A DNA stretch of 64,000 bases from Denitratisoma oestradiolicum (GTDB lineage Bacteria; Pseudomonadota; Gammaproteobacteria; Burkholderiales; Rhodocyclaceae), in NCBI RefSeq assembly GCF_902813185.1, contig NZ_LR778301.1, forward strand, positions 186,001-250,000. Direction: 5' to 3'. The notes under the pieces were generated by a model, which made no database searches, was not told the origin of the DNA, and saw nothing but the letters and a program-made list of their open reading frames with translations. Made by a program: the position numbers and the translations under genes. This document shows, piece by piece, positions 1 to 64,000 of the stretch; position 1 is the first letter of the stretch; every line of letters begins with the position of its first letter.

Positions 1-70
1 CGACGCTGAGGAACGTGGCGCAAAGGGCCAGCAACCAAGCCTTGGTGGTTAACCGACGCATGGTGGTCAT
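1..70 (-). CDS. N-terminus of a secreted protein (partial, runs off the window)
   Basis: On the minus strand an ATG at 70 (or 61) opens a frame that stays open to the window edge. It reads MTTMRRLTTKAWLLALCATF and onward: a basic n-region followed by a hydrophobic stretch, the look of a Sec signal peptide. Only about 23 residues are visible, so no family can be named. The gene would be transcribed away from the repeat at 79-240. The call rests only on the signal-peptide shape and the absence of stops. Confidence 0.4.
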   Translation of the reverse strand, partial: MTTMRRLTTKAWLLALCATFLSV

Positions 71-78
71 GGGTGGCC

Positions 79-240
79 TAACGCACATGGAAGCCGATTT
101 TCCGCCCTGATCCATGAAATACGCGAAAGGCAGGAAGGCCCACCCCCTCCCGACCTCCCCCTCTCCGGGGGAGGTGACGATATCGGCTCGCTACGCTCGA
201 CAGTTCGATCTGCCATCATTTCAATTCGCTGTTTCACGCT
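79..240. repeat. Intergenic palindromic repeat, family A, copy 1
   Basis: This stretch matches 36473-36640 over its whole length, starting at taacgc(a/t)catggaagccg and continuing through a conserved flank. Then comes a C-rich/G-rich hairpin core (cccctctccgggggagg) and the tail gctcgctacgctcga, tgcc, tttcaattcg. A shorter relative lies at 30766-30870. It ends at the stop codon of the methyltransferase gene. It contains no credible gene. Confidence 0.75.
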
Positions 241-859
241 AAACAGGAAAGGCGATGCCGGTACTCATGTAACCGGCGATGCGTGGGGTGCGCTCGGCGT
301 AGCCGGAGTGGCTTTCGCCGATACGAAATCCACCCTCCCGCAACAGCAGGGATACGTCACGGTTTACGTTGCAGCCGCCGAACACCTTGCGCCAGAGGGG
401 ATTCACCCGGTCCTGCCAGCGCTGCACTCCCGGGTCCGGGGCGCGGCCATGCTCGGCAAACAGCAGTCGGCCGTCGGGTTTGAGCACCCGCCGCATTTGC
501 GCCAGGGAGGCGGCTACATCGGGAATGGTGCACAGGGCGAAGGTGACCACCACGGTATCCACACTGGCATCGGGCAGGGGAATGTCCTCCGCTCCTGCAT
601 TGATCAACTCCACCGCGAAGGGCAGGCCGCCCAGTCGTTGCCGGGCCAGCCTGAGCATGGGCTCGCCCGGGTCGATGCCAATCAGCTGTTCGACCTGGGC
701 ATGATCGTAGAAGGGCAGGTTATGGCCTGAGCCGACGCCGATTTCCAGGACCCGCCCCCGGGCCTGGGGCACCACCCCGGCCCGGCGCTCTCGGATCACC
801 TCCTGGTTGCAGCCCCAGTCGATGAGGCGCGGCAGGATGTGGTTCTCGTAGAGCGACAC
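239..859 (-). CDS. Class I SAM-dependent methyltransferase
   Basis: A 206-residue soluble protein. Motif I for S-adenosylmethionine binding is clear (VLEIGVGSGHN, residues 37-47). It is followed by an acidic residue in the next strand (IGIDPGEP) and a UbiE/METTL7-like second half with LKPDGRLLFAEHG. The start is GTG at 859, preceded by AAGGA, and lies 12 nt after the ilvA stop, so the two genes are probably co-transcribed. The substrate cannot be read from sequence; relatives act on small molecules, quinones or lipids. Confidence 0.85.
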   Translation of the reverse strand: MSLYENHILPRLIDWGCNQEVIRERRAGVVPQARGRVLEIGVGSGHNLPFYDHAQVEQLIGIDPGEPMLRLARQRLGGLPFAVELINAGAEDIPLPDASVDTVVVTFALCTIPDVAASLAQMRRVLKPDGRLLFAEHGRAPDPGVQRWQDRVNPLWRKVFGGCNVNRDVSLLLREGGFRIGESHSGYAERTPRIAGYMSTGIAFPV

Positions 860-871
860 GGCAGTTTCCTT

Positions 872-2383
872 TCAGCCCAGGAACAGCTTGTAGGCGGGAT
901 TGCGGCTCTCGTCCCAGTGCAGATAGCCCAGGGTCTTGAGGAAGTTTTTGAATGCCTTCATCTCGGCGCGGGGCACCTGCATGCCCACCAGGACCCTGCC
1001 GTAGTCGGCGCCATGGTTGCGGTAATGGAACAGGGAGATATTCCAACCCTGGCTCATGTGGTCGAGAAAATTCATCAGGGCGCCGGGGCGCTCGGGAAAC
1101 TCGAATCGATAGAGCAGTTCGTCCTTGAGGGAAGGCGCATGGCCGCCGACCATGTGCCGCACATGGAGCTTGGCCATTTCGTCGTCGGTCAGGTCCAGGG
1201 CCGGCAGATCGTGACGGCGCAGGCTTTCCACCAGCTTCAGGGATTCAGCCCGGTGGGCCACCTGGACGCCGACGAAGACGTGGGCTTCCTTGACATCGGA
1301 GTAGCGATAGTTGAATTCGGTGATGGCGTGGCGGCCGATCAGGTTGCAGAAACGCTTGAAGCTGCCGGGTTTTTCCGGGATGGTCACGGCCAGCACGGCT
1401 TCCCGCTGTTCCCCCACCTCGGCCCGTTCGGCGACGAAGCGCAGCCGGTCGAAATTGGTGTTGGCTCCCGAGGCGATAGCCACCAGGGTTTTGCCCTTGA
1501 GCCGGTTCTTTTTGGCGTAGGCCTTGGCGCCGGCAATGGCCAGGGCGCCGGAGGGCTCCAGAATGGAACGGGTATCCTCGAACACGTCCTTGATGGCGGC
1601 GCAGATGGCGTCGGTGTCCACCAGGACGATGCCGTCGAGCAGTTCCCGGCAGAGACGGAAGGTTTCCTCGCCGACGAATTTCACTGCCGTACCATCGGCG
1701 AACAGCCCCACCTGGTCGAGTCGTATGCGCCGCCCCGCCTTGATGGAGCGGGCCATGGCATCGGCATCGATAGTCTCGACGCCGATCACCTTGATATCGG
1801 GCCGCAGGCGCTTGATATAGGCAGCAACGCCGGCGGCCAGGCCGCCGCCGCCGATGGGCACGAACACGGCATCGATGGTCTCCGGGTGCTGGCGCAGGAT
1901 TTCCATGCCCACCGTGCCCTGGCCGGCGATCACGTCGGGATCGTCGTAGGGATGGACAAAGGTCAGGCCCTGTTTCTTTTCCAGGGCCTTGGCGTGGGTG
2001 TAGGCGTCGTCATAGGACTCGCCGGCCAGAACCACCTCGCCACCCCGTTTCCGCACCGCATCCACCTTGATCAGGGGGGTGGTGGTGGGCATCACGATCA
2101 CCGCCCGGCAATTCATCCGTTGTCCTGCCAGGGCCACGCCCTGGGCATGATTGCCGGCGGAGGCGCAGATTACCCCGCGCTTGCGCTGGGCCGGCGTCAG
2201 ATGGGCCATCTTGTTGTAGGCACCGCGCAGCTTGAAGGAAAAAACCGGCTGCATGTCCTCCCGCTTCAGCAGAATGCGGTTCTGGGCCCGGGAAGACAGA
2301 TTGGAAGCCAGTTCCAGGGGCGACTCCACGGCCACATCGTAGACGCGGGCGTTGAGGATACGTTCGAGGTAATCGGGGTGCAT
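872..2383 (-). CDS. ilvA: Threonine ammonia-lyase, biosynthetic
   Basis: Converts threonine to 2-oxobutanoate, the first step of isoleucine synthesis. The 503-residue protein has the PLP-binding lysine in SFKLRGAYN (K51), the glycine-rich GGGGLAAG phosphate loop and the GNHAQG motif. Two C-terminal ACT-like regulatory domains follow (from about residue 325), as in allosterically inhibited IlvA. The ATG at 2383 (MHPDYLERIL) is chosen because the longer frame to 2554 adds 57 low-complexity residues that do not fit the family. The methyltransferase gene follows 12 nt downstream. Confidence 0.96.
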   Translation of the reverse strand: MHPDYLERILNARVYDVAVESPLELASNLSSRAQNRILLKREDMQPVFSFKLRGAYNKMAHLTPAQRKRGVICASAGNHAQGVALAGQRMNCRAVIVMPTTTPLIKVDAVRKRGGEVVLAGESYDDAYTHAKALEKKQGLTFVHPYDDPDVIAGQGTVGMEILRQHPETIDAVFVPIGGGGLAAGVAAYIKRLRPDIKVIGVETIDADAMARSIKAGRRIRLDQVGLFADGTAVKFVGEETFRLCRELLDGIVLVDTDAICAAIKDVFEDTRSILEPSGALAIAGAKAYAKKNRLKGKTLVAIASGANTNFDRLRFVAERAEVGEQREAVLAVTIPEKPGSFKRFCNLIGRHAITEFNYRYSDVKEAHVFVGVQVAHRAESLKLVESLRRHDLPALDLTDDEMAKLHVRHMVGGHAPSLKDELLYRFEFPERPGALMNFLDHMSQGWNISLFHYRNHGADYGRVLVGMQVPRAEMKAFKNFLKTLGYLHWDESRNPAYKLFLG

Positions 2384-2468
2384 GGGACAAGACGGGCAGG
2401 AAAGTGGGCAAAATGTAGCATAGGAGCCTGTGGCCCTATTGCCGGATTCAGATTTTCCCTTCGATACC

Positions 2469-2897
2469 ATGGAAACACCCGAAATCAAACGACTTGCGCT
2501 GTGCCTCTTGCTACTTCTGTCCTTTCCGGTCTGGAGCCGGGCCGAAGCACCCAAGGATGCCCCGGCGCAGCTTGAAGCCCCGGCCCCTCGTCGGCCCCCC
2601 CTGGATGCGACCCCCCAGGCCCTGGAGCATCAATTGCAGTCCCTGCCCTGGGAACTGTTCCGTACCGTGGTGGAGTCCGAGCCCAAACTCAAGGCAGATG
2701 TGGATGCCTATGGCCCCCTGGGCTGGGCCTACATCCAGAAGAAATATCGTGCTCATCCCTGGTCTCGCAATCTCGAGCGTCTGGATCTGGAGCGGCGCCA
2801 TCAGTTGGCGACGACGATCCAGACGTTGATGGAACGTGCCGGGAATGTCCCCCCCGAGGCAGCACCGGTCCAGTCAACAACGTCAGGCCGTCAGTGA
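2469..2897 (+). CDS. Small secreted protein of unknown function
   Basis: A 142-residue product starting METPEIKRLALCLLLLL, a clear signal peptide with cleavage probably near WSRAEA. A proline/alanine-rich linker follows, then a helical region with charged residues (LDLERRHQLATTIQTLMERAG). I do not recognise the family. Its stop overlaps the GTG start of the YqaA-type gene (GTGA), indicating translational coupling. An upstream in-frame ATG at 2430 would bury the signal peptide and is not preferred. Confidence 0.75.
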   Translation: METPEIKRLALCLLLLLSFPVWSRAEAPKDAPAQLEAPAPRRPPLDATPQALEHQLQSLPWELFRTVVESEPKLKADVDAYGPLGWAYIQKKYRAHPWSRNLERLDLERRHQLATTIQTLMERAGNVPPEAAPVQSTTSGRQ

Positions 2898-3337
2898 ATC
2901 TGGCCGATTTGATGGATTTTCTGTCTCGTCCCGAGTTGGGACTGACGGGCCTGTTCATTTCCAGCTTTCTGGCGGCCACACTGTTGCCGGGCGGATCCGA
3001 GCTGATTCTTTTCGCCCTGTTGCGTCTGCGTCCCGAAACCCTCGTGGTCGCTGTGATACTGGCCACTCTGGGTAACACCCTGGGAGGCATGAGTACCTGG
3101 TGGCTGGCCCGGCAACTGCCTGAACAGGCCCTGGCGCGGCTATCACCCCGTCACCTGCACTGGTTACGGCGCTGGGGTCCGGCTGCCCTGACCATGGCCT
3201 GGGCGCCCCTGGCGGGAGATGCTCTCTGTGCGGCGGCGGGCTGGCTGAGGTTGGCCGCCCTGCCCTGTGCCCTCTGGATGGGACTGGGTAAAGGACTGCG
3301 CTACAGCCTGGTGGCCGCAGGAGCGCTTGCCTACTGA
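2894..3337 (+). CDS. YqaA/DedA-type small inner-membrane protein
   Basis: A 147-residue protein with about four hydrophobic segments. It carries the YqaA/SNARE-associated (DedA-like) pattern: an LPGGSE motif near residue 32 and a GNTLGGMSTWWLAR motif near residue 60. These small DedA-like proteins are inner-membrane proteins of uncertain transport function. The start is GTG overlapping the preceding stop. The 3' end overlaps the convergent MATE gene by 7 nt. Confidence 0.85.
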   Translation: MNLADLMDFLSRPELGLTGLFISSFLAATLLPGGSELILFALLRLRPETLVVAVILATLGNTLGGMSTWWLARQLPEQALARLSPRHLHWLRRWGPAALTMAWAPLAGDALCAAAGWLRLAALPCALWMGLGKGLRYSLVAAGALAY

Positions 3338-4701
3338 GTGCTGTCCTTTGTTGCCTTGTTCGCGATGTGCCACCAGTAAGCGCCGACCCCAAACCCGGCC
3401 AGCCAGAGCCCGGCGATGGCTGCCCACCAGAAGCCGCTGGGTCCCCGGGCTGGTCCCAGGACGCCGCCCAAGCCCAGCATGACACCCCCGCCCAGGCCGA
3501 CGCCCCACAGGGCCAGGGCATAAATCAGCATGGGTATGGCGGTCTTGCGGTAGCTGCGCAGTAAATAGACCGCCACGGCCTGGAGGGCGTCGGCCAGGTG
3601 GTAGAGCGCCACCAGCAACAGCAACTGACCCGTCAGGGTTTGCACGGCGCTATCTTGGGTGTAGAGGGAAGCGATCGTCTTGTTGCCGAAAGCAATCAGG
3701 GTGGCCAGGATCAGGGCACATCCCAGCCCCAGTTGCAGGCCCCGCAATCCAACCAACCGTGCTGCACCGGCTTCGCTCCGCCCCAGGGCCTGGCCAGCCA
3801 GCACTGCGGCGGCATGACCAATGGCCGTGGGCAGCATGAAGACCAGGGCTGCCAGGCTGGAGGCAATCTGATGGGCGCCCGACGCCACGGGACCGAAGCG
3901 GGCGATGAACAGAGCCATGAAGGTGAAGGCCGTGACATCCACCAGGAAGGTGGCGCCGATGGGCAGGCCCAGGCGGGCCAGGGCCGCCAGTCGCGTCCAC
4001 TCAGGCCAGCTCCAGCGGGAAAACAGTCCATAGGGCCGATATGCCTCCTGACGGTAGCACCAAATCCAACTCAGAATGGCCAGTAACCAGGCAATGAGGC
4101 TCGACGCCACACCGCAACCAGCGGCTCCCAGGGGCGGCAGTCCGAGTTGCCCATGCATGAAGATCCAATTCAAGGGTAACTTCAGACCCAGGCCCAGCAG
4201 GTTCAGCACCATCACCGGGCGGGGCCGGCTTATGCCGGCGGAAAAGCCATAGAACACCCGGAAAAACAGGGCGGCAGGGGCACCCCAGGCCATGGCATCC
4301 AAGTAAGCCTGTACCTTGGATGCGACTTCCGGTGTCAGTTGGGCGATGGCCAGCAAGGGTTCGGGAAAAGTCAGCAAGGCTATGGTCAGTACTGCCAGTA
4401 CCCCGGCCAGCCAAGCTGCCTGGCGTACCTGTTCCCCGATTTCTTCATACCGGCGGCCGCCCTGGAGGTGTGCCACTGTGGGCGAGAGGGCCAGCAGGAT
4501 GCCGGTGACGGAGATGAACAGGGATGCGTAGATGGCGGCGCCAATGCCGACTGCGGCCAGATCGATGGAAGACAAATGGCCGGCCATCAAGGTGTCGATC
4601 AGGCCATTGGCCATGACCGCCACCTGGGCCACGAAAACCGGCCAGGCCAGGCGTATCAAGTCACGCATGGATTTGTCGTTCGTCAAATTAGGTCGATCCA
4701 T
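3331..4701 (-). CDS. MATE family multidrug/toxin exporter
   Basis: A 456-residue polytopic membrane protein with about 12 hydrophobic segments arranged as two MatE repeats. The N-terminal AWPVFVAQVAVMANGLIDT stretch and the later GLPIGATFLVDVTAF are typical NorM-like helices. Such proteins export cationic compounds or drugs by Na+ or H+ antiport. The start is placed at ATG 4701 (MDRPNLTNDK). A further upstream ATG (4749) would add 16 polar residues. It is divergent from the cytochrome locus, across about 170 nt that probably hold both promoters. Confidence 0.92.
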   Translation of the reverse strand: MDRPNLTNDKSMRDLIRLAWPVFVAQVAVMANGLIDTLMAGHLSSIDLAAVGIGAAIYASLFISVTGILLALSPTVAHLQGGRRYEEIGEQVRQAAWLAGVLAVLTIALLTFPEPLLAIAQLTPEVASKVQAYLDAMAWGAPAALFFRVFYGFSAGISRPRPVMVLNLLGLGLKLPLNWIFMHGQLGLPPLGAAGCGVASSLIAWLLAILSWIWCYRQEAYRPYGLFSRWSWPEWTRLAALARLGLPIGATFLVDVTAFTFMALFIARFGPVASGAHQIASSLAALVFMLPTAIGHAAAVLAGQALGRSEAGAARLVGLRGLQLGLGCALILATLIAFGNKTIASLYTQDSAVQTLTGQLLLLVALYHLADALQAVAVYLLRSYRKTAIPMLIYALALWGVGLGGGVMLGLGGVLGPARGPSGFWWAAIAGLWLAGFGVGAYWWHIANKATKDSTQ

Positions 4702-4815
4702 TTTCGGGGGATGGCAGTTATTACGGGGCCGAGTGTGTGAAAAAGACAACGAAGGTAGGGAACTTTTTTCTTTTTATCGTGATGAGGCCCAGGGGAGAGA
4801 GTAGAAAACAAATTA

Positions 4816-4835
4816 TGTGGGCTAGAATTCCCACA
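4816..4835. promoter_or_regulatory. Inverted repeat upstream of the cytochrome locus (possible operator)
   Basis: TGTGGG and CCCACA arms of 6 bp are separated by 8 nt, centred about 50 nt before the cytochrome c start codon. TAGAAT, within the spacer, is one mismatch from a sigma70 -10 box, but no good -35 box is visible. It could be a regulator site or chance. Confidence 0.3.
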
Positions 4836-4875
4836 AAACTTATACGGTTATGAATCAACTTTAACGGAGATCCTC

Positions 4876-5235
4876 ATGATTCATCACAGATTTGGTTCCT
4901 CGCTCATGTCCAGCATGATCGTCATGGTTGCAGCGCTGGCATTCGCCCCGGTTGCCCTGGCGGCGGATTTTGACGAGGCTGCCGCCAAGGCCCTGGCCAA
5001 GCGCAATGACTGCTTCAAGTGCCACGCGGTCGACAAGACCAAGAAGGGGCCCTCCTACAAAAAGATTGCTGCCAAGTACAAGGGCAAGCCCGACGGCGAG
5101 GAGAAGGCGATCAAGAACATCACCACGGGACCCAAGGTCAAGCTGGAGGACGGCACCGAGGAAGATCACAAGATCATTGACACCAAGGATTCGAAGGAAC
5201 AGAAAAATCTGGTGCATTGGATTCTTGCGCAATAA
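4876..5235 (+). CDS. Periplasmic monoheme cytochrome c (class I-like)
   Basis: A 119-residue precursor with a signal peptide cleaved near ALA-ADF. The mature protein has one heme-c site, CFKCH (C46-H50), and a class I C-terminal helix (LVHWIL). The mature part contains no methionine, so the usual His/Met axial ligation is impossible. H98 (EEDHK) sits about where the Met ligand normally lies. A good SD (GGAG) precedes the ATG. The position fits MtoD-like shuttles that link inner-membrane cytochromes to the MtrA/MtoA decaheme protein. The shuttle role is inferred from context. Confidence 0.88.
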   Translation: MIHHRFGSSLMSSMIVMVAALAFAPVALAADFDEAAAKALAKRNDCFKCHAVDKTKKGPSYKKIAAKYKGKPDGEEKAIKNITTGPKVKLEDGTEEDHKIIDTKDSKEQKNLVHWILAQ

Positions 5236-5304
5236 ATGAATCAGCAATGATGGGGTGTCATGGCGGCACCCCATATCGAGTTAACAGGCAAGAGGGAGAA
5301 TGAA

Positions 5305-6285
5305 ATGAAACTTCTACGACAGGCACTGACCTTGTGCGCATTTGCCGGCCTTCTGGGCGGGGTGTCTTCCGCGATGGCCGTGGAGAACCCCAAGGCAGCG
5401 GAAAAGAAGACGGTCAAGAAGGATCTGGTACTGAAGGATGATGCCCGTTGCACGGAGTGTCATGACGAGGCAGATTCTCCCGAAATACTGCGGGTAGGCA
5501 AGACCAAGCATGGTACGGTGGCCGATGGCCGTACCCCCACCTGTAGCAATTGTCATGGCGACAGTAACGCCCACGTGGATTACAAGGGCAGCGACAAGCC
5601 GCCCAAGCCGGATGTGACTTTCGGCAAGAAGAGCAAGACGCCGGTCGAGGCCAAGAACGAGGCCTGCTTGAGCTGCCATCAGGGCGGCAACCGGATCAGT
5701 TGGCAGTCCAGCAGCCACAGCATGCGTGGCGTTGCTTGCACCTCCTGCCATCAGGTTCATAACGGCCATGACAAGGTGCGGGACAAGACGGAACAAACCG
5801 AGGTCTGCTACACCTGTCACAAGGAACAGCGGGCACAGATGAATCGAGCCTCCCACCATCCGGTTCCGGAGGGCAAGATGGGCTGTTCCTCCTGCCACAA
5901 TGTTCATGGCAGCAATCACAAGCAACTGGTCAAGGCCAGCACCAACGAGACCTGCTATACCTGCCACATGGAAAAGCGGGGCCCCTTCGTGCATAACCAC
6001 GAACCGGTATCCGAGGATTGTGGCATCTGCCACCAGCCCCATGGCACTAATCTGGCCAACCTGTTGAAGTCCCGGCCGCCCATGTTGTGTATCCAGTGTC
6101 ACGGTCCGGACAGCCACCCGTCCCAGCCACCGGCCCTGCTGGTGGGTGCGTCGACGCTGAGTTACAACACCAATGCACGCGCTGGTTTCGGTACGGATGC
6201 GCGGGGTTGCCTGAACTGCCATACCAATATCCATGGTGGCAACAGCACCCAGACCAACGCCACCGCTGAGCGTTTCCGCCGCTGA
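5305..6285 (+). CDS. mtrA: Decaheme cytochrome c, MtrA/MtoA/DmsE family
   Basis: A 326-residue periplasmic protein with a signal peptide (cleavage near SSAMA-VE). Ten CXXCH motifs start at C49, C80, C121, C145, C168, C194, C217, C239, C262 and C302. Length and heme count match MtrA/MtoA, which insert into the MtrB/MtoB barrel to form an electron conduit across the outer membrane. The PioA type is longer at its N-terminus; this one is not. ATG 5305 has AGGGAG 7 nt upstream; the longer frame to 5260 is unsupported. The MtrB-like gene follows after 21 nt. Direction of electron flow (metal reduction or Fe(II) oxidation) cannot be told from sequence. Confidence 0.95.
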   Translation: MKLLRQALTLCAFAGLLGGVSSAMAVENPKAAEKKTVKKDLVLKDDARCTECHDEADSPEILRVGKTKHGTVADGRTPTCSNCHGDSNAHVDYKGSDKPPKPDVTFGKKSKTPVEAKNEACLSCHQGGNRISWQSSSHSMRGVACTSCHQVHNGHDKVRDKTEQTEVCYTCHKEQRAQMNRASHHPVPEGKMGCSSCHNVHGSNHKQLVKASTNETCYTCHMEKRGPFVHNHEPVSEDCGICHQPHGTNLANLLKSRPPMLCIQCHGPDSHPSQPPALLVGASTLSYNTNARAGFGTDARGCLNCHTNIHGGNSTQTNATAERFRR

Positions 6286-6306
6286 TTAGGATAGAGGGAG
6301 AGAATC

Positions 6307-8670
6307 ATGAACAAACACTTCACTTCCAGGCTGACAATCATTGCTGCCGCCTTGATGACGGTCTATGGCCAAGCCCAGGCTGAGGATGACGAGGTTCGTC
6401 AGTACTCCAAGCCCGACAGCTCCATTTCCATCGGCGTTGGTGGCACCCAGGGTGACCGCGAGCAGATGGGTAAATATGATGGGGTGACCGGGGATGACAC
6501 CCATGCCCTGGTCGACGTGGATATCCGCAAGCGGGATGATACGACCGGTACTTGGCTCAAGTTCTCCACGCACAACCTGGATTACGAGAATCGTGAACTG
6601 AAGGCCGAATACGAGCAGCAGGGCAACTGGGGCGTCTCCCTGGAGTACAACCAGACTCCGAGTCGCAATCCCAATGCTATCAAGACAGGTGTCTGGGGTG
6701 TCGGTTCCAATACATTGACTTACGGCGGCATTGGCACCACCACGGCGACCGCTCAGGCGGCTCTGAACCCAGCCACGGGCGACGTGCATCTGAGCACTCG
6801 GCGGGATACCACAACCCTGAGTATCGTCAAGCATCTGATGCCCAACCTGTCCTTCAACTTCTCGTTCAAGAATGAGGACAAAACGGGTAGCCGGGCCTGG
6901 GGCCGGGGCGTTAACCCGGAATTTGCCGCCGAGCCCATCAACTGGAACATCCGGCAGATCGATGGCATCCTGAACTACGCGGACAAGGTCTTGCAATTGT
7001 CCGGTGGCTTCTCGGGTAGCTGGTTCTCCAATGCCAATTCCTTCGTGGACACCATTGGCGGCTCTCAGCTCAATCAGACAGCGTCCACTACAAACGCAGC
7101 AGGCCATACCTTCATCTCCCTGCCTCTGGACAACCAGGCCTACCAGCTCTTCCTGGATGGTGGCTACAACTTCAGCAAGACCACACGGGGGACCTTCAAG
7201 GCTTCCTACACCCATGGTACCCAGAATGCGTCTCTGAGCCCCATCACCAATGCCTTGCTGAATTCGGGGGCTAGGGGAACCAACGGCTTTATTCCCTTCT
7301 CCGGTGCCCAGGAAGGCCTGGATGGCGAGGTCAACACCAAACTGATGGAAATCGGTCTTTCGGCCCGCCCCATCAGCAAGCTGTCCCTGGTGGCCAACTT
7401 GCGCTACCAGGACCGGGAGGACAAAACCCCGATGCGCGCCTTTGGTCGTTACTGGACCTATCGGTGCAGCACCACCGGCACCACCACCTATTATCTGGGT
7501 TCGCTCCCGACCAGCGCCAACTGCGCCAGTGGAACTGCCAATACCATTTCTGCCAGCCCTACGGAGATCGACAACAATCCCCGGGACTTCAAGAACCTGG
7601 CAGGCAAGCTGGAGGCCACCTATCAGTTGCCCGAAGGCTACAACCTGACCGCGGGTTACAACTACGACAAGCGGGAGCGGGGTTTCGAGATCGATCCTAC
7701 TGCGGGCGAGTATCTGGGCGTGGTCAAGATGCGTGGCAAGACCGAAGAGGATACCTGGCGCCTGCAACTGTCCAAGGCAGTCTCGGAGACGGTCAGTGGC
7801 AGTATTTCCTACCTGCACAGCAAGCGTGACGGCTCCACTTGGCACGTCGCTGAAGGCGCGGCCGATGCGGATCATCCCATCAACTTCGTCAATCCCGCAC
7901 CCTATGCCGATCGCAAGCGCAACCAGTGGCGCGTGATGCTGGACTGGGCCCCGACGGATGCCCTGTCCCTGCAGCTGAACATGGAGCATGCCAAGGACGA
8001 ATATGGCGCTGGCAAGTCCGGACTGCATGACGGCAAGACGCAACTGGTGTCCCTGGACGGCTTCTACAATATCAGTCCGGACTGGCAGCTGAACGGCTGG
8101 TTGTCCCACGATACTAACGAGTCCCACACCATCGGCTATACCTACGATACTCGTACCACTACGCCGATCAATTGGGCTTGTACCAGTGCACCGGGTGCGA
8201 CCATCTCTGCCGGTTGCACGACGGACCTGATCTGGGACGCCAACCTGAAGGATGTTGGCAATTCCATCGGTCTGGGCCTTAAGGGCAATGCGACGGCCAA
8301 GCTGAAGCTGGGGGGCAACGTGCAATGGACTCGCAACAAGAGTGAATATCCCATTGCCTCCAATGTCCCAACTTACTACTCGGGTACCTTGGCTGTGCCG
8401 ACATCACTGTCCAAGCAGGGGCTGCCTGATATCACCACCACCCTGACCCGTCTGGCCTTGTACGGCGAATATGCCCTGGACAAGAACTCGGACATCCGGG
8501 TGGATTTGGTGCATGAGCGCTGGAAGTCCGATGACTGGACCTTCATGGAATGGAACGCCGCCGGCACCAGCCTGGTTCCCTTCACCTACATGGATGGTAC
8601 GACGGTGACGGCTAACCAAGATCAATCGGCGACCTTCCTGGGCGTTCGTTACATCTACAAGTTCCAGTAA
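6307..8670 (+). CDS. mtrB: MtrB/PioB family outer-membrane beta-barrel
   Basis: A 787-residue precursor with a signal peptide (cleavage near QAQA-EDD). The rest is rich in alternating polar/aromatic strands, ending with RYIYKFQ. MtrB/PioB proteins form a large barrel that houses the decaheme cytochrome. The N-terminal CXXC seen in Shewanella MtrB is absent here, as in several Pio/Mto relatives; two Cys pairs occur in loop-like regions (YRCSTT/NCASG and WACTS/GCTTD). It follows the decaheme gene with an AGGGAGAGA SD. No extracellular MtrC/OmcA-type decaheme gene is in the window, so this resembles the two-component MtoAB/PioAB conduits. Confidence 0.93.
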   Translation: MNKHFTSRLTIIAAALMTVYGQAQAEDDEVRQYSKPDSSISIGVGGTQGDREQMGKYDGVTGDDTHALVDVDIRKRDDTTGTWLKFSTHNLDYENRELKAEYEQQGNWGVSLEYNQTPSRNPNAIKTGVWGVGSNTLTYGGIGTTTATAQAALNPATGDVHLSTRRDTTTLSIVKHLMPNLSFNFSFKNEDKTGSRAWGRGVNPEFAAEPINWNIRQIDGILNYADKVLQLSGGFSGSWFSNANSFVDTIGGSQLNQTASTTNAAGHTFISLPLDNQAYQLFLDGGYNFSKTTRGTFKASYTHGTQNASLSPITNALLNSGARGTNGFIPFSGAQEGLDGEVNTKLMEIGLSARPISKLSLVANLRYQDREDKTPMRAFGRYWTYRCSTTGTTTYYLGSLPTSANCASGTANTISASPTEIDNNPRDFKNLAGKLEATYQLPEGYNLTAGYNYDKRERGFEIDPTAGEYLGVVKMRGKTEEDTWRLQLSKAVSETVSGSISYLHSKRDGSTWHVAEGAADADHPINFVNPAPYADRKRNQWRVMLDWAPTDALSLQLNMEHAKDEYGAGKSGLHDGKTQLVSLDGFYNISPDWQLNGWLSHDTNESHTIGYTYDTRTTTPINWACTSAPGATISAGCTTDLIWDANLKDVGNSIGLGLKGNATAKLKLGGNVQWTRNKSEYPIASNVPTYYSGTLAVPTSLSKQGLPDITTTLTRLALYGEYALDKNSDIRVDLVHERWKSDDWTFMEWNAAGTSLVPFTYMDGTTVTANQDQSATFLGVRYIYKFQ

Positions 8671-8699
8671 TCGGGTTATGCTGATGTTTGCATGAACAG

Positions 8700-8729
8700 C
8701 CAAAAGGGCGGCGGGAGCCGCCCTTTTGG
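8700..8729 (+). terminator. Hairpin between the barrel gene and the cbcL-like gene
   Basis: A perfect 13-bp stem (ccaaaagggcggc and its complement) closed by a 4-nt ggga loop, starting 29 nt after the mtrB-like stop. The A-tract/T-tract is part of the stem, so it could terminate transcription on either strand. It probably ends or attenuates the cytochrome/barrel transcript before the next gene, which lies 52 nt downstream. Confidence 0.75.
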
Positions 8730-8781
8730 TTATCTGGCTCCATCGATCTGAATTATGGGTAGTCATCAGGAATCCAAAATC

Positions 8782-10767
8782 ATGGCAACGATAAATTATC
8801 TGGTGCGGCTCTCTGCACCTCTGATCCTGGCTCTTGGTCTGGCCTGGCTGGTGCCTGTCCAGGCTGCCACCAGCGAGGCTCCGTCCGGACTCGGCAATGC
8901 CACCTGTCTTTCTTGCCACGATGGAAAGAAGGGCAAGATCGAAGTTCCTGGCGGCGATGACACCCGGGCGCTTTATACCGTCGGCCATGATAAATATGGC
9001 AAGAGCGTCCATGGCAGGATGCAGTGCGTGGACTGCCACAGGGAAATCACCGATGCCAAGGCGTCCCACAAGAAGGCTGCAGGCGTGGCCGGGCCCAATT
9101 GCGTGGCTTGCCACCAGGGTCTGTGGGAAGCGCTACAGCAGGAAGGCAAGACCCAGGGAAAGGAGCGGATGGGGTTGGTGGTGAAGAATGTGGAGGCCTA
9201 CAAGAAATCCTTCCACGCCCGTCCCGACAAGGATGACCCTTCCCGGCCCAAGGCGGTCTGCGACCAGTGTCACAACACCCATGAATTCGCTGTGCCGCCG
9301 CGGGGTTCCGTCGAGCGCACGGAATGGCACGCCACGGTACCCCAGGTCTGTGGCGAGACTTGCCATGAGGATGCCCTGGATGAGTACAGCGGGTCAGCCC
9401 ATGGCAAGGCCCTTCAGGAAAAGCAGGACAAGAAGGTGGCTGTCTGTATCGATTGCCATACCGCCCATAACATTGTCAATACCTCGGGGGAGCCCTTCAA
9501 GGCCGCAGTCACCAAGAACTGCGGTGGTTGCCATGAAGAGAAGTTTGCGAGCTACAAGGACACCTATCATGGTCAGGTGAACACCCTGGGTTATGGGTAT
9601 ACCGCCAAGTGCTACAACTGTCACGGCAGCCACGAAATCCTCAAGGCCGATGATCCCGGGTCCAAGGTTCATCCGGATAATCTGCTGCGTACCTGCAAGC
9701 AGTGTCACAACGGCAAGAAAGATCTGCCGGAAGCCACGGCGGGCTTCGCCAGTTTCGGCGCCCATGCCACCACCCACGACTTCAAGCACTATCCCCAACT
9801 TTGGATCGCTTCCAAGTTCATGGTGGCCTTACTGATTGGCGTCTTCGCCTTCTTCTGGCTACATTCCGGACTCTGGTATTACCGGGAAGCCAAGGATCGC
9901 AAGGCGGGCAAGGCTGCGCCCCATATTCGTACAGAGGGCCTGGCCCTGGACGAGAAGAAGCACTTCCGTCGCTTCCATTGGGGCTGGCGCCTGGGCCACC
10001 TGAGTTTTGCCCTGGTGACCATGACCCTGGTCCTGACCGGAACCGCTGCCCTCTATGCGGAAAGCAGTTGGGCACCCGTGGTGGCCGGGATGTTCGGCAG
10101 TCCCCATGCCATGGGCTTGACGCATCGAGTCGCGGCGGCGCTCTTCGTCGGCATCTTCCTGATCCATTTCGTCTATGTGATGCAGAAGCTGTTGCGTGAC
10201 AAGACCTTCCGCTGGTTCGGTCCCGATTCCCTGATTCCTCGCTGGAAGGATCTCAGTGACTGTGTGGGCATGTTCAAGTGGTTCGTTGGCAAGGGACCGC
10301 GGCCCCAATTCGACCGTTGGGCCTATTTCGAGAAATTCGACTACTGGGCGGTCTTCTGGGGGGTGAACATCATCGGCTGGAGTGGCTTGATGATGGCCTT
10401 CCCCCATGTGACGGCAAGCTATCTGCCGGGCTGGGTCTTCAACGTGATCATGCTGGTGCACGGTGAGGAAGCCTTCCTGGCGGCGGTCTTCCTCTTCACG
10501 GTGCACTTCTTCAACAACCACTTCCGGCCCGACAAGCTGCCGCCGCCGGACGTGGTGATGTTCACCGGTACCCAGTCCCTGGAGGAGTTCCGTCGTGATC
10601 ATCCGGCCCAGTATCAGCGGCTGGTGGAGAGCGGTGAACTGGAGAAACATCTGGTGGATGCGCCGTCCTTGGTCATGACCCTGGGTTCCAAGATCCTGGG
10701 CCTGACCCTGATCACCATCGGTCTTGGCCTGCTGGTGTTGGTCGCTATCGGCTTCATGGGTCACTGA
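8782..10767 (+). CDS. CbcL-like protein: nine-site multiheme c domain fused to a b-type cytochrome membrane domain
   Basis: A 661-residue protein. After a signal sequence (1-28), residues 30-315 hold eight CXXCH motifs (C42, C82, C107, C160, C222, C247, C277, C305) and one CX3CH (C190, CGETCH). Residues 340-580 form a b561/HydC-FdnI-like membrane domain with histidines in or near helices (H406, H448, H462, H560, H575). A last hydrophobic helix ends the protein. This layout is that of Geobacter CbcL, a quinone-linked inner-membrane enzyme used in EET. It probably replaces the CymA/NapC-type protein found in other mtr/mto loci. ATG 8782 has AGGAA 9 nt upstream; ATG 8755 does not. Confidence 0.9.
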   Translation: MATINYLVRLSAPLILALGLAWLVPVQAATSEAPSGLGNATCLSCHDGKKGKIEVPGGDDTRALYTVGHDKYGKSVHGRMQCVDCHREITDAKASHKKAAGVAGPNCVACHQGLWEALQQEGKTQGKERMGLVVKNVEAYKKSFHARPDKDDPSRPKAVCDQCHNTHEFAVPPRGSVERTEWHATVPQVCGETCHEDALDEYSGSAHGKALQEKQDKKVAVCIDCHTAHNIVNTSGEPFKAAVTKNCGGCHEEKFASYKDTYHGQVNTLGYGYTAKCYNCHGSHEILKADDPGSKVHPDNLLRTCKQCHNGKKDLPEATAGFASFGAHATTHDFKHYPQLWIASKFMVALLIGVFAFFWLHSGLWYYREAKDRKAGKAAPHIRTEGLALDEKKHFRRFHWGWRLGHLSFALVTMTLVLTGTAALYAESSWAPVVAGMFGSPHAMGLTHRVAAALFVGIFLIHFVYVMQKLLRDKTFRWFGPDSLIPRWKDLSDCVGMFKWFVGKGPRPQFDRWAYFEKFDYWAVFWGVNIIGWSGLMMAFPHVTASYLPGWVFNVIMLVHGEEAFLAAVFLFTVHFFNNHFRPDKLPPPDVVMFTGTQSLEEFRRDHPAQYQRLVESGELEKHLVDAPSLVMTLGSKILGLTLITIGLGLLVLVAIGFMGH

Positions 10768-10790
10768 ACCCTGCATGTTCCGCCTGCCAG

Positions 10791-10822
10791 CGGCCCGCCC
10801 TGTCAATCGATGGGGCGGGCCG
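10791..10822 (+). terminator. GC-rich hairpin after the cbcL-like gene
   Basis: A perfect 10-bp stem (cggcccgccc/gggcgggccg) with a 12-nt loop lies 24 nt after the stop codon. The sequence after it is only mildly T-rich (ttggcattt), so efficiency as an intrinsic terminator is uncertain. Confidence 0.5.
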
Positions 10823-10936
10823 TTGGCATTTGTGGGGCCCTGTTTTTCGTCCGCACGGGACGGTTGTTTCCCACTTGGCCGTGACTTTGGTTACTATGAC
10901 TAAAGTAATAGGCATTGGGCGCAGGAAACGACACGC

Positions 10937-12670
10937 ATGCAAACGCAGTGGAAACATTGGTCGGCGCTTTATCCGGCTTGTTGGCAAACCCTGTGGGACC
11001 GGGGAGGAGATTTTCTCTGGCTGCTGGAACCGGATGGTCGGGTGGTGGATGGCAATCCCGCAGCGGCGGGTCTGATGGCAGGGATGCCGGTTGCCGACGC
11101 CCTTTTCTGGACCCTGCCCTGCTGGCTGGGCGCCCGCTTTTCCGGCAGCCCTCATTACCGTTTGCAGCAGGCAAGCCAGGGGGAGGTGGGGGAACTGGAG
11201 GTCTTGTTCGGGAGCGATCCCGATGAACGCCGTATCCAGCTCAGTCTTCTGCCCGTTCCGGATGCAGCAGGCGCCATTCCGTTTCTGCTGGTGGTCGGAC
11301 GGGAGCTGCCCCGCCACCGTGGCAAGGAGGAAGGTTCTTCCAGGCTGTCGCTCGATATCTGTCTGGAGAACACTGGCCCGGTAGTCCTGGCGGACAGCCT
11401 GTATCAGGCCATGACACGGGCCCGCTGTGATGCATCCCTGCTGGCGGTCTGTCATCTGGACATCGATGGCTTGCGGGCTGTCCGGGAAAGCCTGGGGAAG
11501 CGGGTTGGCACCCCACTGCTGCTGGCCGCGGCACAACGCCTGCGGGAGGTACTGCGGGGAGGGGACACCGTGGTTCGCCGAGGGGACGACGAGTTTGTTC
11601 TGCTGGTGGGGGACTTGTGCCAATTGGGGGAACTGGACCGGGTGATGGAGCGGGTGCTGGACATCCTGGCCCAGCCCTTCGATATCGACGGCCATTGCAT
11701 ACAACTCTCGGCCGCAGTTGGTGTCACGATATATCCTGATGATGACAACAGTGATGGTGAAACCCTGTTACGTCATGCCGGCGAGGCCATGGCGGCGGCC
11801 CGGGAAAGAGGCTACAACTCCTACCGCCTGTTCGACACGGCCCATACCAGGCAACCCCGTCGGCAAGCATCGGCCCGTTTGCGGGAAGCCTTGGCGGCGC
11901 AGGAATTCGAGCTGCACTATCAGCCCAAGGTTTGCCTGCGCAGCGGCCGGGTGGTGGGTACCGAGGCCCTGCTGCGTTGGCGCCATCCGGAACGGGGTCT
12001 GCTGTTGCCCGGCGAGTTCATGACTATCATCGAAGACGCGGGGCTGTGCGTCGAAGTGGGTAAATGGGTGATCGAGAATGCCCTGGCCCAAGCGGATGTT
12101 TGGCGCCGGGCGGGTACGGATCTGGCGGTCAGCGTCAATGTGTCGTCCCGACAGTTGCAGGACGCTCAGTTCATCCCCCATCTGACCGATGTCCTGAAGG
12201 CCTTTCCTCAATTGCCGAACGGGGTGCTGGAGCTGGAAATCGTCGAGTCCGCCGCCTTGCACGACATCCAGCGGGTCGGCGAGATCATCGAGCAGTGCAG
12301 GCAACTGGGGGTGAGCTTTGCCCTGGACGATTTTGGCACCGGCTATTCCTCCCTTGCCTACCTCAAGCGCCTGCCTGCGCGGACCTTGAAGATCGACCAG
12401 AGCTTCATCGTCGACCTGCTGCGCAACTCGGAAGATGTGGCGATTGTGGAAAGCATCATTGGCCTGACCCAGGCTTTCCGCCGGCAGGTGGTGGCCGAGG
12501 GCGTCGAGACCCGCGAATTGGGCGCCATGGTGTTGCGGCTGGGCTGCGATGTCGCCCAGGGCTACGGCATCGCCCGGCCCATGCGAGGGGAGTTGATGCC
12601 AGATTGGGTGCGCGCCTATCGCCCGGACCCATCCTGGGTGAGCGCCGGCACCGCGCACCGGGATAGCTGA
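10937..12670 (+). CDS. GGDEF/EAL composite protein, probable c-di-GMP phosphodiesterase
   Basis: A 577-residue protein: a PAS-like N-terminus (about 20-125), GGDEF domain (about 150-300) and EAL domain (about 315-565). The cyclase signature is degenerate: residues 216-220 read GDDEF rather than GGDEF. The EAL domain keeps its key motifs: EALLRW (343-348), NVSSRQ, DDFGTG (464-469), KIDQSF, VAEGVET and a terminal QGYGIARP. The likely activity is therefore hydrolysis of c-di-GMP, with the GGDEF part regulatory. No membrane segment is seen. It follows the EET locus on the same strand, after a hairpin, so it probably has its own promoter. Confidence 0.92.
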   Translation: MQTQWKHWSALYPACWQTLWDRGGDFLWLLEPDGRVVDGNPAAAGLMAGMPVADALFWTLPCWLGARFSGSPHYRLQQASQGEVGELEVLFGSDPDERRIQLSLLPVPDAAGAIPFLLVVGRELPRHRGKEEGSSRLSLDICLENTGPVVLADSLYQAMTRARCDASLLAVCHLDIDGLRAVRESLGKRVGTPLLLAAAQRLREVLRGGDTVVRRGDDEFVLLVGDLCQLGELDRVMERVLDILAQPFDIDGHCIQLSAAVGVTIYPDDDNSDGETLLRHAGEAMAAARERGYNSYRLFDTAHTRQPRRQASARLREALAAQEFELHYQPKVCLRSGRVVGTEALLRWRHPERGLLLPGEFMTIIEDAGLCVEVGKWVIENALAQADVWRRAGTDLAVSVNVSSRQLQDAQFIPHLTDVLKAFPQLPNGVLELEIVESAALHDIQRVGEIIEQCRQLGVSFALDDFGTGYSSLAYLKRLPARTLKIDQSFIVDLLRNSEDVAIVESIIGLTQAFRRQVVAEGVETRELGAMVLRLGCDVAQGYGIARPMRGELMPDWVRAYRPDPSWVSAGTAHRDS

Positions 12671-12680
12671 GCGCGCCGCC

Positions 12681-13451
12681 TTACTTCCTGTCGGCCAGCA
12701 GGTCGTCCGGGCGTTGCGAAAAGTCCCGGCTGCTGCCATGGGCGCGGGTGAGGGTGGGAATCAGCGCAGGCTGGTAGGAATAGCAGGCGCCGCTGCGCGC
12801 CTTCATCTTTTCGTTGACTCCCGCAGGGAGGTTGTCCATGTCGAACAACAGAGAGATGGAAACGATCAGGGTGCGGCGGGCGATGGTGATCGCCTCGATC
12901 TCATCCAGGTCGCTGAGCGAGACGTCCACCCAACGCATCATGCTGCGCACGTTTTGACCGGCGCAAGGGCCCGCGGTGATCTCGTCGCCCTCCATGGGCC
13001 ACTCCAGCGCCAGTTCGCCATCGCGCCGCAGCAGCAGCCGGCGCTGCCCGGAGAGAACGTGGCCGTGCGACCCCAGTTCGGTACGGAAACTGTCGTCAGT
13101 GTGAACTTCCATGTCATAAAGACGGCGAGTTGTGCCACGGGCGGCGTGGGCAATGGCCAGGCTGGCCAGATCGAACATGTGGGTGCATTGCTCGGCGCTC
13201 GGCGTATGCCGGTAGGCCGCCTGAGGGTGGGACGCCAGGGCCATGCCCACCAGCCGAGGTAGATTGCCGGCAGCTCCCGGGCATTGGGCCCAGGGGCTGC
13301 GGACGTGCGTAGTGTCTGCTTCCACGGCCAGTACCCGGCTGCCATCGTGGTGCACGATGATGCCGAAACGGTGCTGGTTGTCCTCGACGTCGGCGCGAAC
13401 GCTGCGGTCGCCGGCGACAATCTGGATACGGCGACGGAGAATCTTGCTCAT
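12681..13451 (-). CDS. Uncharacterised protein, possibly DUF2889 family
   Basis: A 256-residue soluble protein without signal peptide or membrane helices. The middle ([18 protein letters not shown], about 88-105) and the following beta-rich region resemble DUF2889 proteins of unknown function. That match is from memory and is tentative. The start codon overlaps the stop of the upstream gloA gene (ATGA), so the two form one operon. Confidence 0.75.
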
Positions 13452-13834
13452 GGCTTGTCCTGGATCAGTTCGATGCGATAGCCATCCGGGTCCTCGACGA
13501 AGGCGATGATGGTACTGCCATGTTTCATCGGCCCCGCTTCCCTGACCACCTTGCCGCCCCGCTGACGGATAGTCGCGCAGGCGGCAGCGGCGTCCGGCAC
13601 CGCCAGGGCGATATGGCCGAAGGCGTTGCCAAGTTCGTACTTTTCAACCCCGTAGTTGTAGGTCAGTTCGATCACCGCGCTGCTGCCCTCATCGGCGTAG
13701 CCGACGAAGGCAAGGGTGAACTTCCCTTCGGGATAGTCATGGCGGCGCAGCAGGCGCATGCCCAGCACCTGGGTGTAAAAGTCCAGGGACTTTTCCAGGT
13801 CACCGACCCGGAGCATGGTGTGCAAAATTCTCAT
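13448..13834 (-). CDS. gloA: Lactoylglutathione lyase (glyoxalase I)
   Basis: A 128-residue glyoxalase/VOC protein starting [20 protein letters not shown]. It isomerises the hemithioacetal of methylglyoxal and glutathione to S-lactoylglutathione. Metal-ligand positions fit the family: His near residue 5 (ILHTM), Glu in VIELTYN, His in GHIALAV and Glu in RIELIQ. The longer frame to 13978 would add 48 unrelated residues. Translationally coupled to the DUF2889-like gene. Confidence 0.95.
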
Positions 13835-14031
13835 GGTGTCATCGACCCCGTTGATGATGCTCGGAACGGCGAGATGGTATCCCATCGCCCCTGGCTTTGC
13901 CCCTTTTGGCCCGGGTGGCGGTTGCAGCAGGATGGGGGCAGTGTCGATATTCAGGCTACAATCCGGCCACTTTCCCATGAAGAGGAAAGGGTTTCTGGGG
14001 GGCCGATGTGTACGCCGAGGCTGGCGCAGCC

Positions 14032-15723
14032 ATGATCAAGGGTCTGCGCATCCGTTACAAGATCATGCTCGTGGTCGGTCTGGCCGTGACCATCGGCCTG
14101 GTGGCTACCGCCTATTTCTATACCCAGCGGCAGGAGCAGGCGGTGCTGGCTCAGAACGAGCGCACCATGCAGAAGCTCACCGAGAGCGTCAGCCAGGGTT
14201 TGCAGAGCGTGATGCTGCATGGCTCGGCCGATATCGCCTCAGCCTATGCCGAGCGACTGAAAGGTGTTCCAGAAATCTCCGATTTCCGCATTCTACGGGC
14301 GAACGGCGATGAGGCTTTCCGCGACAACAAGACCATCAATGAGGTCAATGGACGACGGGGCGAGGAGGCCTTCATGCCCCGGGAAACGGAAGTCCGCATC
14401 CCTGTGCTGGCAGCGGACGACCCCCGGCTGGCCCGAGTGCTGCAAGAAAAGCAGCCCTTGCCGTTTTATACCTTCGATACCAAGGGCGTGAAGGAGCTGA
14501 CCTTCCTGGCGCCGATCGAGAATCAGAGCAAGTGCTACAAGTGCCATGGCCGTGCCCGTCCGGTGCGGGGGGTGCTCAAGCTGACCACTTCCCTGTCCAC
14601 CGTGGAGCGGGATGTGCTCAAGGTGCGGCACGATTCCTTGATCGTGCTGGGGCTGGCCCTGATGGGCACCATGCTGCTGACCGGCTACACGATGGGGCGT
14701 ACCGTGGTGGCGCCCATCGAGGCGGTGACCGATGCCATGAGCCGCGTCTCCGGCGGCGCCCTGGAGCAGCGGGTACCCATTCATGGCAACGACGAGCTGG
14801 GCCACATGGCCATGAGCTTCAATCAGATGACTTCGGAATTGCAGGATACCTACCAGGGCTTGCAGGCCGAGCAGGACAAGCTGACCACCATCATTTTCGG
14901 CGCCGGGGAGGGCATCGTGGTCACCGACAGCGATGGTGCCATCGTGTTGGTGAATCCTGCCGCCGAGCGTCTGATACAAAAATCCCGGGAGCGGATCATC
15001 AAGGAGGGCTTCGACGATCTGCTCGACGACCCGGTCAGCATGCGCCGCTGGTTGGCAGATCGCGAGAACCGGGGGCCGATCAGCGTGTTGTACAAGGCGC
15101 AGGTGCTCAACGTCTATGTCTCCACGATCCATGTGGAGGACGGCCATGTGGTGGGGTCGGCCTGTCTGTTGCGTGACGTCACCGAGGAAAAACGCCTGGA
15201 GGAGGAACTCAGGCGCCTGTCCACCACCGACGGTCTGACCGGACTGTTCAATCGCCGCTACCTGGACGACACCCTGCGCCGGGAGTTCGAGCGTTCCCGG
15301 CGTACCGGTGCCCCCCTGTCAGTGGTCATGTTCGATGTGGATCACTTCAAGAAATTCAACGATACCCATGGCCATGACCAGGGAGACCGGGTGTTGCGGG
15401 CGGTGGCCACATGCCTGCGTGAGGCCTTGCGCAAGTACGACAGCCCCTGCCGTTACGGTGGCGAGGAGTTCGTTGGCATCCTGCCTGATACCACCATGGA
15501 AGCCGCCCTGGCCGTGGCTGAGCGCCTGCGCCAGGATGTGGAAACAATGCGTGTGGACGGCCTGCAGGTGACCATCAGCCTGGGGGTGGCGGGTCTTCCC
15601 CGGCTGGCAGCGGGTAGCGCCGAGGAACTGATCGAGCTGGCCGATGCCGCCCTGTATCAGTCCAAGCACCAGGGGCGCAATCGCACCACGTTGGCGACGC
15701 TTAGCAAGGGAGATGCCCCATGA
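14032..15723 (+). CDS. Membrane diguanylate cyclase with periplasmic heme-c sensor domain (1)
   Basis: A 563-residue protein: transmembrane helix 1 (about 9-31), a periplasmic DUF3365/Tll0287-like domain with a heme-c site CYKCHG (168-173), transmembrane helix 2 (about 202-222), HAMP, a PAS domain (about 283-385) and a GGDEF domain with an intact GGEEF (476-480). Covalent heme facing the periplasm suggests sensing of redox state or a small ligand, with c-di-GMP as output. ATG 14032 aligns with the start of the downstream paralogue; a GTG at 14008 is an alternative. It is followed by a repeat array and that paralogue. Confidence 0.92.
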
Positions 15724-15940
15724 GCGCCCCGCACGGCCGCCCGAAGGGGCGCAAGACGCAGCCCGGAGCCGCAACGCGGCGAACCGTCGTCCCCCACTCC
15801 CGCGGGGAGGGGGCCGGGGGGAGGGGCGGTTCCCGCGCCCCGTACGGCCGCCCGAAGGGGCGCAAGACACAGCCCGGAGCCACAACGCGGCGAACCGTCG
15901 TCACCCCCTCCCTTGGGGAGGGGGTTGGGGGGAGGGTAGT
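15722..15940. repeat. Tandem pair of palindromic repeats, family C
   Basis: Two units of about 113 bp sit side by side. Each reads (c)acggccgcccgaaggggcg, cagcccggagcc, aacgcggcgaaccgtcgtc, then a C-rich/G-rich hairpin (cccgcggggagggggccggggg in the first, split by a few changes in the second). They separate the two heme-sensor cyclase genes. The G-rich end supplies the ribosome binding site of the second gene. Related sequence lies inside waaA (45813-45957). Confidence 0.85.
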
Positions 15941-15943
15941 CCA

Positions 15944-17626
15944 GTGAGATTGCGGACCCTGCGCCACAAGCTTCTGCTGACGGTCGGCATCGCCCTGGCC
16001 CTGGCCTTTTCCGGTGTTGCCTACTTCTATACCAGTTACCAGGAAAAAATGATCCTGACCGACTACGAGCGCTCCCTGCAGCGGGTCACCAACTCGGTGA
16101 CCAAGGGGTTGGAGTCGGTGATGCTGGAAGGTCACGCCGAGATCATGCGGGAGTATTCCAAGCGTCTACGGGCCTTGCGGGATGTCAGTGAGTTCGTCAT
16201 TCTGCGCGCCGACGGCAGCGAAGCCTTTCGGGACAATGCCACGGTGTCCCGGGTCAATGAAAGGCTGGGAGCCGAGAACTTCCCCCTCTATCCTCAGCCC
16301 GTCATCCGGAAGAATCTGGATCCGGCCGATGCGGAATTCCAGCGGGCGCTGCTGACCCTGGAAGCCACCGCACGGGAAATCACGGACAGCAAGGGGCAAC
16401 GCCAGTTCATCTTCTTCGATCCGATCCCCACCGGGCCGGGATGCCAGCGCTGCCATGGCAGTGATGAGCGGGTCCGGGGGGTGATCAAGGTGACATCGAG
16501 CCTGGCCGGCGTCGAAGCGGCGATCTTCCGGGTGCGTCTGCAATCGATGCTGATCATCACCCTGGCGATGGCTCTGACCATGGCGGTGACCGGCTATATG
16601 CTGGGGCGCTCGGTGGTGCATCCCATCGAGGCGATCACACGGGCCATGAAGCGGATTTTGTCGGGGGATATCGGCTCCACGGTGCCCTTGCAGGGGGGCG
16701 GCGAAATCCGCCAGATGGCGGAGAGTTTCAATCAGATGACTGCCAGCCTGAAGCTGGGCTATGACCTGCTGGTGCGGGAGCGGGAAAAACTGACCACCAT
16801 CATTCATGCGGCCCGGGAAGCCATTGTGGTCACCGACGCGGCCGGATCGATCGTCCTCATCAACCCCGCCGCGGCCGAGCTGCTGGGCAAGACCGAGGCC
16901 AACATCCGCGACGAGGGCTTCCTGCACCTGCTCGACAACCCGGAACTGATGGAGCGCCTGCTGGCGGGCGCGGGCCAGGCTGGGCACACAGAGACTGTGG
17001 CCTACCGGGATCGGGTGGTGCTGGTTTCTGCCGCCTCCATCAAGGACGAAGGCGGGCGGCCCCTGGGTTCGGCGGCCCTGATCCGCGATGTCACTGACGA
17101 AAAACGCATGATCGAGGAACTGCGCCGCGTCTCCATCACCGATGCCCTGACCGGAGTTTTCAATCGCCGCCACATGGATACCACCCTGAGTACCGAGTTC
17201 GGCCGCGTCCAACGCTCCGGCAAGCCCCTCTCAGTGTTGCTGTTCGATATCGACCACTTCAAGAAATTCAACGACACCCATGGTCATGACCAGGGGGACC
17301 GGGTGCTTCAGGCCGTTGGGCAGGCGATGAAAGCGGTGGTGCGCAAGTACGACACGCCCTGCCGTTACGGTGGGGAGGAGTTTGTGATCATCCTGCCGGA
17401 AGCCGACCGGGCCGGTGCCCTCAGCGTCGGTGAGCGCCTGCGGCGGGATGTCGAGGCCATGCTGGTCGATGGCCTTCATGTCACCATCAGCCTGGGCGCC
17501 GCCACCTTTCCTGAGCTCGCGCTGAGCAAGGCGGAGCAGTTGGTCGAGGCGGCGGATGCCGCCCTCTATCAAGCCAAGGAGGAGGGGCGCAACCGGTTGG
17601 TGGTGGCCGAGGGGCCGGCTACCTGA
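15944..17626 (+). CDS. Membrane diguanylate cyclase with periplasmic heme-c sensor domain (2)
   Basis: A 560-residue paralogue of the preceding gene with the same order: transmembrane helix, DUF3365-like domain with heme site CQRCHG (from C167), second helix, HAMP, PAS and GGDEF. The active motif GGEEF falls at residues 476-480, exactly as in the first copy. The start is GTG 15944 (VRLRTLRHKLL). The open frame reaches back to 15644, but that part is repeat sequence and overlaps the first gene. The SD (GGAGGG, 15931-15936) lies in the repeat. The 3' end overlaps the convergent EB_dh gene by 8 nt. Confidence 0.92.
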   Translation: MRLRTLRHKLLLTVGIALALAFSGVAYFYTSYQEKMILTDYERSLQRVTNSVTKGLESVMLEGHAEIMREYSKRLRALRDVSEFVILRADGSEAFRDNATVSRVNERLGAENFPLYPQPVIRKNLDPADAEFQRALLTLEATAREITDSKGQRQFIFFDPIPTGPGCQRCHGSDERVRGVIKVTSSLAGVEAAIFRVRLQSMLIITLAMALTMAVTGYMLGRSVVHPIEAITRAMKRILSGDIGSTVPLQGGGEIRQMAESFNQMTASLKLGYDLLVREREKLTTIIHAAREAIVVTDAAGSIVLINPAAAELLGKTEANIRDEGFLHLLDNPELMERLLAGAGQAGHTETVAYRDRVVLVSAASIKDEGGRPLGSAALIRDVTDEKRMIEELRRVSITDALTGVFNRRHMDTTLSTEFGRVQRSGKPLSVLLFDIDHFKKFNDTHGHDQGDRVLQAVGQAMKAVVRKYDTPCRYGGEEFVIILPEADRAGALSVGERLRRDVEAMLVDGLHVTISLGAATFPELALSKAEQLVEAADAALYQAKEEGRNRLVVAEGPAT

Positions 17627-18509
17627 GGGCGGAAAAATCGAAGGACAGGGGCTCGGACACGCTCTTGTTCTCGTCGTCGGCCCGATTGAATATGGCGATC
17701 TGGCCGAGAAGCCTCTGGCCGGGTTTGAACACCGCGTCATCACCATTGCCGGTGTTGAGCCGGCGCGAGAACTCCAGATTCCAGTAGCCTCCCTTCCAGG
17801 CGCCCCTGGCGGCCACGTCGGCGATACTGCCCGCAGCGCTGCCGGTCATCTCGAAGGAAGGCAGCCGACTCGCCCCCTGGGTCCTGGGCGGGCGCAGGGG
17901 ACGGTAAATGGGGCTGCCCCCATCCCGGTTCTTCTTGATGTAGACGATGCCGCTGCCGGGTATTTCGAACTCGGCCGCGTCCTCAATGGGTTGGCCCGAT
18001 ATCTGGTGGGTCCAGTCCTCTGCCAACCCGGCCGGATTGGTGCGGGCGGCGGACCAGAGCCAGACATCCACCTTGTAGGTCTTGCCGGCCAGCATGCTGC
18101 GGTCGAAATCGCCCCCCAGGTGGAAGCGGATGGCGGCCATGTCATCGCGTTTGCTGGATTCGATGTACTTGCTGCCCTGCCATTCCCAGCCCTTGTACTC
18201 GGTATCTGCCGTCGGGTCCGGCCAGCGCAGGGCGAGGAACAGCCGATCCTGGTAGATCCCGGCCTTCAACTGCACCGTCAGGCTACCGGTGACATTCTTT
18301 TCCTCGGCATTGAGGCCGAAGCGGACCCGGTCAGCAGTTGCCACGGCGGGCTTCACCGGCACTTTGATCCAGCCGCCAGTGCCCCAGTCGGTCAGCTTGC
18401 CATCGACGACAGGCTCCGCGGCGAGAGGGATCACCGGAATCGATTGAGGCGCTTCCGACGCCAGGACGACAGCGCTGCTCAGGCCCAGCAGGATCGGCAC
18501 AATCCGCAT
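17619..18509 (-). CDS. Periplasmic EB_dh-type (ethylbenzene dehydrogenase gamma-like) heme-binding protein
   Basis: A 296-residue protein with a signal peptide (MRIVPILLGLSSAVVLA). The mature part resembles the b-heme-binding domain of ethylbenzene/DMSO dehydrogenase gamma subunits: DGKLTDWG near the start, LFLALRWPDP, and WNLEFSRRLNTG near the end. Such subunits pass electrons from molybdenum enzymes or bind heme in stand-alone redox proteins. No molybdoenzyme is encoded nearby. It lies 5 nt after the cupredoxin gene, so the two are one operon. Heme ligands cannot be assigned with certainty. Confidence 0.82.
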   Translation of the reverse strand: MRIVPILLGLSSAVVLASEAPQSIPVIPLAAEPVVDGKLTDWGTGGWIKVPVKPAVATADRVRFGLNAEEKNVTGSLTVQLKAGIYQDRLFLALRWPDPTADTEYKGWEWQGSKYIESSKRDDMAAIRFHLGGDFDRSMLAGKTYKVDVWLWSAARTNPAGLAEDWTHQISGQPIEDAAEFEIPGSGIVYIKKNRDGGSPIYRPLRPPRTQGASRLPSFEMTGSAAGSIADVAARGAWKGGYWNLEFSRRLNTGNGDDAVFKPGQRLLGQIAIFNRADDENKSVSEPLSFDFSALR

Positions 18510-18514
18510 CAATC

Positions 18515-18964
18515 TCACTCGATGGTGATCCGGCCTTCCATACCCTGCTGCCGGTGGTCGTCGATGGTGCAATAGACCACGTAGCTGCCTTTGTTCACCG
18601 GGATCAGATAGAGGTCGAGCTGTCCCTTCTTCAGGATCTCCACGGCACTGAAGTAAGGTGCCTTGATCTCTGCCTGCTTGTTGACCATCACCTTGCGCCA
18701 GGCCACGTTCTGAAAGAACTCGGGCGCCGTGTAGTAATGATCCTTGTCGCCCTCATTCTTGAGTTCGATCTTGTAGGGCTTGCCGGCTTTGAGGGTGAGG
18801 TCCTGGGGCGTGTAATGGTGCTCGCCCATAACGACGGTGATGGTCTCCATGGCCTTCCAGTCGGCGGCCTTGACCAGCTCGGCGGCATTGGGTACCGGCG
18901 TGGCCTGGGCCAGGGCGACGACTGGTGTCAGCATCAGTACAAGAACTGCAGCAAGGGTGCGCAT
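18515..18964 (-). CDS. Periplasmic cupredoxin-like copper protein
   Basis: A 149-residue protein with a signal peptide (cleavage near ALAQA). The plastocyanin/azurin fold is suggested by a His in KDHYYTAPEFF and a C-terminal cluster Cys (VVYC), His (IDDH), Met (QQGMEG), the arrangement of type 1 copper ligands. It probably carries electrons in the periplasm, perhaps to or from the EB_dh-type protein encoded next. The start at 18964 is preferred over 18988 because it leaves a clean signal peptide. Confidence 0.82.
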   Translation of the reverse strand: MRTLAAVLVLMLTPVVALAQATPVPNAAELVKAADWKAMETITVVMGEHHYTPQDLTLKAGKPYKIELKNEGDKDHYYTAPEFFQNVAWRKVMVNKQAEIKAPYFSAVEILKKGQLDLYLIPVNKGSYVVYCTIDDHRQQGMEGRITIE

Positions 18965-19029
18965 CAAGCTCTCCTCTCCAATAGTCATGTTACGGAAAGG
19001 GATTATCCATCAGTTGATCACGGGAGTGT

Positions 19030-19785
19030 CTAGACGATGGGAATTTCCGCACCGCGCCGCTTGAGTTCGGCCCGGCGTTCCCGCCATTCGGGGCAGCCTC
19101 GGGCCACCTCGGCCCAGAAGCGGGGGCTGTGATTCATCTCCCGCAGGTGGGCCAGCTCATGGACCGCCACGTAGTCCACCAGGTCCAGGGGCAGGTGGAT
19201 CAAACGCCAGTTGAGGCGAATGCCCGTCAGCAGGCTGCAACTGCCCCAGCGGGCGCGGGCCGAGGAGAGGCTGAGGGGCGGCGGATGATCGTGGCCCATG
19301 GCGTGGGCGAAGAGGGTCAGGCGCTCGGCGAAGACTTCCAGGGCGCGGGCCTTGAGGGCGCGCCGGGCCAGTTCATCCAGGTCGGCGTCCTTCCTGGCGG
19401 CCAGTTCCAGCCACTCCTCGCGCCAGTGGAAGCGATTGGCGCCGGACGAGACCCGAACCTCCACCTCGCCCCCGAGCAGGGGCAGTCGCTGGCCGTCGCG
19501 GATGGCGAGCTGGCGCAGCCCCTGGCGGCTGGCGAATTCGTCGAGCTTGGCGATGACCCAATCGCCGTGGTCCAGGATGAAGGCCTCGATCTCCGTCAGG
19601 GGCATGGCACGGGGAGAACCGACCCGCAGGCCTCGTTCGTCGATGTGCATGGTCAGGCGCCGCCGTCCGCCCTGGCGCAGTTCATAGGCGATCGCCCGGC
19701 CGCACAGCAGCACGTGGCGCATGCGGGGGGCTGGCTTGGCGGGGGGGAGCTGCTGGAACAGCAGGAGTTGTTCGGGCAGGCTCAC
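19030..19785 (-). CDS. YgjP-type (DUF45) zinc metallopeptidase
   Basis: A 251-residue protein with the zinc motif HELAH in VAVHELAHLREMNHS and the family signature RARWGSCS upstream of it. A downstream Glu/His-rich HSPRFW stretch also fits the YgjP/WSS1-like M48 group. The start is GTG 19785, overlapping the stop of the upstream paralogue (GTGA); the longer frame to 19926 merely reads through that gene. Natural substrates of this family are poorly known. Confidence 0.88.
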   Translation of the reverse strand: MSLPEQLLLFQQLPPAKPAPRMRHVLLCGRAIAYELRQGGRRRLTMHIDERGLRVGSPRAMPLTEIEAFILDHGDWVIAKLDEFASRQGLRQLAIRDGQRLPLLGGEVEVRVSSGANRFHWREEWLELAARKDADLDELARRALKARALEVFAERLTLFAHAMGHDHPPPLSLSSARARWGSCSLLTGIRLNWRLIHLPLDLVDYVAVHELAHLREMNHSPRFWAEVARGCPEWRERRAELKRRGAEIPIV

Positions 19786-20255
19786 GCGAGGCTGAAGAGA
19801 TCGGGGGTGGTCATGGGGTGCGCCAGGGTGGCGACGACCCGTGCAATGACCTGTTCGATGACTGCCGGCGCCTGTTCGATCAGGCGCCAATGACAACGGA
19901 TACCTTTCGCTTCCGACTGGGCCCAACTACCCCGGGCGGCGAAGGACAGATGCAGGATCGGCAGGGGACAGCCCTGGCGTTCGGCCTGGCGGGCGATGGT
20001 CGCCGCCAGGATGCGTTTGGCTTCGCTGCGCAGCCAGGCCTCGGCGGCGTCGCGCACTTGGCGCGCGCTGGCCTCCGGCGGCAGGGGCAGGTGCAGCACC
20101 TGGCCTTCGAGGCGGGCCTGCTTGCGGTCGGTGGCCAGCTTCAGGGTGAGGGCGCTGCCCAGATAGGCCAGGACCGCGCCTTCGTGCCAGCGTTCGTCGG
20201 GATCCTGGGCTGCGGTGTCAAGACGCAGCGCGAACTGGGGATTACGCGTTTTCAT
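19782..20255 (-). CDS. Degenerate YgjP/DUF45 paralogue lacking the zinc site
   Basis: About 157 residues, collinear with the downstream YgjP protein. The stretch SFAARGSWAQSEAKGIRCHW aligns with SLSSARARWGSC...IRLNW of the active copy, and RVVATLAHP stands where VAVHELAHL should be, so the HExxH is lost. It may be a regulatory partner or a decaying duplicate. The start is ATG 20255 (MKTRNPQ) or 20261. It overlaps plsC upstream and the active paralogue downstream, so the order plsC - dead copy - live copy is translationally coupled. Confidence 0.75.
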   Translation of the reverse strand: MKTRNPQFALRLDTAAQDPDERWHEGAVLAYLGSALTLKLATDRKQARLEGQVLHLPLPPEASARQVRDAAEAWLRSEAKRILAATIARQAERQGCPLPILHLSFAARGSWAQSEAKGIRCHWRLIEQAPAVIEQVIARVVATLAHPMTTPDLFSLA

Positions 20256-20976
20256 GGGCATAGAGATGGGGGCTGATGTGGCGCATTTCGGCTTCGATCC
20301 AGGCTTCCGCCTGCTGGTTGATTTCATCGACTCGCCGGCCCGCCGGGTCGATGGCGGGGCCGATGCTGACGGTGACGGTGCCGGATTTCTTGAAAAAGGC
20401 GTTCTTGCCCCAGACCTCCCCCGAATTGAGGGCCACGGGGATCACCGGGGCGGCGGCGGCATGGGCCAGAAAGGCGCCTCCCGGTTGGTAGCGGTGCCTG
20501 TCACCGGGGTTGACCCGGGTGCCTTCCGGGAAAATTGCCACGGAATAGCCGTCATCAAGGCGCTGTTTGCCTACGGACAACAGTTGGCGCAGGGCTTTCT
20601 TGCCGGCGTTGCGGTCGATGCTGATCATCGGTGTCAGGGCCAGGGCCCAGCCGAAGAAAGGCAACCAGATGATTTCCTTCTTCCAGACAAAGACCAGATC
20701 CCGGAAGACGGCCTGGAGCACGATGGTCTCCCAGGCCGACTGATGCTTGGCCAGCACCACCACGGAGCGAGGCGGGATGTTCTCCCGTCCCAGCACTCGG
20801 CTGCGGATACCCAGCAGGTGCTCGATCAGCCAGATCGCGGTGTACACCCAGGGTTGCACCAGGCGCAGCCGGGTGCGGTGGGGCAACCAGAAGCACAGCA
20901 GCAGCAGCAGGGTGAAGGGTGGGGTCAGCAAGGCCAGGGCGGCCAGGAACAGGGTGGAACGCAGGGCGGTGATCAT
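20242..20976 (-). CDS. plsC: 1-acyl-sn-glycerol-3-phosphate acyltransferase
   Basis: A 244-residue membrane-associated enzyme that acylates lysophosphatidate to phosphatidate. It has an N-terminal hydrophobic anchor (about 5-30), the catalytic block KHQSAWE (H with E in place of the usual D), and FPEGTR with the following PGG motif. The start ATG overlaps the gmhB stop (ATGA). The gmhB-plsC-DUF45 order is common in betaproteobacteria. Confidence 0.93.
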   Translation of the reverse strand: MITALRSTLFLAALALLTPPFTLLLLLCFWLPHRTRLRLVQPWVYTAIWLIEHLLGIRSRVLGRENIPPRSVVVLAKHQSAWETIVLQAVFRDLVFVWKKEIIWLPFFGWALALTPMISIDRNAGKKALRQLLSVGKQRLDDGYSVAIFPEGTRVNPGDRHRYQPGGAFLAHAAAAPVIPVALNSGEVWGKNAFFKKSGTVTVSIGPAIDPAGRRVDEINQQAEAWIEAEMRHISPHLYAHENA

Positions 20977-21509
20977 GAGGTGGTGATGTGGGCGACAGCG
21001 GCGGCCAGGTCGGGGAACACCAGGGTATTGTTCGGCAGGGCTGGATCGAGCCGGGTCTTGTGCCCCTTGCCGGTGAGCACCAGCATGGGTTGGGCGCCCA
21101 CGCTGACCGCTGCCTGCAGGTCCCGCAGGGAATCACCCACTGCCGGTACGTCGGTGAGGTCGGCATTGTAGCGGGCCGCGATTTCTTCCAGCATGCCGGC
21201 CCTGGGTTTGCGGCAGTCGCACTGGTCGACGTTGGTGTGGGGGCAGAAAAAGATGGCGTCAATGCGCCCCCCCGCCTGGTGCACGGTGCGTATCATCTTT
21301 TCGTGGATGGCGTTGAGGGTGTCCATCTCGAACAGGCCACGGCCTACGCCGGACTGGTTGGTGGCCACCACCACCCGATAGCCCCACTGGTTGAGGCGGG
21401 CGATGGCCTCGGGGCTGCCGGGAATGGGAACCCATTCATCTGGAGACTTGATGAACTGGTCCGAGTCGAAATTGATGACGCCGTCGCGATCGAGAATGAC
21501 GAGTTTCAT
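20973..21509 (-). CDS. gmhB: D-glycero-beta-D-manno-heptose 1,7-bisphosphate 7-phosphatase
   Basis: A 178-residue HAD phosphatase that removes the 7-phosphate in ADP-heptose synthesis for the LPS inner core. DxD motif at the N-terminus (ILDRDGVIN), TNQSGVGRG, a zinc-type Cys/His cluster (FCPHTNVDQCDCRKP) and the GDSLRDLQAA motif are all present. ATG 21509 begins MKLVILDRDG as expected; the upstream extension is not conserved-looking. It serves the same pathway as the waaC gene at 44.7 kb. Confidence 0.95.
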   Translation of the reverse strand: MKLVILDRDGVINFDSDQFIKSPDEWVPIPGSPEAIARLNQWGYRVVVATNQSGVGRGLFEMDTLNAIHEKMIRTVHQAGGRIDAIFFCPHTNVDQCDCRKPRAGMLEEIAARYNADLTDVPAVGDSLRDLQAAVSVGAQPMLVLTGKGHKTRLDPALPNNTLVFPDLAAAVAHITTS

Positions 21510-21656
21510 TTTTCTGATCAATACCGGGTGATGCATGAGGGGCAAGGACCGGCCAGGACCTCAGGGGGCGTTGCCAATGGTGCTTGATGATTCAGGCAGT
21601 CGAGGGAGAAAGAAAGGTGGTTTTTAGTCCTCACTCCTGGCTCCCCCGATGGCTCC

Positions 21657-23726
21657 TCATAGTCTGGAAATATCCGCCACTTGATTCATCAGAGCCGCCA
21701 ACTGGTGCAGCAGGGCCAGTCGGTTGGCGCGGATCAGAGGCTCCTCGGCATTCACCATTACATCGTCGAAGAAGTTATCTACCGCGCCTCTCAGGCCGGC
21801 CAGGACGGTCAGGGCGCCGCTGTAATCGCCATTGGTCACCTGGGAATGGACTTGGGGCCCAATGGCCGTAACTTGGGCGAAGAGGGCTTTTTCCGCAGCT
21901 TCCTGCAACAGGGCGACATCCACTTCCCGGGCCGAGCCTTCCGCCTTCTTCAGGATGTTGACGATGCGTTTGTTGGCAGCGGCCAGGGCTTCCGCCTCGG
22001 GCAGAGCGACGAAGGCCTTCACTGCCGCCAGCTTGGCCGGCACGGTATCGATGCGGGTGGGCATCAGGGCCAGCACTGCCTCCACCAGGCGCTGATCGTG
22101 GCCGGCATCCTTCAACAGGTTGCGCAGCCGTTCCAGCATGAAGTCCAGCAACTGGACCTCGAAGCTGGTGGCGAGGAGTCCGGCGGGAAAGGTGGCGGCG
22201 GCATCATTGATCAGTTCCGCCAGATCCAGGGGCAGGGGCGACTCCATCAGGATGCGCAGCACGCCCAGGGCGGCCCGGCGCAGACCGAAGGGGTCCTTGT
22301 CGCCGGTGGGAATCTGGCCGATGCCGAAGAAGGCCACCAGGGCGTCCAGCTTGTCGGCCAGGGCCACCGCGGCGGCGATGTTGCCGACGGGCAGCGTGTC
22401 GCCGTTGAAGCGGGGTTTGTAGTGGGCCTCGATGGCCTCGGCCACGGCGGGAGCTTCGCCATCATGGGCGGCGTAATAGCGGCCCATGATGCCTTGCAGC
22501 TCGGGAAATTCCCCCACCATGTCGCTGACCAGATCGGCCTTGGCCAGCAGGGCGGCCCGTTCGGCCTGGACGCTGTCCACATTGAGGCGCCGGGCGATGG
22601 TGCCGGAGAGCTTCACCAAGCGCTCTACCCGCTCCCCCTGGCTGCCCAGCTTGTTGTGATAGACCACTTTGGACAGCTTCTCGACCCGGTTGGCAAGCGG
22701 CGTCTTGCGGTCGGTCTCGAAGAAGAACTTGGCGTCGGCCAGACGGGGGCGCACCACCCGGGCGTTGCCCTCGACGATGTTGGTCGGGTCGGCCACGGCC
22801 ATGTTGGACACCACCAGGAAGCGATTGGTCAGCTTGCCGGCGGCATCCATCAGGGGGAAGTATTTCTGGTTGGCCTTCATGGTCAGGATCAGGCATTCCT
22901 GGGGCACGGCGAGGAATTCGGCCTCGAAGCCGGCCTCGTAGACCGTGGGATGCTCCACCAGGGCGGTGACTTCATCGAGCAGGGCTTCGTCCTTGAGCCA
23001 GGTTAGATTGCGCTTCGCGGCGGCCTGGTCCAGTTGTTTCCGGATCATGGCGCGACGCTGGTCGAAGCCGGCTACCACCATGCCCTGCTCCAGCAGGGTC
23101 GGGGCATAGTCATCGGCGCTGCCGATCTCGATGGCGCCCCCTGGTCCCATGAAGCGGTGGCCCCGTGTGGCGCGGCCGCTGTCCAGCCCCAGCACGCTGC
23201 CGGGAACGATGGCGGAGCCATGCAGCATCACCAGGCCATGGACCGGGCGGACGAACTGTATTTCCGAGGCACCCCAGCGCATCAGCTTGGCGACGGGGAG
23301 TTTTTTCAGGGCGGCCTCGACAAAGCCGGCCAGGTGGACGGAGAGCGCTTCGCCGGTCTTGGCCTGACGGGCGACGAAATATTCGGCCTTGCCGTCGTTG
23401 AGTTTTTCCAATTGCTCAAAGCTCACGCCGGCGGAGCGCATGAAGCCTTCCAGGGCCTTGGTGGGTTTGCCTGCGGCATCCACGCCGGAAGTCACGGCGG
23501 GTCCTTTCTTCTCGATCACCCGGTCGGGCTGGGTGGTCAACACGTCGGCGAATTGCAGGGCCAGGCGACGCGGCGTGGCGAACCAGCGGCCTTCGGTGGC
23601 GGCCTCGATGAAGCCAGCTTCGAACAGGGACTTTTGTACCTGATCGTAAAAGGCCTGGGCCAGCCTGGCCAGGGATTTGGGGGGCAGTTCCTCGGTGAGG
23701 AGCTCGATCAGCAGCGTCTGTTTCAT
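21657..23726 (-). CDS. glyS: Glycine--tRNA ligase beta subunit
   Basis: A 689-residue protein, the usual length, starting [19 protein letters not shown] as in other GlyS proteins. It forms the alpha2beta2 glycyl-tRNA synthetase with GlyQ. The family block [16 protein letters not shown] and the C-terminal anticodon-binding region are recognisable. glyQ lies upstream on the same strand, separated by 192 nt that contain a palindromic repeat. Confidence 0.97.
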
Positions 23727-23814
23727 GTCACATCCAGTGTGAAATCAGCTTTCCCGCCGGGCTGCCCCAAGGGAAAGCGACACGCGGCGCCAGCCGCAGA
23801 TTGTTCGGTGTTGC

Positions 23815-23890
23815 CACGAAGCGCCCCGTGACATTGAGCGCGGCGAGCCGGATCGAACCCCCCGGAGGGGGGCGAAGGGGGGCGAGCGTT
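23815..23890. repeat. Palindromic repeat, family B, copy 1 (between glyQ and glyS)
   Basis: The core cgaaccccccggaggggggcg followed by aaggggggcgagc is a strong hairpin. Read on the minus strand it matches 42556-42660 (ccccttcgcccccctccgg, then ggttcgat(a/c)cggctcgc). It occupies the glyQ-glyS spacer; the rest of the 192-nt spacer shows no gene. Confidence 0.7.
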
Positions 23891-23918
23891 TTCATGATGC
23901 GAAGTGTTGTTTCTCGCA

Positions 23919-24806
23919 TCATGAAGCTTGGGCGCACATGGGGAAGCCGAGACGTTCCCGTGAATCGTAATAGGCCTGGGCCACTTCCCGGGCCAGGGCT
24001 CGGACGCGGCCGATGTAGGCGGCCCGTTCGGTGACGGATATGGCGCCTCGGGCATCCAGCAGGTTGAAGGTGTGGGAAGCCTTCATCACCATTTCGAAGC
24101 CGGGCAGGGGCAGGTTCAGGCCCATCAGGCGCTTGGCCTCGGACTCAAATTTGGAAAACTGGGAGAACAGCCAGGCCACGTCCGAGTGTTCGAAGTTGTA
24201 GGTGGATTGCTCCACCTCGTTCTGGTGATAGACATCGCCGTAGGTGACACCGGGCGCCCACACCAGGTCGTAGACGTTCTCCACGCCCTGGAGGTACATG
24301 GCCAGGCGCTCGATGCCGTAGGTGATTTCCCCCAGCACCGGCTTGCAGGGGAGCGACCCCACTTCCTGGAAGTAGGTGAACTGGGTTACCTCCATGCCGT
24401 TCAGCCACACTTCCCAGCCCAGGCCCCAGGCTCCCAGGGTCGGGCTTTCCCAGTCGTCCTCGACGAAGCGGATGTCATGCTCGGCGGTGTCGATACCCAG
24501 GGCACGCAGGGAGTCCAGGTACAGGTCCTGGATATTTGGCGGGTTCGGCTTCAGCACCACCTGATACTGGTAGTAGTGCTGGAGCCGGTTGGGGTTCTCG
24601 CCGTAACGTCCGTCCTTGGGCCGGCGCGAGGGCTGCACGTAGGCGGCGCGCCAGGGTTCGGGGCCGATGGCGCGGAGGAAGGTGGCGGTATGGAAGGTGC
24701 CGGCCCCCACTTCGATGTCGTAGGGCTGGAGCAGGACGCAGCCCTGCTGGTCCCAGTAATTCTGGAGACGGAGGATGACCTCCTGGAAGGTGGGTTTGAC
24801 TGACAT
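23919..24806 (-). CDS. glyQ: Glycine--tRNA ligase alpha subunit
   Basis: A 295-residue class II synthetase subunit. It contains [14 protein letters not shown] and the motif [19 protein letters not shown], with [21 protein letters not shown] sequence later ([10 protein letters not shown]). It makes glycyl-tRNA with GlyS. The start is ATG 24806; the gene is first in the glyQ-glyS pair. Confidence 0.97.
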
Positions 24807-24898
24807 TTGGGATGGGATCAGCTGAGGCTGGAGAATTGCTCAAAGGCAGGATTTTACAGGGATTCGTCGGCAAGACCGACAGGCCCGGGGAAGCTCGC

Positions 24899-25663
24899 TC
24901 AGGAGAAGCGCGAGAAGTCCGCGGCCCGCTTCTCGAAAAAGGCCGCCACGGCCTCCTTCACCTCCGGGCCGCCGAGGCGGCTCATGAAGACATCGGCCTC
25001 GGCGGCCAGGGCATCGTGAATGGCTGCGGCATGGGCGCGGCGCATCAGGGCGCGGGTGTCACGAATGGCACCCGGCGGCAGGGCGGCCAGGCGCCGGGCG
25101 GCGTCGAGGGCGGCATCCCGCACCGCCGCCGCCGGCAGGGCGGCATTGGCCAGTCCCCAGTCCACCGCCTCTCGGCCGCTGTAAGTCTCTCCCAGCAGGA
25201 GCAGCCTGGCGGCGCGGACATGGCCGATGCGCTGGGGCAGCAGCAGGCTGGAGGCCAGCTCGGGCACCAGCCCCAGGCGGGTGAACGGCATGGAAAGCTT
25301 GGCATCCTCGGCCACATAAACCAGATCGCAGTGGAGCTGCAGGGTGACGCCGATGCCCACGGCGGTACCGGTGACGGCGGCCACCAGGGGTTTGCCGAAG
25401 GTTTCCACCAGATCGAGAAAGCGGGAGGTCGGCGGCACCACGCCCGGGGCGGGGGCGGAAGTGAATTCCGTCAAGTCGTTGCCTGCGCAGAAAATGCCGG
25501 GCTGGCCGGTAAACACCACCACCCGTACGGACGGGTCCACCGTGGCGGCCTCCAGGAAATCGGCCATGGCGGCATACATGGGCCCGTTGAGGGCGTTGCG
25601 CTGTTCGGGACGATTGAACTCGATGATGCCGACGCCGGCCTTGATGCTGGTCAGAATGTGCAT
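24899..25663 (-). CDS. Enoyl-CoA hydratase/isomerase family protein
   Basis: A 254-residue crotonase-fold protein with the oxyanion-hole segment CAGNDLTEF and the second loop GTAVGIGVTLQLHCDL. The first catalytic Glu of true hydratases (in GGGCELA) is replaced here by a VTLQ sequence, while the second is kept in GLVPELASS. This pattern is closer to delta3-delta2 enoyl-CoA isomerases than to hydratases. The exact substrate is unknown. It is divergent from yqgE. Confidence 0.88.
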   Translation of the reverse strand: MHILTSIKAGVGIIEFNRPEQRNALNGPMYAAMADFLEAATVDPSVRVVVFTGQPGIFCAGNDLTEFTSAPAPGVVPPTSRFLDLVETFGKPLVAAVTGTAVGIGVTLQLHCDLVYVAEDAKLSMPFTRLGLVPELASSLLLPQRIGHVRAARLLLLGETYSGREAVDWGLANAALPAAAVRDAALDAARRLAALPPGAIRDTRALMRRAHAAAIHDALAAEADVFMSRLGGPEVKEAVAAFFEKRAADFSRFS

Positions 25664-25762
25664 GGTGAAAAGTCCGTGTAAGGGGGCGGGTGGTCGTGGC
25701 GGAACCTGGCGAGTGTGGAAGTCCCATTCATGACGGCACGTAGACTACAATGCCTCCGCGCC

Positions 25763-26323
25763 ATGGATATCGTCAGCCTTACCCACCATTTCCTGATTGC
25801 CATGCCAGCCATGGCGGACCCGAACTTTTTTCGCACCCTGACCTACGTCTGCGAACACAACGCCGATGGCGCCCTGGGTGTGATCGTCAATCGCCCCACG
25901 GACATGAGCTTGGCTACGCTCTTCGAGCGGGTGGATATTCCGCTGGATGCGACGGACATCGGTGAGTTGCCGGTCTATTTCGGCGGCCCGGTGCAGACCG
26001 ACCGGGGCTTCATCCTGCATCGTCCGCCGGGAGACTGGCAGTCCTCCCTGAACATTCGGGACGAGCTGGCCCTCACCAGTTCCCGGGACATCCTGTTGTC
26101 CATGGGTGCCACCGGCAAACCCGAGGATGTGCTGGTCACCCTGGGTTACGCCGGCTGGTCCGCCGGCCAACTGGAGTGGGAGCTGGCCCAGAATGCCTGG
26201 CTCACAGTCCAGGCCGACCCCCATGTGATTTTCGGCTTGCCGCCGGAGGAGCGACTCCCCGCCGCGATGCAACTCCTGGGCGTGGACTTTGCCAACCTCT
26301 CCGAGGTGGCGGGGCACGCTTGA
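25763..26323 (+). CDS. yqgE: YqgE/AlgH family protein
   Basis: A 186-residue cytoplasmic protein of the UPF0301 family: [20 protein letters not shown] at the start, [17 protein letters not shown] and [12 protein letters not shown] are diagnostic. Its biochemical role is not settled. It precedes ruvX, the usual proteobacterial order. ATG 25763 is chosen because it begins directly before the conserved N-terminus. A TACAAT box at 25746-25751 may be its -10 element, without a clear -35. Confidence 0.94.
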
Positions 26324-26324
26324 A

Positions 26325-26741
26325 TTGGCGGACGGCACCGTGCTTGCCTTCGACTTCGGCACCCGGCGCATCGGGGTGGCCCTGGGCGAGTCCCTGCTGG
26401 GCAGCGCCCGTCCCCTGACCACCATTGATGCCGAGGCCAATGAGGCCCGCTTCGCCGCCATCGACCGGTTGATCAAGGAATGGCAACCCACCCGGCTGGT
26501 GGTGGGTCTGCCCCTGAGTCTGGCGGGCGAGGAACATGAAATGTCCGCCCGCTGCCGCCGCTTCGCCCGGCAACTGGAAGGACGCTTCAATCTGCCCGTG
26601 ACCCTGACCGACGAGCGTCTTTCCTCCGTCGAGGCGGAGGAGCGACTGAGCGCTCGCGGCCAGGACTGGAAAACCCGCAGGAAAACCCTGGACGCCGAGG
26701 CGGCCGCCATCATTTTGCAAAGTTACTTCGACGCCAAATGA
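26325..26741 (+). CDS. ruvX: RuvX/YqgF Holliday junction resolvase-like nuclease
   Basis: An RNase H-fold protein with catalytic Asp in [25 protein letters not shown] and the DERLSSVEA and [10 protein letters not shown] motifs. It processes 16S rRNA ends or resolves Holliday junctions in relatives. No ATG suits the N-terminus. TTG 26325, just after the yqgE stop, gives 138 residues, the usual length. TTG 26289 (inside yqgE) and GTG 26340 are alternatives. The stop overlaps the pyrB start (ATGA). Confidence 0.9.
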
Positions 26742-27703
26742 ACTCATCCAATCCCCAACTGAACAAGCATGGCGAGTTGCAGCACCTGCTCACCATCGAG
26801 GGCCTGCCCCGGGACGTGATTATCGGCATCCTGGATGCCGCCCGCCCCCTTACCGAACTGGCGGGCCAGGAGGAAAAGAAGCTCGCCACCCTGCGCGGCA
26901 AGAGCGTGTTCAATCTGTTCTTCGAGAACTCCACGCGCACCCGCACCACCTTCGAGATCGCCGCCAAGCGTCTGTCGGCGGATGTGATCAACCTCAATAT
27001 CAACACCTCCTCCACGGCCAAGGGGGAAACCTTGCTGGACACGGTGGACAATCTGGCGGCGATGCAGGCCGACATGTTCGTGGTGCGCCATGCCACCAGC
27101 GGCGCCCCTCACCTGATGGCGCGCCATCTGGCGGCCACCCGGCAGGATCACATTCATGTGGTGAACGCCGGCGACGGCCGTCACGCCCATCCCACCCAGG
27201 CCCTGCTGGATATGTACACCATCCGCCACTTCAAGCGGGAGTTCCACAACCTGACGGTGGCCATCGTCGGCGACATCCTCCATTCCCGGGTGGCCCGCTC
27301 GCAGATCCATGCCCTGACCACCCTGGGCGTGCCGGAGATTCGTGCCATCGCTCCCAAGACCCTCTTGCCCACGGGCGTCGAGAAGATGGGGGTGCGGGTC
27401 TGCCACGACATGAAAGAAGGCCTGCGCGGTGTCGATGTGGTGATGATGCTGCGGCTCCAGAACGAACGCATGAGCGGGGCACTGTTGCCCAGCGCCCAGG
27501 AATTCTTCAAGTCCTACGGCCTCACTCCGGACAAGCTGGCCCAGGCCAAGCCCGACGCCATCGTGATGCATCCGGGGCCCATGAACCGGGGCGTGGAAAT
27601 CGATTCGGCAGTGGCCGACGGGAGGCAGTCGGTGATCCTGCCCCAGGTGACATTCGGCATCGCCGTGCGCATGGCGGTGATGGGCATGCTGGCGGGGAAC
27701 TGA
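26738..27703 (+). CDS. pyrB: Aspartate carbamoyltransferase catalytic subunit
   Basis: A 321-residue enzyme condensing carbamoyl phosphate with aspartate in pyrimidine synthesis. [13 protein letters not shown] (carbamoyl-phosphate loop), [11 protein letters not shown] and [12 protein letters not shown] are present. It overlaps ruvX by 4 nt and is followed by the inactive dihydroorotase, with which this ATCase class forms dodecamers. Confidence 0.97.
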
Positions 27704-27814
27704 TATGAGCCCCCACGTTTGCGGCTGTGCCGCTGCTCTGTCCCCCAAGGGAGCCGCTGCCTCCCTCGTCCCACGGGGATTTCCTTCGGTCAGGGCAGCC
27801 CTTCGGGAGACACC

Positions 27815-29107
27815 ATGAAGTTGCAAATCAAGAACGGCCGTTTCGTGGATCCGGCCAGCAAGATCGACCGCCAGGCCGACTTGTTCATCGCCGATGGCCG
27901 GGTGGTGGGCGTGGATAGCGAGCCAGCGGGCTTCGCGGAGAGCGGCACGGTGGGCACCATCGACGCCTCGGGCTGCGTGGTCTGCCCCGGTCTGGTGGAT
28001 CTCTCGGCACGGCTGCGGGAGCCCGGCTTCGAGTACCGGGCCACCCTGGAGTCGGAAATGGCCGCCGCCGCCGCCGGAGGCGTCACCAGCCTGGCCTGTC
28101 CGCCGGATACCGATCCCCCCCTGGACGAGCCGGGGCTGGTGGAAATGCTCAAGCATCGTGCGCGGCTGCCGGAGTTCGCCAAGGTCTATCCCATCGGCGC
28201 CCTCACCGAGAAGCTGGGGGGCAAGCACCTGACCGAAATGGCCGAGCTGGCCGAAGCCGGTTGTGTCGCCTTTGGTCAGGCCAACATCGCCATCGTCGAT
28301 ACCCAGGTGCTGCTGCGGGCCATGCAGTACGCCGCCACCTTCGATTTCCCCGTCTGGCTCTCGGCCCAGGACCCCTATCTGGCCCGGGACGGCATCGCCC
28401 ACGACGGCGAGGTGGCCGCGCGGCTGGGTCTGGTGGGTATCCCGGTGGCGGCCGAGACCATCGCTCTAGCCACCATCCTGGAGCTGGCACGGGTCACCGG
28501 CGCCCGGGTCCATGTGACACGGATTTCTTCCGGGGCGGCCTTGGAGATGATTACTGCGGCCCGGGACGAAGGCGTCGCCGTCACCTGCGACGTGGCGGTA
28601 CATCACCTGCATTTGTGCGAGAACGATATCGGCTTCTTTGATCCCCATGCCCGCATCGATCCGCCCCTGCGGGCCCAGTCGGACCGGGATGCCTTGCGCC
28701 GGGGTCTGGCCAGCGGCGCCATTGATGCCCTCTGCTCCGATCACACCCCGGTGGACGACGATGGCAAACAACTGCCCTTCGGCGAGGCCGAACCCGGCGC
28801 CACGGGCCTGGAACTGCTGTTGCCCCTGTGTCTGAAGTGGGGACGGGAAATGAACCTACCCATTTCGACCATCCTGGCGCGGATCACTTCCGACCCGGCC
28901 CGACTGCTGGGCATCGAGGGAGGAAATCTGTCGCCGGGCGCTCCGGCCGACATCTGCATTTTCGATCCTGTCGCCTCCCTGCGGATCAGCCGCGAGTCCC
29001 TCAAGAGCCAGGGCAAGAACACGCCCTGCCTGGGTTGGGAACTCGAAGGCCGAGTGAGGTACACTCTTGTTGACGGACAGCTGTCCTACGATGGCTCGTG
29101 GGGCTGA
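27815..29107 (+). CDS. Dihydroorotase-like protein, non-catalytic (PyrC'-type)
   Basis: A 430-residue amidohydrolase-fold protein. The HxHxR metal motif of active dihydroorotases is replaced by DLSARLREPG, and the bridging lysine region reads AFGQANIAI. The later SDHTPVDDDGK is kept. In Pseudomonas-type ATCases such dead dihydroorotases are structural partners of PyrB, and the position here fits. The ATG at 27815 has GGGAG upstream; the 110-nt gap after pyrB shows no gene. A separate active pyrC should exist elsewhere. Confidence 0.93.
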   Translation: MKLQIKNGRFVDPASKIDRQADLFIADGRVVGVDSEPAGFAESGTVGTIDASGCVVCPGLVDLSARLREPGFEYRATLESEMAAAAAGGVTSLACPPDTDPPLDEPGLVEMLKHRARLPEFAKVYPIGALTEKLGGKHLTEMAELAEAGCVAFGQANIAIVDTQVLLRAMQYAATFDFPVWLSAQDPYLARDGIAHDGEVAARLGLVGIPVAAETIALATILELARVTGARVHVTRISSGAALEMITAARDEGVAVTCDVAVHHLHLCENDIGFFDPHARIDPPLRAQSDRDALRRGLASGAIDALCSDHTPVDDDGKQLPFGEAEPGATGLELLLPLCLKWGREMNLPISTILARITSDPARLLGIEGGNLSPGAPADICIFDPVASLRISRESLKSQGKNTPCLGWELEGRVRYTLVDGQLSYDGSWG

Positions 29108-29131
29108 CATCAACATGCAGAGGAGAATTCG

Positions 29132-29890
29132 ATGGGAAAGCTTGATGGCAAGGTCGCCCTGATCACCGGGGCCGGCGGCGGTATCGGCCAGGGCATGGCC
29201 CTGGCGATGGCCAAGGAAGGCGCCGACATCGCGGTGGTGGAACTCAACGCGGAGGCCGCGGCCAAGACGGTGGAACTGGTGCAGACCCTGGGCCGAAAGG
29301 CCGTTGCCATTCCGTGCAACGTCGGCATACGTGCCGAGGTGAACGCTGCTGTGGAAACCGCAGTCAGGGAACTCGGGGCGCTGGACATCCTGGTGAATAA
29401 CGCCCATGCCTCCCGCCCCGGCATTCCGCTGGAAAAGGTTTCTGAGGATGACATGGCCCTATCCATGAACTCCGGCTTCTACGCCACTTGGTACATGATG
29501 CAGGCCGCCTTCCCTTATCTATCGAAAAAGGGTGGCAAGGTCATCAACTTTGGTTCAGGTGCCGGCGTTGTCGGTCAGTCCGGTCAGACCGCCTATGCGG
29601 CCGCCAAGGAAGCCATCCGGGGCATGAGCCGCGTAGCCGCAACGGAGTGGGGACGCTACAAGATCAACGTTAATGTGATCTGTCCTGCCGCCGAATCCCC
29701 CGGGGTTAGGAAGTGGAAAGAGGAAATGCCCAAGCACTATGAGGCCGTGCTGAAGACCATTCCCCTTGGCCGCTATGGCGATTGCGAGCGCGATATTGGT
29801 CGTGCTGCCGTGTTCCTGGCTTCGGAAGATTCCGACTACATCACCGGCCAGACCCTGATGGTGGACGGCGGCGCCTGTTTCGTGCGCTGA
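29132..29890 (+). CDS. SDR family NAD(P)-dependent oxidoreductase (twin 1)
   Basis: A 252-residue short-chain dehydrogenase with the cofactor motif TGAGGGIGQG (13-22), NNAHAS in place of NNAG, and active-site YAAAK in TAYAAAKEAIRG. The C-terminus has the SDYITGQTLMVDGG signature. The acidic residue after strand 2 (VELN) suggests NAD preference. The substrate is unknown. It is about 87% identical at protein level to the next gene, by my residue count. SD: AGGAGAA. Confidence 0.92.
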   Translation: MGKLDGKVALITGAGGGIGQGMALAMAKEGADIAVVELNAEAAAKTVELVQTLGRKAVAIPCNVGIRAEVNAAVETAVRELGALDILVNNAHASRPGIPLEKVSEDDMALSMNSGFYATWYMMQAAFPYLSKKGGKVINFGSGAGVVGQSGQTAYAAAKEAIRGMSRVAATEWGRYKINVNVICPAAESPGVRKWKEEMPKHYEAVLKTIPLGRYGDCERDIGRAAVFLASEDSDYITGQTLMVDGGACFVR

Positions 29891-29934
29891 CCCTCGAACC
29901 ATCCGATCCATACAGAAAACATAAGGAGCAGTAA

Positions 29935-30693
29935 ATGGGAAAGCTTGACGGCAAAGTCGCCCTGATCACGGGCGCAGGTGGTGGCATCGGCCAGGGCATC
30001 GCCCTGGCCATGGCCAAGGAAGGCGCTGATATCGCGGTGGTGGAACTCAACGCGGAGGCCGCGGCCAAGACCGTGGAACTGGTGCAGGCCCTGGGCTGCA
30101 AGGCCATTGCCATCCCCTGCAATGTCGGCGTCCGCGCCGAAGTGAATGCCGCCGTGGACGCCACGGTGAAGAGCCTAGGGGGCCTGGACATCCTGGTGAA
30201 CAATGCCCATGCTTCCCGCCCCGGCATCACGCTGGAAGAGACTTCCGACGAAAACATGGCCCTGTCGATGAACTCCGGCTTCTACGCCACCTGGTTCATG
30301 ATGCAGGCGGCCTTTCCCCATCTCTCGAAGCAGGGCGGCAAGGTCATCAACTTTGGCTCTGGCGCCGGCATCAACGGCATGTGGGGCCAGACCGCCTATG
30401 CCGCCGCCAAGGAAGCCATCCGCGGCATGAGCCGGGTGGCCGCCACCGAATGGGGGCGCTACAAGATTAATGTCAATGTGATCTGTCCTGCCGCCGAGTC
30501 CCCCGGTGTCAAGAAGTGGAAGGAAGAGCTGCCCGACCAGTACAAAGCCTCCCTGGCCCGCATCCCTCTTGGCCGTTACGGCGACTGCGAACGGGATATC
30601 GGCCGTGCGGCGGTCTTCCTGGCCTCCGAGGATTCCGACTACATCACCGGCCAGACCCTGATGGTGGACGGCGGTGGTACCTTCGTTCGCTAA
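29935..30693 (+). CDS. SDR family NAD(P)-dependent oxidoreductase (twin 2)
   Basis: A 252-residue paralogue of the preceding SDR with the same TGAGGGIGQG, YAAAK and MVDGG motifs. Differences cluster around the substrate side: GSGAGINGMWGQT instead of GSGAGVVGQSGQT, and KKWKEELPDQYKASLARIP instead of RKWKEEMPKHYEAVLKTIP. It follows 44 nt behind its twin with an AAGGAG SD. Distinct substrates or stereospecificities are plausible. Confidence 0.92.
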   Translation: MGKLDGKVALITGAGGGIGQGIALAMAKEGADIAVVELNAEAAAKTVELVQALGCKAIAIPCNVGVRAEVNAAVDATVKSLGGLDILVNNAHASRPGITLEETSDENMALSMNSGFYATWFMMQAAFPHLSKQGGKVINFGSGAGINGMWGQTAYAAAKEAIRGMSRVAATEWGRYKINVNVICPAAESPGVKKWKEELPDQYKASLARIPLGRYGDCERDIGRAAVFLASEDSDYITGQTLMVDGGGTFVR

Positions 30694-30765
30694 ACAATAA
30701 ACCGGCCAAGACGGAATCAAACAGAGAAAGCGTTGCTAAAGACTGGTGCTGGTTGGCCGGAAAAG

Positions 30766-30870
30766 CAGCAGAAAGGCCCCCCTCCCGACCTCCCCCTCTC
30801 CGGGGGAGGCGGCGGTATCAGCTCGCTGCGCTCGAATATCTGACTTGCCGTTTCAATCGGGTTTTCCAAG
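30766..30870. repeat. Palindromic repeat, family A, partial copy 3
   Basis: Contains cctcccgacctccccctctc then cgggggagg, the gctcgctgcgctcga box and the tail ttgccgtttcaatcg, matching the right half of copies 1 and 2. Its end overlaps the stop codon of yggU. Confidence 0.65.
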
Positions 30871-31170
30871 ATAAACAGCCTCCCCCAACAATCGCTGTTG
30901 TGCCGTGCCTGGGTCCATGCCGGCCACGGCGATTTTTTTTGTCCGTGAAGTCTGGCCGGCCACCAGGCTGACCCGGCTCTTGGCAACGCCCAGGGTCTCG
31001 GCGATGAACTCGATCAGGCAGGCATTGGCCTTGCCATCCACTGGCGGTGCGGCCAGGCGTATCTTCAGGGCCTCGCCATGGAGACCGGCCACTGCGGTGC
31101 GTTTGGCGCCAGGCTGCACATGCAACGCCAGCACCACGTCGTCCCCATGTTGTCGCAGCCAGGCGCTCAC
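30853..31170 (-). CDS. yggU: DUF167/YggU family protein
   Basis: A 105-residue protein with the YggU pattern: LHVQPGAKRTAVAG, IRLAAPPVDGKANACLIEFI and SRVSLVAGQTSRTKKIAVAG. Function unknown. The start is GTG 31170 overlapping the yggT stop (GTGA); the frame extends far upstream but only as an out-of-frame reading of yggT. The stop codon falls in the tail of a repeat. Confidence 0.92.
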   Translation of the reverse strand: MSAWLRQHGDDVVLALHVQPGAKRTAVAGLHGEALKIRLAAPPVDGKANACLIEFIAETLGVAKSRVSLVAGQTSRTKKIAVAGMDPGTAQQRLLGEAVYLGKPD

Positions 31171-31736
31171 CGCATCGGCATCAGCATTGCGCCGAACAGG
31201 CCGGACAGCAACGCCAGAAAGACCTGGATCGCCAGCAGAGCCGCCATGGGCGACAGGTCCACGCCGCCGACAAGTGGAATCAGACGTTGGAAGGGCCGCA
31301 GCAGCGGCGCGGAGAGGGCCAGGAAGACCGGCGCCATGGGCGCATAGGGATTGATCCAGGAGATCAGGGCGGCGATGATGATCACCCCCTGGGCCAGCCA
31401 GGCGGCTAGCTTCAGGGTTTCCAGCAGGGCCAGCAGCGCCACCAGACCCATGGCCTGGGGTAGTGAGCCCACCATACCGCTCAGTCCGTGGGCCAGGCCC
31501 AGGTATACGCCCTGCACCAGCCAGGCCAGCACCAGGCTGGCCAGGTCGAGGCCCCAGGCGCTGGGGATCAGGCGCCGGGCTGGGCGCACCGCCCAGTCGG
31601 TAACCGCCACCAGGAAGTGGGCGATGGGATTGCGGTAGGCCGCCCGCACCCATTGCAGGGCGAAGCGGGCCAGCAGGGCCAGGCTGAGAAAGCCCGCCAG
31701 GGCCTCCAGCACCATGAGGAGCAGTCGGATCAACAT
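31167..31736 (-). CDS. yggT: YggT family membrane protein
   Basis: A 189-residue inner-membrane protein made of two YggT repeats. The typical RNPIAHFLVAVTDWAVRPAR and LISWINPYAPMAPVFLALS...PFQRLIP elements appear. YggT proteins are linked to osmotic tolerance and membrane protein quality, without a defined reaction. It lies between proC and yggU, the conserved order. Confidence 0.95.
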   Translation of the reverse strand: MLIRLLLMVLEALAGFLSLALLARFALQWVRAAYRNPIAHFLVAVTDWAVRPARRLIPSAWGLDLASLVLAWLVQGVYLGLAHGLSGMVGSLPQAMGLVALLALLETLKLAAWLAQGVIIIAALISWINPYAPMAPVFLALSAPLLRPFQRLIPLVGGVDLSPMAALLAIQVFLALLSGLFGAMLMPMR

Positions 31737-31742
31737 GGCCGT

Positions 31743-32558
31743 TTAGTCGTCCGCGCCCAGCAACTCACAGAGCTCGCGGCCCCGTTGGTCAGCGGCGGCA
31801 GCACCGCGGCGGATCGCAGCCATCACGCCGTCGGCCTCGAAGCTGTTCAAGGCCGCTTCCGTGGTGCCTCCCTTGGAGGTTACCCGCTGGCGCAGCATCC
31901 CCACCGACTCGGGGCTTTGTTCGGCCAGACCGGCGGCGCCGAGAAAGGTCTCGACCGTCATCAGACGCGCTGTGGCAGCGTCGAAACCCAAGTCCAGGGC
32001 GGCGTTTTCCAGGGCTTCCATCAGATAGAAGACATAGCCCGGGCCGCTGCCGGAAATGGCGGTGACGGCGTCCATCTTGGCTTCATCGTCGATCCACAGG
32101 GTACGACCCACGGCACCGAGGATTTTTTCCGCCACCGCCTGTCCTTCTCGGTCTACGCTGGGGTCTGCATAGAGGCCGGTAAGGCCGGCGCCGATCAGGG
32201 CCGGGGTATTGGGCATGCAGCGTACCAGACGGGAATGATTGCCCAGCCAGCGGGAGATGTCGGCGAGCCTCAGGCCGGCGGCGATGCTGATCACCATCTG
32301 GTTGCCGAGCTTGCCCGCCAGGGGCTTCAAGGCCTCGCGCATCACCTGGGGTTTGACCGCCAGTACCAGCACCTCGCAGTTGAGGGCCGAGGCATCCACT
32401 ATCGGAGTACAGCGCACACCGTAGGTCTCGGTCAGCCTGTCCCGACTTTCTTCCATCGGTTCCACTACCTGGATGCCGACCGCCGAGTAGCCCTGCTGGC
32501 GCAGGCCGCCGATCAAGGCATTGGCCATGTTGCCCCCGCCGATGAATGTTATTTTCAT
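31743..32558 (-). CDS. proC: Pyrroline-5-carboxylate reductase
   Basis: A 271-residue enzyme making the last step of proline synthesis. An N-terminal nucleotide motif IGGGNMANALIGGL, the VLAVKPQ block, RCMPNTPALIGAG and the C-terminal ALNSFEADG...RG region match ProC. Start ATG 32558 overlaps the yggS stop by 4 nt. Confidence 0.96.
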   Translation of the reverse strand: MKITFIGGGNMANALIGGLRQQGYSAVGIQVVEPMEESRDRLTETYGVRCTPIVDASALNCEVLVLAVKPQVMREALKPLAGKLGNQMVISIAAGLRLADISRWLGNHSRLVRCMPNTPALIGAGLTGLYADPSVDREGQAVAEKILGAVGRTLWIDDEAKMDAVTAISGSGPGYVFYLMEALENAALDLGFDAATARLMTVETFLGAAGLAEQSPESVGMLRQRVTSKGGTTEAALNSFEADGVMAAIRRGAAAADQRGRELCELLGADD

Positions 32559-33250
32559 AATGACTCCTGGTTCCTGATTCCAAATATTGCCGTGCCTACT
32601 CGGACGATGGTGGCGCCTTCGGCGATGGCGGTTTCGAGATCGTCGGACATGCCCATGGACAGGGTATCCAGAGCCAGCCCGCTGTCGTTCAGTTCGTCGC
32701 GCAATTGTCGCAGCAGGGCGAAGCGGCTGCGCAATAGTGTTTCATCTTCGGTGGGTTCAGGGATGGTCATCAGGCCTCGTAGGCGCAGGCCCGGCAGGGT
32801 CGCCACTGCATGGGCAAGGGGCATGATCTCGGCAGGGGCGCAGCCGCTCTTGCTGGCCTCGCCGCTGACATTAACCTGAAGACAGACGTTCAGGGGTGGC
32901 CGGGTGGCGGGGCGCTGAGCTGAGAGTCGCTCGGCGATCTTCAGGCGTTCCACGGAATGGACCCAGTCGAAATGTTCCGCCACCGGCCGGGTCTTGTTGC
33001 TTTGCAAGGGGCCGATGAAGTGCCACTCCAGTCCGGCGTCGGCCAGGGCGTCGAGCTTGGGCAGGGCCTCCTGCAGATAGCTTTCGCCGAAGTCTCCCTG
33101 GCCGGCAGCTGCCGCGGCGAGTATCGATGCCTCGGGCCAGGACTTGCTCACCGCCAGCAGAGTGACCGTTCCCGGCGGCCGGCTGGCGGCCGCGCAGGCT
33201 GCGGCAATGCGGGCATTCACGGCTTGCAGGTTGGCGGCGATTGGTGTCAT
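32555..33250 (-). CDS. yggS: PLP homeostasis protein, YggS/PROSC family
   Basis: A 231-residue single-domain PLP-binding protein that buffers pyridoxal phosphate. The lysine block LLAVSKSWP, FGESYLQEAL, WHFIGPLQSNK, QVNVSGEASKSG and SMGMSDDLE are all family hallmarks. ATG 33250 is chosen; the longer frame overlaps pilT. Divergent from pilT with only 43 nt between starts. Confidence 0.95.
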   Translation of the reverse strand: MTPIAANLQAVNARIAAACAAASRPPGTVTLLAVSKSWPEASILAAAAAGQGDFGESYLQEALPKLDALADAGLEWHFIGPLQSNKTRPVAEHFDWVHSVERLKIAERLSAQRPATRPPLNVCLQVNVSGEASKSGCAPAEIMPLAHAVATLPGLRLRGLMTIPEPTEDETLLRSRFALLRQLRDELNDSGLALDTLSMGMSDDLETAIAEGATIVRVGTAIFGIRNQESL

Positions 33251-33293
33251 ATACTGGTGGAAGTATACCTGCCACAACCTCCGGAAGGTTTTC

Positions 33294-34337
33294 ATGGACA
33301 TCACCGAACTGCTGGCCTTCGTGGTCAAGAACAAGGCCTCCGACCTGCACCTCTCCTCCGGCCTGCCCCCCATGATCCGCGTCCATGGAGACATCCGGCG
33401 CATCAACCTGCCGCCCCTGGAACACAAGGACGTGCATGCGATGGTCTACGACATCATGAACGATGGTCAGCGCAAGCACTACGAGGAAAACCTGGAGTGC
33501 GACTTCTCCTTCGCCATTCCCGGCCTGGCCCGCTTCCGGGTCAATGCCTATGTCCAGAACCGGGGGGCGGCGGCGGTGCTGCGGACCATTCCCTCCACGG
33601 TGTTGAGTCTGGAGCAGCTCAATGCCCCCAAAAGCTTCAAGGATATCGCCAATCAGCCCCGGGGCATCGTGCTGGTCACCGGCCCCACCGGCTCTGGCAA
33701 GTCCACCACGCTGGCGGCCATGGTGGACGACATCAACGAAAACGAATACGGCCACATTCTGACGGTGGAGGACCCGATCGAGTTCGTCCATGAATCGAAG
33801 AAATGCCTGATCAACCAGCGGGAGGTGGGACCCCACACCCTGTCCTTCAGCAACGCCTTGCGCTCGGCCTTGCGGGAAGATCCGGACGTGATCCTGGTGG
33901 GGGAAATGCGCGACCTGGAAACCATCCGCCTGGCCCTCTCGGCGGCGGAAACCGGCCACCTGGTCTTCGGCACCCTGCACACCTCCAGCGCCGCCAAGAC
34001 GGTGGACCGGATTGTGGACGTCTTCCCCGCCGCAGAAAAGGAAATGGTGCGATCCATGTTGTCGGAATCCCTGCGGGCGGTGATTTCCCAGGCCCTGCTC
34101 AAGACCAAGGATGGCAGCGGCCGGGTGGCGGCCCACGAGATCATGATCGGCACGCCGGCCATCCGCAACCTGATCCGGGAAAACAAGATCGCCCAGATGT
34201 ATTCGGCGATCCAGACCGGCGGCCAGTTCGGCATGCAGACCCTGGACCAGAACCTGCAGGATCTGGTCCGACGCAACATCGTTTCCCCTTCCGAGGCCCG
34301 CAACAAGGCGGCCAACAAGGATACGTTCCCGGGCTAG
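33294..34337 (+). CDS. pilT: Type IV pilus retraction ATPase PilT
   Basis: A 347-residue hexameric ATPase that drives pilus retraction. It shows Walker A GPTGSGKST, the Asp box (TVEDPIEF), Walker B DPDVILVGEMRD, the His box GHLVFGTLHTSSAAKT and the PilT-specific AIRNLIRENK near the C-terminus. ATG 33294 has GGAAGG upstream; the frame extending to 33144 reads yggS antisense. pilU follows. Confidence 0.97.
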   Translation: MDITELLAFVVKNKASDLHLSSGLPPMIRVHGDIRRINLPPLEHKDVHAMVYDIMNDGQRKHYEENLECDFSFAIPGLARFRVNAYVQNRGAAAVLRTIPSTVLSLEQLNAPKSFKDIANQPRGIVLVTGPTGSGKSTTLAAMVDDINENEYGHILTVEDPIEFVHESKKCLINQREVGPHTLSFSNALRSALREDPDVILVGEMRDLETIRLALSAAETGHLVFGTLHTSSAAKTVDRIVDVFPAAEKEMVRSMLSESLRAVISQALLKTKDGSGRVAAHEIMIGTPAIRNLIRENKIAQMYSAIQTGGQFGMQTLDQNLQDLVRRNIVSPSEARNKAANKDTFPG

Positions 34338-34434
34338 TCCGGGCGCATCCTTGTTAAATCTCGGCCCGCCCCTCCCATCCTTCCCTCTCGGGGAGGCTTC
34401 TAGCAAGAGCCGCAAGTGGCTAAGGACTTAGAAA

Positions 34435-35571
34435 ATGGAACGCGACGAAGCACTCAAATTCATGTATCAGCTTCTTGCCATGATGGTCCAGAAGAAGGGC
34501 TCCGACCTGTTCATCACCGCCGGATTTCCGCCGGCCATCAAGATCGACGGCAAGATGACGCCGGCCACCACCCAGCCTTTGACCCCCCAACACACCATGG
34601 AACTGGCCCGTTCGGTGATGAACGACAAGCAGGCGGCGGAATTCGAGGCCACCAAGGAATGCAACTTTGCCATCTCTCCGGCCAATATCGGCCGCTTCCG
34701 GGTCAATGCCTTCGTCCAGCAGGGGCGTACGGGCCTGGTGCTGCGAACCATCAACACCTCGATTCCCGATTTTGATGAACTCAAGCTGCCGCTGGTGCTG
34801 AAGGACGTGGCCATGACCAAGCGGGGCTTGGTGCTGTTCGTCGGCGGCACCGGCTCGGGCAAGTCCACCTCACTGGCGGCCATGATCGGCTACCGCAACC
34901 AGAATTCCTACGGCCACATCATCACCATCGAAGACCCGGTGGAATATGTTCATGAGCATCGCAACTGCGTCATCACCCAGCGGGAGGTGGGCGTGGATAC
35001 CGATTCCTGGGAGGCGGCCCTGAAGAACACCTTGCGCCAGGCGCCGGATGTGATCCTGATCGGCGAGATCCGCGACCGGGAGGTCATGGAGCACGCCATC
35101 GCCTTCGCCGAGACGGGCCACCTGGCCATGGGTACGCTCCATGCCAACAGCGCCAACCAGGCCTTGGACCGGATCATCAACTTCTTCCCCGAGGAGCGCC
35201 GCCCCCAGTTGCTGATGGACCTGTCCCTGAACCTGAAGGCCGTGGTGTCCCAGCGCCTGATCCCTCTCAAGGAAGGCAAGGGCCGCGCTGCCGCGGTGGA
35301 AATCCTGCTCAACTCCCCCCTGATTTCCGATCTGATGGGCAAGGGCGAAGTCCATGGCATCAAGGAAATTATGAAGAAGTCCCGGGAGCTGGGCATGCAG
35401 ACCTTCGACCAGGCCCTGTTCGATCTTTATGAAGAGGGCAAGATCAGCTACGAGGATGCCCTGCGCTTCGCCGACTCCATGAACGAGGTGCGGCTGATGA
35501 TCAAGCTCCATGGCAAGGAGGCCAAGGATAAGGATCCCAATGCCGGCATCCAGAATCTGGACATCGTTTGA
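34435..35571 (+). CDS. pilU: PilT-dependent retraction ATPase PilU
   Basis: A 378-residue PilT paralogue with Walker A GGTGSGKST, Walker B APDVILIGEIRD and GHLAMGTLHANSANQ. It assists PilT in pilus retraction. The 97-nt gap after pilT contains a short C-rich/G-rich inverted repeat (34371-34396, cctccc...ggggagg), a small relative of the repeats elsewhere. SD AAGGA precedes the ATG. Confidence 0.96.
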   Translation: MERDEALKFMYQLLAMMVQKKGSDLFITAGFPPAIKIDGKMTPATTQPLTPQHTMELARSVMNDKQAAEFEATKECNFAISPANIGRFRVNAFVQQGRTGLVLRTINTSIPDFDELKLPLVLKDVAMTKRGLVLFVGGTGSGKSTSLAAMIGYRNQNSYGHIITIEDPVEYVHEHRNCVITQREVGVDTDSWEAALKNTLRQAPDVILIGEIRDREVMEHAIAFAETGHLAMGTLHANSANQALDRIINFFPEERRPQLLMDLSLNLKAVVSQRLIPLKEGKGRAAAVEILLNSPLISDLMGKGEVHGIKEIMKKSRELGMQTFDQALFDLYEEGKISYEDALRFADSMNEVRLMIKLHGKEAKDKDPNAGIQNLDIV

Positions 35572-35629
35572 GAGGCATGATCCGGCACCGTCCGGCCGGG
35601 CATGAAGGCAGGAAGAGAACCGTTACGCA

Positions 35630-36460
35630 ATGACTGAAGCAAGCCTGAAAACCTACTGGATTCTTACCCCCCTTTCCTCGGACGGTGCTTGCTGGAACAG
35701 TGTCCTGGCCCGGCCGGCATTGACGGAAGTGGCCCTGCCGGAAATGCTGACCGCACTGTTTCCGCCCCACCTGCCCCTGACCCTGGATGGCGCGGCGCGG
35801 GAAGATTCCGTGACGCCCCGGCCGGCCTGCCACCCGGACAACGCCCGCCATCGCCTGCTCAGACTGCTGGATCTGGTCACCAACGAGGCCTCGGACAATC
35901 ATGCCATCGAGACCGCCATCGGCATCGACCCCCTGCTCTCCGTCAGCCTGTTGCGCCTGGTGAATTCGGTCTCCATGGGCCTGGCGCGCAAGATCGCCAG
36001 CTTTCATCAGGCGATCGTGATTCTCGGCCGGCGCCAGCTCCGGCGCTGGCTGATGCTGCTGATCTACGCCCAGTCGGGGGAAGGCGGTGGCCTGTTGCTG
36101 TCCCTGGCGGCGCGGCGCGGCCATCTTCTGGCCGATCTGACCAGGATACTGGCGCCGGCCGATCACAACCTTCAGGACAGCGCCTTCATGACCGGCATTC
36201 TGTCCCTGGCAGATCAGGCCCTGGGGCTGCCTCTGGCGACCGTGTTGAACAGTCTTTCCCTGGACGACCACGTGAGCCTGGCCCTGCGGGAGCATCGGGG
36301 CACCCTGGGCCGGCTGGTGGCCCTGGTGGAACATCTGGACGATGGGCCACCGGATCAGGCGGCCCAGGCCTTCGCTGCCCTGGGAGTCGATCCACAGACG
36401 GCGGCCCGGCTCCAGGCCGAGGCCATCGTCTGGGCCGACGGCGCTACACGGGAAGCCTGA
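35630..36460 (+). CDS. HDOD domain protein
   Basis: A 276-residue soluble protein. Residues about 75-215 show an HDOD helical domain (LLRLLDLVTNEASDNHAIET, LLRLVNSVSMGL, AIVILGRRQLRRW), similar to the HDOD half of YuxH-type c-di-GMP proteins but without an EAL domain. HDOD proteins are signalling adaptors. It follows pilU by 58 nt, so a link to pilus or c-di-GMP control is plausible but inferred. Confidence 0.85.
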   Translation: MTEASLKTYWILTPLSSDGACWNSVLARPALTEVALPEMLTALFPPHLPLTLDGAAREDSVTPRPACHPDNARHRLLRLLDLVTNEASDNHAIETAIGIDPLLSVSLLRLVNSVSMGLARKIASFHQAIVILGRRQLRRWLMLLIYAQSGEGGGLLLSLAARRGHLLADLTRILAPADHNLQDSAFMTGILSLADQALGLPLATVLNSLSLDDHVSLALREHRGTLGRLVALVEHLDDGPPDQAAQAFAALGVDPQTAARLQAEAIVWADGATREA

Positions 36461-36472
36461 CGCCGGAGGGGG

Positions 36473-36640
36473 TAACGCTCATGGAAGCCGATTTTCCGCC
36501 TCGATCCATGACCCACGCGAATGGCAGGAATCCAGCCCCCTCCCTGTCTCCCAGCCCCCCCTCTCCGGGGGAGGTGACGATGCTGGCTCACTACGCTCGA
36601 TAGCTCGACCTGCCGTTTCAATTCGCGCTTTCACGGTACC
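36473..36640. repeat. Intergenic palindromic repeat, family A, copy 2
   Basis: Near-collinear with 79-240: shares taacgc, catggaagccgattttccgc, gatccatga, acgcgaa, ggcaggaa, the hairpin core ctctccgggggaggtgacga and the tail tgccgtttcaattcgc. It begins 12 nt after the HDOD stop. The following 36641-36783 shows no gene. Confidence 0.8.
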
Positions 36641-36783
36641 GCGAAAGCGCTTCAACGGCGCCGAGTGTGACCGTCGAGCGCAGTGAGACGATGGGTAGCC
36701 TCGCTCTGGGGCGGGGATGGAGGTGGGGGGCAATTTGTCTTTGTGCATTTCATCCTAGGCGATGGCGCCGATGACCATGCGTG

Positions 36784-37374
36784 CTACCCGACGTTGAGTA
36801 TCTGCTCGGCCTGGCTGATCAACCAGTCGATGGTGTCACGGTCGGCATCGGCGGGTATCTCCAGAGGGATGAACTCCAGGTCGATGGCGGCCCCCGGCAG
36901 GGGTATCAGAAAGCGGTCCCAGTTCGTGCCGTGGATCGCCACGGAACAGCGCACCCGGCATAGATAGAGAGGCACCCCGGCCCGCCGTGCCGCCACCACC
37001 GCACCGGCCTTGAGCACCCGGGCCGGTCCACGGGGACCATCGGGGGTGATCAGCACCCGATGCTGGCGCGCTGCCGCCACCAGCCCCGTCCAGGCTTCCT
37101 TGCTGCCCTTGGATGAGGAGCCTCTGATCACCGTATAGCCCCAGCGTTCCAGCAGGTCCGTCAGCAGGCCACCGTCCCGGCTGCGGCTCACCAAGGCATG
37201 GGGCTGATGGGGGGACAGGTATTTCCACACCGGCAGCATGTTGCCGTGCCAGAAGGCCACCACCGCCGGCTCAGGGGGCAGGGGGCCGGTCGCCCGGATG
37301 CGCCAGGTCCGCGCCAGCAGATGAAACAGGGCGGGACCCAGACGGGCAAGCTGGCGGCGCAGGGCTTTCAACAT
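36784..37374 (-). CDS. Lysophospholipid acyltransferase-like protein (DUF374)
   Basis: A 196-residue protein with the DUF374 pattern: AFWHGNMLPVWKYL in the HX4D position, VSRSRDGGLLTDLLERWGY, RGSSSKGSKEAW and ITPDGPRGPARVLKAG. Relatives act on lipid A or lysophospholipids, but the substrate is not established. Followed (downstream on the other side) by nothing on the same strand; FKBP lies just upstream. Confidence 0.9.
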   Translation of the reverse strand: MLKALRRQLARLGPALFHLLARTWRIRATGPLPPEPAVVAFWHGNMLPVWKYLSPHQPHALVSRSRDGGLLTDLLERWGYTVIRGSSSKGSKEAWTGLVAAARQHRVLITPDGPRGPARVLKAGAVVAARRAGVPLYLCRVRCSVAIHGTNWDRFLIPLPGAAIDLEFIPLEIPADADRDTIDWLISQAEQILNVG

Positions 37375-37383
37375 CGATCTGGA

Positions 37384-37734
37384 CTAGGCAAGGTCGATGG
37401 CCAGCAGTTCCACCTCGAACACCAGAGTGGCGTTGGGGGGGATCACGCCACCGGCGCCCCGGGGGCCGTAGCCCAGGTGGGGCGGGATGGTGAGCTTGCG
37501 TACGCCACCCACCTTCATGCCCTGCACCCCTTGATCCCAACCGGCGATGACCTGACGGCCGCCGAGATGGAACTCGAAGGGTTCCTCGCGATCCTTGCTG
37601 GAATCGAACTTGAGGCCGTCGGTGAGCCAGCCGGTGTAATGGACCAGCACCCATTGGCCCGCGCTGGCCTCGGCGCCTTCGCCGATCTTGATATCCTCGA
37701 TACCGAGGCTGCTTGGATTATTTTCTGCACTCAT
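37384..37734 (-). CDS. FKBP-type peptidyl-prolyl isomerase
   Basis: A 116-residue cytoplasmic single-domain [54 protein letters not shown] and [14 protein letters not shown]. It catalyses proline isomerisation. ATG 37734 (MSAENNPSS) is preferred; the extended frame runs into repeat sequence. It ends 9 nt before the DUF374 start, suggesting co-transcription. Confidence 0.94.
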
Positions 37735-37793
37735 GGCGCCATCCTCTCCTGGGGAAAAGCGGGCCATTATGCCCGGCTCGCGCCCTGGCGTCA

Positions 37794-37933
37794 GAGCCTG
37801 TGAAAATTCTGCTGCGCTTGGCATCTTGGGGTTGCGCGGTGCTCGCAATCCTCATGTACTCCAGTACATTCCGGTTGCTGCGCTCCGGGCGCCCCCGACC
37901 TGCCTGCGCTCGCGACGAATTTTTCACAACCTC
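37794..37933. repeat. MITE-like element with terminal inverted repeats
   Basis: About 140 bp bounded by gagcctgtgaaaa and its inverted partner ttttcacaacctc (11 of 13 bases match). An internal palindrome atgtactccagtacat lies at 37854-37869. The element's right end directly abuts the apaH stop codon. No reading frame of note. Confidence 0.65.
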
Positions 37934-38761
37934 TCAGTCCCAGCCGCTGGGTTTTACATGGATCCGGCAAGGCAACTGGAACACGCGCCGGTCCTCCAGG
38001 CGTACTGCGGTCAGGGCTCCGCCCCACAGGCAACCGGTATCCAGGGTCAGTAGATTGGATTCGATCCGCAGTCCCAGGGCCGACCAGTGGCCGCAGATCA
38101 GGGTGTGGTCGGCGCTGGCCCGGCCCGGCACCGCGAACCAGGGCAGGAAGCCGGGAGGGGCGGAATCCACCGGCCCCTTGGCGTGGAAGTCCATTACACC
38201 GGCTTTGCTGCAAAAGCGCATCCGGGTCATGGCATTGACCACGACCCGCAGCCGTTCCCAACCGACCAGGTCTTCGCGCCAGGCAGCAGGTTCGGAACCC
38301 CACATGCGGGCCAGGAACTGGCGGTAATCGGTCGCCCTCAGGGCCTGGCTCACCTCCTCGGAAAGTTCGACCGCCTGGGCTACGGACCACTGGGGCAGCA
38401 GGCCGGCATGGACCATGGCGTAGTCACCTTCCAGGTGAAACAGCGGGCGGGCTCGCAGCCAGTCCAGCAGCACGTCACGGTCCGGTGCGTCGAGGATTTC
38501 CTGAATGGTGTCGTCCCGGTTGCGGCGGCCGTGGCCCTCAGCCTGCATGATAAGATGCAGATCGTGATTGCCCAGCACCACCACGGCCTGCTCCCCCAAG
38601 TCGCGCACGAAGCGCAGGGTCTCCAGGGACTGGGCACCCCGGTTCACCAGGTCGCCGACAAACCAGAGCCGGTCGTGTCCGGCATCGAAATTCAGTTCAT
38701 CCAGCAGTTGGGTCAGGGCGTCGAAACAGCCCTGGATGTCACCGATCGCATACGTCGCCAT
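37934..38761 (-). CDS. apaH: Symmetrical bis(5'-nucleosyl)-tetraphosphatase
   Basis: A 275-residue metallophosphatase that splits Ap4A into two ADP. It has the phosphoesterase motifs IGDIQGC (D4x), FVGDLVNRG, LGNHDLHLI, and VHAGLLPQW. Divergent from the GT9 gene with 17 nt between starts. Its 3' end touches a MITE-like element. Confidence 0.96.
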   Translation of the reverse strand: MATYAIGDIQGCFDALTQLLDELNFDAGHDRLWFVGDLVNRGAQSLETLRFVRDLGEQAVVVLGNHDLHLIMQAEGHGRRNRDDTIQEILDAPDRDVLLDWLRARPLFHLEGDYAMVHAGLLPQWSVAQAVELSEEVSQALRATDYRQFLARMWGSEPAAWREDLVGWERLRVVVNAMTRMRFCSKAGVMDFHAKGPVDSAPPGFLPWFAVPGRASADHTLICGHWSALGLRIESNLLTLDTGCLWGGALTAVRLEDRRVFQLPCRIHVKPSGWD

Positions 38762-38778
38762 AGTTCCCGCAGTCTACC

Positions 38779-39783
38779 GTGACTCCCCGACAAACACCCC
38801 GCATCCTGGTAATCCGCCGCGACAACATCGGTGACCTGGTGTGCACCACCCCCCTGATCCACGCCCTGCGCCAGCACTTTCCGGAAGGCTGGATCGGCGC
38901 CCTGGTCAATAGTTACAACGCCCCGGTGTTAGCGGGGAATGACGATCTGGACGAGGTTTTCGTATACACCAAGGCCAAGCATCGCAACGGGGGAGAAAGT
39001 CTGGCGGGCATCTTCTGGCGTCGCTTCCTGATGCTGTGGCGTCTGCGTCGAATGGGCCTGGATGACGTGATCATTGCCACCCCACTACCCCTGCCCCGCA
39101 TGGTGCGTCTGGCCCGTTGGCTGAAGCCGAAGCGGGTGATTGCCTTCGGCGCCTGCGGCGCCGACGTGGAACTGCCACCGGCTGACGAAATCCTGCACGA
39201 GGTGGAAGACGTGTTCCGCATCGCCCGGCTCTACGGTATCGAAGGGCCACCGCCCTCCTGCCGGGTTCAGGCTCCGCTGCCGCGCCAGACCAATCGGCTG
39301 GCCATCCACATCAGTGCCCGCAAGCCTTCCCAACGCTGGCCGGCAGAACGTTTCGTGGCCCTGATACAGGCCCTGGGGGCGAGCCAGCCTGGCCTGAGTT
39401 TCCGCCTGCTCTGGGCGCCCGGTGGCGCCAGCGACCCACGTCATCCGGGGGATGACGACAAGGCCCGGACCATCCTGCAAGACCTGGGGCCAGCCTTTCC
39501 CGTGGATCCCGTGGCAACGCAAACCCTGCCCGAACTGATCAAGGCCCTGGCTGGCTGCGACGGAATGATCTGCGCCGATGGTGGTGCCATGCACCTGGGC
39601 GCGGGCCTGGGCCTGCCCATCGTCTGCCTTTTCGGGGATTCGGGAACCGAACGTTGGCGTCCCTGGGGGGTGCCCTGCCGGGTGCTGCAAGCGCCTTCCC
39701 GTCAGGTGCGGGACATCAGTGTCGAGGAAGTCGTCGAGGCCCTCAATGCTCTGCGGGCCGATACTCCGGCACCCAGCCCCTGA
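38779..39783 (+). CDS. Glycosyltransferase family 9 protein
   Basis: A 334-residue heptosyltransferase-like protein starting RILVIRRDNIGDLVCTTPLI, with the C-terminal nucleotide-sugar region ICADGGAMHLGAGLGLPIVCLFGDSG. It is more divergent than waaC at 44.7 kb and probably adds a sugar to the LPS core or a surface glycan. The 3' end overlaps the convergent epimerase gene by 41 nt. Confidence 0.9.
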   Translation: MTPRQTPRILVIRRDNIGDLVCTTPLIHALRQHFPEGWIGALVNSYNAPVLAGNDDLDEVFVYTKAKHRNGGESLAGIFWRRFLMLWRLRRMGLDDVIIATPLPLPRMVRLARWLKPKRVIAFGACGADVELPPADEILHEVEDVFRIARLYGIEGPPPSCRVQAPLPRQTNRLAIHISARKPSQRWPAERFVALIQALGASQPGLSFRLLWAPGGASDPRHPGDDDKARTILQDLGPAFPVDPVATQTLPELIKALAGCDGMICADGGAMHLGAGLGLPIVCLFGDSGTERWRPWGVPCRVLQAPSRQVRDISVEEVVEALNALRADTPAPSP

Positions 39784-41578
39784 GTCCGGCCTTCACCTCG
39801 TATTCGGTGCGGGCCGGCGCCGCCAGCCATTGCTCCACGCCCCGTAGCCAGTCGGCGTCGGGAATGCCGTTCTCGCGACTGATGCGCAGCTTGTCGTGGT
39901 GGGTGGGCAGTGTGGTCTCCCAGTCCGCCAGCAGTTCCTCGTAGAGCTTCTCGCCGGGCCGCAGGCCGGTGAACTGGATGGGAATCTCCCGTTCGGAAAA
40001 GCCCGAGAGCCGGATCATGTCCCGGGCCAGATCGACGATGCGGATCGGTTCTCCCATGTCGAGCACGAAGGTCTCGCCGCCGCCGCCCATCAGGGCCGCC
40101 TGTAGCACCAGTTGGGCGGCCTCGGGGATCAGCATGAAATAGCGCACGATTTCCGGGTGGGTGACCGTGACCGGTCCGCCCCGGGCGATCTGCTCCCGGA
40201 ACTTGGGAATGACGCTGCCGCTGGAGCCCAGCACATTGCCGAAACGCACGGTGACGAAGCGGGTGGTGTGGCCGCTCTGGTGTTGCAGGGCCTGGCAGAC
40301 CCGTTCCGCCAGGCGCTTGCTGGCCCCCATGACGCTGGTGGGATTGACCGCCTTGTCGGTGGAGATCAGCACGAACTTGCCCACCCCCTGGCTCATGGCG
40401 GCCCGGGCCGCGCCCAGGGTGCCCAGCACATTGTTGCGCACGGCTGCCCAGGCGTTCTCGCCCTCCATCAGGGGCACATGCTTGTAGGCTGCGGCATGAA
40501 ACACCACCTCGGGCCGGTGGCGGGCCATTACGTGGCGCAGGGCGACTTCCTCCTTGCAGTCTCCCACCATGCTGGCGATGGGCAGGGCCGGGTGATGGAC
40601 CAGGAATTCCTGCTCGATCACGTAGAGGGCGAACTCGGAGAGTTCATGGAAAACTAGGGTCCCGGGCTCGAAGCGGGCCACCTGGCGGGCCAGTTCGGCG
40701 CCGATGGAACCGCCGGCGCCGGTGACCAGCACTGTCCGGTTGGACAGCAGGCCATGGAGGCCCTGGCCGTCCAGGCGCACCGGCGCCCGACCCAACACAT
40801 CGGCCAGATCCACATGGCGTACTTCGGAGACCGACACTTTGCCCGCCAGAACATCTGCCAGAGCCGGGACGGTCATCACGTGGAGGTCGGCATTGACCGC
40901 CTGCTCGATGGCGCGGCGGCGGGTTTCGCTGCTGTCGCCGGGAATGGCGACGATGACATGGCCCACATTGAGGCGCCGGGCCTGTTCGGCCACCTCTTCC
41001 AGTCCGCCGAGTACCGTGGCACCGTGGATCTGCCGGCCGGTCTTGGAGGCGTCATCGCTGAGCAGCCCCATCACCTTCCAGCGGTTATCCTGGGCCAGGG
41101 CCCGCAACAGGCTCACCGCCACCTCGCCGGCTCCCATTACCAGCACTGGCTGGGCATCGGGGGGGCGGGGCGAGAGCAGGTCGCCATCTTTCCAGGCCCG
41201 GTAAAGAAAGCGGCTGCCGCCCATCATCATCACCAGCAGGACCGGATTGAGTACCGGGATGCCGGCGGGCAGGCTGCCCAGCCGGCCCTGGACCCAGAGC
41301 AGGGCCGGCACGGCCAGGGCGGCGCTGCCAGCGGCCAGGGCGATGCGGCGCAGGTCCGGCAGACTGGCGAAGCGCCAGATACCCCGGTAGAGACCGAAGT
41401 ACATGAAGATGATGCCTTCCAGGGGAATCACCCAGGCCAACTCGATCAGCATGATCGAGACCTGCCGGGGGGGAATGGCGAAGTCGTAGGCCAGGGCGTA
41501 GGCGGCCAGCCAGGCCAGGGCGGCCGCCACGATATCGTGGGCTGTGGCCACCAGCATGCGCCAGTTCATTCGTTTCAT
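39743..41578 (-). CDS. Membrane NDP-sugar 4,6-dehydratase/epimerase (CapD/WbpM/PglF type)
   Basis: A 611-residue protein with four N-terminal transmembrane helices, a first Rossmann-like region (about 125-250) and a second SDR domain with VLVTGAGGSIGAELARQ and STDKAVNPTSVMGASK (catalytic S/T-M-K variant of YxxxK). Such enzymes convert UDP-GlcNAc to a 4-keto-6-deoxy sugar for O-antigen or capsule. ATG 41578 overlaps the stop of the GT4 gene; the frame running on to 42043 reads that gene out of frame. Confidence 0.93.
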   Translation of the reverse strand: MKRMNWRMLVATAHDIVAAALAWLAAYALAYDFAIPPRQVSIMLIELAWVIPLEGIIFMYFGLYRGIWRFASLPDLRRIALAAGSAALAVPALLWVQGRLGSLPAGIPVLNPVLLVMMMGGSRFLYRAWKDGDLLSPRPPDAQPVLVMGAGEVAVSLLRALAQDNRWKVMGLLSDDASKTGRQIHGATVLGGLEEVAEQARRLNVGHVIVAIPGDSSETRRRAIEQAVNADLHVMTVPALADVLAGKVSVSEVRHVDLADVLGRAPVRLDGQGLHGLLSNRTVLVTGAGGSIGAELARQVARFEPGTLVFHELSEFALYVIEQEFLVHHPALPIASMVGDCKEEVALRHVMARHRPEVVFHAAAYKHVPLMEGENAWAAVRNNVLGTLGAARAAMSQGVGKFVLISTDKAVNPTSVMGASKRLAERVCQALQHQSGHTTRFVTVRFGNVLGSSGSVIPKFREQIARGGPVTVTHPEIVRYFMLIPEAAQLVLQAALMGGGGETFVLDMGEPIRIVDLARDMIRLSGFSEREIPIQFTGLRPGEKLYEELLADWETTLPTHHDKLRISRENGIPDADWLRGVEQWLAAPARTEYEVKAGLRGWVPEYRPAEH

Positions 41579-42552
41579 GGGCGGGATTCCCCCTGGTTGC
41601 GCCAGCGCCGGTCGATGGATATCAGCAGGAGCGCCAGCGCGACGAGGCTGGCCGCCAGGACTGGCGGAGCCAGGGCCGGCGCTGCTCGCAGCATCAGGGC
41701 GATGGCGCCGCAAAGGGCCATCAGCCCGTAGGCCCGGAGGGCCAGACGCCGGTGGCTCCAGCCCATGCGTATCAGGCGCTGGTAATAGTGTTCCCGATGG
41801 GCCTGCCAGAACCGCTGGCCCGTCACGATGCGGCGTAGCAGGGTGATCGTGGCGTCGGCCAGGAAGGGCAGGAAGACCAGGGCCGGGAACCAGGCCGGCC
41901 AGAGATTCTCCACCATGCCCCAGCAACCCAGGGTCGCCGCCAGAAAGCCCAGGGGCACCGAGCCCGCGTCTCCCATGAAGCAGCGGGCCGGCGGGAAGTT
42001 GAACACCAGGAAGCCGGCGGCGGCGGCGGCGAGGGCGCCGCACAGGGCCGCCAGGGCCGGAACCTCGGGCCAGGCCGCCAGACTGTAGGCGGTGAAGCCG
42101 ATCAGGGCCATGCCCCCGGCCAGACCATCGCTGCCGTCCATGAAGTTGAACAGGTTGGCGGACCAGGCGATAAGCAGGGTGAGCATCAAAAGCCAGGGCG
42201 CTGCATGGGTCGGTGCCAGCAGCCAGGCCGCTGCCGCCGCCGTAGCCAGGTGGATGCCCAGGCGCAGGGCGACCGGCAGACTGTGGCGGTCGTCGAGAAA
42301 AGACAGCAGCCAGAGCATCAGGGCCAGGGCCAGCAGCGGACGGGACGCCGGCATCAGCAGCACCCCGGTGCCGAGGGCGGCGGGGATCAGCACCAGGCCG
42401 CCGATGCGGGGCGTGGGGCGATGGTGGAGGGATCGGTCGTTGGGGATGTCGGCGGCGATGGACAGGGCGCGACCGCTGTGGATCAGCAGGGCCAGCAGGC
42501 CTATGGTAAGCGGGGCAGGGATCAGCATCAGCAGCACATCAGTAGGCGGCAT
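41575..42552 (-). CDS. Undecaprenyl-phosphate sugar-1-phosphate transferase (WecA/WbpL family)
   Basis: A 325-residue polytopic protein of the MraY/WecA superfamily. Asp-rich loops are present: FLDDRHSLP, NLFNFMDGSDGLAGG and FMGDAGSVPLGF. It starts O-antigen-type glycan synthesis on the lipid carrier at the inner membrane. The product would feed the dehydratase/epimerase pathway encoded next; lipid carrier recycling is covered by uppP at 61.6 kb. Confidence 0.93.
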   Translation of the reverse strand: MPPTDVLLMLIPAPLTIGLLALLIHSGRALSIAADIPNDRSLHHRPTPRIGGLVLIPAALGTGVLLMPASRPLLALALMLWLLSFLDDRHSLPVALRLGIHLATAAAAAWLLAPTHAAPWLLMLTLLIAWSANLFNFMDGSDGLAGGMALIGFTAYSLAAWPEVPALAALCGALAAAAAGFLVFNFPPARCFMGDAGSVPLGFLAATLGCWGMVENLWPAWFPALVFLPFLADATITLLRRIVTGQRFWQAHREHYYQRLIRMGWSHRRLALRAYGLMALCGAIALMLRAAPALAPPVLAASLVALALLLISIDRRWRNQGESRP

Positions 42553-42555
42553 GAA

Positions 42556-42660
42556 TGCTCCCCCCCTTCGCCCCCCTCCGGGGGGTTCGATACGGCTCGC
42601 TACGCTCGAAGTTACAGGGAACCCTTGCGGTGGCGCGGCAGGAAAGTTGCTTTTTCACAG
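42556..42660. repeat. Palindromic repeat, family B, copy 2
   Basis: Contains ccccttcgcccccctccgg then ggggttcgatacggctcgc, the reverse-complement counterpart of the glyQ-glyS spacer repeat, followed by the tail with ggcaggaaagttg. It fills most of the gap between the two glycan genes. Confidence 0.7.
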
Positions 42661-42674
42661 CAAAACGCCTGCCG

Positions 42675-43682
42675 TCAGCAACGGTGGTACTCCCGATACC
42701 AGGCCACGAAATTTGCGATGCCGCTGGCCAGGGGCGTGGCGGGGGCGAAGCCGGTGGCGCGGCGCAGGGCCTCGGTGTCGGCGTAGGTGGCGGGCACGTC
42801 GCCATCCTGCATGGGCAGGAAGTTCTTGGTGGCCTGCCGGCCCAGGGCCTGTTCCAGGGTGCCGATGAATTCCATCAGCTCCACCGGCTGATGGTTGCCG
42901 ATGTTCATCACCCGATAGGGCGCCCAACTGCCGGCGGGATCGGGCTGGTCCTTGTCGAAAGCCGGATTGCTTGCCGGGGGCTGGTCGGCGATGCGCAGCA
43001 CGCCTTCGACGATGTCGTCGATGTAGGTGAAGTCCCGCTGCATCTTGCCGTCGTTATATACGTCGATGGTGCGGCCTTCCAGAATGGCCTTGGTGAAGCC
43101 GAAATAGGCCATGTCCGGCCGGCCCCAGGGACCATAGACGGTGAAAAAGCGCAGGCCGGTGGTGGGCAGGGCGTAGAGGTGGCTGTAGGCGTGAGCCATC
43201 AGCTCGTTGGCCTTCTTGGTGGCGGCGTAGAGGCTCACCGGATGGTCCACGTTGTCGCTCTCGGCGAAGGGCATCCGGGTATTGCCGCCGTAAACGCTGG
43301 AACTGCTGGCATAGACCAGATGCTCCACCTGCTGGTGGCGGCAGCCTTCCAGCACATTGACGAAGCCGGTCAGATTGCTGTCGGCATAGGCCTGGGGGTT
43401 CTTCAGGGAGTAGCGCACGCCGGCCTGGGCTGCCAGATGGATGACGCGGGCAGGCTTTTCGCTGGCGAACAGCGCGGCCATGCCCTCCCGGTCGGCCAGG
43501 TCCAGGCGCTGGAAGCGGAAACCGGGCTGGGGCAGGAGCCGGGCCAGGCGGGCTTCCTTCAAGGCTACCGAGTAGTAGTCGTTGAGGTTGTCGATGCCGA
43601 TCACCTCGTGACCCTGGGCGAGCAAGCGTTCGCAGACATGCATGCCGATGAATCCGGCGCTGCCGGTGACCAGAACTTTCAT
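42675..43682 (-). CDS. NAD-dependent epimerase, UDP-glucuronate 4-epimerase type
   Basis: A 335-residue SDR with VTGSAGFIGMHVCERLL, HLAAQAGVRYSL, active-site S in YASSSSVYG and YAATKKANE, and the typical FTVYGPWGRPDMAYF and DFTYIDDIVEG blocks. This matches UDP-GlcA C4-epimerases making UDP-galacturonate. It belongs to the surface polysaccharide group. Confidence 0.92.
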   Translation of the reverse strand: MKVLVTGSAGFIGMHVCERLLAQGHEVIGIDNLNDYYSVALKEARLARLLPQPGFRFQRLDLADREGMAALFASEKPARVIHLAAQAGVRYSLKNPQAYADSNLTGFVNVLEGCRHQQVEHLVYASSSSVYGGNTRMPFAESDNVDHPVSLYAATKKANELMAHAYSHLYALPTTGLRFFTVYGPWGRPDMAYFGFTKAILEGRTIDVYNDGKMQRDFTYIDDIVEGVLRIADQPPASNPAFDKDQPDPAGSWAPYRVMNIGNHQPVELMEFIGTLEQALGRQATKNFLPMQDGDVPATYADTEALRRATGFAPATPLASGIANFVAWYREYHRC

Positions 43683-43738
43683 GGGTGGGTTAGCGTGAAA
43701 CGCGGAACAATTTCATGGAACCTCACAAATACACTCCT

Positions 43739-43806
43739 CGTCATTCCGGCGCAGGCCGGAATCCAGTGGGCCGCCGATCTGGACCCCGGCCTGCGCCGGG
43801 GTGACG
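43739..43806. repeat. Long inverted repeat (CGTCATTCC...-type)
   Basis: Two 28-nt arms (43739-43766 and 43779-43806; 24 matches of 28) with a 12-nt loop. The left arm begins cgtcattccggcgcaggccg. It resembles the widespread intergenic CGTCATTCC(C)-type hairpins and, loosely, Neisseria dRS3 repeats. The rest of the 173-nt gap holds no gene. Confidence 0.75.
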
Positions 43807-43856
43807 GATTTCATCATTCGGGGTGGCGCCTGCTGCCATAACCGTTAGGGGGATTT

Positions 43857-44618
43857 TCAATCCCTGTCTGCCTGAAAGGCCAGGATTTTCGCATACTTGA
43901 AAAAAGTGTTTGTGCAGCCGATCACAATGTGTACCAGCCCCGGCAGGCCGTCCAGGAAGCCCAGGCGCAGGAAGTAGAACTTGATGAAGCGCACCGGAGG
44001 CCCCAGCAGCAGGCGGCTCACGCTGGCCTTCTTGTCACGGGCGATGGCCTCCCGGGCGGCCAGGGTGGTGTAGCGGTTCTGCTTGGTCAGGTAACTCTCC
44101 AGGGTCTCGGCGGAATCGTGGAGCAGATCGCCCCGCAGCTCTCCCACGGGAGTCTCGGTGAGCACCTTCTCGTGGACCGCGTCGTCGGACCAGCGGGCCC
44201 GGCGGCGGTCGAAGAGGCGCAGGCTCCAGTCCGGATAGCCCTCGCCGTGACGCAGGTAGCGGCCCATGAAGCGGTTGCAACGGGGAAAGCGGTAGGCGCC
44301 GTGGGAGGGCGCCGCCAGGGCCGTGTCGATGCTCAGGGCCAGGGCCGGGCTGACCCGTTCGTCGGCGTCGATGCAGAGCACCCAGTCATGGGTCGCCTGC
44401 TCCACCGCGTATTGTTTCTGGGGGCCGAAGCCGCGCCAGTCCGAGGCGATCACCCGGGCACCGTGGCGTTGGGCCAGGTCCGCCGTGCCGTCATCGCTGC
44501 CCGAGTCCACGACCACGATCTCGTCGCAAAAGGCCAGGCTGTCCAGGCAGGCCGCCAGTTGGGAGGCGGCGTTATGGGTGATTAGGACGGCCGAGAGGGG
44601 CAGGCGGCGGGTGGACAT
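43857..44618 (-). CDS. Glycosyltransferase family 2, WaaE/KdtX-like
   Basis: A 253-residue GT2 enzyme with LSAVLITHNAASQLAACLDS, VVVDSGSDDGTADLAQ, CIDADERVSP (DxD) and DDAVHEKVL. These match WaaE-type LPS core beta-1,4-glucosyltransferases. The C-terminal FIKFYFLRLGFLDGLPGL is the usual membrane-associated end. Divergent from waaC. Confidence 0.92.
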   Translation of the reverse strand: MSTRRLPLSAVLITHNAASQLAACLDSLAFCDEIVVVDSGSDDGTADLAQRHGARVIASDWRGFGPQKQYAVEQATHDWVLCIDADERVSPALALSIDTALAAPSHGAYRFPRCNRFMGRYLRHGEGYPDWSLRLFDRRRARWSDDAVHEKVLTETPVGELRGDLLHDSAETLESYLTKQNRYTTLAAREAIARDKKASVSRLLLGPPVRFIKFYFLRLGFLDGLPGLVHIVIGCTNTFFKYAKILAFQADRD

Positions 44619-44702
44619 GGATGGCTATAATCCGGCGATTGCATCGCACAACATTGCACAAGGCCGCCATTGTAGGCGGCTCCCCGGCCCCCCGCCCAGC
44701 CC

Positions 44703-45674
44703 ATGCGCATCCTTCTGGTCAAAACCTCCTCTCTCGGCGACGTGGTCCATAACCTGCCCCTGGTCACCGACCTGGCCCGGCGCGTGCCCGGCGCCACCAT
44801 CGACTGGCTGGTGGAAGAGGGCTTCGCCGACATTCCCCGGCTCCATCCGGCGGTGGGGCGCATTATTCCAGTGGCCGTGCGGCGCTGGCGCAGGCATCTG
44901 TTTTCCGCCGCCACCTGGCACGGGATCGCCGCCTTTCGCCGGGAACTGCGGCGGGAGGCCTACGATCGGGTGCTGGACAGCCAGGGCCTGATCAAGAGCG
45001 CTCTGTTGGGTGCCCAGGCCCGTCTTGCGCCGGGAGGCCAGCGCTGCGGCTACGGCAGGGAAGCGGCCCGGGAACCCCTGGCGGCGCGTTTCTACCATAG
45101 GGGTTACGGCATTCCCCGCAACGCCCATGCGGTGGAGCGCAACCGCTGGCTGGCCGCCGCCGCCTTTGACTACACCCCGGACCTGCCCCTGGACTACGGC
45201 ATCGCCGCCCCACCCCTGGCGGCGGACTGGCTACCGACCGACAGGCCCTACGCCGTGCTGCTGACTGGCACCTCCCGGGCCGACAAGCTCTGGCCAGAAG
45301 ACCACTGGCAGACCTTGATGCAGGCCCTGACCGGCGCTGGCCTGGGCCTGGTGCTGCCGGCGGGCAGCGCCGAGGAGCGGCAACGGGCGACCCGTCTGGC
45401 TGCCATGGTCCCTGGTGCTCTGGTGGCTCCACCCATGGCTGTGGCGCAACTGGCCGGCCTTTGCGCCGGCGCCGCCCTGGTCGTGGGCCTGGATACGGGC
45501 CTCACCCATCTGGCGGCGGCCCTGGGCCGACCCACCCTGGCCCTGTTTTCCGGTTCCGATCCATCCCTGACCGGAGTTCATGCCGGTCCCGGCGCCCTCA
45601 ATCTGGGGGGGGCGGGCCAACCCCCCGCGCCGGCCGTGGTGATCGCCGCGGCCCTGGACTTGCTGGCATCGTGA
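44703..45674 (+). CDS. waaC: LPS heptosyltransferase I
   Basis: A 323-residue GT9 enzyme starting MRILLVKTSSLGDVVHNLP. It attaches the first L-glycero-D-manno-heptose to Kdo2-lipid A. VLDSQGLIKSALL, LTGTSRADKLWPEDHW and GLDTGLTHLAAALGRPTLAL are characteristic. It is coupled to waaA by a GTGA overlap. Confidence 0.95.
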   Translation: MRILLVKTSSLGDVVHNLPLVTDLARRVPGATIDWLVEEGFADIPRLHPAVGRIIPVAVRRWRRHLFSAATWHGIAAFRRELRREAYDRVLDSQGLIKSALLGAQARLAPGGQRCGYGREAAREPLAARFYHRGYGIPRNAHAVERNRWLAAAAFDYTPDLPLDYGIAAPPLAADWLPTDRPYAVLLTGTSRADKLWPEDHWQTLMQALTGAGLGLVLPAGSAEERQRATRLAAMVPGALVAPPMAVAQLAGLCAGAALVVGLDTGLTHLAAALGRPTLALFSGSDPSLTGVHAGPGALNLGGAGQPPAPAVVIAAALDLLAS

Positions 45675-47080
45675 GCCGCCGTCTCTACACCTGCGTTGTC
45701 TTCCTGCTGCTGCCTTGGGCGCTGCTGCATCTGCTGTTGCGCAGCCGGCGCCAGCCGGAATACCGCCGCCACTGGGCCGAGCGCTTCGGTTTCTACCGGC
45801 GGGTGCCGCGCCGCATGGCCGCCCAAAGGCGCGGCAGCGTTATCCGGCGAACCGCTGTCACCCCCTCCCTCGGGGAGGGGGCCGGGGGGCGGGCTCTCCA
45901 ATTTCCCACGGGGTTCGCGGAGCGAACCCCCTCCCTCGGGGAGGGGGCTGGGGGGCAGGCACCATTGATTTGGCTCCATGCCGTTTCCGTAGGCGAGACC
46001 CGTGCCGCCCAGCCCCTGGTGGCTGCCCTTCGGCAACGCTATCCCGAACACCGCATTCTCATCAGCCACATGACCCCCACGGGGCGTCAGACCAGCATGG
46101 AGATTTTCGGCGAGACGGTGGAGCGTTGCTATCTGCCCTACGACACGCCCGGGGCCGTGGCCCGCTTCCTCGACCACTGGCAGCCGGACTTCGGCCTGGT
46201 GATGGAAACCGAGCTGTGGCCCAACCTGATCGCCACCTGCCGCCGCCGGGGCATCCCCCTGCTGCTGGCCAACGGCCGCCTCTCGGCCCGCTCCGCCCGC
46301 CGCTACGGCCGCTTTCCAGTCCTGGTGGCCGAGGCCCTGGCCGGGCTGGCGGGAATCGCGGCCCAGGCCAGCGCCGACGGTGAGCTTCTCGCTGATCTGG
46401 GGGCCAAGGACGTGGCGGTGCTGGGTAACGTCAAGTTCGACATTACCCCCCCGCCGGAACTGCTGGCCCTGGGGGCGGACTTCCGCACTCGTATCGGCCC
46501 CCGGCCGGTGTTCCTCTGCGCCAGCACCCGGGAAGGAGAAGAGGTGCTGATTCTCGATGCCTGGCGCGGCCGGCCGGACCGGGGCGATACCCTGCTGCTG
46601 CTGGTGCCGCGTCATCCCCAGCGCTTCGACGAAGTGGCGGCCCTGGTGCTGGATCGGAGTCTGCGAATGCAGCGCCGCTCCGACGAGGCGGCCGTGGCGG
46701 CCGATGCCGAAGTCTGGATCGGCGACAGCCTGGGGGAAATGTTCGCCTACTACGCTGCCTGCGATGTCGCCTTCATCGGCGGCAGCCTGCTGGACTACGG
46801 CTGCCAGAACCTGATCGAGGCCTGTGCCGTGGGCCGGTCGGTGCTGATCGGCCCCTCCACCTTCAATTTTGCCGAGGCCGCCGCCAAGGCTATCGAAGCC
46901 GGCGCCGCACGGCAGGTGCAGGATATGACGCAACTGCTGGATACGGCCCTGGCCCTGCTCGCAGACACTGATTGCCGTGAGGCCATGAGCCGTGCCGGTA
47001 GTCAGTTCGCCGCCACCCATCGGGGCGCCACGGCGCGGACGATGACGTGGCTGGAAGGGGTATTGGCGCGGGGGAAGTAG
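45671..47080 (+). CDS. waaA: Kdo transferase carrying an in-frame repeat insertion
   Basis: A 469-residue protein, about 45 residues longer than E. coli WaaA. It has an N-terminal membrane anchor (LYTCVVFLLLPWALLHLLL), HAVSVGETRAAQPL with the catalytic Glu, HMTPTGRQT, METELWPNLIA, ANGRLSARSARRY and GSLLDYGCQNLIEA. Between ERFGFYRR and PLIWLHAVSVGE, where relatives have a short linker, there are about 50 residues with two PSLGEGAGG units encoded by palindromic repeats. The frame stays open, so a functional protein is likely. GTG 45671 overlaps the waaC stop. Confidence 0.94.
   Translation: MSRRLYTCVVFLLLPWALLHLLLRSRRQPEYRRHWAERFGFYRRVPRRMAAQRRGSVIRRTAVTPSLGEGAGGRALQFPTGFAERTPSLGEGAGGQAPLIWLHAVSVGETRAAQPLVAALRQRYPEHRILISHMTPTGRQTSMEIFGETVERCYLPYDTPGAVARFLDHWQPDFGLVMETELWPNLIATCRRRGIPLLLANGRLSARSARRYGRFPVLVAEALAGLAGIAAQASADGELLADLGAKDVAVLGNVKFDITPPPELLALGADFRTRIGPRPVFLCASTREGEEVLILDAWRGRPDRGDTLLLLVPRHPQRFDEVAALVLDRSLRMQRRSDEAAVAADAEVWIGDSLGEMFAYYAACDVAFIGGSLLDYGCQNLIEACAVGRSVLIGPSTFNFAEAAAKAIEAGAARQVQDMTQLLDTALALLADTDCREAMSRAGSQFAATHRGATARTMTWLEGVLARGK
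45813..45957 (+). repeat. Family C palindromic repeat inside waaA
   Basis: Begins atggccgccc, continues to cggcgaaccgctgtc as in the array at 15722-15940, then a hairpin accccctccctcggggaggg at 45860, an inner hairpin gttcgcggagcgaac, and a second near-identical C/G-rich hairpin from 45926. It is translated as linker residues without a stop. Confidence 0.85.
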
Positions 47081-47173
47081 CGGGAGGTGAGCAGTTCCGG
47101 GGTGCCCAGGGACGTACTGCAGCGGCGCCTCCAGGGCTGAGGTAACTCTAACTCTCCGCCTAAAGACCGGACA

Positions 47174-47707
47174 TCAATCGTCCATGCAGCGGAGCTGGTC
47201 CCCGAAGAAGGTGCAATTGGAGTAGTCCCGGGGCGGGTTCAGATCGTAGAGTCTGGCGGCGATTGCCCTTTCGTACTCCGCCACGCGCCGGGCGCCATTC
47301 TTGTTGTCTTTCAGGGCGGCGAAGAACAGATTGATCAGCTCGGTTTCCTTGGCCTCGAATTGGGCCGCCGAAACCAGGCCCTTGGCGTAGAAGCGCCAGC
47401 TTCGCGCCAGTTCGGCCAATACCGGTGGCAGGAAGGGGCGGCCACAATCACCCCAGCTGGTGTAACTGAGTACCCGGTAGTAGAAGTCCCGCGGGGTTTC
47501 CCCGGTTTCGGTACCAGGGAGGTAATCGCGGTTCCATTTGACGAGGTCCGGAGAACAGTTCCCGGCTTGCTCGATATAGGCGCCCAAGGTCCGCAGGGGC
47601 ACGTCCGATACCTGGGCCAGCGTCGGCAGACTCCACAGGTGGAGCAGGATCGTCAGCAAGGCCCCAGCGGACCGAGAGGTCCGTTCGAGGCCGATACGGG
47701 AAGGCAT
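47174..47707 (-). CDS. Secreted protein of unknown function
   Basis: A 177-residue protein with a signal peptide (cleavage near TLAQ). The mature part has four cysteines (GNC, GDC, SNC, LRC), compatible with two disulfides, and mixed helical sequence (FEAKETELINLFFAALKDN). I recognise no family. It starts 9 nt after the TolC-like gene's stop on the same strand. Confidence 0.75.
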   Translation of the reverse strand: MPSRIGLERTSRSAGALLTILLHLWSLPTLAQVSDVPLRTLGAYIEQAGNCSPDLVKWNRDYLPGTETGETPRDFYYRVLSYTSWGDCGRPFLPPVLAELARSWRFYAKGLVSAAQFEAKETELINLFFAALKDNKNGARRVAEYERAIAARLYDLNPPRDYSNCTFFGDQLRCMDD

Positions 47708-47716
47708 GGGATGCCG

Positions 47717-49048
47717 TCAGTCGAACAGCCCGTTGATCGCCGTCAGATCGTCCTCGGCCAGGCTTCCGGCGGCGGCCTTCAGGCGCAGCAAGGCGAGCAG
47801 GGTGTCGAGGCGGGCGCGGGAGAGCCGCTGCCGGGTGTCAAAGTACTGGCTCTGGGCATTCAGAACTTCGATATTGGTGCGCACTCCCACCTCGAACCCC
47901 AGCTTGTTGGAATCCAGGGCCGACTGGGAGGAAATCAGGGCGGCCTCCAGGGCCTTGACCTGGGACAGGCCGGCGCTGACGCCCAGATAGGCCTGGCGGG
48001 CCTGGAGGGCCGCGCTGTGGCGGGCGTTGTCCAGGTCGGCCTGGGCCTTGTTCTTCAAGGCCACGGACTGGTCCACGGCGGAGGAGACGGCGCCGCCGGC
48101 GAATATGGGCAGGCTCAGTTGCACACCCACCGTGGTGGAGGTGAGGTCGTAGCCGGGACCACTGGCTCCCGCCAGGAAAGCCCCGGTCTGGGAACTGCGG
48201 CCCCGATTGGCTATCAGGTCCAGGGCGGGGAGGTGGCCGGCGCGCTGCTTGGAAATTTCCTGCTCGCTGACACCCAACTGGGCCAGGGCCGCCCGGACGC
48301 CGGCATAGGCCTGCTCGGCGGATGTACTCCACTGTTCCATGTTGTCCGGCTGGGGCGCGGGAATGGCGGCGCCCTTGCGCAGGGGTTTGAGGGCGTCGTA
48401 TTCCTTGCCGGCCAGGAGGCGCAGTTGCTGATGCTTCACCAGCAGGTCGTTGCGGGCGACGATCTCCTGGGCCGTGGCCAGGTCGAAACGGGCCTGGGCG
48501 TCATGGACCTCGACCACGGTCTTGGTGCCCACCTCAAAGGCTCGCTTGGCCTCTTCCAGTTGCTCGGTGATGGCCTTGCGGCCGGCTTCCGCCGCCTCCA
48601 GGGCCTCGCCGGCCTGGAGTACATCGAAATAGGCCTGGGCGGCGCGCAATATCAGGTCCTGTCGGGCCAGGTCGAATTGGGCCTCGGCCTGGGCCACCCG
48701 GTACTGGGCCTGGTTGTAGCCGGCCCAGCGCTCCCAGCGGAACAGGGGCTGGGACAGGGAAACGTTCCAGCCGCTGGTGTGATAGCTGGTTCCCGCGTCC
48801 TGAGCTGGGGAGTGGCGGTGGTAATCCAGTTCCGTGCGGCCATTGCTGGCGCTGGCGGCGATGGTGGGCAGCAGGCCTGCCCGGCCCTGGGGCAGGGCTT
48901 CCCGACCGGCTTCGACGCCGGCCCGGGCCGCGGCGAACTGGGCATCGTAGGCCGCCGCGTCCCGATAGACCGCCAGCAGGTCCGCGCTCTGGGCGGTGCC
49001 GGCCGACAGGCCGAGGGCGAGCAGCAGGGGGCGGACTTTTATCTTCAT
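47717..49048 (-). CDS. tolC: TolC family outer-membrane efflux channel
   Basis: A 443-residue protein with signal peptide and two TolC/OEP repeats. The first repeat holds long helical sequence with AQAYFDVLQAGEALEAA; the second has GVQLSLPIFAGGAVSSAVDQ and ARQAYLGVSAGLSQVKALE. It forms the trimeric outer-membrane duct for type I secretion and RND pumps; the RND operon at 50.1-54.2 kb is a likely partner. ATG 49048 has GAGAG upstream; 49060/49063 are alternatives. Confidence 0.94.
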   Translation of the reverse strand: MKIKVRPLLLALGLSAGTAQSADLLAVYRDAAAYDAQFAAARAGVEAGREALPQGRAGLLPTIAASASNGRTELDYHRHSPAQDAGTSYHTSGWNVSLSQPLFRWERWAGYNQAQYRVAQAEAQFDLARQDLILRAAQAYFDVLQAGEALEAAEAGRKAITEQLEEAKRAFEVGTKTVVEVHDAQARFDLATAQEIVARNDLLVKHQQLRLLAGKEYDALKPLRKGAAIPAPQPDNMEQWSTSAEQAYAGVRAALAQLGVSEQEISKQRAGHLPALDLIANRGRSSQTGAFLAGASGPGYDLTSTTVGVQLSLPIFAGGAVSSAVDQSVALKNKAQADLDNARHSAALQARQAYLGVSAGLSQVKALEAALISSQSALDSNKLGFEVGVRTNIEVLNAQSQYFDTRQRLSRARLDTLLALLRLKAAAGSLAEDDLTAINGLFD

Positions 49049-49059
49049 GGGGACTCTCA

Positions 49060-49383
49060 TCAATAGGTGGGCATGGCCGGATCGACGCTGCGTGCCCAGG
49101 CGGCGACGCCGCCGCTCAGGTTGTGCAGGTGGGGAAAGCCCCGCTGCTCCAGAAACATCGCCACTTGAAAACTGCGGGCGCCGTGATGGCAGATCACCAC
49201 GATGTCCGCCTCCAGGTCCAGCTCGTCAAGCCGGTTTGGCACGGTGGCCATCGGCATGGGCTGGGACCCATCGATGCGGCATAAATCGAACTCCCAGGGT
49301 TCCCGCACGTCCAGCAGCGTGGGGCGGGGACGGCCGGAATCGGCCAGCCACTGGGCGAGTTGCTCGGGAGTGATCTGCTGCAT
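49060..49383 (-). CDS. Single-domain rhodanese-like protein
   Basis: A 107-residue rhodanese domain with LLDVREPWEFDLCRIDGS and the active-site loop VICHHGARS (Cys in CxxGxR). It transfers sulfane sulfur. It sits between pcm and tolC, with only short gaps, so probably co-transcribed. Confidence 0.93.
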   Translation of the reverse strand: MQQITPEQLAQWLADSGRPRPTLLDVREPWEFDLCRIDGSQPMPMATVPNRLDELDLEADIVVICHHGARSFQVAMFLEQRGFPHLHNLSGGVAAWARSVDPAMPTY

Positions 49384-49394
49384 GATGGGTGGTG

Positions 49395-50048
49395 TCAGAA
49401 CTGGAAGGCCGGCGGGGCCGTGCCACCTGTCAGGGGTGCGGCTACGGTTTCCAGCAGGGTCTGGGTGGCATGGCCGCCTTCGCCGACGCGGGTGATCACC
49501 TGGGCCTGCATGGCGGGGCCGGGGCCGACGATGGCAAACAGCCGGCCACCGGGTTTCAACTGGTCCAGCAGGGCGCGGGGCACGGCGTTCACCGAGCCGG
49601 AGAGCATGATGGCGTCAAAGGGGCCGAAAGCGGGCAGGCCGGTCAGGCCATCCCCCTGTTCCACCGATACATTGGCAATGCCGGCCCGGCTGAGGTTGGC
49701 TCGGGCCGTGGCGGCCAGGGCCGGCACGGCTTCCACGCTCCACACCTGGTCGGCGATGGTTGCCAGCAGGGCGGCCATGTAGCCGCTGCCGGTGCCCACT
49801 TCCAGCACCTTGGCGTGCTTGTCCAGTTGCAGGGCCTGGAGGGCATGGGCCTCGATTTGAGGGATTAGCATGGTGGCCCCGTGGCCGAGGGGGATTTCCG
49901 TATCTGCGTAGGCGAAATTACGGTAGGCGGCGGGGACGAAATCCTCGCGCTTGAGTTTGAACATGGCGTCGAGCACGTCCGGGTTCGACACCCCCCAGGG
50001 GCGGACCTGTTGTTCGACCATGTTGTAACGGGCTTGTTCTAGATTCAT
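49395..50048 (-). CDS. pcm: Protein-L-isoaspartate O-methyltransferase
   Basis: A 217-residue methyltransferase with MVEQQVRPWGV at the start, the SAM motif VLEVGTGSGYMAALLA and the family block PLGHGATMLIPQ. It repairs isoaspartyl residues. It leads a pcm-rhodanese-tolC run of the same strand. SD GGAG precedes the ATG. Confidence 0.93.
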   Translation of the reverse strand: MNLEQARYNMVEQQVRPWGVSNPDVLDAMFKLKREDFVPAAYRNFAYADTEIPLGHGATMLIPQIEAHALQALQLDKHAKVLEVGTGSGYMAALLATIADQVWSVEAVPALAATARANLSRAGIANVSVEQGDGLTGLPAFGPFDAIMLSGSVNAVPRALLDQLKPGGRLFAIVGPGPAMQAQVITRVGEGGHATQTLLETVAAPLTGGTAPPAFQF

Positions 50049-50060
50049 CGCGGCTCCAGC

Positions 50061-50088
50061 TTTATATCAGTGAATTCTAATATTTAAA
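50061..50088 (-). promoter_or_regulatory. Possible sigma70-type promoter of pcm
   Basis: On the minus strand TTTAAA (50088-50083), a 16-nt spacer and TATAAA (50066-50061) lie just before pcm. The 75-nt gap is strikingly AT-rich for this genome. The -35 match is weak. Confidence 0.35.
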
Positions 50089-50123
50089 CGAGGATAGCAG
50101 AAAAATACTGCGTGCATTCTAGC

Positions 50124-53100
50124 TCAGGCCTCCTTGCCCACCCGGAACCAGGCGGCGTAGAGGGCTGGCAGGAACAGGCAGGTGAGGGCCGTGGCGGCCA
50201 GCAGTCCGCCCATGATGGCGATCGCCATGGGGCCCCAGAACAATTGCCGGGTCAGGGGCACCATGGCCAGCATGGCGGCGACGGCGGTCAGCGTGATGGG
50301 CCGGAAACGTCGCACCGTGGCGCCGATGATGGCCTCCCGACGCCCCTTGCCGGCCTGCTCGTCGCGCTGAATCTGGTCCACCAGGATCAGGGAGTTGCGG
50401 ATGATCATGCCGGTCAGGGCAATCACCCCCAGGTTGGCGACGAAGCCGTAGGGGGCCTGGAACAGCAGCAGGCTGGCGGTGACGCCTATCATGCCCAGGG
50501 GGGCGGACAGCATCACCAGGGTGGTCAGGCTGAAGCTCTGCATCTGCATCATCACCAGGGTGAGGATTACCGCAGTGGCGACGGGAAGCACGGCGAAGAT
50601 GGATTTTTCCATCTTCGCAGATTCGTTGATGATGCCGCCGACCAGGATGCGATAGCCTGGGGGCAGTTGGGCCCTCAGTGCCTTGAGGCGGGGATCGAGC
50701 AATTGGGACACGGTGGGCGCTTCCATCCGTGGATCGGCCACATCGGCCCGCACGATGATTGTGGGCAGGCGGTCCCGGCGTCCGATTACTGCCTCCTCCA
50801 GCACGGGTATCAGATGTGCTACCTGGGCCAGAGGCACGTGACGGCCTTCCCGGGTGATGATGTCCAGGGCGGGCAGATGCTCCAGGGAACTGCGTTCCTC
50901 GGTTGGGGCTCGCCATACCACGTCGATCAGCCGGTCGTCCTCCCGCAGGCGGGTGATCACAGCCCCCTGAAGCCAACCCTGGAGGGTCTGCGCCACTTCC
51001 TGGGTGGACACGCCCAGGGCCTGGGCACGAGCCTGATCGATCTCGATCCGGAATGCCTTGGCCTTTTCGTTCCAGTCCAGATTCACGTCCCGCACCAGGC
51101 CGCTTGCCCGCATGATGTCCGCCATCTGTCCGGCGATGCGGCGCACGGTCTCCACATCCTCGCCGGAGATGCCGAACTGCACCGGATAGCCCACTGAGGG
51201 ACCGGCGGCCAGTTGATTGACTCTTACCCGCAGATGGCCGAAGCCCCCGTCGGTGGCGTCGAAACGCTGTTGCAGCCTTTTCATCAGGGCATCCCGCTGG
51301 GCCAGGCTCTTGCTGGTTATCACCAGTTGGGCATAGGCGTCGCTGGGCAGTTGTTGCTCAATGGTGAGGATGAAGCGCGGCGCCCCGACACCCACGTAGG
51401 AAGCGACCCGGAGTACATCCGGATCGCCCTCCAGCAGTTTTTCGATTTTCGCTACCTCCTTTTCCGTCGCCTGGAGAGAGGACCCCTGGGGCAGATAGAC
51501 ATGGACCAGCAGTTCCAGTCGTGTGGAGATGGGAAAGAAATTGCGCTGCACCAGGCCGAAGGCGGCCAGGGACAAAGCGAAAATGATCAGGGTACCAATG
51601 ATCACCCGCCAGCGATGATCCACGCACCAGGCAATGACGGAATTCAGCCGGCGGTAGAAGGGGGTGTCGTAGATGTCTTCACCATGGGTAGCGGCCCGAG
51701 TCTTGAGCTTTTCAGAATCCAGCAGGCGGTAACCCAGATAGGGAGTGAACACCACCGCCACAATCCATGACATCAATAGAGCCGATGTCACCACCACGAA
51801 CATGGAGCCGGCGTATTCCGACACGTTGGAGTTGGCCAGGAAGATCGGCAGGAAGCCGCCAGCCGTTACCAGGGTGCCGGAGAGCATGGGGAAGGCGGTG
51901 GAGGTATAAGCAAAGGTGGCGGCCTGAAAGCGGTCCAGACCCTGCTCCATCTTCACCACCATCATTTCCACGGCGATGATGGCATCATCCACCAGCAAAC
52001 CCAGGGCGATGATAAGGGAGCCGAAGGAGATGCGGTGCAGGGTCACGTCGAAATACTGCATCAGCATCAGGGTGCCTCCGAGCACCAGGGGGATGGACAG
52101 GGCCACCACCAGACCCGTGCGCCAGCCCAGACTGAAGAAGGAGACTGCCAGCACCACCAGGATGGCCTCCAGCAGGGAGGTGATGAACAGTCGGGTGGAG
52201 TTCCTCACCACCTCTGCCTGGTTGCTGACCTCCCGCACTTCGATGCCGCGGGGCAGCATCGCCTCCAGCTTCTTCAGTTCCCTGGCCACATCGGCGCCCA
52301 GGGTCACCACATTGGCCCCGTCGGCCATCACCACGGCGATGCCCACTGCGGGTTGGCCGCCGAGGCGCATCCGGGGTTCTCCGGGCTCTGCCAGGCCGCG
52401 CCGTACCGTGGCGATGTCACCCAGGCGGAACTGGCGTCCCTGGACTGCGATGAGGCTGTTCTGCACGTCTTCCACGCTGGACAGGGCGCCACTGACGCTC
52501 AGCTGAACCCGGTCCCGGGTCGTGTCGATGAAGCCCGCTGGGGTGACGGTGTTTTGCCGGCCCAGAGTCTGAAATATCTGGGCTGGCGCGATGCCCAGGG
52601 CTGCCAGACGACTGGCCGGGACCTCCACGTAGATTTTTTCCGAGCGCACTCCCAGCAGGTGCACTTTTTTTACCGCCGGCACCTGCTTCAGCTCCCGGGC
52701 CAGGCGGTCGGCGTGGTGGCGAAGCCGTGGCAGGTCGTGGTCTTCGCTGGTCAGGGCATAGATCAGCACGTCGGTGTTGTCGAACTCGTCGTTGGCGTAG
52801 GGGCCACTCACACCCTCCGGCAACAAGGGCCGGAGATCGTCCAGCTTGTGACGTACCGAGGACCACATCTCTGGCACATTCTTGGTTGCCACGGCGCCGG
52901 ACAGCACCAGGATTACCTGGGACTCGCCGGGCCGGGACATGGAGCTGATTTCATCTACATGGGGCATCTCCTGCAAGGTCTGCTCGATGCGGTTGGTGAC
53001 CTGCTGCTCCATCTCCCGTGCAGTCGCCCCCGGCCAGTAGGTCTGGATGGCGATGATCTTGAGGGAGAACACCGGGTCCTCGTCCCGGCCCATGGTGAGG

Positions 53101-53201
53101 TAGGAAAAAACACCCCCCAGCAGCAGGATTCCCATCAGGTAGAGCACCATCTGGGGATGGCGCAGGGCCCAGGCGGAGAGGTTTGGGGCCTTCATGGGCA
53201 T
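50124..53201 (-). CDS. RND family efflux permease
   Basis: A 1025-residue AcrB-type inner-membrane pump. It has an N-terminal helix, two large periplasmic regions and the proton-relay aspartates in GLLVDDAIIAVE in the first half. NPEMWSSVR-like and GRDEDPVFSLK sequences point to the VexF/TriC-like single-permease branch. The start ATG overlaps the adaptor stop (ATGA). It works with the adaptor and probably the nearby TolC. Confidence 0.95.
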   Translation of the reverse strand: MPMKAPNLSAWALRHPQMVLYLMGILLLGGVFSYLTMGRDEDPVFSLKIIAIQTYWPGATAREMEQQVTNRIEQTLQEMPHVDEISSMSRPGESQVILVLSGAVATKNVPEMWSSVRHKLDDLRPLLPEGVSGPYANDEFDNTDVLIYALTSEDHDLPRLRHHADRLARELKQVPAVKKVHLLGVRSEKIYVEVPASRLAALGIAPAQIFQTLGRQNTVTPAGFIDTTRDRVQLSVSGALSSVEDVQNSLIAVQGRQFRLGDIATVRRGLAEPGEPRMRLGGQPAVGIAVVMADGANVVTLGADVARELKKLEAMLPRGIEVREVSNQAEVVRNSTRLFITSLLEAILVVLAVSFFSLGWRTGLVVALSIPLVLGGTLMLMQYFDVTLHRISFGSLIIALGLLVDDAIIAVEMMVVKMEQGLDRFQAATFAYTSTAFPMLSGTLVTAGGFLPIFLANSNVSEYAGSMFVVVTSALLMSWIVAVVFTPYLGYRLLDSEKLKTRAATHGEDIYDTPFYRRLNSVIAWCVDHRWRVIIGTLIIFALSLAAFGLVQRNFFPISTRLELLVHVYLPQGSSLQATEKEVAKIEKLLEGDPDVLRVASYVGVGAPRFILTIEQQLPSDAYAQLVITSKSLAQRDALMKRLQQRFDATDGGFGHLRVRVNQLAAGPSVGYPVQFGISGEDVETVRRIAGQMADIMRASGLVRDVNLDWNEKAKAFRIEIDQARAQALGVSTQEVAQTLQGWLQGAVITRLREDDRLIDVVWRAPTEERSSLEHLPALDIITREGRHVPLAQVAHLIPVLEEAVIGRRDRLPTIIVRADVADPRMEAPTVSQLLDPRLKALRAQLPPGYRILVGGIINESAKMEKSIFAVLPVATAVILTLVMMQMQSFSLTTLVMLSAPLGMIGVTASLLLFQAPYGFVANLGVIALTGMIIRNSLILVDQIQRDEQAGKGRREAIIGATVRRFRPITLTAVAAMLAMVPLTRQLFWGPMAIAIMGGLLAATALTCLFLPALYAAWFRVGKEA

Positions 53202-54235
53202 CAGAACTTGCGATCGGTGTAGCGCAGTTTTTCCCCGGCATGGACCTTATGCACCCCTGCGGCCACGACCCGCTCACCCGGGGTGAGGTCCCCGCTGATC
53301 CAGGCAGCGTCATCGCCCCAGCGCAGCACCTGCACCGGGCGCAGGGTCGCCGTACCGTTGTTGGCAACGACCCAGACGGCCGCGCCGGTCTTGCCGGGTT
53401 CCTGCTGGAAAATGGCGCCATGGGGCAAGCGCAGTTGCTTGGAGGTCTCCCGGTGCAGGTCCACCGTTGCCGTCATGCCCAGGCCGATGGTGTCGTCGCC
53501 GTCCGTGAGGCTGACCCGGGCGTCGTAGCTGCGGGTGGCGGAATCCGCAGCGCCAGCGATTTCCCGTACACGGCCCCGGTATTCCCGACCAGGGATCGCC
53601 CAGAGCCTGACCAGAGCCAGGTCGCCAGACTGGACGAAGACCCGATCGGACTCGGGTATCTGGAAGGCGATTTCCCGCTCTCCAGCAGGTGCCAGACGCA
53701 ACACTGGCTGGCCCGGGGCCAGCACTTGGCCGGGTTCCGCCATGATGGCCGACACGATGCCGGCGCGATCGGCCACCAAGGTGGTATAGGTCCGTTGATT
53801 GCGGGCAAGGGTCGCTTGGGCCTCGGCTGCCCGATAGGTGACTTCCCTGGCCTCCAGGGCTGCGGGGCTGACGAAATTCTGTTCCCTTAATTCGCGGAAG
53901 CGCCCCAGGTCTGCTGCTGCCAGATCCCGCTGGGCCGCCGCCTGGGCGTATTGCTGGGCGGCGTCGGCATCATCCAGTCGGGCCAGGGGTTGGCCGGCCC
54001 GAACCGTGGCACCGGGATCCACCAGTCTGGCCAGCAGTTTGCCTCCGACCCGAAAGGATAGCGTTGCCTCCTGGCGGGCGCGTACTTCACCGCTGTATTC
54101 CTGCCTGACCCGGGCCGCACCGGTGCCGACTACCAGAGTTTCCACCATGCGGTCTGCCGCCGGCGCTGCATTCTGCTCTCCACAGCCTGCCAGCGTCAGG
54201 CAACACAAGACAGAGATCAGCCAGGGCCGCATCAT
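53201..54235 (-). CDS. RND efflux periplasmic adaptor lipoprotein
   Basis: A 344-residue membrane-fusion protein. It carries a lipoprotein signal with lipobox LTLAGC, the barrel/lipoyl halves (YSGEVRARQEATLSFRVGGK and AGIVSAIMAEPGQVLAPGQP) and a hairpin between them. It links permease and TolC. Two adjacent ATGs (54235, 54232) are possible starts. It follows tetR by 17 nt. Confidence 0.94.
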   Translation of the reverse strand: MMRPWLISVLCCLTLAGCGEQNAAPAADRMVETLVVGTGAARVRQEYSGEVRARQEATLSFRVGGKLLARLVDPGATVRAGQPLARLDDADAAQQYAQAAAQRDLAAADLGRFRELREQNFVSPAALEAREVTYRAAEAQATLARNQRTYTTLVADRAGIVSAIMAEPGQVLAPGQPVLRLAPAGEREIAFQIPESDRVFVQSGDLALVRLWAIPGREYRGRVREIAGAADSATRSYDARVSLTDGDDTIGLGMTATVDLHRETSKQLRLPHGAIFQQEPGKTGAAVWVVANNGTATLRPVQVLRWGDDAAWISGDLTPGERVVAAGVHKVHAGEKLRYTDRKF

Positions 54236-54252
54236 CTTGGGTTACGGCGGTT

Positions 54253-54903
54253 TCAGGGAGTGGGGGCGGCCAGCAGGCCGCCGTCGAAGAGCAGGGAGAG
54301 ATAGGCTTTCAAGTAATTTTCCGGGTTCTGCTCCAGGGCGCTGAAACTGCCCAGGGAGTGCCCCCATATGGATAGCATCAGGATCGGCGCGACCAGTACA
54401 TCGGTGGTGCTTTCCAGATCCACCGGGCGGAACTCCCCCTCCTCAATGCCTCGGGCCACGATGCCGCGCAGCAGTTCCCGGGCCCGAGCCGTTACCGTGT
54501 CATGGTAGTAGCGGGCTACTTCGGGGAAATTGCCGGCTTCTGCCACCATCAGCTTGAGTATGCCCACGGAGGCACCCTGGCTGGAGCGTTGCCACCAGAT
54601 GGTCAGCAGCGCTTCCAGGGCGCCCCTGGCAGATCCAGAATGCCTTGCCACCAAGGCCTCCACATCCTCCATTTCACGCAGGGTGTCTTCCTGAATGACT
54701 GCCTTGAACAGGGCTTCCTTGTTATCGAAGTAGAGATACAGGGTGCCCTTGGATACTCCTGCCCGGGCGGCAACGTCGTCCAGGCGGGTGGCGGCATAGC
54801 CCTTTTCGACGAATAGGGCCAGGGCCGCGGCCACGAGTTCTCCCGGCCGAGCTTCCTTGCGGCGTTGGCGGGGTCGGGACGCGGGGGCGGGGCGGGTAAC
54901 CAT
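54253..54903 (-). CDS. TetR family repressor of the RND operon
   Basis: A 216-residue regulator with an N-terminal HTH (ALFVEKGYAATRLDDVAARAGVSKGTLYLYF split over about 31-62) and a C-terminal TetR_C-like domain. It is the first gene of the tetR-adaptor-permease operon, so autoregulation and ligand-induced efflux are likely. The -10 box lies 7 nt before the ATG, leaving almost no leader and no SD. Confidence 0.92.
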   Translation of the reverse strand: MVTRPAPASRPRQRRKEARPGELVAAALALFVEKGYAATRLDDVAARAGVSKGTLYLYFDNKEALFKAVIQEDTLREMEDVEALVARHSGSARGALEALLTIWWQRSSQGASVGILKLMVAEAGNFPEVARYYHDTVTARARELLRGIVARGIEEGEFRPVDLESTTDVLVAPILMLSIWGHSLGSFSALEQNPENYLKAYLSLLFDGGLLAAPTP

Positions 54904-54940
54904 GCCGCTGATTATATCTAAGTAACCAATTGGTCAGTAA
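54904..54940 (-). promoter_or_regulatory. tetR-RND operon promoter with overlapping palindromic operator
   Basis: On the minus strand a perfect TATAAT (54916-54911) lies 7 nt before the tetR ATG. A palindrome TGACCAATTGGTTA (54936-54923; inner ACCAATTGGT perfect) fills the -35/-10 spacer region, a typical place for a TetR operator. The -35 match is weak. It overlaps the last codons of the upstream methyltransferase gene. Confidence 0.6.
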
Positions 54941-56112
54941 TTGTTTCTGTCCTGGTTTTGTAGGGGAGTGGCCACTGCGAAGGTTACGAATTCCTCTGGA
55001 AGGGGGGCGTTTTCCAGGCTGCGTTGGGTGAAGAGGAAGCGGCCGTCGCAGACAAAGCCCAGCTCCGCCCAGTCCACCTGATTCAGTAACCGGGCCAGGT
55101 GTGCCACGTCCGCGTCGGCCCGGTGGGGAAACAGACCCAGCACGGCGCCATCGAAGTTGTTGCAGGGGTGGGTGAAAAAGGGCTGGGTGTTGCGGGTCTT
55201 GTGATTCACATAGACCCGGGGGGCGTCGGTTTGGGGATGGCGTCGCCCCCATTGCCACCAGTTGTTCTCGTCGAATTTGCGCACACGCCGGGCCAGCAGC
55301 TTCTCCTTGAAGGCATCCAGGTGGGGCAGGGGCAGGTCGTAGATCATGCGCCGGGTCTGGCCGGTCCGGGCGGTGTGGGAGCAGACGAAGTCGGTGTTGC
55401 CAAGCGTTTCGTTGGCGAAGATCTGATCGGCACCTGACACACCGCCCACCTTGACGTTGAACACGCTGGCCAGGGGCACGCTGTAGATGCCGCGGGTGAA
55501 CAGCAACTGGCCTTCGGCCAGCACCATGCGCCGGCCGTTCCGGGTGCGGTGGCTGGCATTGCCCTTTTCGAAGCGCCAGATGGCGCAGTTGGGGGTGGCC
55601 CCGGCGAAGATGCGGGCGTCCCCCAGATCCTCGAAATCGGTGATGGTGCCCTGGTCGAAGAGCCAGGCATTGAGCCGCTTGGCGCCGGTGGCCTTGAGGA
55701 AGTCGCGGGGGGTGATGAAGATCAGCTCGCCGCCTGGCCTGAGCTGACGCACGCATTTCTCGATGAAGTACAGGTACAGGTTGGCGTGGCCGTCCAGCAG
55801 GTGGGAGTCCAGTCGCAGCCGGGTTTCCGGCAGGATGTCCCGGGCCTTCACATAGGGTGGGTTGCCGATGATGGTGTCGAAGCACTCGCCCACCGGATAA
55901 CTGAAAAAATCCTGGTGCAGGGCGTGATCCGGGCAGATCGTCCCATCGTGTTCGATGGCCACGCAGTCAGGCAGTCGGGAGGAAAATGCGCCGTCGCCGC
56001 AGGCGGGTTCCAGCACCCGTCCCTGGTTGCGCATCAGGGCCAACATGCGCGTGACGATGGCATCGGGAGTGAACACCTGGCCACGGCGGCTTACATCAAG
56101 GGCTGGGGGCAT
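54934..56112 (-). CDS. N6-adenine DNA methyltransferase-like protein (solitary)
   Basis: A class I methyltransferase with RRGQVFTPDAIV, the SAM motif VLEPACGDGAFSS and the catalytic NPPY in IIGNPPYVKARD, typical of gamma-class/Eco57I-like adenine methyltransferases. The C-terminal part would recognise DNA. No restriction gene adjoins it. ATG 56112 gives 392 residues; ATG 56160 gives 408. Divergent from ybiT. Confidence 0.88.
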   Translation of the reverse strand: MPPALDVSRRGQVFTPDAIVTRMLALMRNQGRVLEPACGDGAFSSRLPDCVAIEHDGTICPDHALHQDFFSYPVGECFDTIIGNPPYVKARDILPETRLRLDSHLLDGHANLYLYFIEKCVRQLRPGGELIFITPRDFLKATGAKRLNAWLFDQGTITDFEDLGDARIFAGATPNCAIWRFEKGNASHRTRNGRRMVLAEGQLLFTRGIYSVPLASVFNVKVGGVSGADQIFANETLGNTDFVCSHTARTGQTRRMIYDLPLPHLDAFKEKLLARRVRKFDENNWWQWGRRHPQTDAPRVYVNHKTRNTQPFFTHPCNNFDGAVLGLFPHRADADVAHLARLLNQVDWAELGFVCDGRFLFTQRSLENAPLPEEFVTFAVATPLQNQDRNNY

Positions 56113-56180
56113 GGAGCGGGCTGGTAGAATCGCGGGTTCTGCCGGCATCCGCCGGGGCAATTCTCAGGTAGGAAAACAAG

Positions 56181-57812
56181 ATGCTGGTCGCGTCGAATAT
56201 TACCATGCAGTTCGGGGCCAAGCCCCTCTTCGACAATGTCTCCGTCAAGTTTGGCGAGGGCAATCGCTATGGCCTGATCGGCGCCAATGGCGCCGGCAAA
56301 TCCACCTTCATGAAGATCCTGGCCGGGGTGCTGGAGCCCTCCGCCGGCAATGTCTCCATGGACCCGGGCGAACGCATGTCCTTTCTGCGCCAGGACCAGT
56401 TCGGCTACGAGGACATGCGGGTGCTGGATGTGGTGCTGATGGGCCATGCCGAGATGTGGGCGGTGATGCAGGAAAAGGATGCCATCTACGCCAACCCGGA
56501 GGCCAGCGAAGACGACTACATGCACGCGGCGGAACTGGAGAGCAAGTTCGCCGAGTACGACGGTTATACGGCGGAATCCCGCGCTGGCGAGTTGCTGCTG
56601 GGCGTGGGCATTCCCACCGAACAGCACAACGGCCCCATGCGCGAAGTGGCCCCCGGCTGGAAGTTGCGGGTGCTGCTCTGTCAGGCCCTGTTCGCCAACC
56701 CGGATATCCTGCTGCTGGACGAACCCACCAACAACCTGGACATCAACACCATCCGCTGGCTGGAGGACGTGCTGAATCAGCGCGAGTCCACCATGATCAT
56801 CATTTCCCACGACCGCCATTTCCTCAATCAGGTGTGCACCCACATGGCGGATCTGGACTACGGCACCATCAAGGTCTACGGCGGCAACTACGACGACTTC
56901 ATGGAGGCCAGCAGCATGGCCCGGGAGCGCCAGCAGGCCGCCAACAGCCGGGCCAAGGAACGCATCGCCGACCTGCAGGATTTCGTGCGCCGCTTCTCCG
57001 CCAACAAGTCCAAGGCGCGCCAGGCCACCAGCCGTCTGAAGCTGATCGACAAGATCCGGCCCGAGGACGTGAAACCTTCCTCGCGCCAGTATCCCTGGAT
57101 ACGCTTCGAGTACGACGACAAGGAAAAACTGCATCGCCTGGCGGTGGAGCTGGACAACGTCAGCTTCGGCTACGATCCCAAGACTCCGGTGATCAAGGGT
57201 TTTTCCACGGCCATCGAGGCCGGCGACAAGGTGGCCATCATCGGCGAGAACGGCGTCGGCAAGACCACCCTGCTGCGTCTGCTGGCGGGAGAGTCCCTGG
57301 GCGGGCTGGTGCCCAACTTCGGCACGGTGAAATGGGCCGAGAAGGCCAAGCCCGGCTACTTCGGCCAGGACCATGCCGACGATTTCGCCTCGGGCGAGAG
57401 CCTCACCGAATGGATCGTGCAGTGGGTGCGGGAGGGGGGCTACGACGGCAACGACGTGGAAACCCTGATCCGCGGCACCCTGGGCCGGCTGCTGTTTTCC
57501 GGTGATGAAGTGAAAAAGTCGGTGAAGGTGATCTCCGGTGGCGAGCAGGGCCGCATGCTCTTCGGCAAACTGATGCTGCTGCGGCGTAACGTGCTGCTGA
57601 TGGACGAGCCCACCAATCACCTGGACATGGAATCCATCGAGTCCCTCAACACCGGCCTGGACAAGTTCCCCGGCACCCTGATCTTCGTCTCCCACGATCG
57701 GGAGTTTGTCTCGTCGTTGGCCACCCGCATCATCGACATCAAGCAGGATCACCGCATCGTCGATTACCGGGGGACCTACGAGGAATACCTGGCCAGTCAG
57801 GGCATCGAGTAA
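56181..57812 (+). CDS. ybiT: ABC-F ATPase, YbiT type
   Basis: A 543-residue cytoplasmic protein with two ABC domains. Walker A motifs GANGAGKST and GENGVGKTT, and Walker B plus DEPTN in both halves ([32 protein letters not shown]). The first signature is the YbiT-specific [11 protein letters not shown] in place of LSGGQ. ABC-F proteins act on the ribosomal E site. No membrane segments. Confidence 0.95.
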
Positions 57813-57822
57813 GCTGGCTCCG

Positions 57823-58383
57823 ATGGGATTGTTGCGTACCCCCGCCCGCCTCGCCTTGCGCCTGCTCGGCTGGCGCCTGCTGGATCTGCCGGCGCGGCCG
57901 GACAAGGCGGTGGTGTTGGGCTACCCCCACACGTCGAACTGGGACTTCCCTCTGTGCCTGCTGGCCCTCGCGGCCCTGGAGCTGGACGCCCATTGGGCCG
58001 GCAAGGACACCCTGTTCCGGCCGCCCTTCGGTGCCCTGATGCGGGGCCTGGGCGGTATTCCGGTGAATCGGCGGGAGCCCACCGGTTTTGTCACTCGCAT
58101 CGCCGCAGCCTTCAGCCGTCAGCCCCGCTTCAATCTGGTGATTGCGCCGGAGGGCACCCGCAGCCTGCGGGAGGGCTGGAAATCCGGCTTCTATCGCATT
58201 GCCATGGAGGCAGAGGTGCCGGTGATCCTGGGCACCATCGACTACGGCCGGCGGGAACTGGGGCTGATGGCCTGCATTCACCTGACGGGTGATGAGGACG
58301 CCGACATGGCCCGCATCGCCGCCCACTACAGCGACCGCCGGGGCCTGCACCCGGAGCTGGCCTCGCCGGTAAGACTACTTTGA
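57823..58383 (+). CDS. 1-acylglycerol-3-phosphate acyltransferase-like protein
   Basis: A 186-residue PlsC-fold protein with HTSNWD (HX4D) near residue 37, GGIPVNRREPTG and IAPEGTRSLREGWKSGFYRI. It is a second acyltransferase of the plsC group, likely acting on lysophospholipids or glycan lipids. It sits between two ABC-F genes and its stop overlaps the TTG start of the next gene (TTGA). Confidence 0.9.
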   Translation: MGLLRTPARLALRLLGWRLLDLPARPDKAVVLGYPHTSNWDFPLCLLALAALELDAHWAGKDTLFRPPFGALMRGLGGIPVNRREPTGFVTRIAAAFSRQPRFNLVIAPEGTRSLREGWKSGFYRIAMEAEVPVILGTIDYGRRELGLMACIHLTGDEDADMARIAAHYSDRRGLHPELASPVRLL

Positions 58384-60299
58384 TCCAGTTACGCAATCTT
58401 TGCTTTGGCCGTGGCAGTGAAGTTCTGGTGGATGGGGCTTCCCTGCAAATCCATCCGGGTTGGCACGTGGGCCTCACCGGCGCCAACGGCTGCGGCAAGT
58501 CTTCCTTTCTGGCCCTGTTGCGGGGCCAGCTTCATGCCGAGCGGGGCGACCTGGAAATGCCGCCGGGCTGGGTGGTGGGGCATGTGGCCCAGGACACCCC
58601 GGCCCTTGCGGAAGGCGCTCTGAATTTTGTCGTGGCCGGCGACGAGGAGTTCGCCGCCATCGAAGGCGAACTGGCCGCCGCCGAGGCCGCTCACAGTACG
58701 GACGGCGAACGCATTGCCCTGCTCCATGGCCGGCTCCAGGAAATCGATGGCTACGGCGCCCGCTCCCGGGCCGCGGCCCTGCTCCACGGCCTGGGTTTTT
58801 CCGACGCCGACTTCATCCGGCCCGTGGCGGAGTTCTCCGGCGGCTGGCGGGTGCGCCTCAATCTGGCCCGGGCTCTGATGTGTCGCTCCGACCTGTTGCT
58901 ACTGGACGAGCCCACCAACCACCTGGACCTGGACGCGGTGCTCTGGCTGGAGGAGTGGCTCAAGCGCTACCCCGGCACCCTGCTGCTGATCTCCCACGAC
59001 CGGGATTTCCTCGATGCGGTGGTGGAGCGGGTGCTGCATGTGGAGCAGCGGCGCATGACCCTTTACGCCGGCAACTACTCGGCCTTCGAGCGCACCCGGG
59101 CCGAGCGTCTGGCGGGTCAGCAGGCCAGCTATGAAAAGCAGCAGCGCCAGGTCGCCCATCTGCACAAGTACATCGACCGCTTCCGCGCTCAGGCCACCAA
59201 GGCCCGCCAGGCCCAGAGCCGCCTGAAGGCCCTGGACCGGATGGAGCTGATTGCCGCCGCCCATGCGGACACGCCCTTCAGCTTCACATTCATGGAGCCG
59301 GTCGGCATGTCCGATCCGTTGCTGCAACTGGAAAAGGTCAGTATCGGCTACAGCCCGGCACCCGAGGCGGCTCTGATCCGCCAGGTCAGCCTGAGTCTGC
59401 GCCCGGGTATGCGCCTGGGCCTCCTGGGGCGCAACGGTGCCGGCAAGTCCACCCTGGTCAAATGTCTCTCGGGGGTGCTGGCCCCTGTCGGTGGCAAGCG
59501 CATCGAGGGGCGCCATCTGCGCATCGGCTATTTCGCCCAGCACCAGTTGGAACAATTGCGGCCCGACGAGTCGCCTCTGCAACACCTGATGCGTCAGGAA
59601 CCTCTGAGCCGGGAACAGGAGATGCGCGACTATCTGGGTGGATTCGATTTTCGCGGCGATATGGTGACGGAACCCTGTGGCCGCTTTTCCGGTGGCGAGA
59701 AGACACGCCTGGCCCTGGCCCTGCTGATCCGCCAGCGCCCCAACCTGCTGTTGCTGGACGAGCCCACCAACCACCTGGACCTGGAAATGCGCGAGGCCCT
59801 GACCCTGGCCCTCCAGGAAACCGAGGCGGCGGTGGTGCTGGTCTCCCACGATCGCCATTTGCTGCGCACCACCTGCGACGAGTTGTGGCGGGTCCATGAC
59901 GGCGTGGCCGAACCCTTCGACGGCGACCTGGACGACTATGCCCGCTGGCTGGACAAGCTGCGGGGCGAATCCAACGAAGCGGGTAGCAGCGATGAGGGCA
60001 AGGCCTCCCGCAAGGAGGCCCGGGCAGAAACCGCCGCTCAGCGCCAGGCCCTGCTGGCCCAGCGTCGCCCTCTGCTGAAGGAAGTGGAGAAACTGGAAAA
60101 GCAGCTGGCGGGTTGGCAGGGAGAAAAGGCCTTGCTCGATACGCGGTTGGCAGACCCTGCCCTCTACACTGTATCGGACAGGACACTGATGGAAAGCCTG
60201 CTCAAGCGCCAGGCAGAATTGGCCAGTAATATCGAGGCGACGGAACTGCGCTGGTTGGAAGTGCAGGAGGCCCTGGAGGCCCTGATCGAACAGGACTGA
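58380..60299 (+). CDS. yheS: ABC-F ATPase, YheS type
   Basis: A 639-residue two-domain ABC-F protein close to E. coli YheS in length and sequence: [48 protein letters not shown], a linker with KYIDRFRAQATKARQAQSR, and GRNGAGKSTLVK. A coiled-coil C-terminal tail follows. Start codon is TTG 58380, overlapping the previous stop; this is inferred from the family's MI-x-L beginning. Confidence 0.94.
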   Translation: MIQLRNLCFGRGSEVLVDGASLQIHPGWHVGLTGANGCGKSSFLALLRGQLHAERGDLEMPPGWVVGHVAQDTPALAEGALNFVVAGDEEFAAIEGELAAAEAAHSTDGERIALLHGRLQEIDGYGARSRAAALLHGLGFSDADFIRPVAEFSGGWRVRLNLARALMCRSDLLLLDEPTNHLDLDAVLWLEEWLKRYPGTLLLISHDRDFLDAVVERVLHVEQRRMTLYAGNYSAFERTRAERLAGQQASYEKQQRQVAHLHKYIDRFRAQATKARQAQSRLKALDRMELIAAAHADTPFSFTFMEPVGMSDPLLQLEKVSIGYSPAPEAALIRQVSLSLRPGMRLGLLGRNGAGKSTLVKCLSGVLAPVGGKRIEGRHLRIGYFAQHQLEQLRPDESPLQHLMRQEPLSREQEMRDYLGGFDFRGDMVTEPCGRFSGGEKTRLALALLIRQRPNLLLLDEPTNHLDLEMREALTLALQETEAAVVLVSHDRHLLRTTCDELWRVHDGVAEPFDGDLDDYARWLDKLRGESNEAGSSDEGKASRKEARAETAAQRQALLAQRRPLLKEVEKLEKQLAGWQGEKALLDTRLADPALYTVSDRTLMESLLKRQAELASNIEATELRWLEVQEALEALIEQD

Positions 60300-60366
60300 A
60301 TGTTTCCACGGCGCGGGTTTCCCTGTATTTTCCCGGGGAACCCAGCGGTATTGTCACGGAGTATCC

Positions 60367-60933
60367 ATGCCAGCAAAGAAGCCCCTGTCCGGTCGGTCTA
60401 TGGTGGATCCGGATTTCTATCAGGCCCAGCAAAAGATGCCCCTCGGTTTTCTGATGGGCATGATTGCCAATAAACTGAATCGCTGGGTGGATGCGGAGTT
60501 GGCGCCCTGGAAGATTACCGGCTCCCAGTGGGGGGTCTGCCGCATGATCAATAAAGGCCTGGGCAATACCGCTGCCGACCTGTCCCGCCGTTATGGCTAC
60601 GATTCCGGCGCCCTCGCCCGTATTCTGCAGGCCCTGGAGAATAAGGGCCTGATACGGCGGGAACGCAGCTCCGATGACCAGCGCCGGGTAAATCTGCAAG
60701 TCACCGAGCGGGGCCGGACGCTGATCGAAGAATCACTGCCCCGCATCCGGCATATTGGCGACATAACCACCGAGGGTTTCAGTGCAGAGGAAGTGAAGTT
60801 GTTCAAGGACTTCCTGCTGCGCGCCCATTTGCATCTGGCGGGTGATGGGGCAAAGGCCGGAGAGCCGGCGCCCGCACCCGCCAGCGACGAGGTTCCGCCA
60901 CTCAGCCCCTGGGATCGATTGAGTCGGCCCTGA
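60367..60933 (+). CDS. MarR family transcriptional regulator
   Basis: A 188-residue winged-helix regulator: TAADLSRRYGYDSGALARIL (recognition region), LENKGLIRRERSSDDQRRV and LQVTERGRTLIEE are typical. Its C-terminal tail is proline-rich and non-conserved. Targets unknown. It ends 1 nt before the convergent lipoprotein gene's stop. Confidence 0.92.
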   Translation: MPAKKPLSGRSMVDPDFYQAQQKMPLGFLMGMIANKLNRWVDAELAPWKITGSQWGVCRMINKGLGNTAADLSRRYGYDSGALARILQALENKGLIRRERSSDDQRRVNLQVTERGRTLIEESLPRIRHIGDITTEGFSAEEVKLFKDFLLRAHLHLAGDGAKAGEPAPAPASDEVPPLSPWDRLSRP

Positions 60934-60934
60934 A

Positions 60935-61354
60935 TCACTTGTAGATCAGGTCGAAGAGTCGGGACTGGTCGTCCACACAGACCCCGCCTCCCTGGGTGCC
61001 GCTGCTGCTGGCCAGATCGCAACGCAGTCCCTTGCCGTCGGGGGAGTTCAACAAGGCCTTGTAGGTGGTACTGTCCCCGTACGCATGGATGGTGCCGAAC
61101 TGGGGCAGGGAACGTCGGCCGCCGATGGAATGGGTTTCGATGAAGCCAAAGCTGTCGGCCGATGAGGTGCGGATCATGGGGCCGCTGTAGTTGATGCCTT
61201 CGATGGTGACGGACAGGATCGTCGTACCCTGGCCGTCACTTTGTACCAGGCCGCCGTATTGGGTGCCGCTGTCGCGGCCCATCAGCTGTACCCGGGACTG
61301 ACTGGCGCAACCGGCCAGCAGGACCAACAGGGCAAATGGTATCAGTCTGTTCAT
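60935..61354 (-). CDS. Small outer-membrane-type lipoprotein
   Basis: A 139-residue lipoprotein with lipobox LLAGC (Cys 16). The mature part is glycine- and serine-rich with one Cys pair (RCDLASS...GVCVDD). Family not recognised. Its upstream region (61355-61549) is shared with divergent uppP and shows no further gene. Confidence 0.8.
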   Translation of the reverse strand: MNRLIPFALLVLLAGCASQSRVQLMGRDSGTQYGGLVQSDGQGTTILSVTIEGINYSGPMIRTSSADSFGFIETHSIGGRRSLPQFGTIHAYGDSTTYKALLNSPDGKGLRCDLASSSGTQGGGVCVDDQSRLFDLIYK

Positions 61355-61549
61355 GGCAGTCTCCTCGTTGCGGGAACACTGTTGACGTTCCTGGGCGCAA
61401 GCTTAGCCCAGGCGGCATGAATGTGGACTGCTACATCTCAGGTGAATTCAACGGATTTGCAACGCGATATTACCGAGCCGCTCTTCAGCCCTGTCGGGAG
61501 CCTGATCGCCCCATGATAAAATCCGCAGCCTCCTCCGTCCGCCTCCCCC

Positions 61550-62374
61550 ATGGATCCCATCCTGCTGCTGCATGCTTTGATCCTCGGCGTCGTCGAGGGT
61601 CTGACCGAGTTCCTGCCTATCTCCAGTACCGGTCATCTGATTCTGGCCGGGGATTTGCTCGGCTTCAACGACGACAGGGCCAAACTATTCGAGATCGTCA
61701 TCCAGTCCGGCGCCATCCTGGCGGTCTGCTGGGAGTATCGGGTCCGCATCGCACGGGTGCTGCTGGGCCTGCCTCGACAGCGGGAGGCCCAGCGCTTCGT
61801 GCTCAACCTGTTCATCGCCTTTCTGCCCCTGGCCCTGCTCGGTCTGGCTTTCGGGCAGGCCATCAAGGCCCATCTGTTCAAACCGCTGCCCGTGGCCCTG
61901 GCCTTCATCATCGGTGGCCTGGTGATCCTCTGGGCGGAAAAACGCCAGCACCGCATCCGGGTCGAGACGGTGGAGGAACTGGATGTGGTCGATGCCTTCA
62001 CTCTGGGCCTGGCCCAGGCCCTGGCCCTGATCCCCGGCACTTCCCGCTCCGGCGCCACCATCATCGGCGGACTGTTGCTCGGTCTTTCCCGCAGGGCGGC
62101 CACGGAGTTCTCCTTTTTCCTGGCCATTCCCACCCTGCTGGTGGCCACCGCCTATCAGCTCTACAAGGAGCGCGCCCTGCTCAATGCCGACGATATCGGC
62201 ATGTGGCTGGTGGGTTTCGTCGCCGCCTTCGCCTCCGCCTTCCTCTGTGTGCGCTGGTTGCTGCGTTACATTGCCAGCCACGATTTCACCCTGTTCGCCT
62301 GGTACCGCATCGTCTTCGGGCTGGTGGTACTGGCCACCTGGCAATTGAACTGGGTGGACTGGACCGGCCCATGA
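61550..62374 (+). CDS. uppP: Undecaprenyl-diphosphate phosphatase (BacA/UppP)
   Basis: A 274-residue polytopic membrane enzyme that recycles the lipid carrier for peptidoglycan and O-antigen. Motifs [17 protein letters not shown] and [13 protein letters not shown] are the catalytic signatures. Coupled to the esterase gene (ATGA overlap). Confidence 0.96.
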
Positions 62375-62940
62375 TTCTCTATCTGCACGGTTTCGCTTCC
62401 TCGCCGCAATCCCTCAAGGCTCGGCAACTCCAGGCGCGGATGCATCAACGGGGCCTGGGGCGCCACTTCGCCGCCCCCCAGCTGCCGGTGTCGCCAGCCG
62501 CCGCCATCGCCCTGGCCGAGACCCTGATCGCCCGGGCCACAGCCCCCGTGACCCTGGTGGGTTCCTCCCTGGGCGGGCACTACGCCACCTGGCTGGCCGA
62601 ACGCCATGACCTCCGCGCCGTGGTGGTGAATCCGGCGGTGCTGGCCCATTTGTCCCTGGATCGCTATCTGGGCACCAAGACCCACTACCACTCCGGGGAA
62701 AGTTTTGAATTCACCCGGGACCACATGGCCGAGATGGCGGCGCTGACCGTTCCCGCCATCAGCCACCCCAAGCGCTACTGGCTGCTGGCGGAGCAGGGCG
62801 ACGAGGTACTCGACTACCGTCAGGCTGTGGACCTCTACCGCGGCGCCCGTCAGACCGTGCTGGCGGGCGGTGACCACAGTTTCACCCGCTGGGAAGATTA
62901 TCTGGACGAAGTCATCGACTTCGCCGTACTGGAATCATGA
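62371..62940 (+). CDS. YqiA-type alpha/beta hydrolase
   Basis: A 189-residue esterase-like protein: [19 protein letters not shown], nucleophile elbow [34 protein letters not shown] and the C-terminal [12 protein letters not shown] with the catalytic His. YqiA-type esterases hydrolyse short acyl esters; the physiological substrate is unknown. Its stop overlaps the next gene's ATG. Confidence 0.92.
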
Positions 62941-64000
62941 ATATCCTGTTTGAAGAAGAAGGCAGTTTCAAGGCCGGCAGTGTGCTGGCCGACAACACCA
63001 CCTCCCTGCAGGTGGAACTACCCACGGGCAAGCGCTCCAAGGTCAAGGCGGCCAATGTACTGTTGCGCTTTGTCGCCCCCTCTGCCGCCGAGCTGCTGAC
63101 CCAGGCCGAGAGCGAGGCTGGGTCCATTGATACCGATTTCCTCTGGGAAGCCTGCCCCGAGGGGGAGTTCGGCTTCGAGGACATGGCGACCGACTACTAC
63201 GGCCAGAAGCCCACTGCCGTGGAAGCCGCCACCCTGCTGCTGGCCCTCCATGCCGCGCCCATGTATTTCCATCGCAAGGGCAAGGGACGCTTCCGCAAGG
63301 CGCCGCCGGAGATACTCCAGGCCGCCAAGGCCGGCCTGGAAAAGAAGCGCCTCCAGGCCGAGGCCCAGGAACGCATGGCCGGGGAACTCAAGGCGGGTCG
63401 CCTGCCCGCCGAATTCCCGCCCCTGCTGCGGGAGATGCTCTACAAGCCGGACCGCAACCGCATTGAGACCAAGGCCCTGGAGGCTGCCTGTGCCGAGACC
63501 GGCCTGTCGGTGCCCCGGCTGCTGGAAAAGTGCGGCGCCATCACCGATACCCACGAATATCACCTGGGAAGATTCCTGTTCGAGTTCTTTCCCAAGGGAA
63601 CCGGGTTCCCGGCTCCTTGGGACAATAACGAGGCCCCCCCTCCCATCCTCCCCCGCCAAGCGGGGGAGGTGACTGATCACCCCCCTTCCCCGGGAAGGGG
63701 GGATGGGGGGGAAGGCCCACCCTTTGACGATGGAGAATGGCGTGGACTTCCGCTTGCGGAAGTCCACGCCTTCTCCATCGACGATGCCCACACCACGGAA
63801 ATCGACGATGCCTTTTCCGTTGTCTTCCAACCTGACGGGGGCATGCGGGTAGGCATCCACATCGCCGCGCCAGGCCTGGGCATCAGCCCGGAGTCCGATC
63901 TGGGAAAGATCGCCCGGGAGCGACTGTCCACGGTCTATATGCCCGGCCGCAAGATCACCATGCTGCCCGAGCCCGTGGTGGAGCGCTTCACCCTTTCCGC
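62937..64000 (+). CDS. RNase II/R-type exoribonuclease (RNB domain), 3' end outside window
   Basis: At least 354 residues, open to the window edge. The N-terminal part (about 1-225) is the helical/OB-like lead of betaproteobacterial RNase II homologues, ending YHLGRFLFEFFPKGTG. The RNB domain then begins with VHAFSIDDAHTTEIDDAFSV, which carries the metal-binding Asp residues. Between them lie about 35 extra residues (roughly 228-262) encoded by a palindromic repeat, plus a fold-back copy of the first RNB codons. The frame is intact. ATG 62937 overlaps the esterase stop. Confidence 0.92.
   Translation, partial: MNILFEEEGSFKAGSVLADNTTSLQVELPTGKRSKVKAANVLLRFVAPSAAELLTQAESEAGSIDTDFLWEACPEGEFGFEDMATDYYGQKPTAVEAATLLLALHAAPMYFHRKGKGRFRKAPPEILQAAKAGLEKKRLQAEAQERMAGELKAGRLPAEFPPLLREMLYKPDRNRIETKALEAACAETGLSVPRLLEKCGAITDTHEYHLGRFLFEFFPKGTGFPAPWDNNEAPPPILPRQAGEVTDHPPSPGRGDGGEGPPFDDGEWRGLPLAEVHAFSIDDAHTTEIDDAFSVVFQPDGGMRVGIHIAAPGLGISPESDLGKIARERLSTVYMPGRKITMLPEPVVERFTLS
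63633..63717 (+). repeat. C/G-rich palindromic repeat inside the RNB-domain gene
   Basis: Two adjacent hairpins: cctcccccg/cgggggagg (63647-63669) and ccccccttccc/gggaagggggg (63680-63702). This resembles the hairpin cores of the other repeats in the window. It is translated in frame as a Pro/Gly-rich stretch. Confidence 0.8.
63728..63780 (+). repeat. 24-bp inverted repeat (fold-back) within the RNB-domain gene
   Basis: Left arm 63728-63752 and right arm 63757-63780 pair over 24 bp with one bulged base (63738) and a 4-nt loop. The right arm encodes the conserved EVHAFSID start of the RNB domain; the left arm is its inverted copy and lies directly after the inserted repeat. Confidence 0.85.

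Follow-up and report, generated by a model that had tools for sequence, protein, structure and literature searches.

The closest described systems are the mtoABCD gene sets of Dechloromonas aromatica RCB and Gallionella capsiferriformans ES-2; the former is described as resembling the latter, in which MtoC is a nonaheme protein (PMC5566968). MtoC belongs to the CbcL/MtrH/MtoC family, named by Zhong and Shi 2018, which has three conserved membrane histidines for b hemes; the same source gives seven species in which mtrH/mtoC are clustered with mtrAB/mtoAB, and an identity of about 35% between MtoC and CbcL, a published figure rather than one for the protein studied here (PMC6295460). Adjoining mtrCAB, mtoC and mtoD are reported as nearly confined to Betaproteobacteria (PMC8805035). 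CbcL of Geobacter sulfurreducens carries nine c hemes and a six-helix di-heme b domain (PMC9129911), and is described as serving the menaquinone pool (PMC12307469).

Here we analysed a 64-kb stretch of a Denitratisoma genome (hereafter the window) that carries a cluster of this kind. It has four gene types in common with the mtoABCD sets of RCB and ES-2, but resides in another host and is followed by a GGDEF-EAL gene after mtoC. The mtoABD-cymA (imoA) locus of Sideroxydans lithotrophicus ES-1 shares the MtoA, MtoB and MtoD types, whereas its inner-membrane protein is a NapC-type tetraheme cytochrome and that of the window is a nine-heme b/c fusion. PioAB of Rhodopseudomonas palustris, which is not known to include an MtrC, has the decaheme and the barrel in common with the window, which adds MtoC. 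The protein resembles CbcL in its hemes and helices, but one of its nine heme motifs is CX3CH, and no menaquinone is predicted for the organism. The initial annotation had presented the locus as a hybrid of an outer-membrane conduit with a CbcL-like protein; the combination is real, but it is not new, because the mtoABCD set is in print for RCB and ES-2 (PMC5566968, PMC6295460), and the window locus is a further example of this known system. It adds one near-complete Denitratisoma genome to the MtoDABC carriers, together with a same-genus exchange of CymA-type and MtoC-type clusters at one site and a probably ubiquinone-based, heterotrophic setting.

Organization of the MtoDABC-type cluster

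The open reading frames of all four genes are intact and lie on the plus strand between 4876 and 10767 of the window (Table 1). A decaheme cytochrome of the MtrA/MtoA type adjoins a barrel of the MtrB/PioB type, and the monoheme protein within the cluster is assigned to the MtoD type by its PF00034 match and single CXXCH. The motif counts, together with PF00034, TIGR03508, PF11854 and TIGR03509, bear out the gene content first proposed, namely a monoheme cytochrome c, a decaheme with ten CXXCH, an MtrB/PioB barrel and a multiheme-c/b fusion. Alternative starts are possible at 5260 for the mtoA-like gene and at 8755 for mtoC. The decaheme is 66-68% identical to those of three other MtoDABC clusters (G028, G032 and L031), and the mtoD-like protein is 65% identical to its counterparts in G028 and G032 and 52% identical to the monoheme c that the same-genus genome G001 carries at this site. 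Homology to published MtoC is seen through P0096, a D. aromatica RCB protein per its source, which is 67% identical to the window's MtoC over 649 columns and, from strain and family, is probably the published MtoC of RCB. The cluster is almost certainly a member of the MtoDABC type.

Table 1. Features of the locus (window positions) and of related conduits elsewhere in the genome (positions on C1)
Feature	Position	Strand	Details
MatE transporter, left border of the variable site	3331..4749	-	PF01554; 75-79% identity in G001, adjoining another conduit there
mtoD-like periplasmic monoheme cytochrome c	4876..5235	+	119 aa; one CXXCH; PF00034 33 bits
mtoA-like decaheme cytochrome	5305..6285	+	326 aa; ten CXXCH; TIGR03508 264 bits (cut-off 192)
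mtoB-like outer-membrane barrel, MtrB/PioB type	6307..8670	+	787 aa; PF11854 444 bits; TIGR03509 306 bits (cut-off 240)
13-bp perfect hairpin, mtoB-mtoC gap	8700..8729	+	possible attenuator or terminator
mtoC, CbcL/MtrH/MtoC family quinone cytochrome	8782..10767	+	661 aa; nine heme-c motifs and six transmembrane helices
GGDEF-EAL protein, right portion of the segment without a G001-site counterpart	10937..12670	+	PF00563 and PF00990; unmatched in L107
Glyoxalase-like gene, right border of the variable site	13448..13978	-	family named by eye; identity 73% in G001, 80% in G002
MtrAB-type pair 2	C1:510-516 kb		monoheme c upstream; chemoreceptor and cytochrome b561 downstream
MtrAB-type pair 3	C1:646-649 kb
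MtrAB-type pair 4	C1:1613-1618 kb		NapC/CymA-like tetraheme protein alongside

The hairpin between mtoB and mtoC is one of four terminator-like matches in the scan; as an estimate of chance, when 2000 pieces of 111 bases were drawn at random from the window, 0.15% of them held a stem of at least 12 bp. Matches in the sigma-70 promoter and terminator scans were no commoner than in shuffled sequence, and an Rfam search of the window gave nothing over the gathering score. At 58%, the GC content of the cluster is below the 64% of the window; at third codon positions, however, its GC (0.73-0.76) resembles that of the neighbours (0.74-0.80), and therefore we draw no conclusion on recent horizontal transfer.

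Architecture of MtoC

MtoC has the architecture of the CbcL/MtrH/MtoC family, with a multiheme N-terminal domain and about six transmembrane helices; one N-terminal hydrophobic segment is followed by six more. Eight of its heme-c motifs are CXXCH, and a further one, at residues 190-195, is CX3CH, so that the nine sites originally counted are reached if CX3CH is included, and eight with CXXCH alone. The CX3CH motif is present in 69 of 80 MtoC relatives (the best 80 of 454). Six histidines (H361, H406, H448, H462, H560 and H575) are invariant in all 45 aligned sequences, in keeping with the conserved membrane histidines of the family.

Fold comparison of the membrane domain gave FdnI as the top match, which indicates a four-helix b-cytochrome domain; sequence searches of the PDB found no cytochrome b relative, and fold comparison alone gave one. 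The match to the formate dehydrogenase gamma model TIGR01583 (E 2e-4, 21.4 bits) is under the cut-off of 115.85; therefore, MtoC shares the fold of FdnI but is not a formate dehydrogenase gamma subunit. The Ni_hydr_CYTB model PF01292 matched 19 of 20 aligned sequences at E <= 0.01, and the window's own MtoC with 26.7 bits, under the cut-off of 30.1. The FdnI fold match, the invariant helix histidines and the co-conservation described below support the proposal of a CbcL-type quinone cytochrome beside an MtoAB conduit. MtoC is single-copy in the window's genome.

Gene neighbourhoods of MtoC relatives

An MtoC relative is encoded in 454 stretches of the genome collection, the best 80 of which were used; 52 of these loci are well covered, with at least 5.5 kb on either side of MtoC. 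MtoA and MtoB both accompany MtoC in 33 of the 52; one locus has MtoA only, and 18 have neither. MtoB lies directly upstream of MtoC in 19 of the 52, and an MtoD-like gene within 500 bases upstream in 27. Among all 80 loci, 39 hold both MtoA and MtoB; a NapC/CymA-like protein is found in three of these (L037, L056 and L078), none arranged A-B-C, and in three of the remaining 41 (L023, L038 and L040), in a sample that was retrieved via MtoC as its closest relatives and thus under-represents clusters with CymA alone.

In a separate search of 61 genomes, an MtoC match was found in 15, the window's own included, and was full-length or nearly so in 13; both same-genus genomes gave none. Of the other 12 carriers, four have an MtoB match adjoining MtoC (G025, weakly; G028; G032; and G050, 1.7 kb downstream), and a fifth, G008, has one on the MtoC contig at a distance of up to about 14 kb; in the remaining seven, no MtoB match adjoins MtoC or lies this close on its contig.

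We built a quick tree of 80 MtoC proteins (79 loci plus the window; L007 was dropped for a stop in its matched stretch), in which 63 rows could be labelled, the contigs of the other 17 being too short. Over the labelled rows, eight changes are needed to explain whether MtoA/B is nearby. For the A-B-C order, with MtoB just upstream, the tree needs 13 changes, whereas shuffling gives a mean of 20.9 and none of 500 shuffles was as low; 15 of the 24 A-B-C rows fall in one starred clade of 19 rows, outside which the window lies. On this tree, the MtoC module has repeatedly been coupled to and uncoupled from MtoAB.

A second partner of MtoC is a protein with an EB_dh domain (PF09459, scanned in L010 only), of which relatives with at least 62% identity occur in 13 of the 80 loci, 12 of which lack both MtoA and MtoB. 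The literature searched, including PMC10654088 as far as it covers the matter, gave no description of this pairing, which is not proof that it is unpublished. MtoC might accordingly serve periplasmic redox proteins in general as a quinone module, with a non-functional adjacency to MtoAB; this would fit the EB_dh partner, the 18 loci without MtoA or MtoB and the eight changes on the tree, but we consider it improbable given the recurrence of the A-B-C order. Because of those 18 loci, MtoC alone is no proof of extracellular electron transfer, and MtoC genes without MtoAB nearby warn against annotating that function from CbcL/MtoC alone. The EB_dh protein, about 440 residues with one CXXCH, lies upstream of MtoC in loci lacking MtoAB, and had at first been guessed to be Cyc2, an assignment dropped once PF09459 was found.

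Other conduits in the genome

The window's genome is near-complete (two contigs, 99% complete). A PF11854 search revealed four barrels, each adjoining a ten-CXXCH protein, so that three MtrAB-type pairs exist besides that of the window (Table 1). Since one of them is accompanied by a CymA-like protein, MtoC replaces CymA at the locus and not in the cell. The initial annotation had regarded a cymA/mtrC set elsewhere as a sign of redundancy; a NapC/CymA-like protein is indeed encoded elsewhere together with a decaheme and a barrel, and there are two more MtrAB-type pairs, but no MtrC/OmcA scored over the cut-off. The genome search with TIGR03507 gave at best 22.3 bits against a cut-off of 209.3, and as none of 14 control genomes exceeded the cut-off either, it had no positive control. 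As far as this model sees, the proposed absence of an extracellular MtrC/OmcA cytochrome holds genome-wide, and the cluster is not of the MtrCAB type.

With four such pairs in the genome, the window cluster could be redundant or little used. This is quite unlikely, for all four of its genes are open, and the other decahemes share 35-51% and the other barrels 18-36% identity with those of the window, and therefore are not recent duplicates.

Exchange of conduit clusters at the same site

The site flanked by the MatE gene is variable within the genus, to which the window's organism probably belongs: its IlvA is 92% identical to that of Denitratisoma sp. DHT3 over 90% of the length. In place of the window's MtoDABC, G001 has a conduit cluster on the minus strand, in the order barrel, decaheme, NapC/CymA-type cytochrome (PF03264, 198 bits), monoheme c and AraC regulator, followed by the glyoxalase-like border gene. 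In G002, about 120 bases separate the matched portion of the MatE gene from that of the glyoxalase-like gene, and no CXXCH-bearing open reading frame of at least 80 aa was found in the 19.9-kb stretch. The site thus has three states: MtoC-type in the window, CymA-type in G001 and neither in G002. At the level of the locus, this supports the earlier view that a CbcL-like protein stands in place of CymA.

Between the window and G001, the decahemes are 52% and the barrels 28% identical, lower than the 66% and 43% between the window and the MtoDABC cluster of G028; therefore, the two cassettes are not one inherited cluster with its fourth gene swapped. They make a natural pair for asking how FdnI-type and CymA-type quinone modules differ in function. 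A more speculative and rather doubtful extension is that CymA-type and MtoC-type modules are exchangeable cassettes, swapped at fixed sites together with their own MtoAB and altering the energetics. If so, with the quinone site of MtoC near the cytoplasmic face, as expected, uptake into ubiquinone would be directly proton-motive as half of a redox loop. Uptake through a NapC/CymA-type protein, working on the periplasmic side, would in contrast be electroneutral, and cassette swaps would toggle lineages between cheap and energy-conserving electron uptake.

Quinone pool and direction of electron flow

The genes, domains, predicted fold, homology and co-conservation described above suggest that MtoDABC is probably an extracellular electron transfer unit. 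Because neither a menaquinone route nor RuBisCO was found, it probably feeds ubiquinone, usually inward, in an organism living on organic carbon. We infer its assembly, carrier, number of b hemes, quinone type, direction and physiology as follows. MtoA, sheathed by MtoB, would carry electrons across the outer membrane, and a periplasmic carrier, either MtoD or another cytochrome, would join MtoA to the periplasmic part of MtoC with its nine hemes. From there, the FdnI-like membrane domain, with two putative b hemes, would pass the electrons to the quinone pool, probably ubiquinone. Electron flow would usually be directed inward, with Fe(II), solid minerals or reduced humics as donors and denitrification or oxygen respiration as the sink.

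In the window's genome, no menD scored over the cut-off (best 71 against 244 bits), and neither the MqnA/MqnD family (PF02621) nor, over its cut-off, the RuBisCO large subunit was matched. These results suggest a ubiquinone-using heterotroph, a setting in which electron uptake is somewhat likelier than mineral respiration; the lack of a menaquinone route gives moderate support to uptake into ubiquinone. Among the 13 genomes with an MtoC homolog, menD is over the cut-off in five (G024, G026, G030, G032 and G050), three of which hold more distant homologs (47-48% identity), and PF02621 in none; therefore, menaquinone seems to be no general requirement of MtoC. Similarly, S. lithotrophicus ES-1, with its CymA-type Mto system, is described as lacking menaquinone genes (PMC13390432). 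The missing menaquinone and RuBisCO matches in the window's genome suggest that such conduits also serve bacteria that are heterotrophic and ubiquinone-based.

Conversely, the unit might work mainly outward, with MtoC oxidizing ubiquinol or an unrecognised low-potential quinol to reduce Fe(III), Mn(IV), humics or an electrode, as does Geobacter CbcL, which is reported to be required for respiring low-potential acceptors (PMC9129911). The missing RuBisCO, which makes Fe(II)-driven Calvin-cycle autotrophy unlikely, and some reported evidence of reversible flow through Mto/Mtr (PMC10734462) are consistent with this alternative. It is possible but clearly the less likely one, because neither menaquinone route was matched and an MtrC-type cytochrome is absent over the cut-off, as in clusters that have been linked to Fe(II) oxidation (PMC4245776). 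We hence take inward net flow to be the likelier direction, though with limited confidence.

Conduit reversibility, the absence of RuBisCO and the behaviour of ES-1 MtoD, which is reported to bind neither MtoA nor ImoA (PMC13390432), were counted against inward flow. MtoA of ES-1 is described as detected only in growth on solid magnetite (PMC12016527), and therefore a solid donor is plausible for the window's organism.

Hairpin between mtoB and mtoC

The features located in the window are listed in the table, among them a hairpin that lies between mtoB and mtoC, and the output of MtoC may therefore be lower than that of MtoAB. Hairpins of at least 7 bp occur in the mtoB-mtoC gaps of nine of 22 relatives, the nine including five near copies from Azoarcus/Aromatoleum, compared to 7% of random 111-base pieces of the window (n = 2000). 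Five of the 22 gaps are shorter than 20 bases or negative.

Intergenic and candidate sensory features of the window
Feature	Position	Description
Hairpin	8700-8729	between mtoB and mtoC; perfect, 13-bp stem, 4-base loop
HAMP-PAS-GGDEF protein	14008-15723	one CXXCH in the sensor part, spotted by eye
HAMP-PAS-GGDEF protein	15644-17626	one CXXCH in the sensor part, spotted by eye

The two HAMP-PAS-GGDEF proteins close to the conduit are possibly heme-based c-di-GMP sensors. The same genome also harbors an additional conduit (L094, G000:C1:510-516 kb), in which genes for a monoheme cytochrome c, a decaheme cytochrome and a barrel are followed by those for a chemoreceptor, which contains a single CXXCH, and for a cytochrome b561.

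Gene neighborhoods of MtoC relatives

Among the best 80 of 454 stretches encoding an MtoC relative, 13 loci (L010:7979-11866 and 12 others) have an EB_dh-like (PF09459) protein close to MtoC. In 12 of these 13 cases, the EB_dh-like gene precedes those of an MtoD-like cytochrome and MtoC, without a match to MtoA or MtoB. The EB_dh-like protein would represent a second type of front end for MtoC.

Three loci (L060, L020 and L006) carry, 5' of MtoC, an MtoD-like gene and a distant decaheme cytochrome sharing 32-33% identity with MtoA; in L060, a 733-residue protein, barrel-like by eye, is encoded between these genes. This layout perhaps corresponds to a further conduit subtype that uses MtoC. In another MtoC-carrying genome (L111, G008:C22), a single MtoC is adjoined by consecutive matches, three MtoA-like and three MtoB-like.
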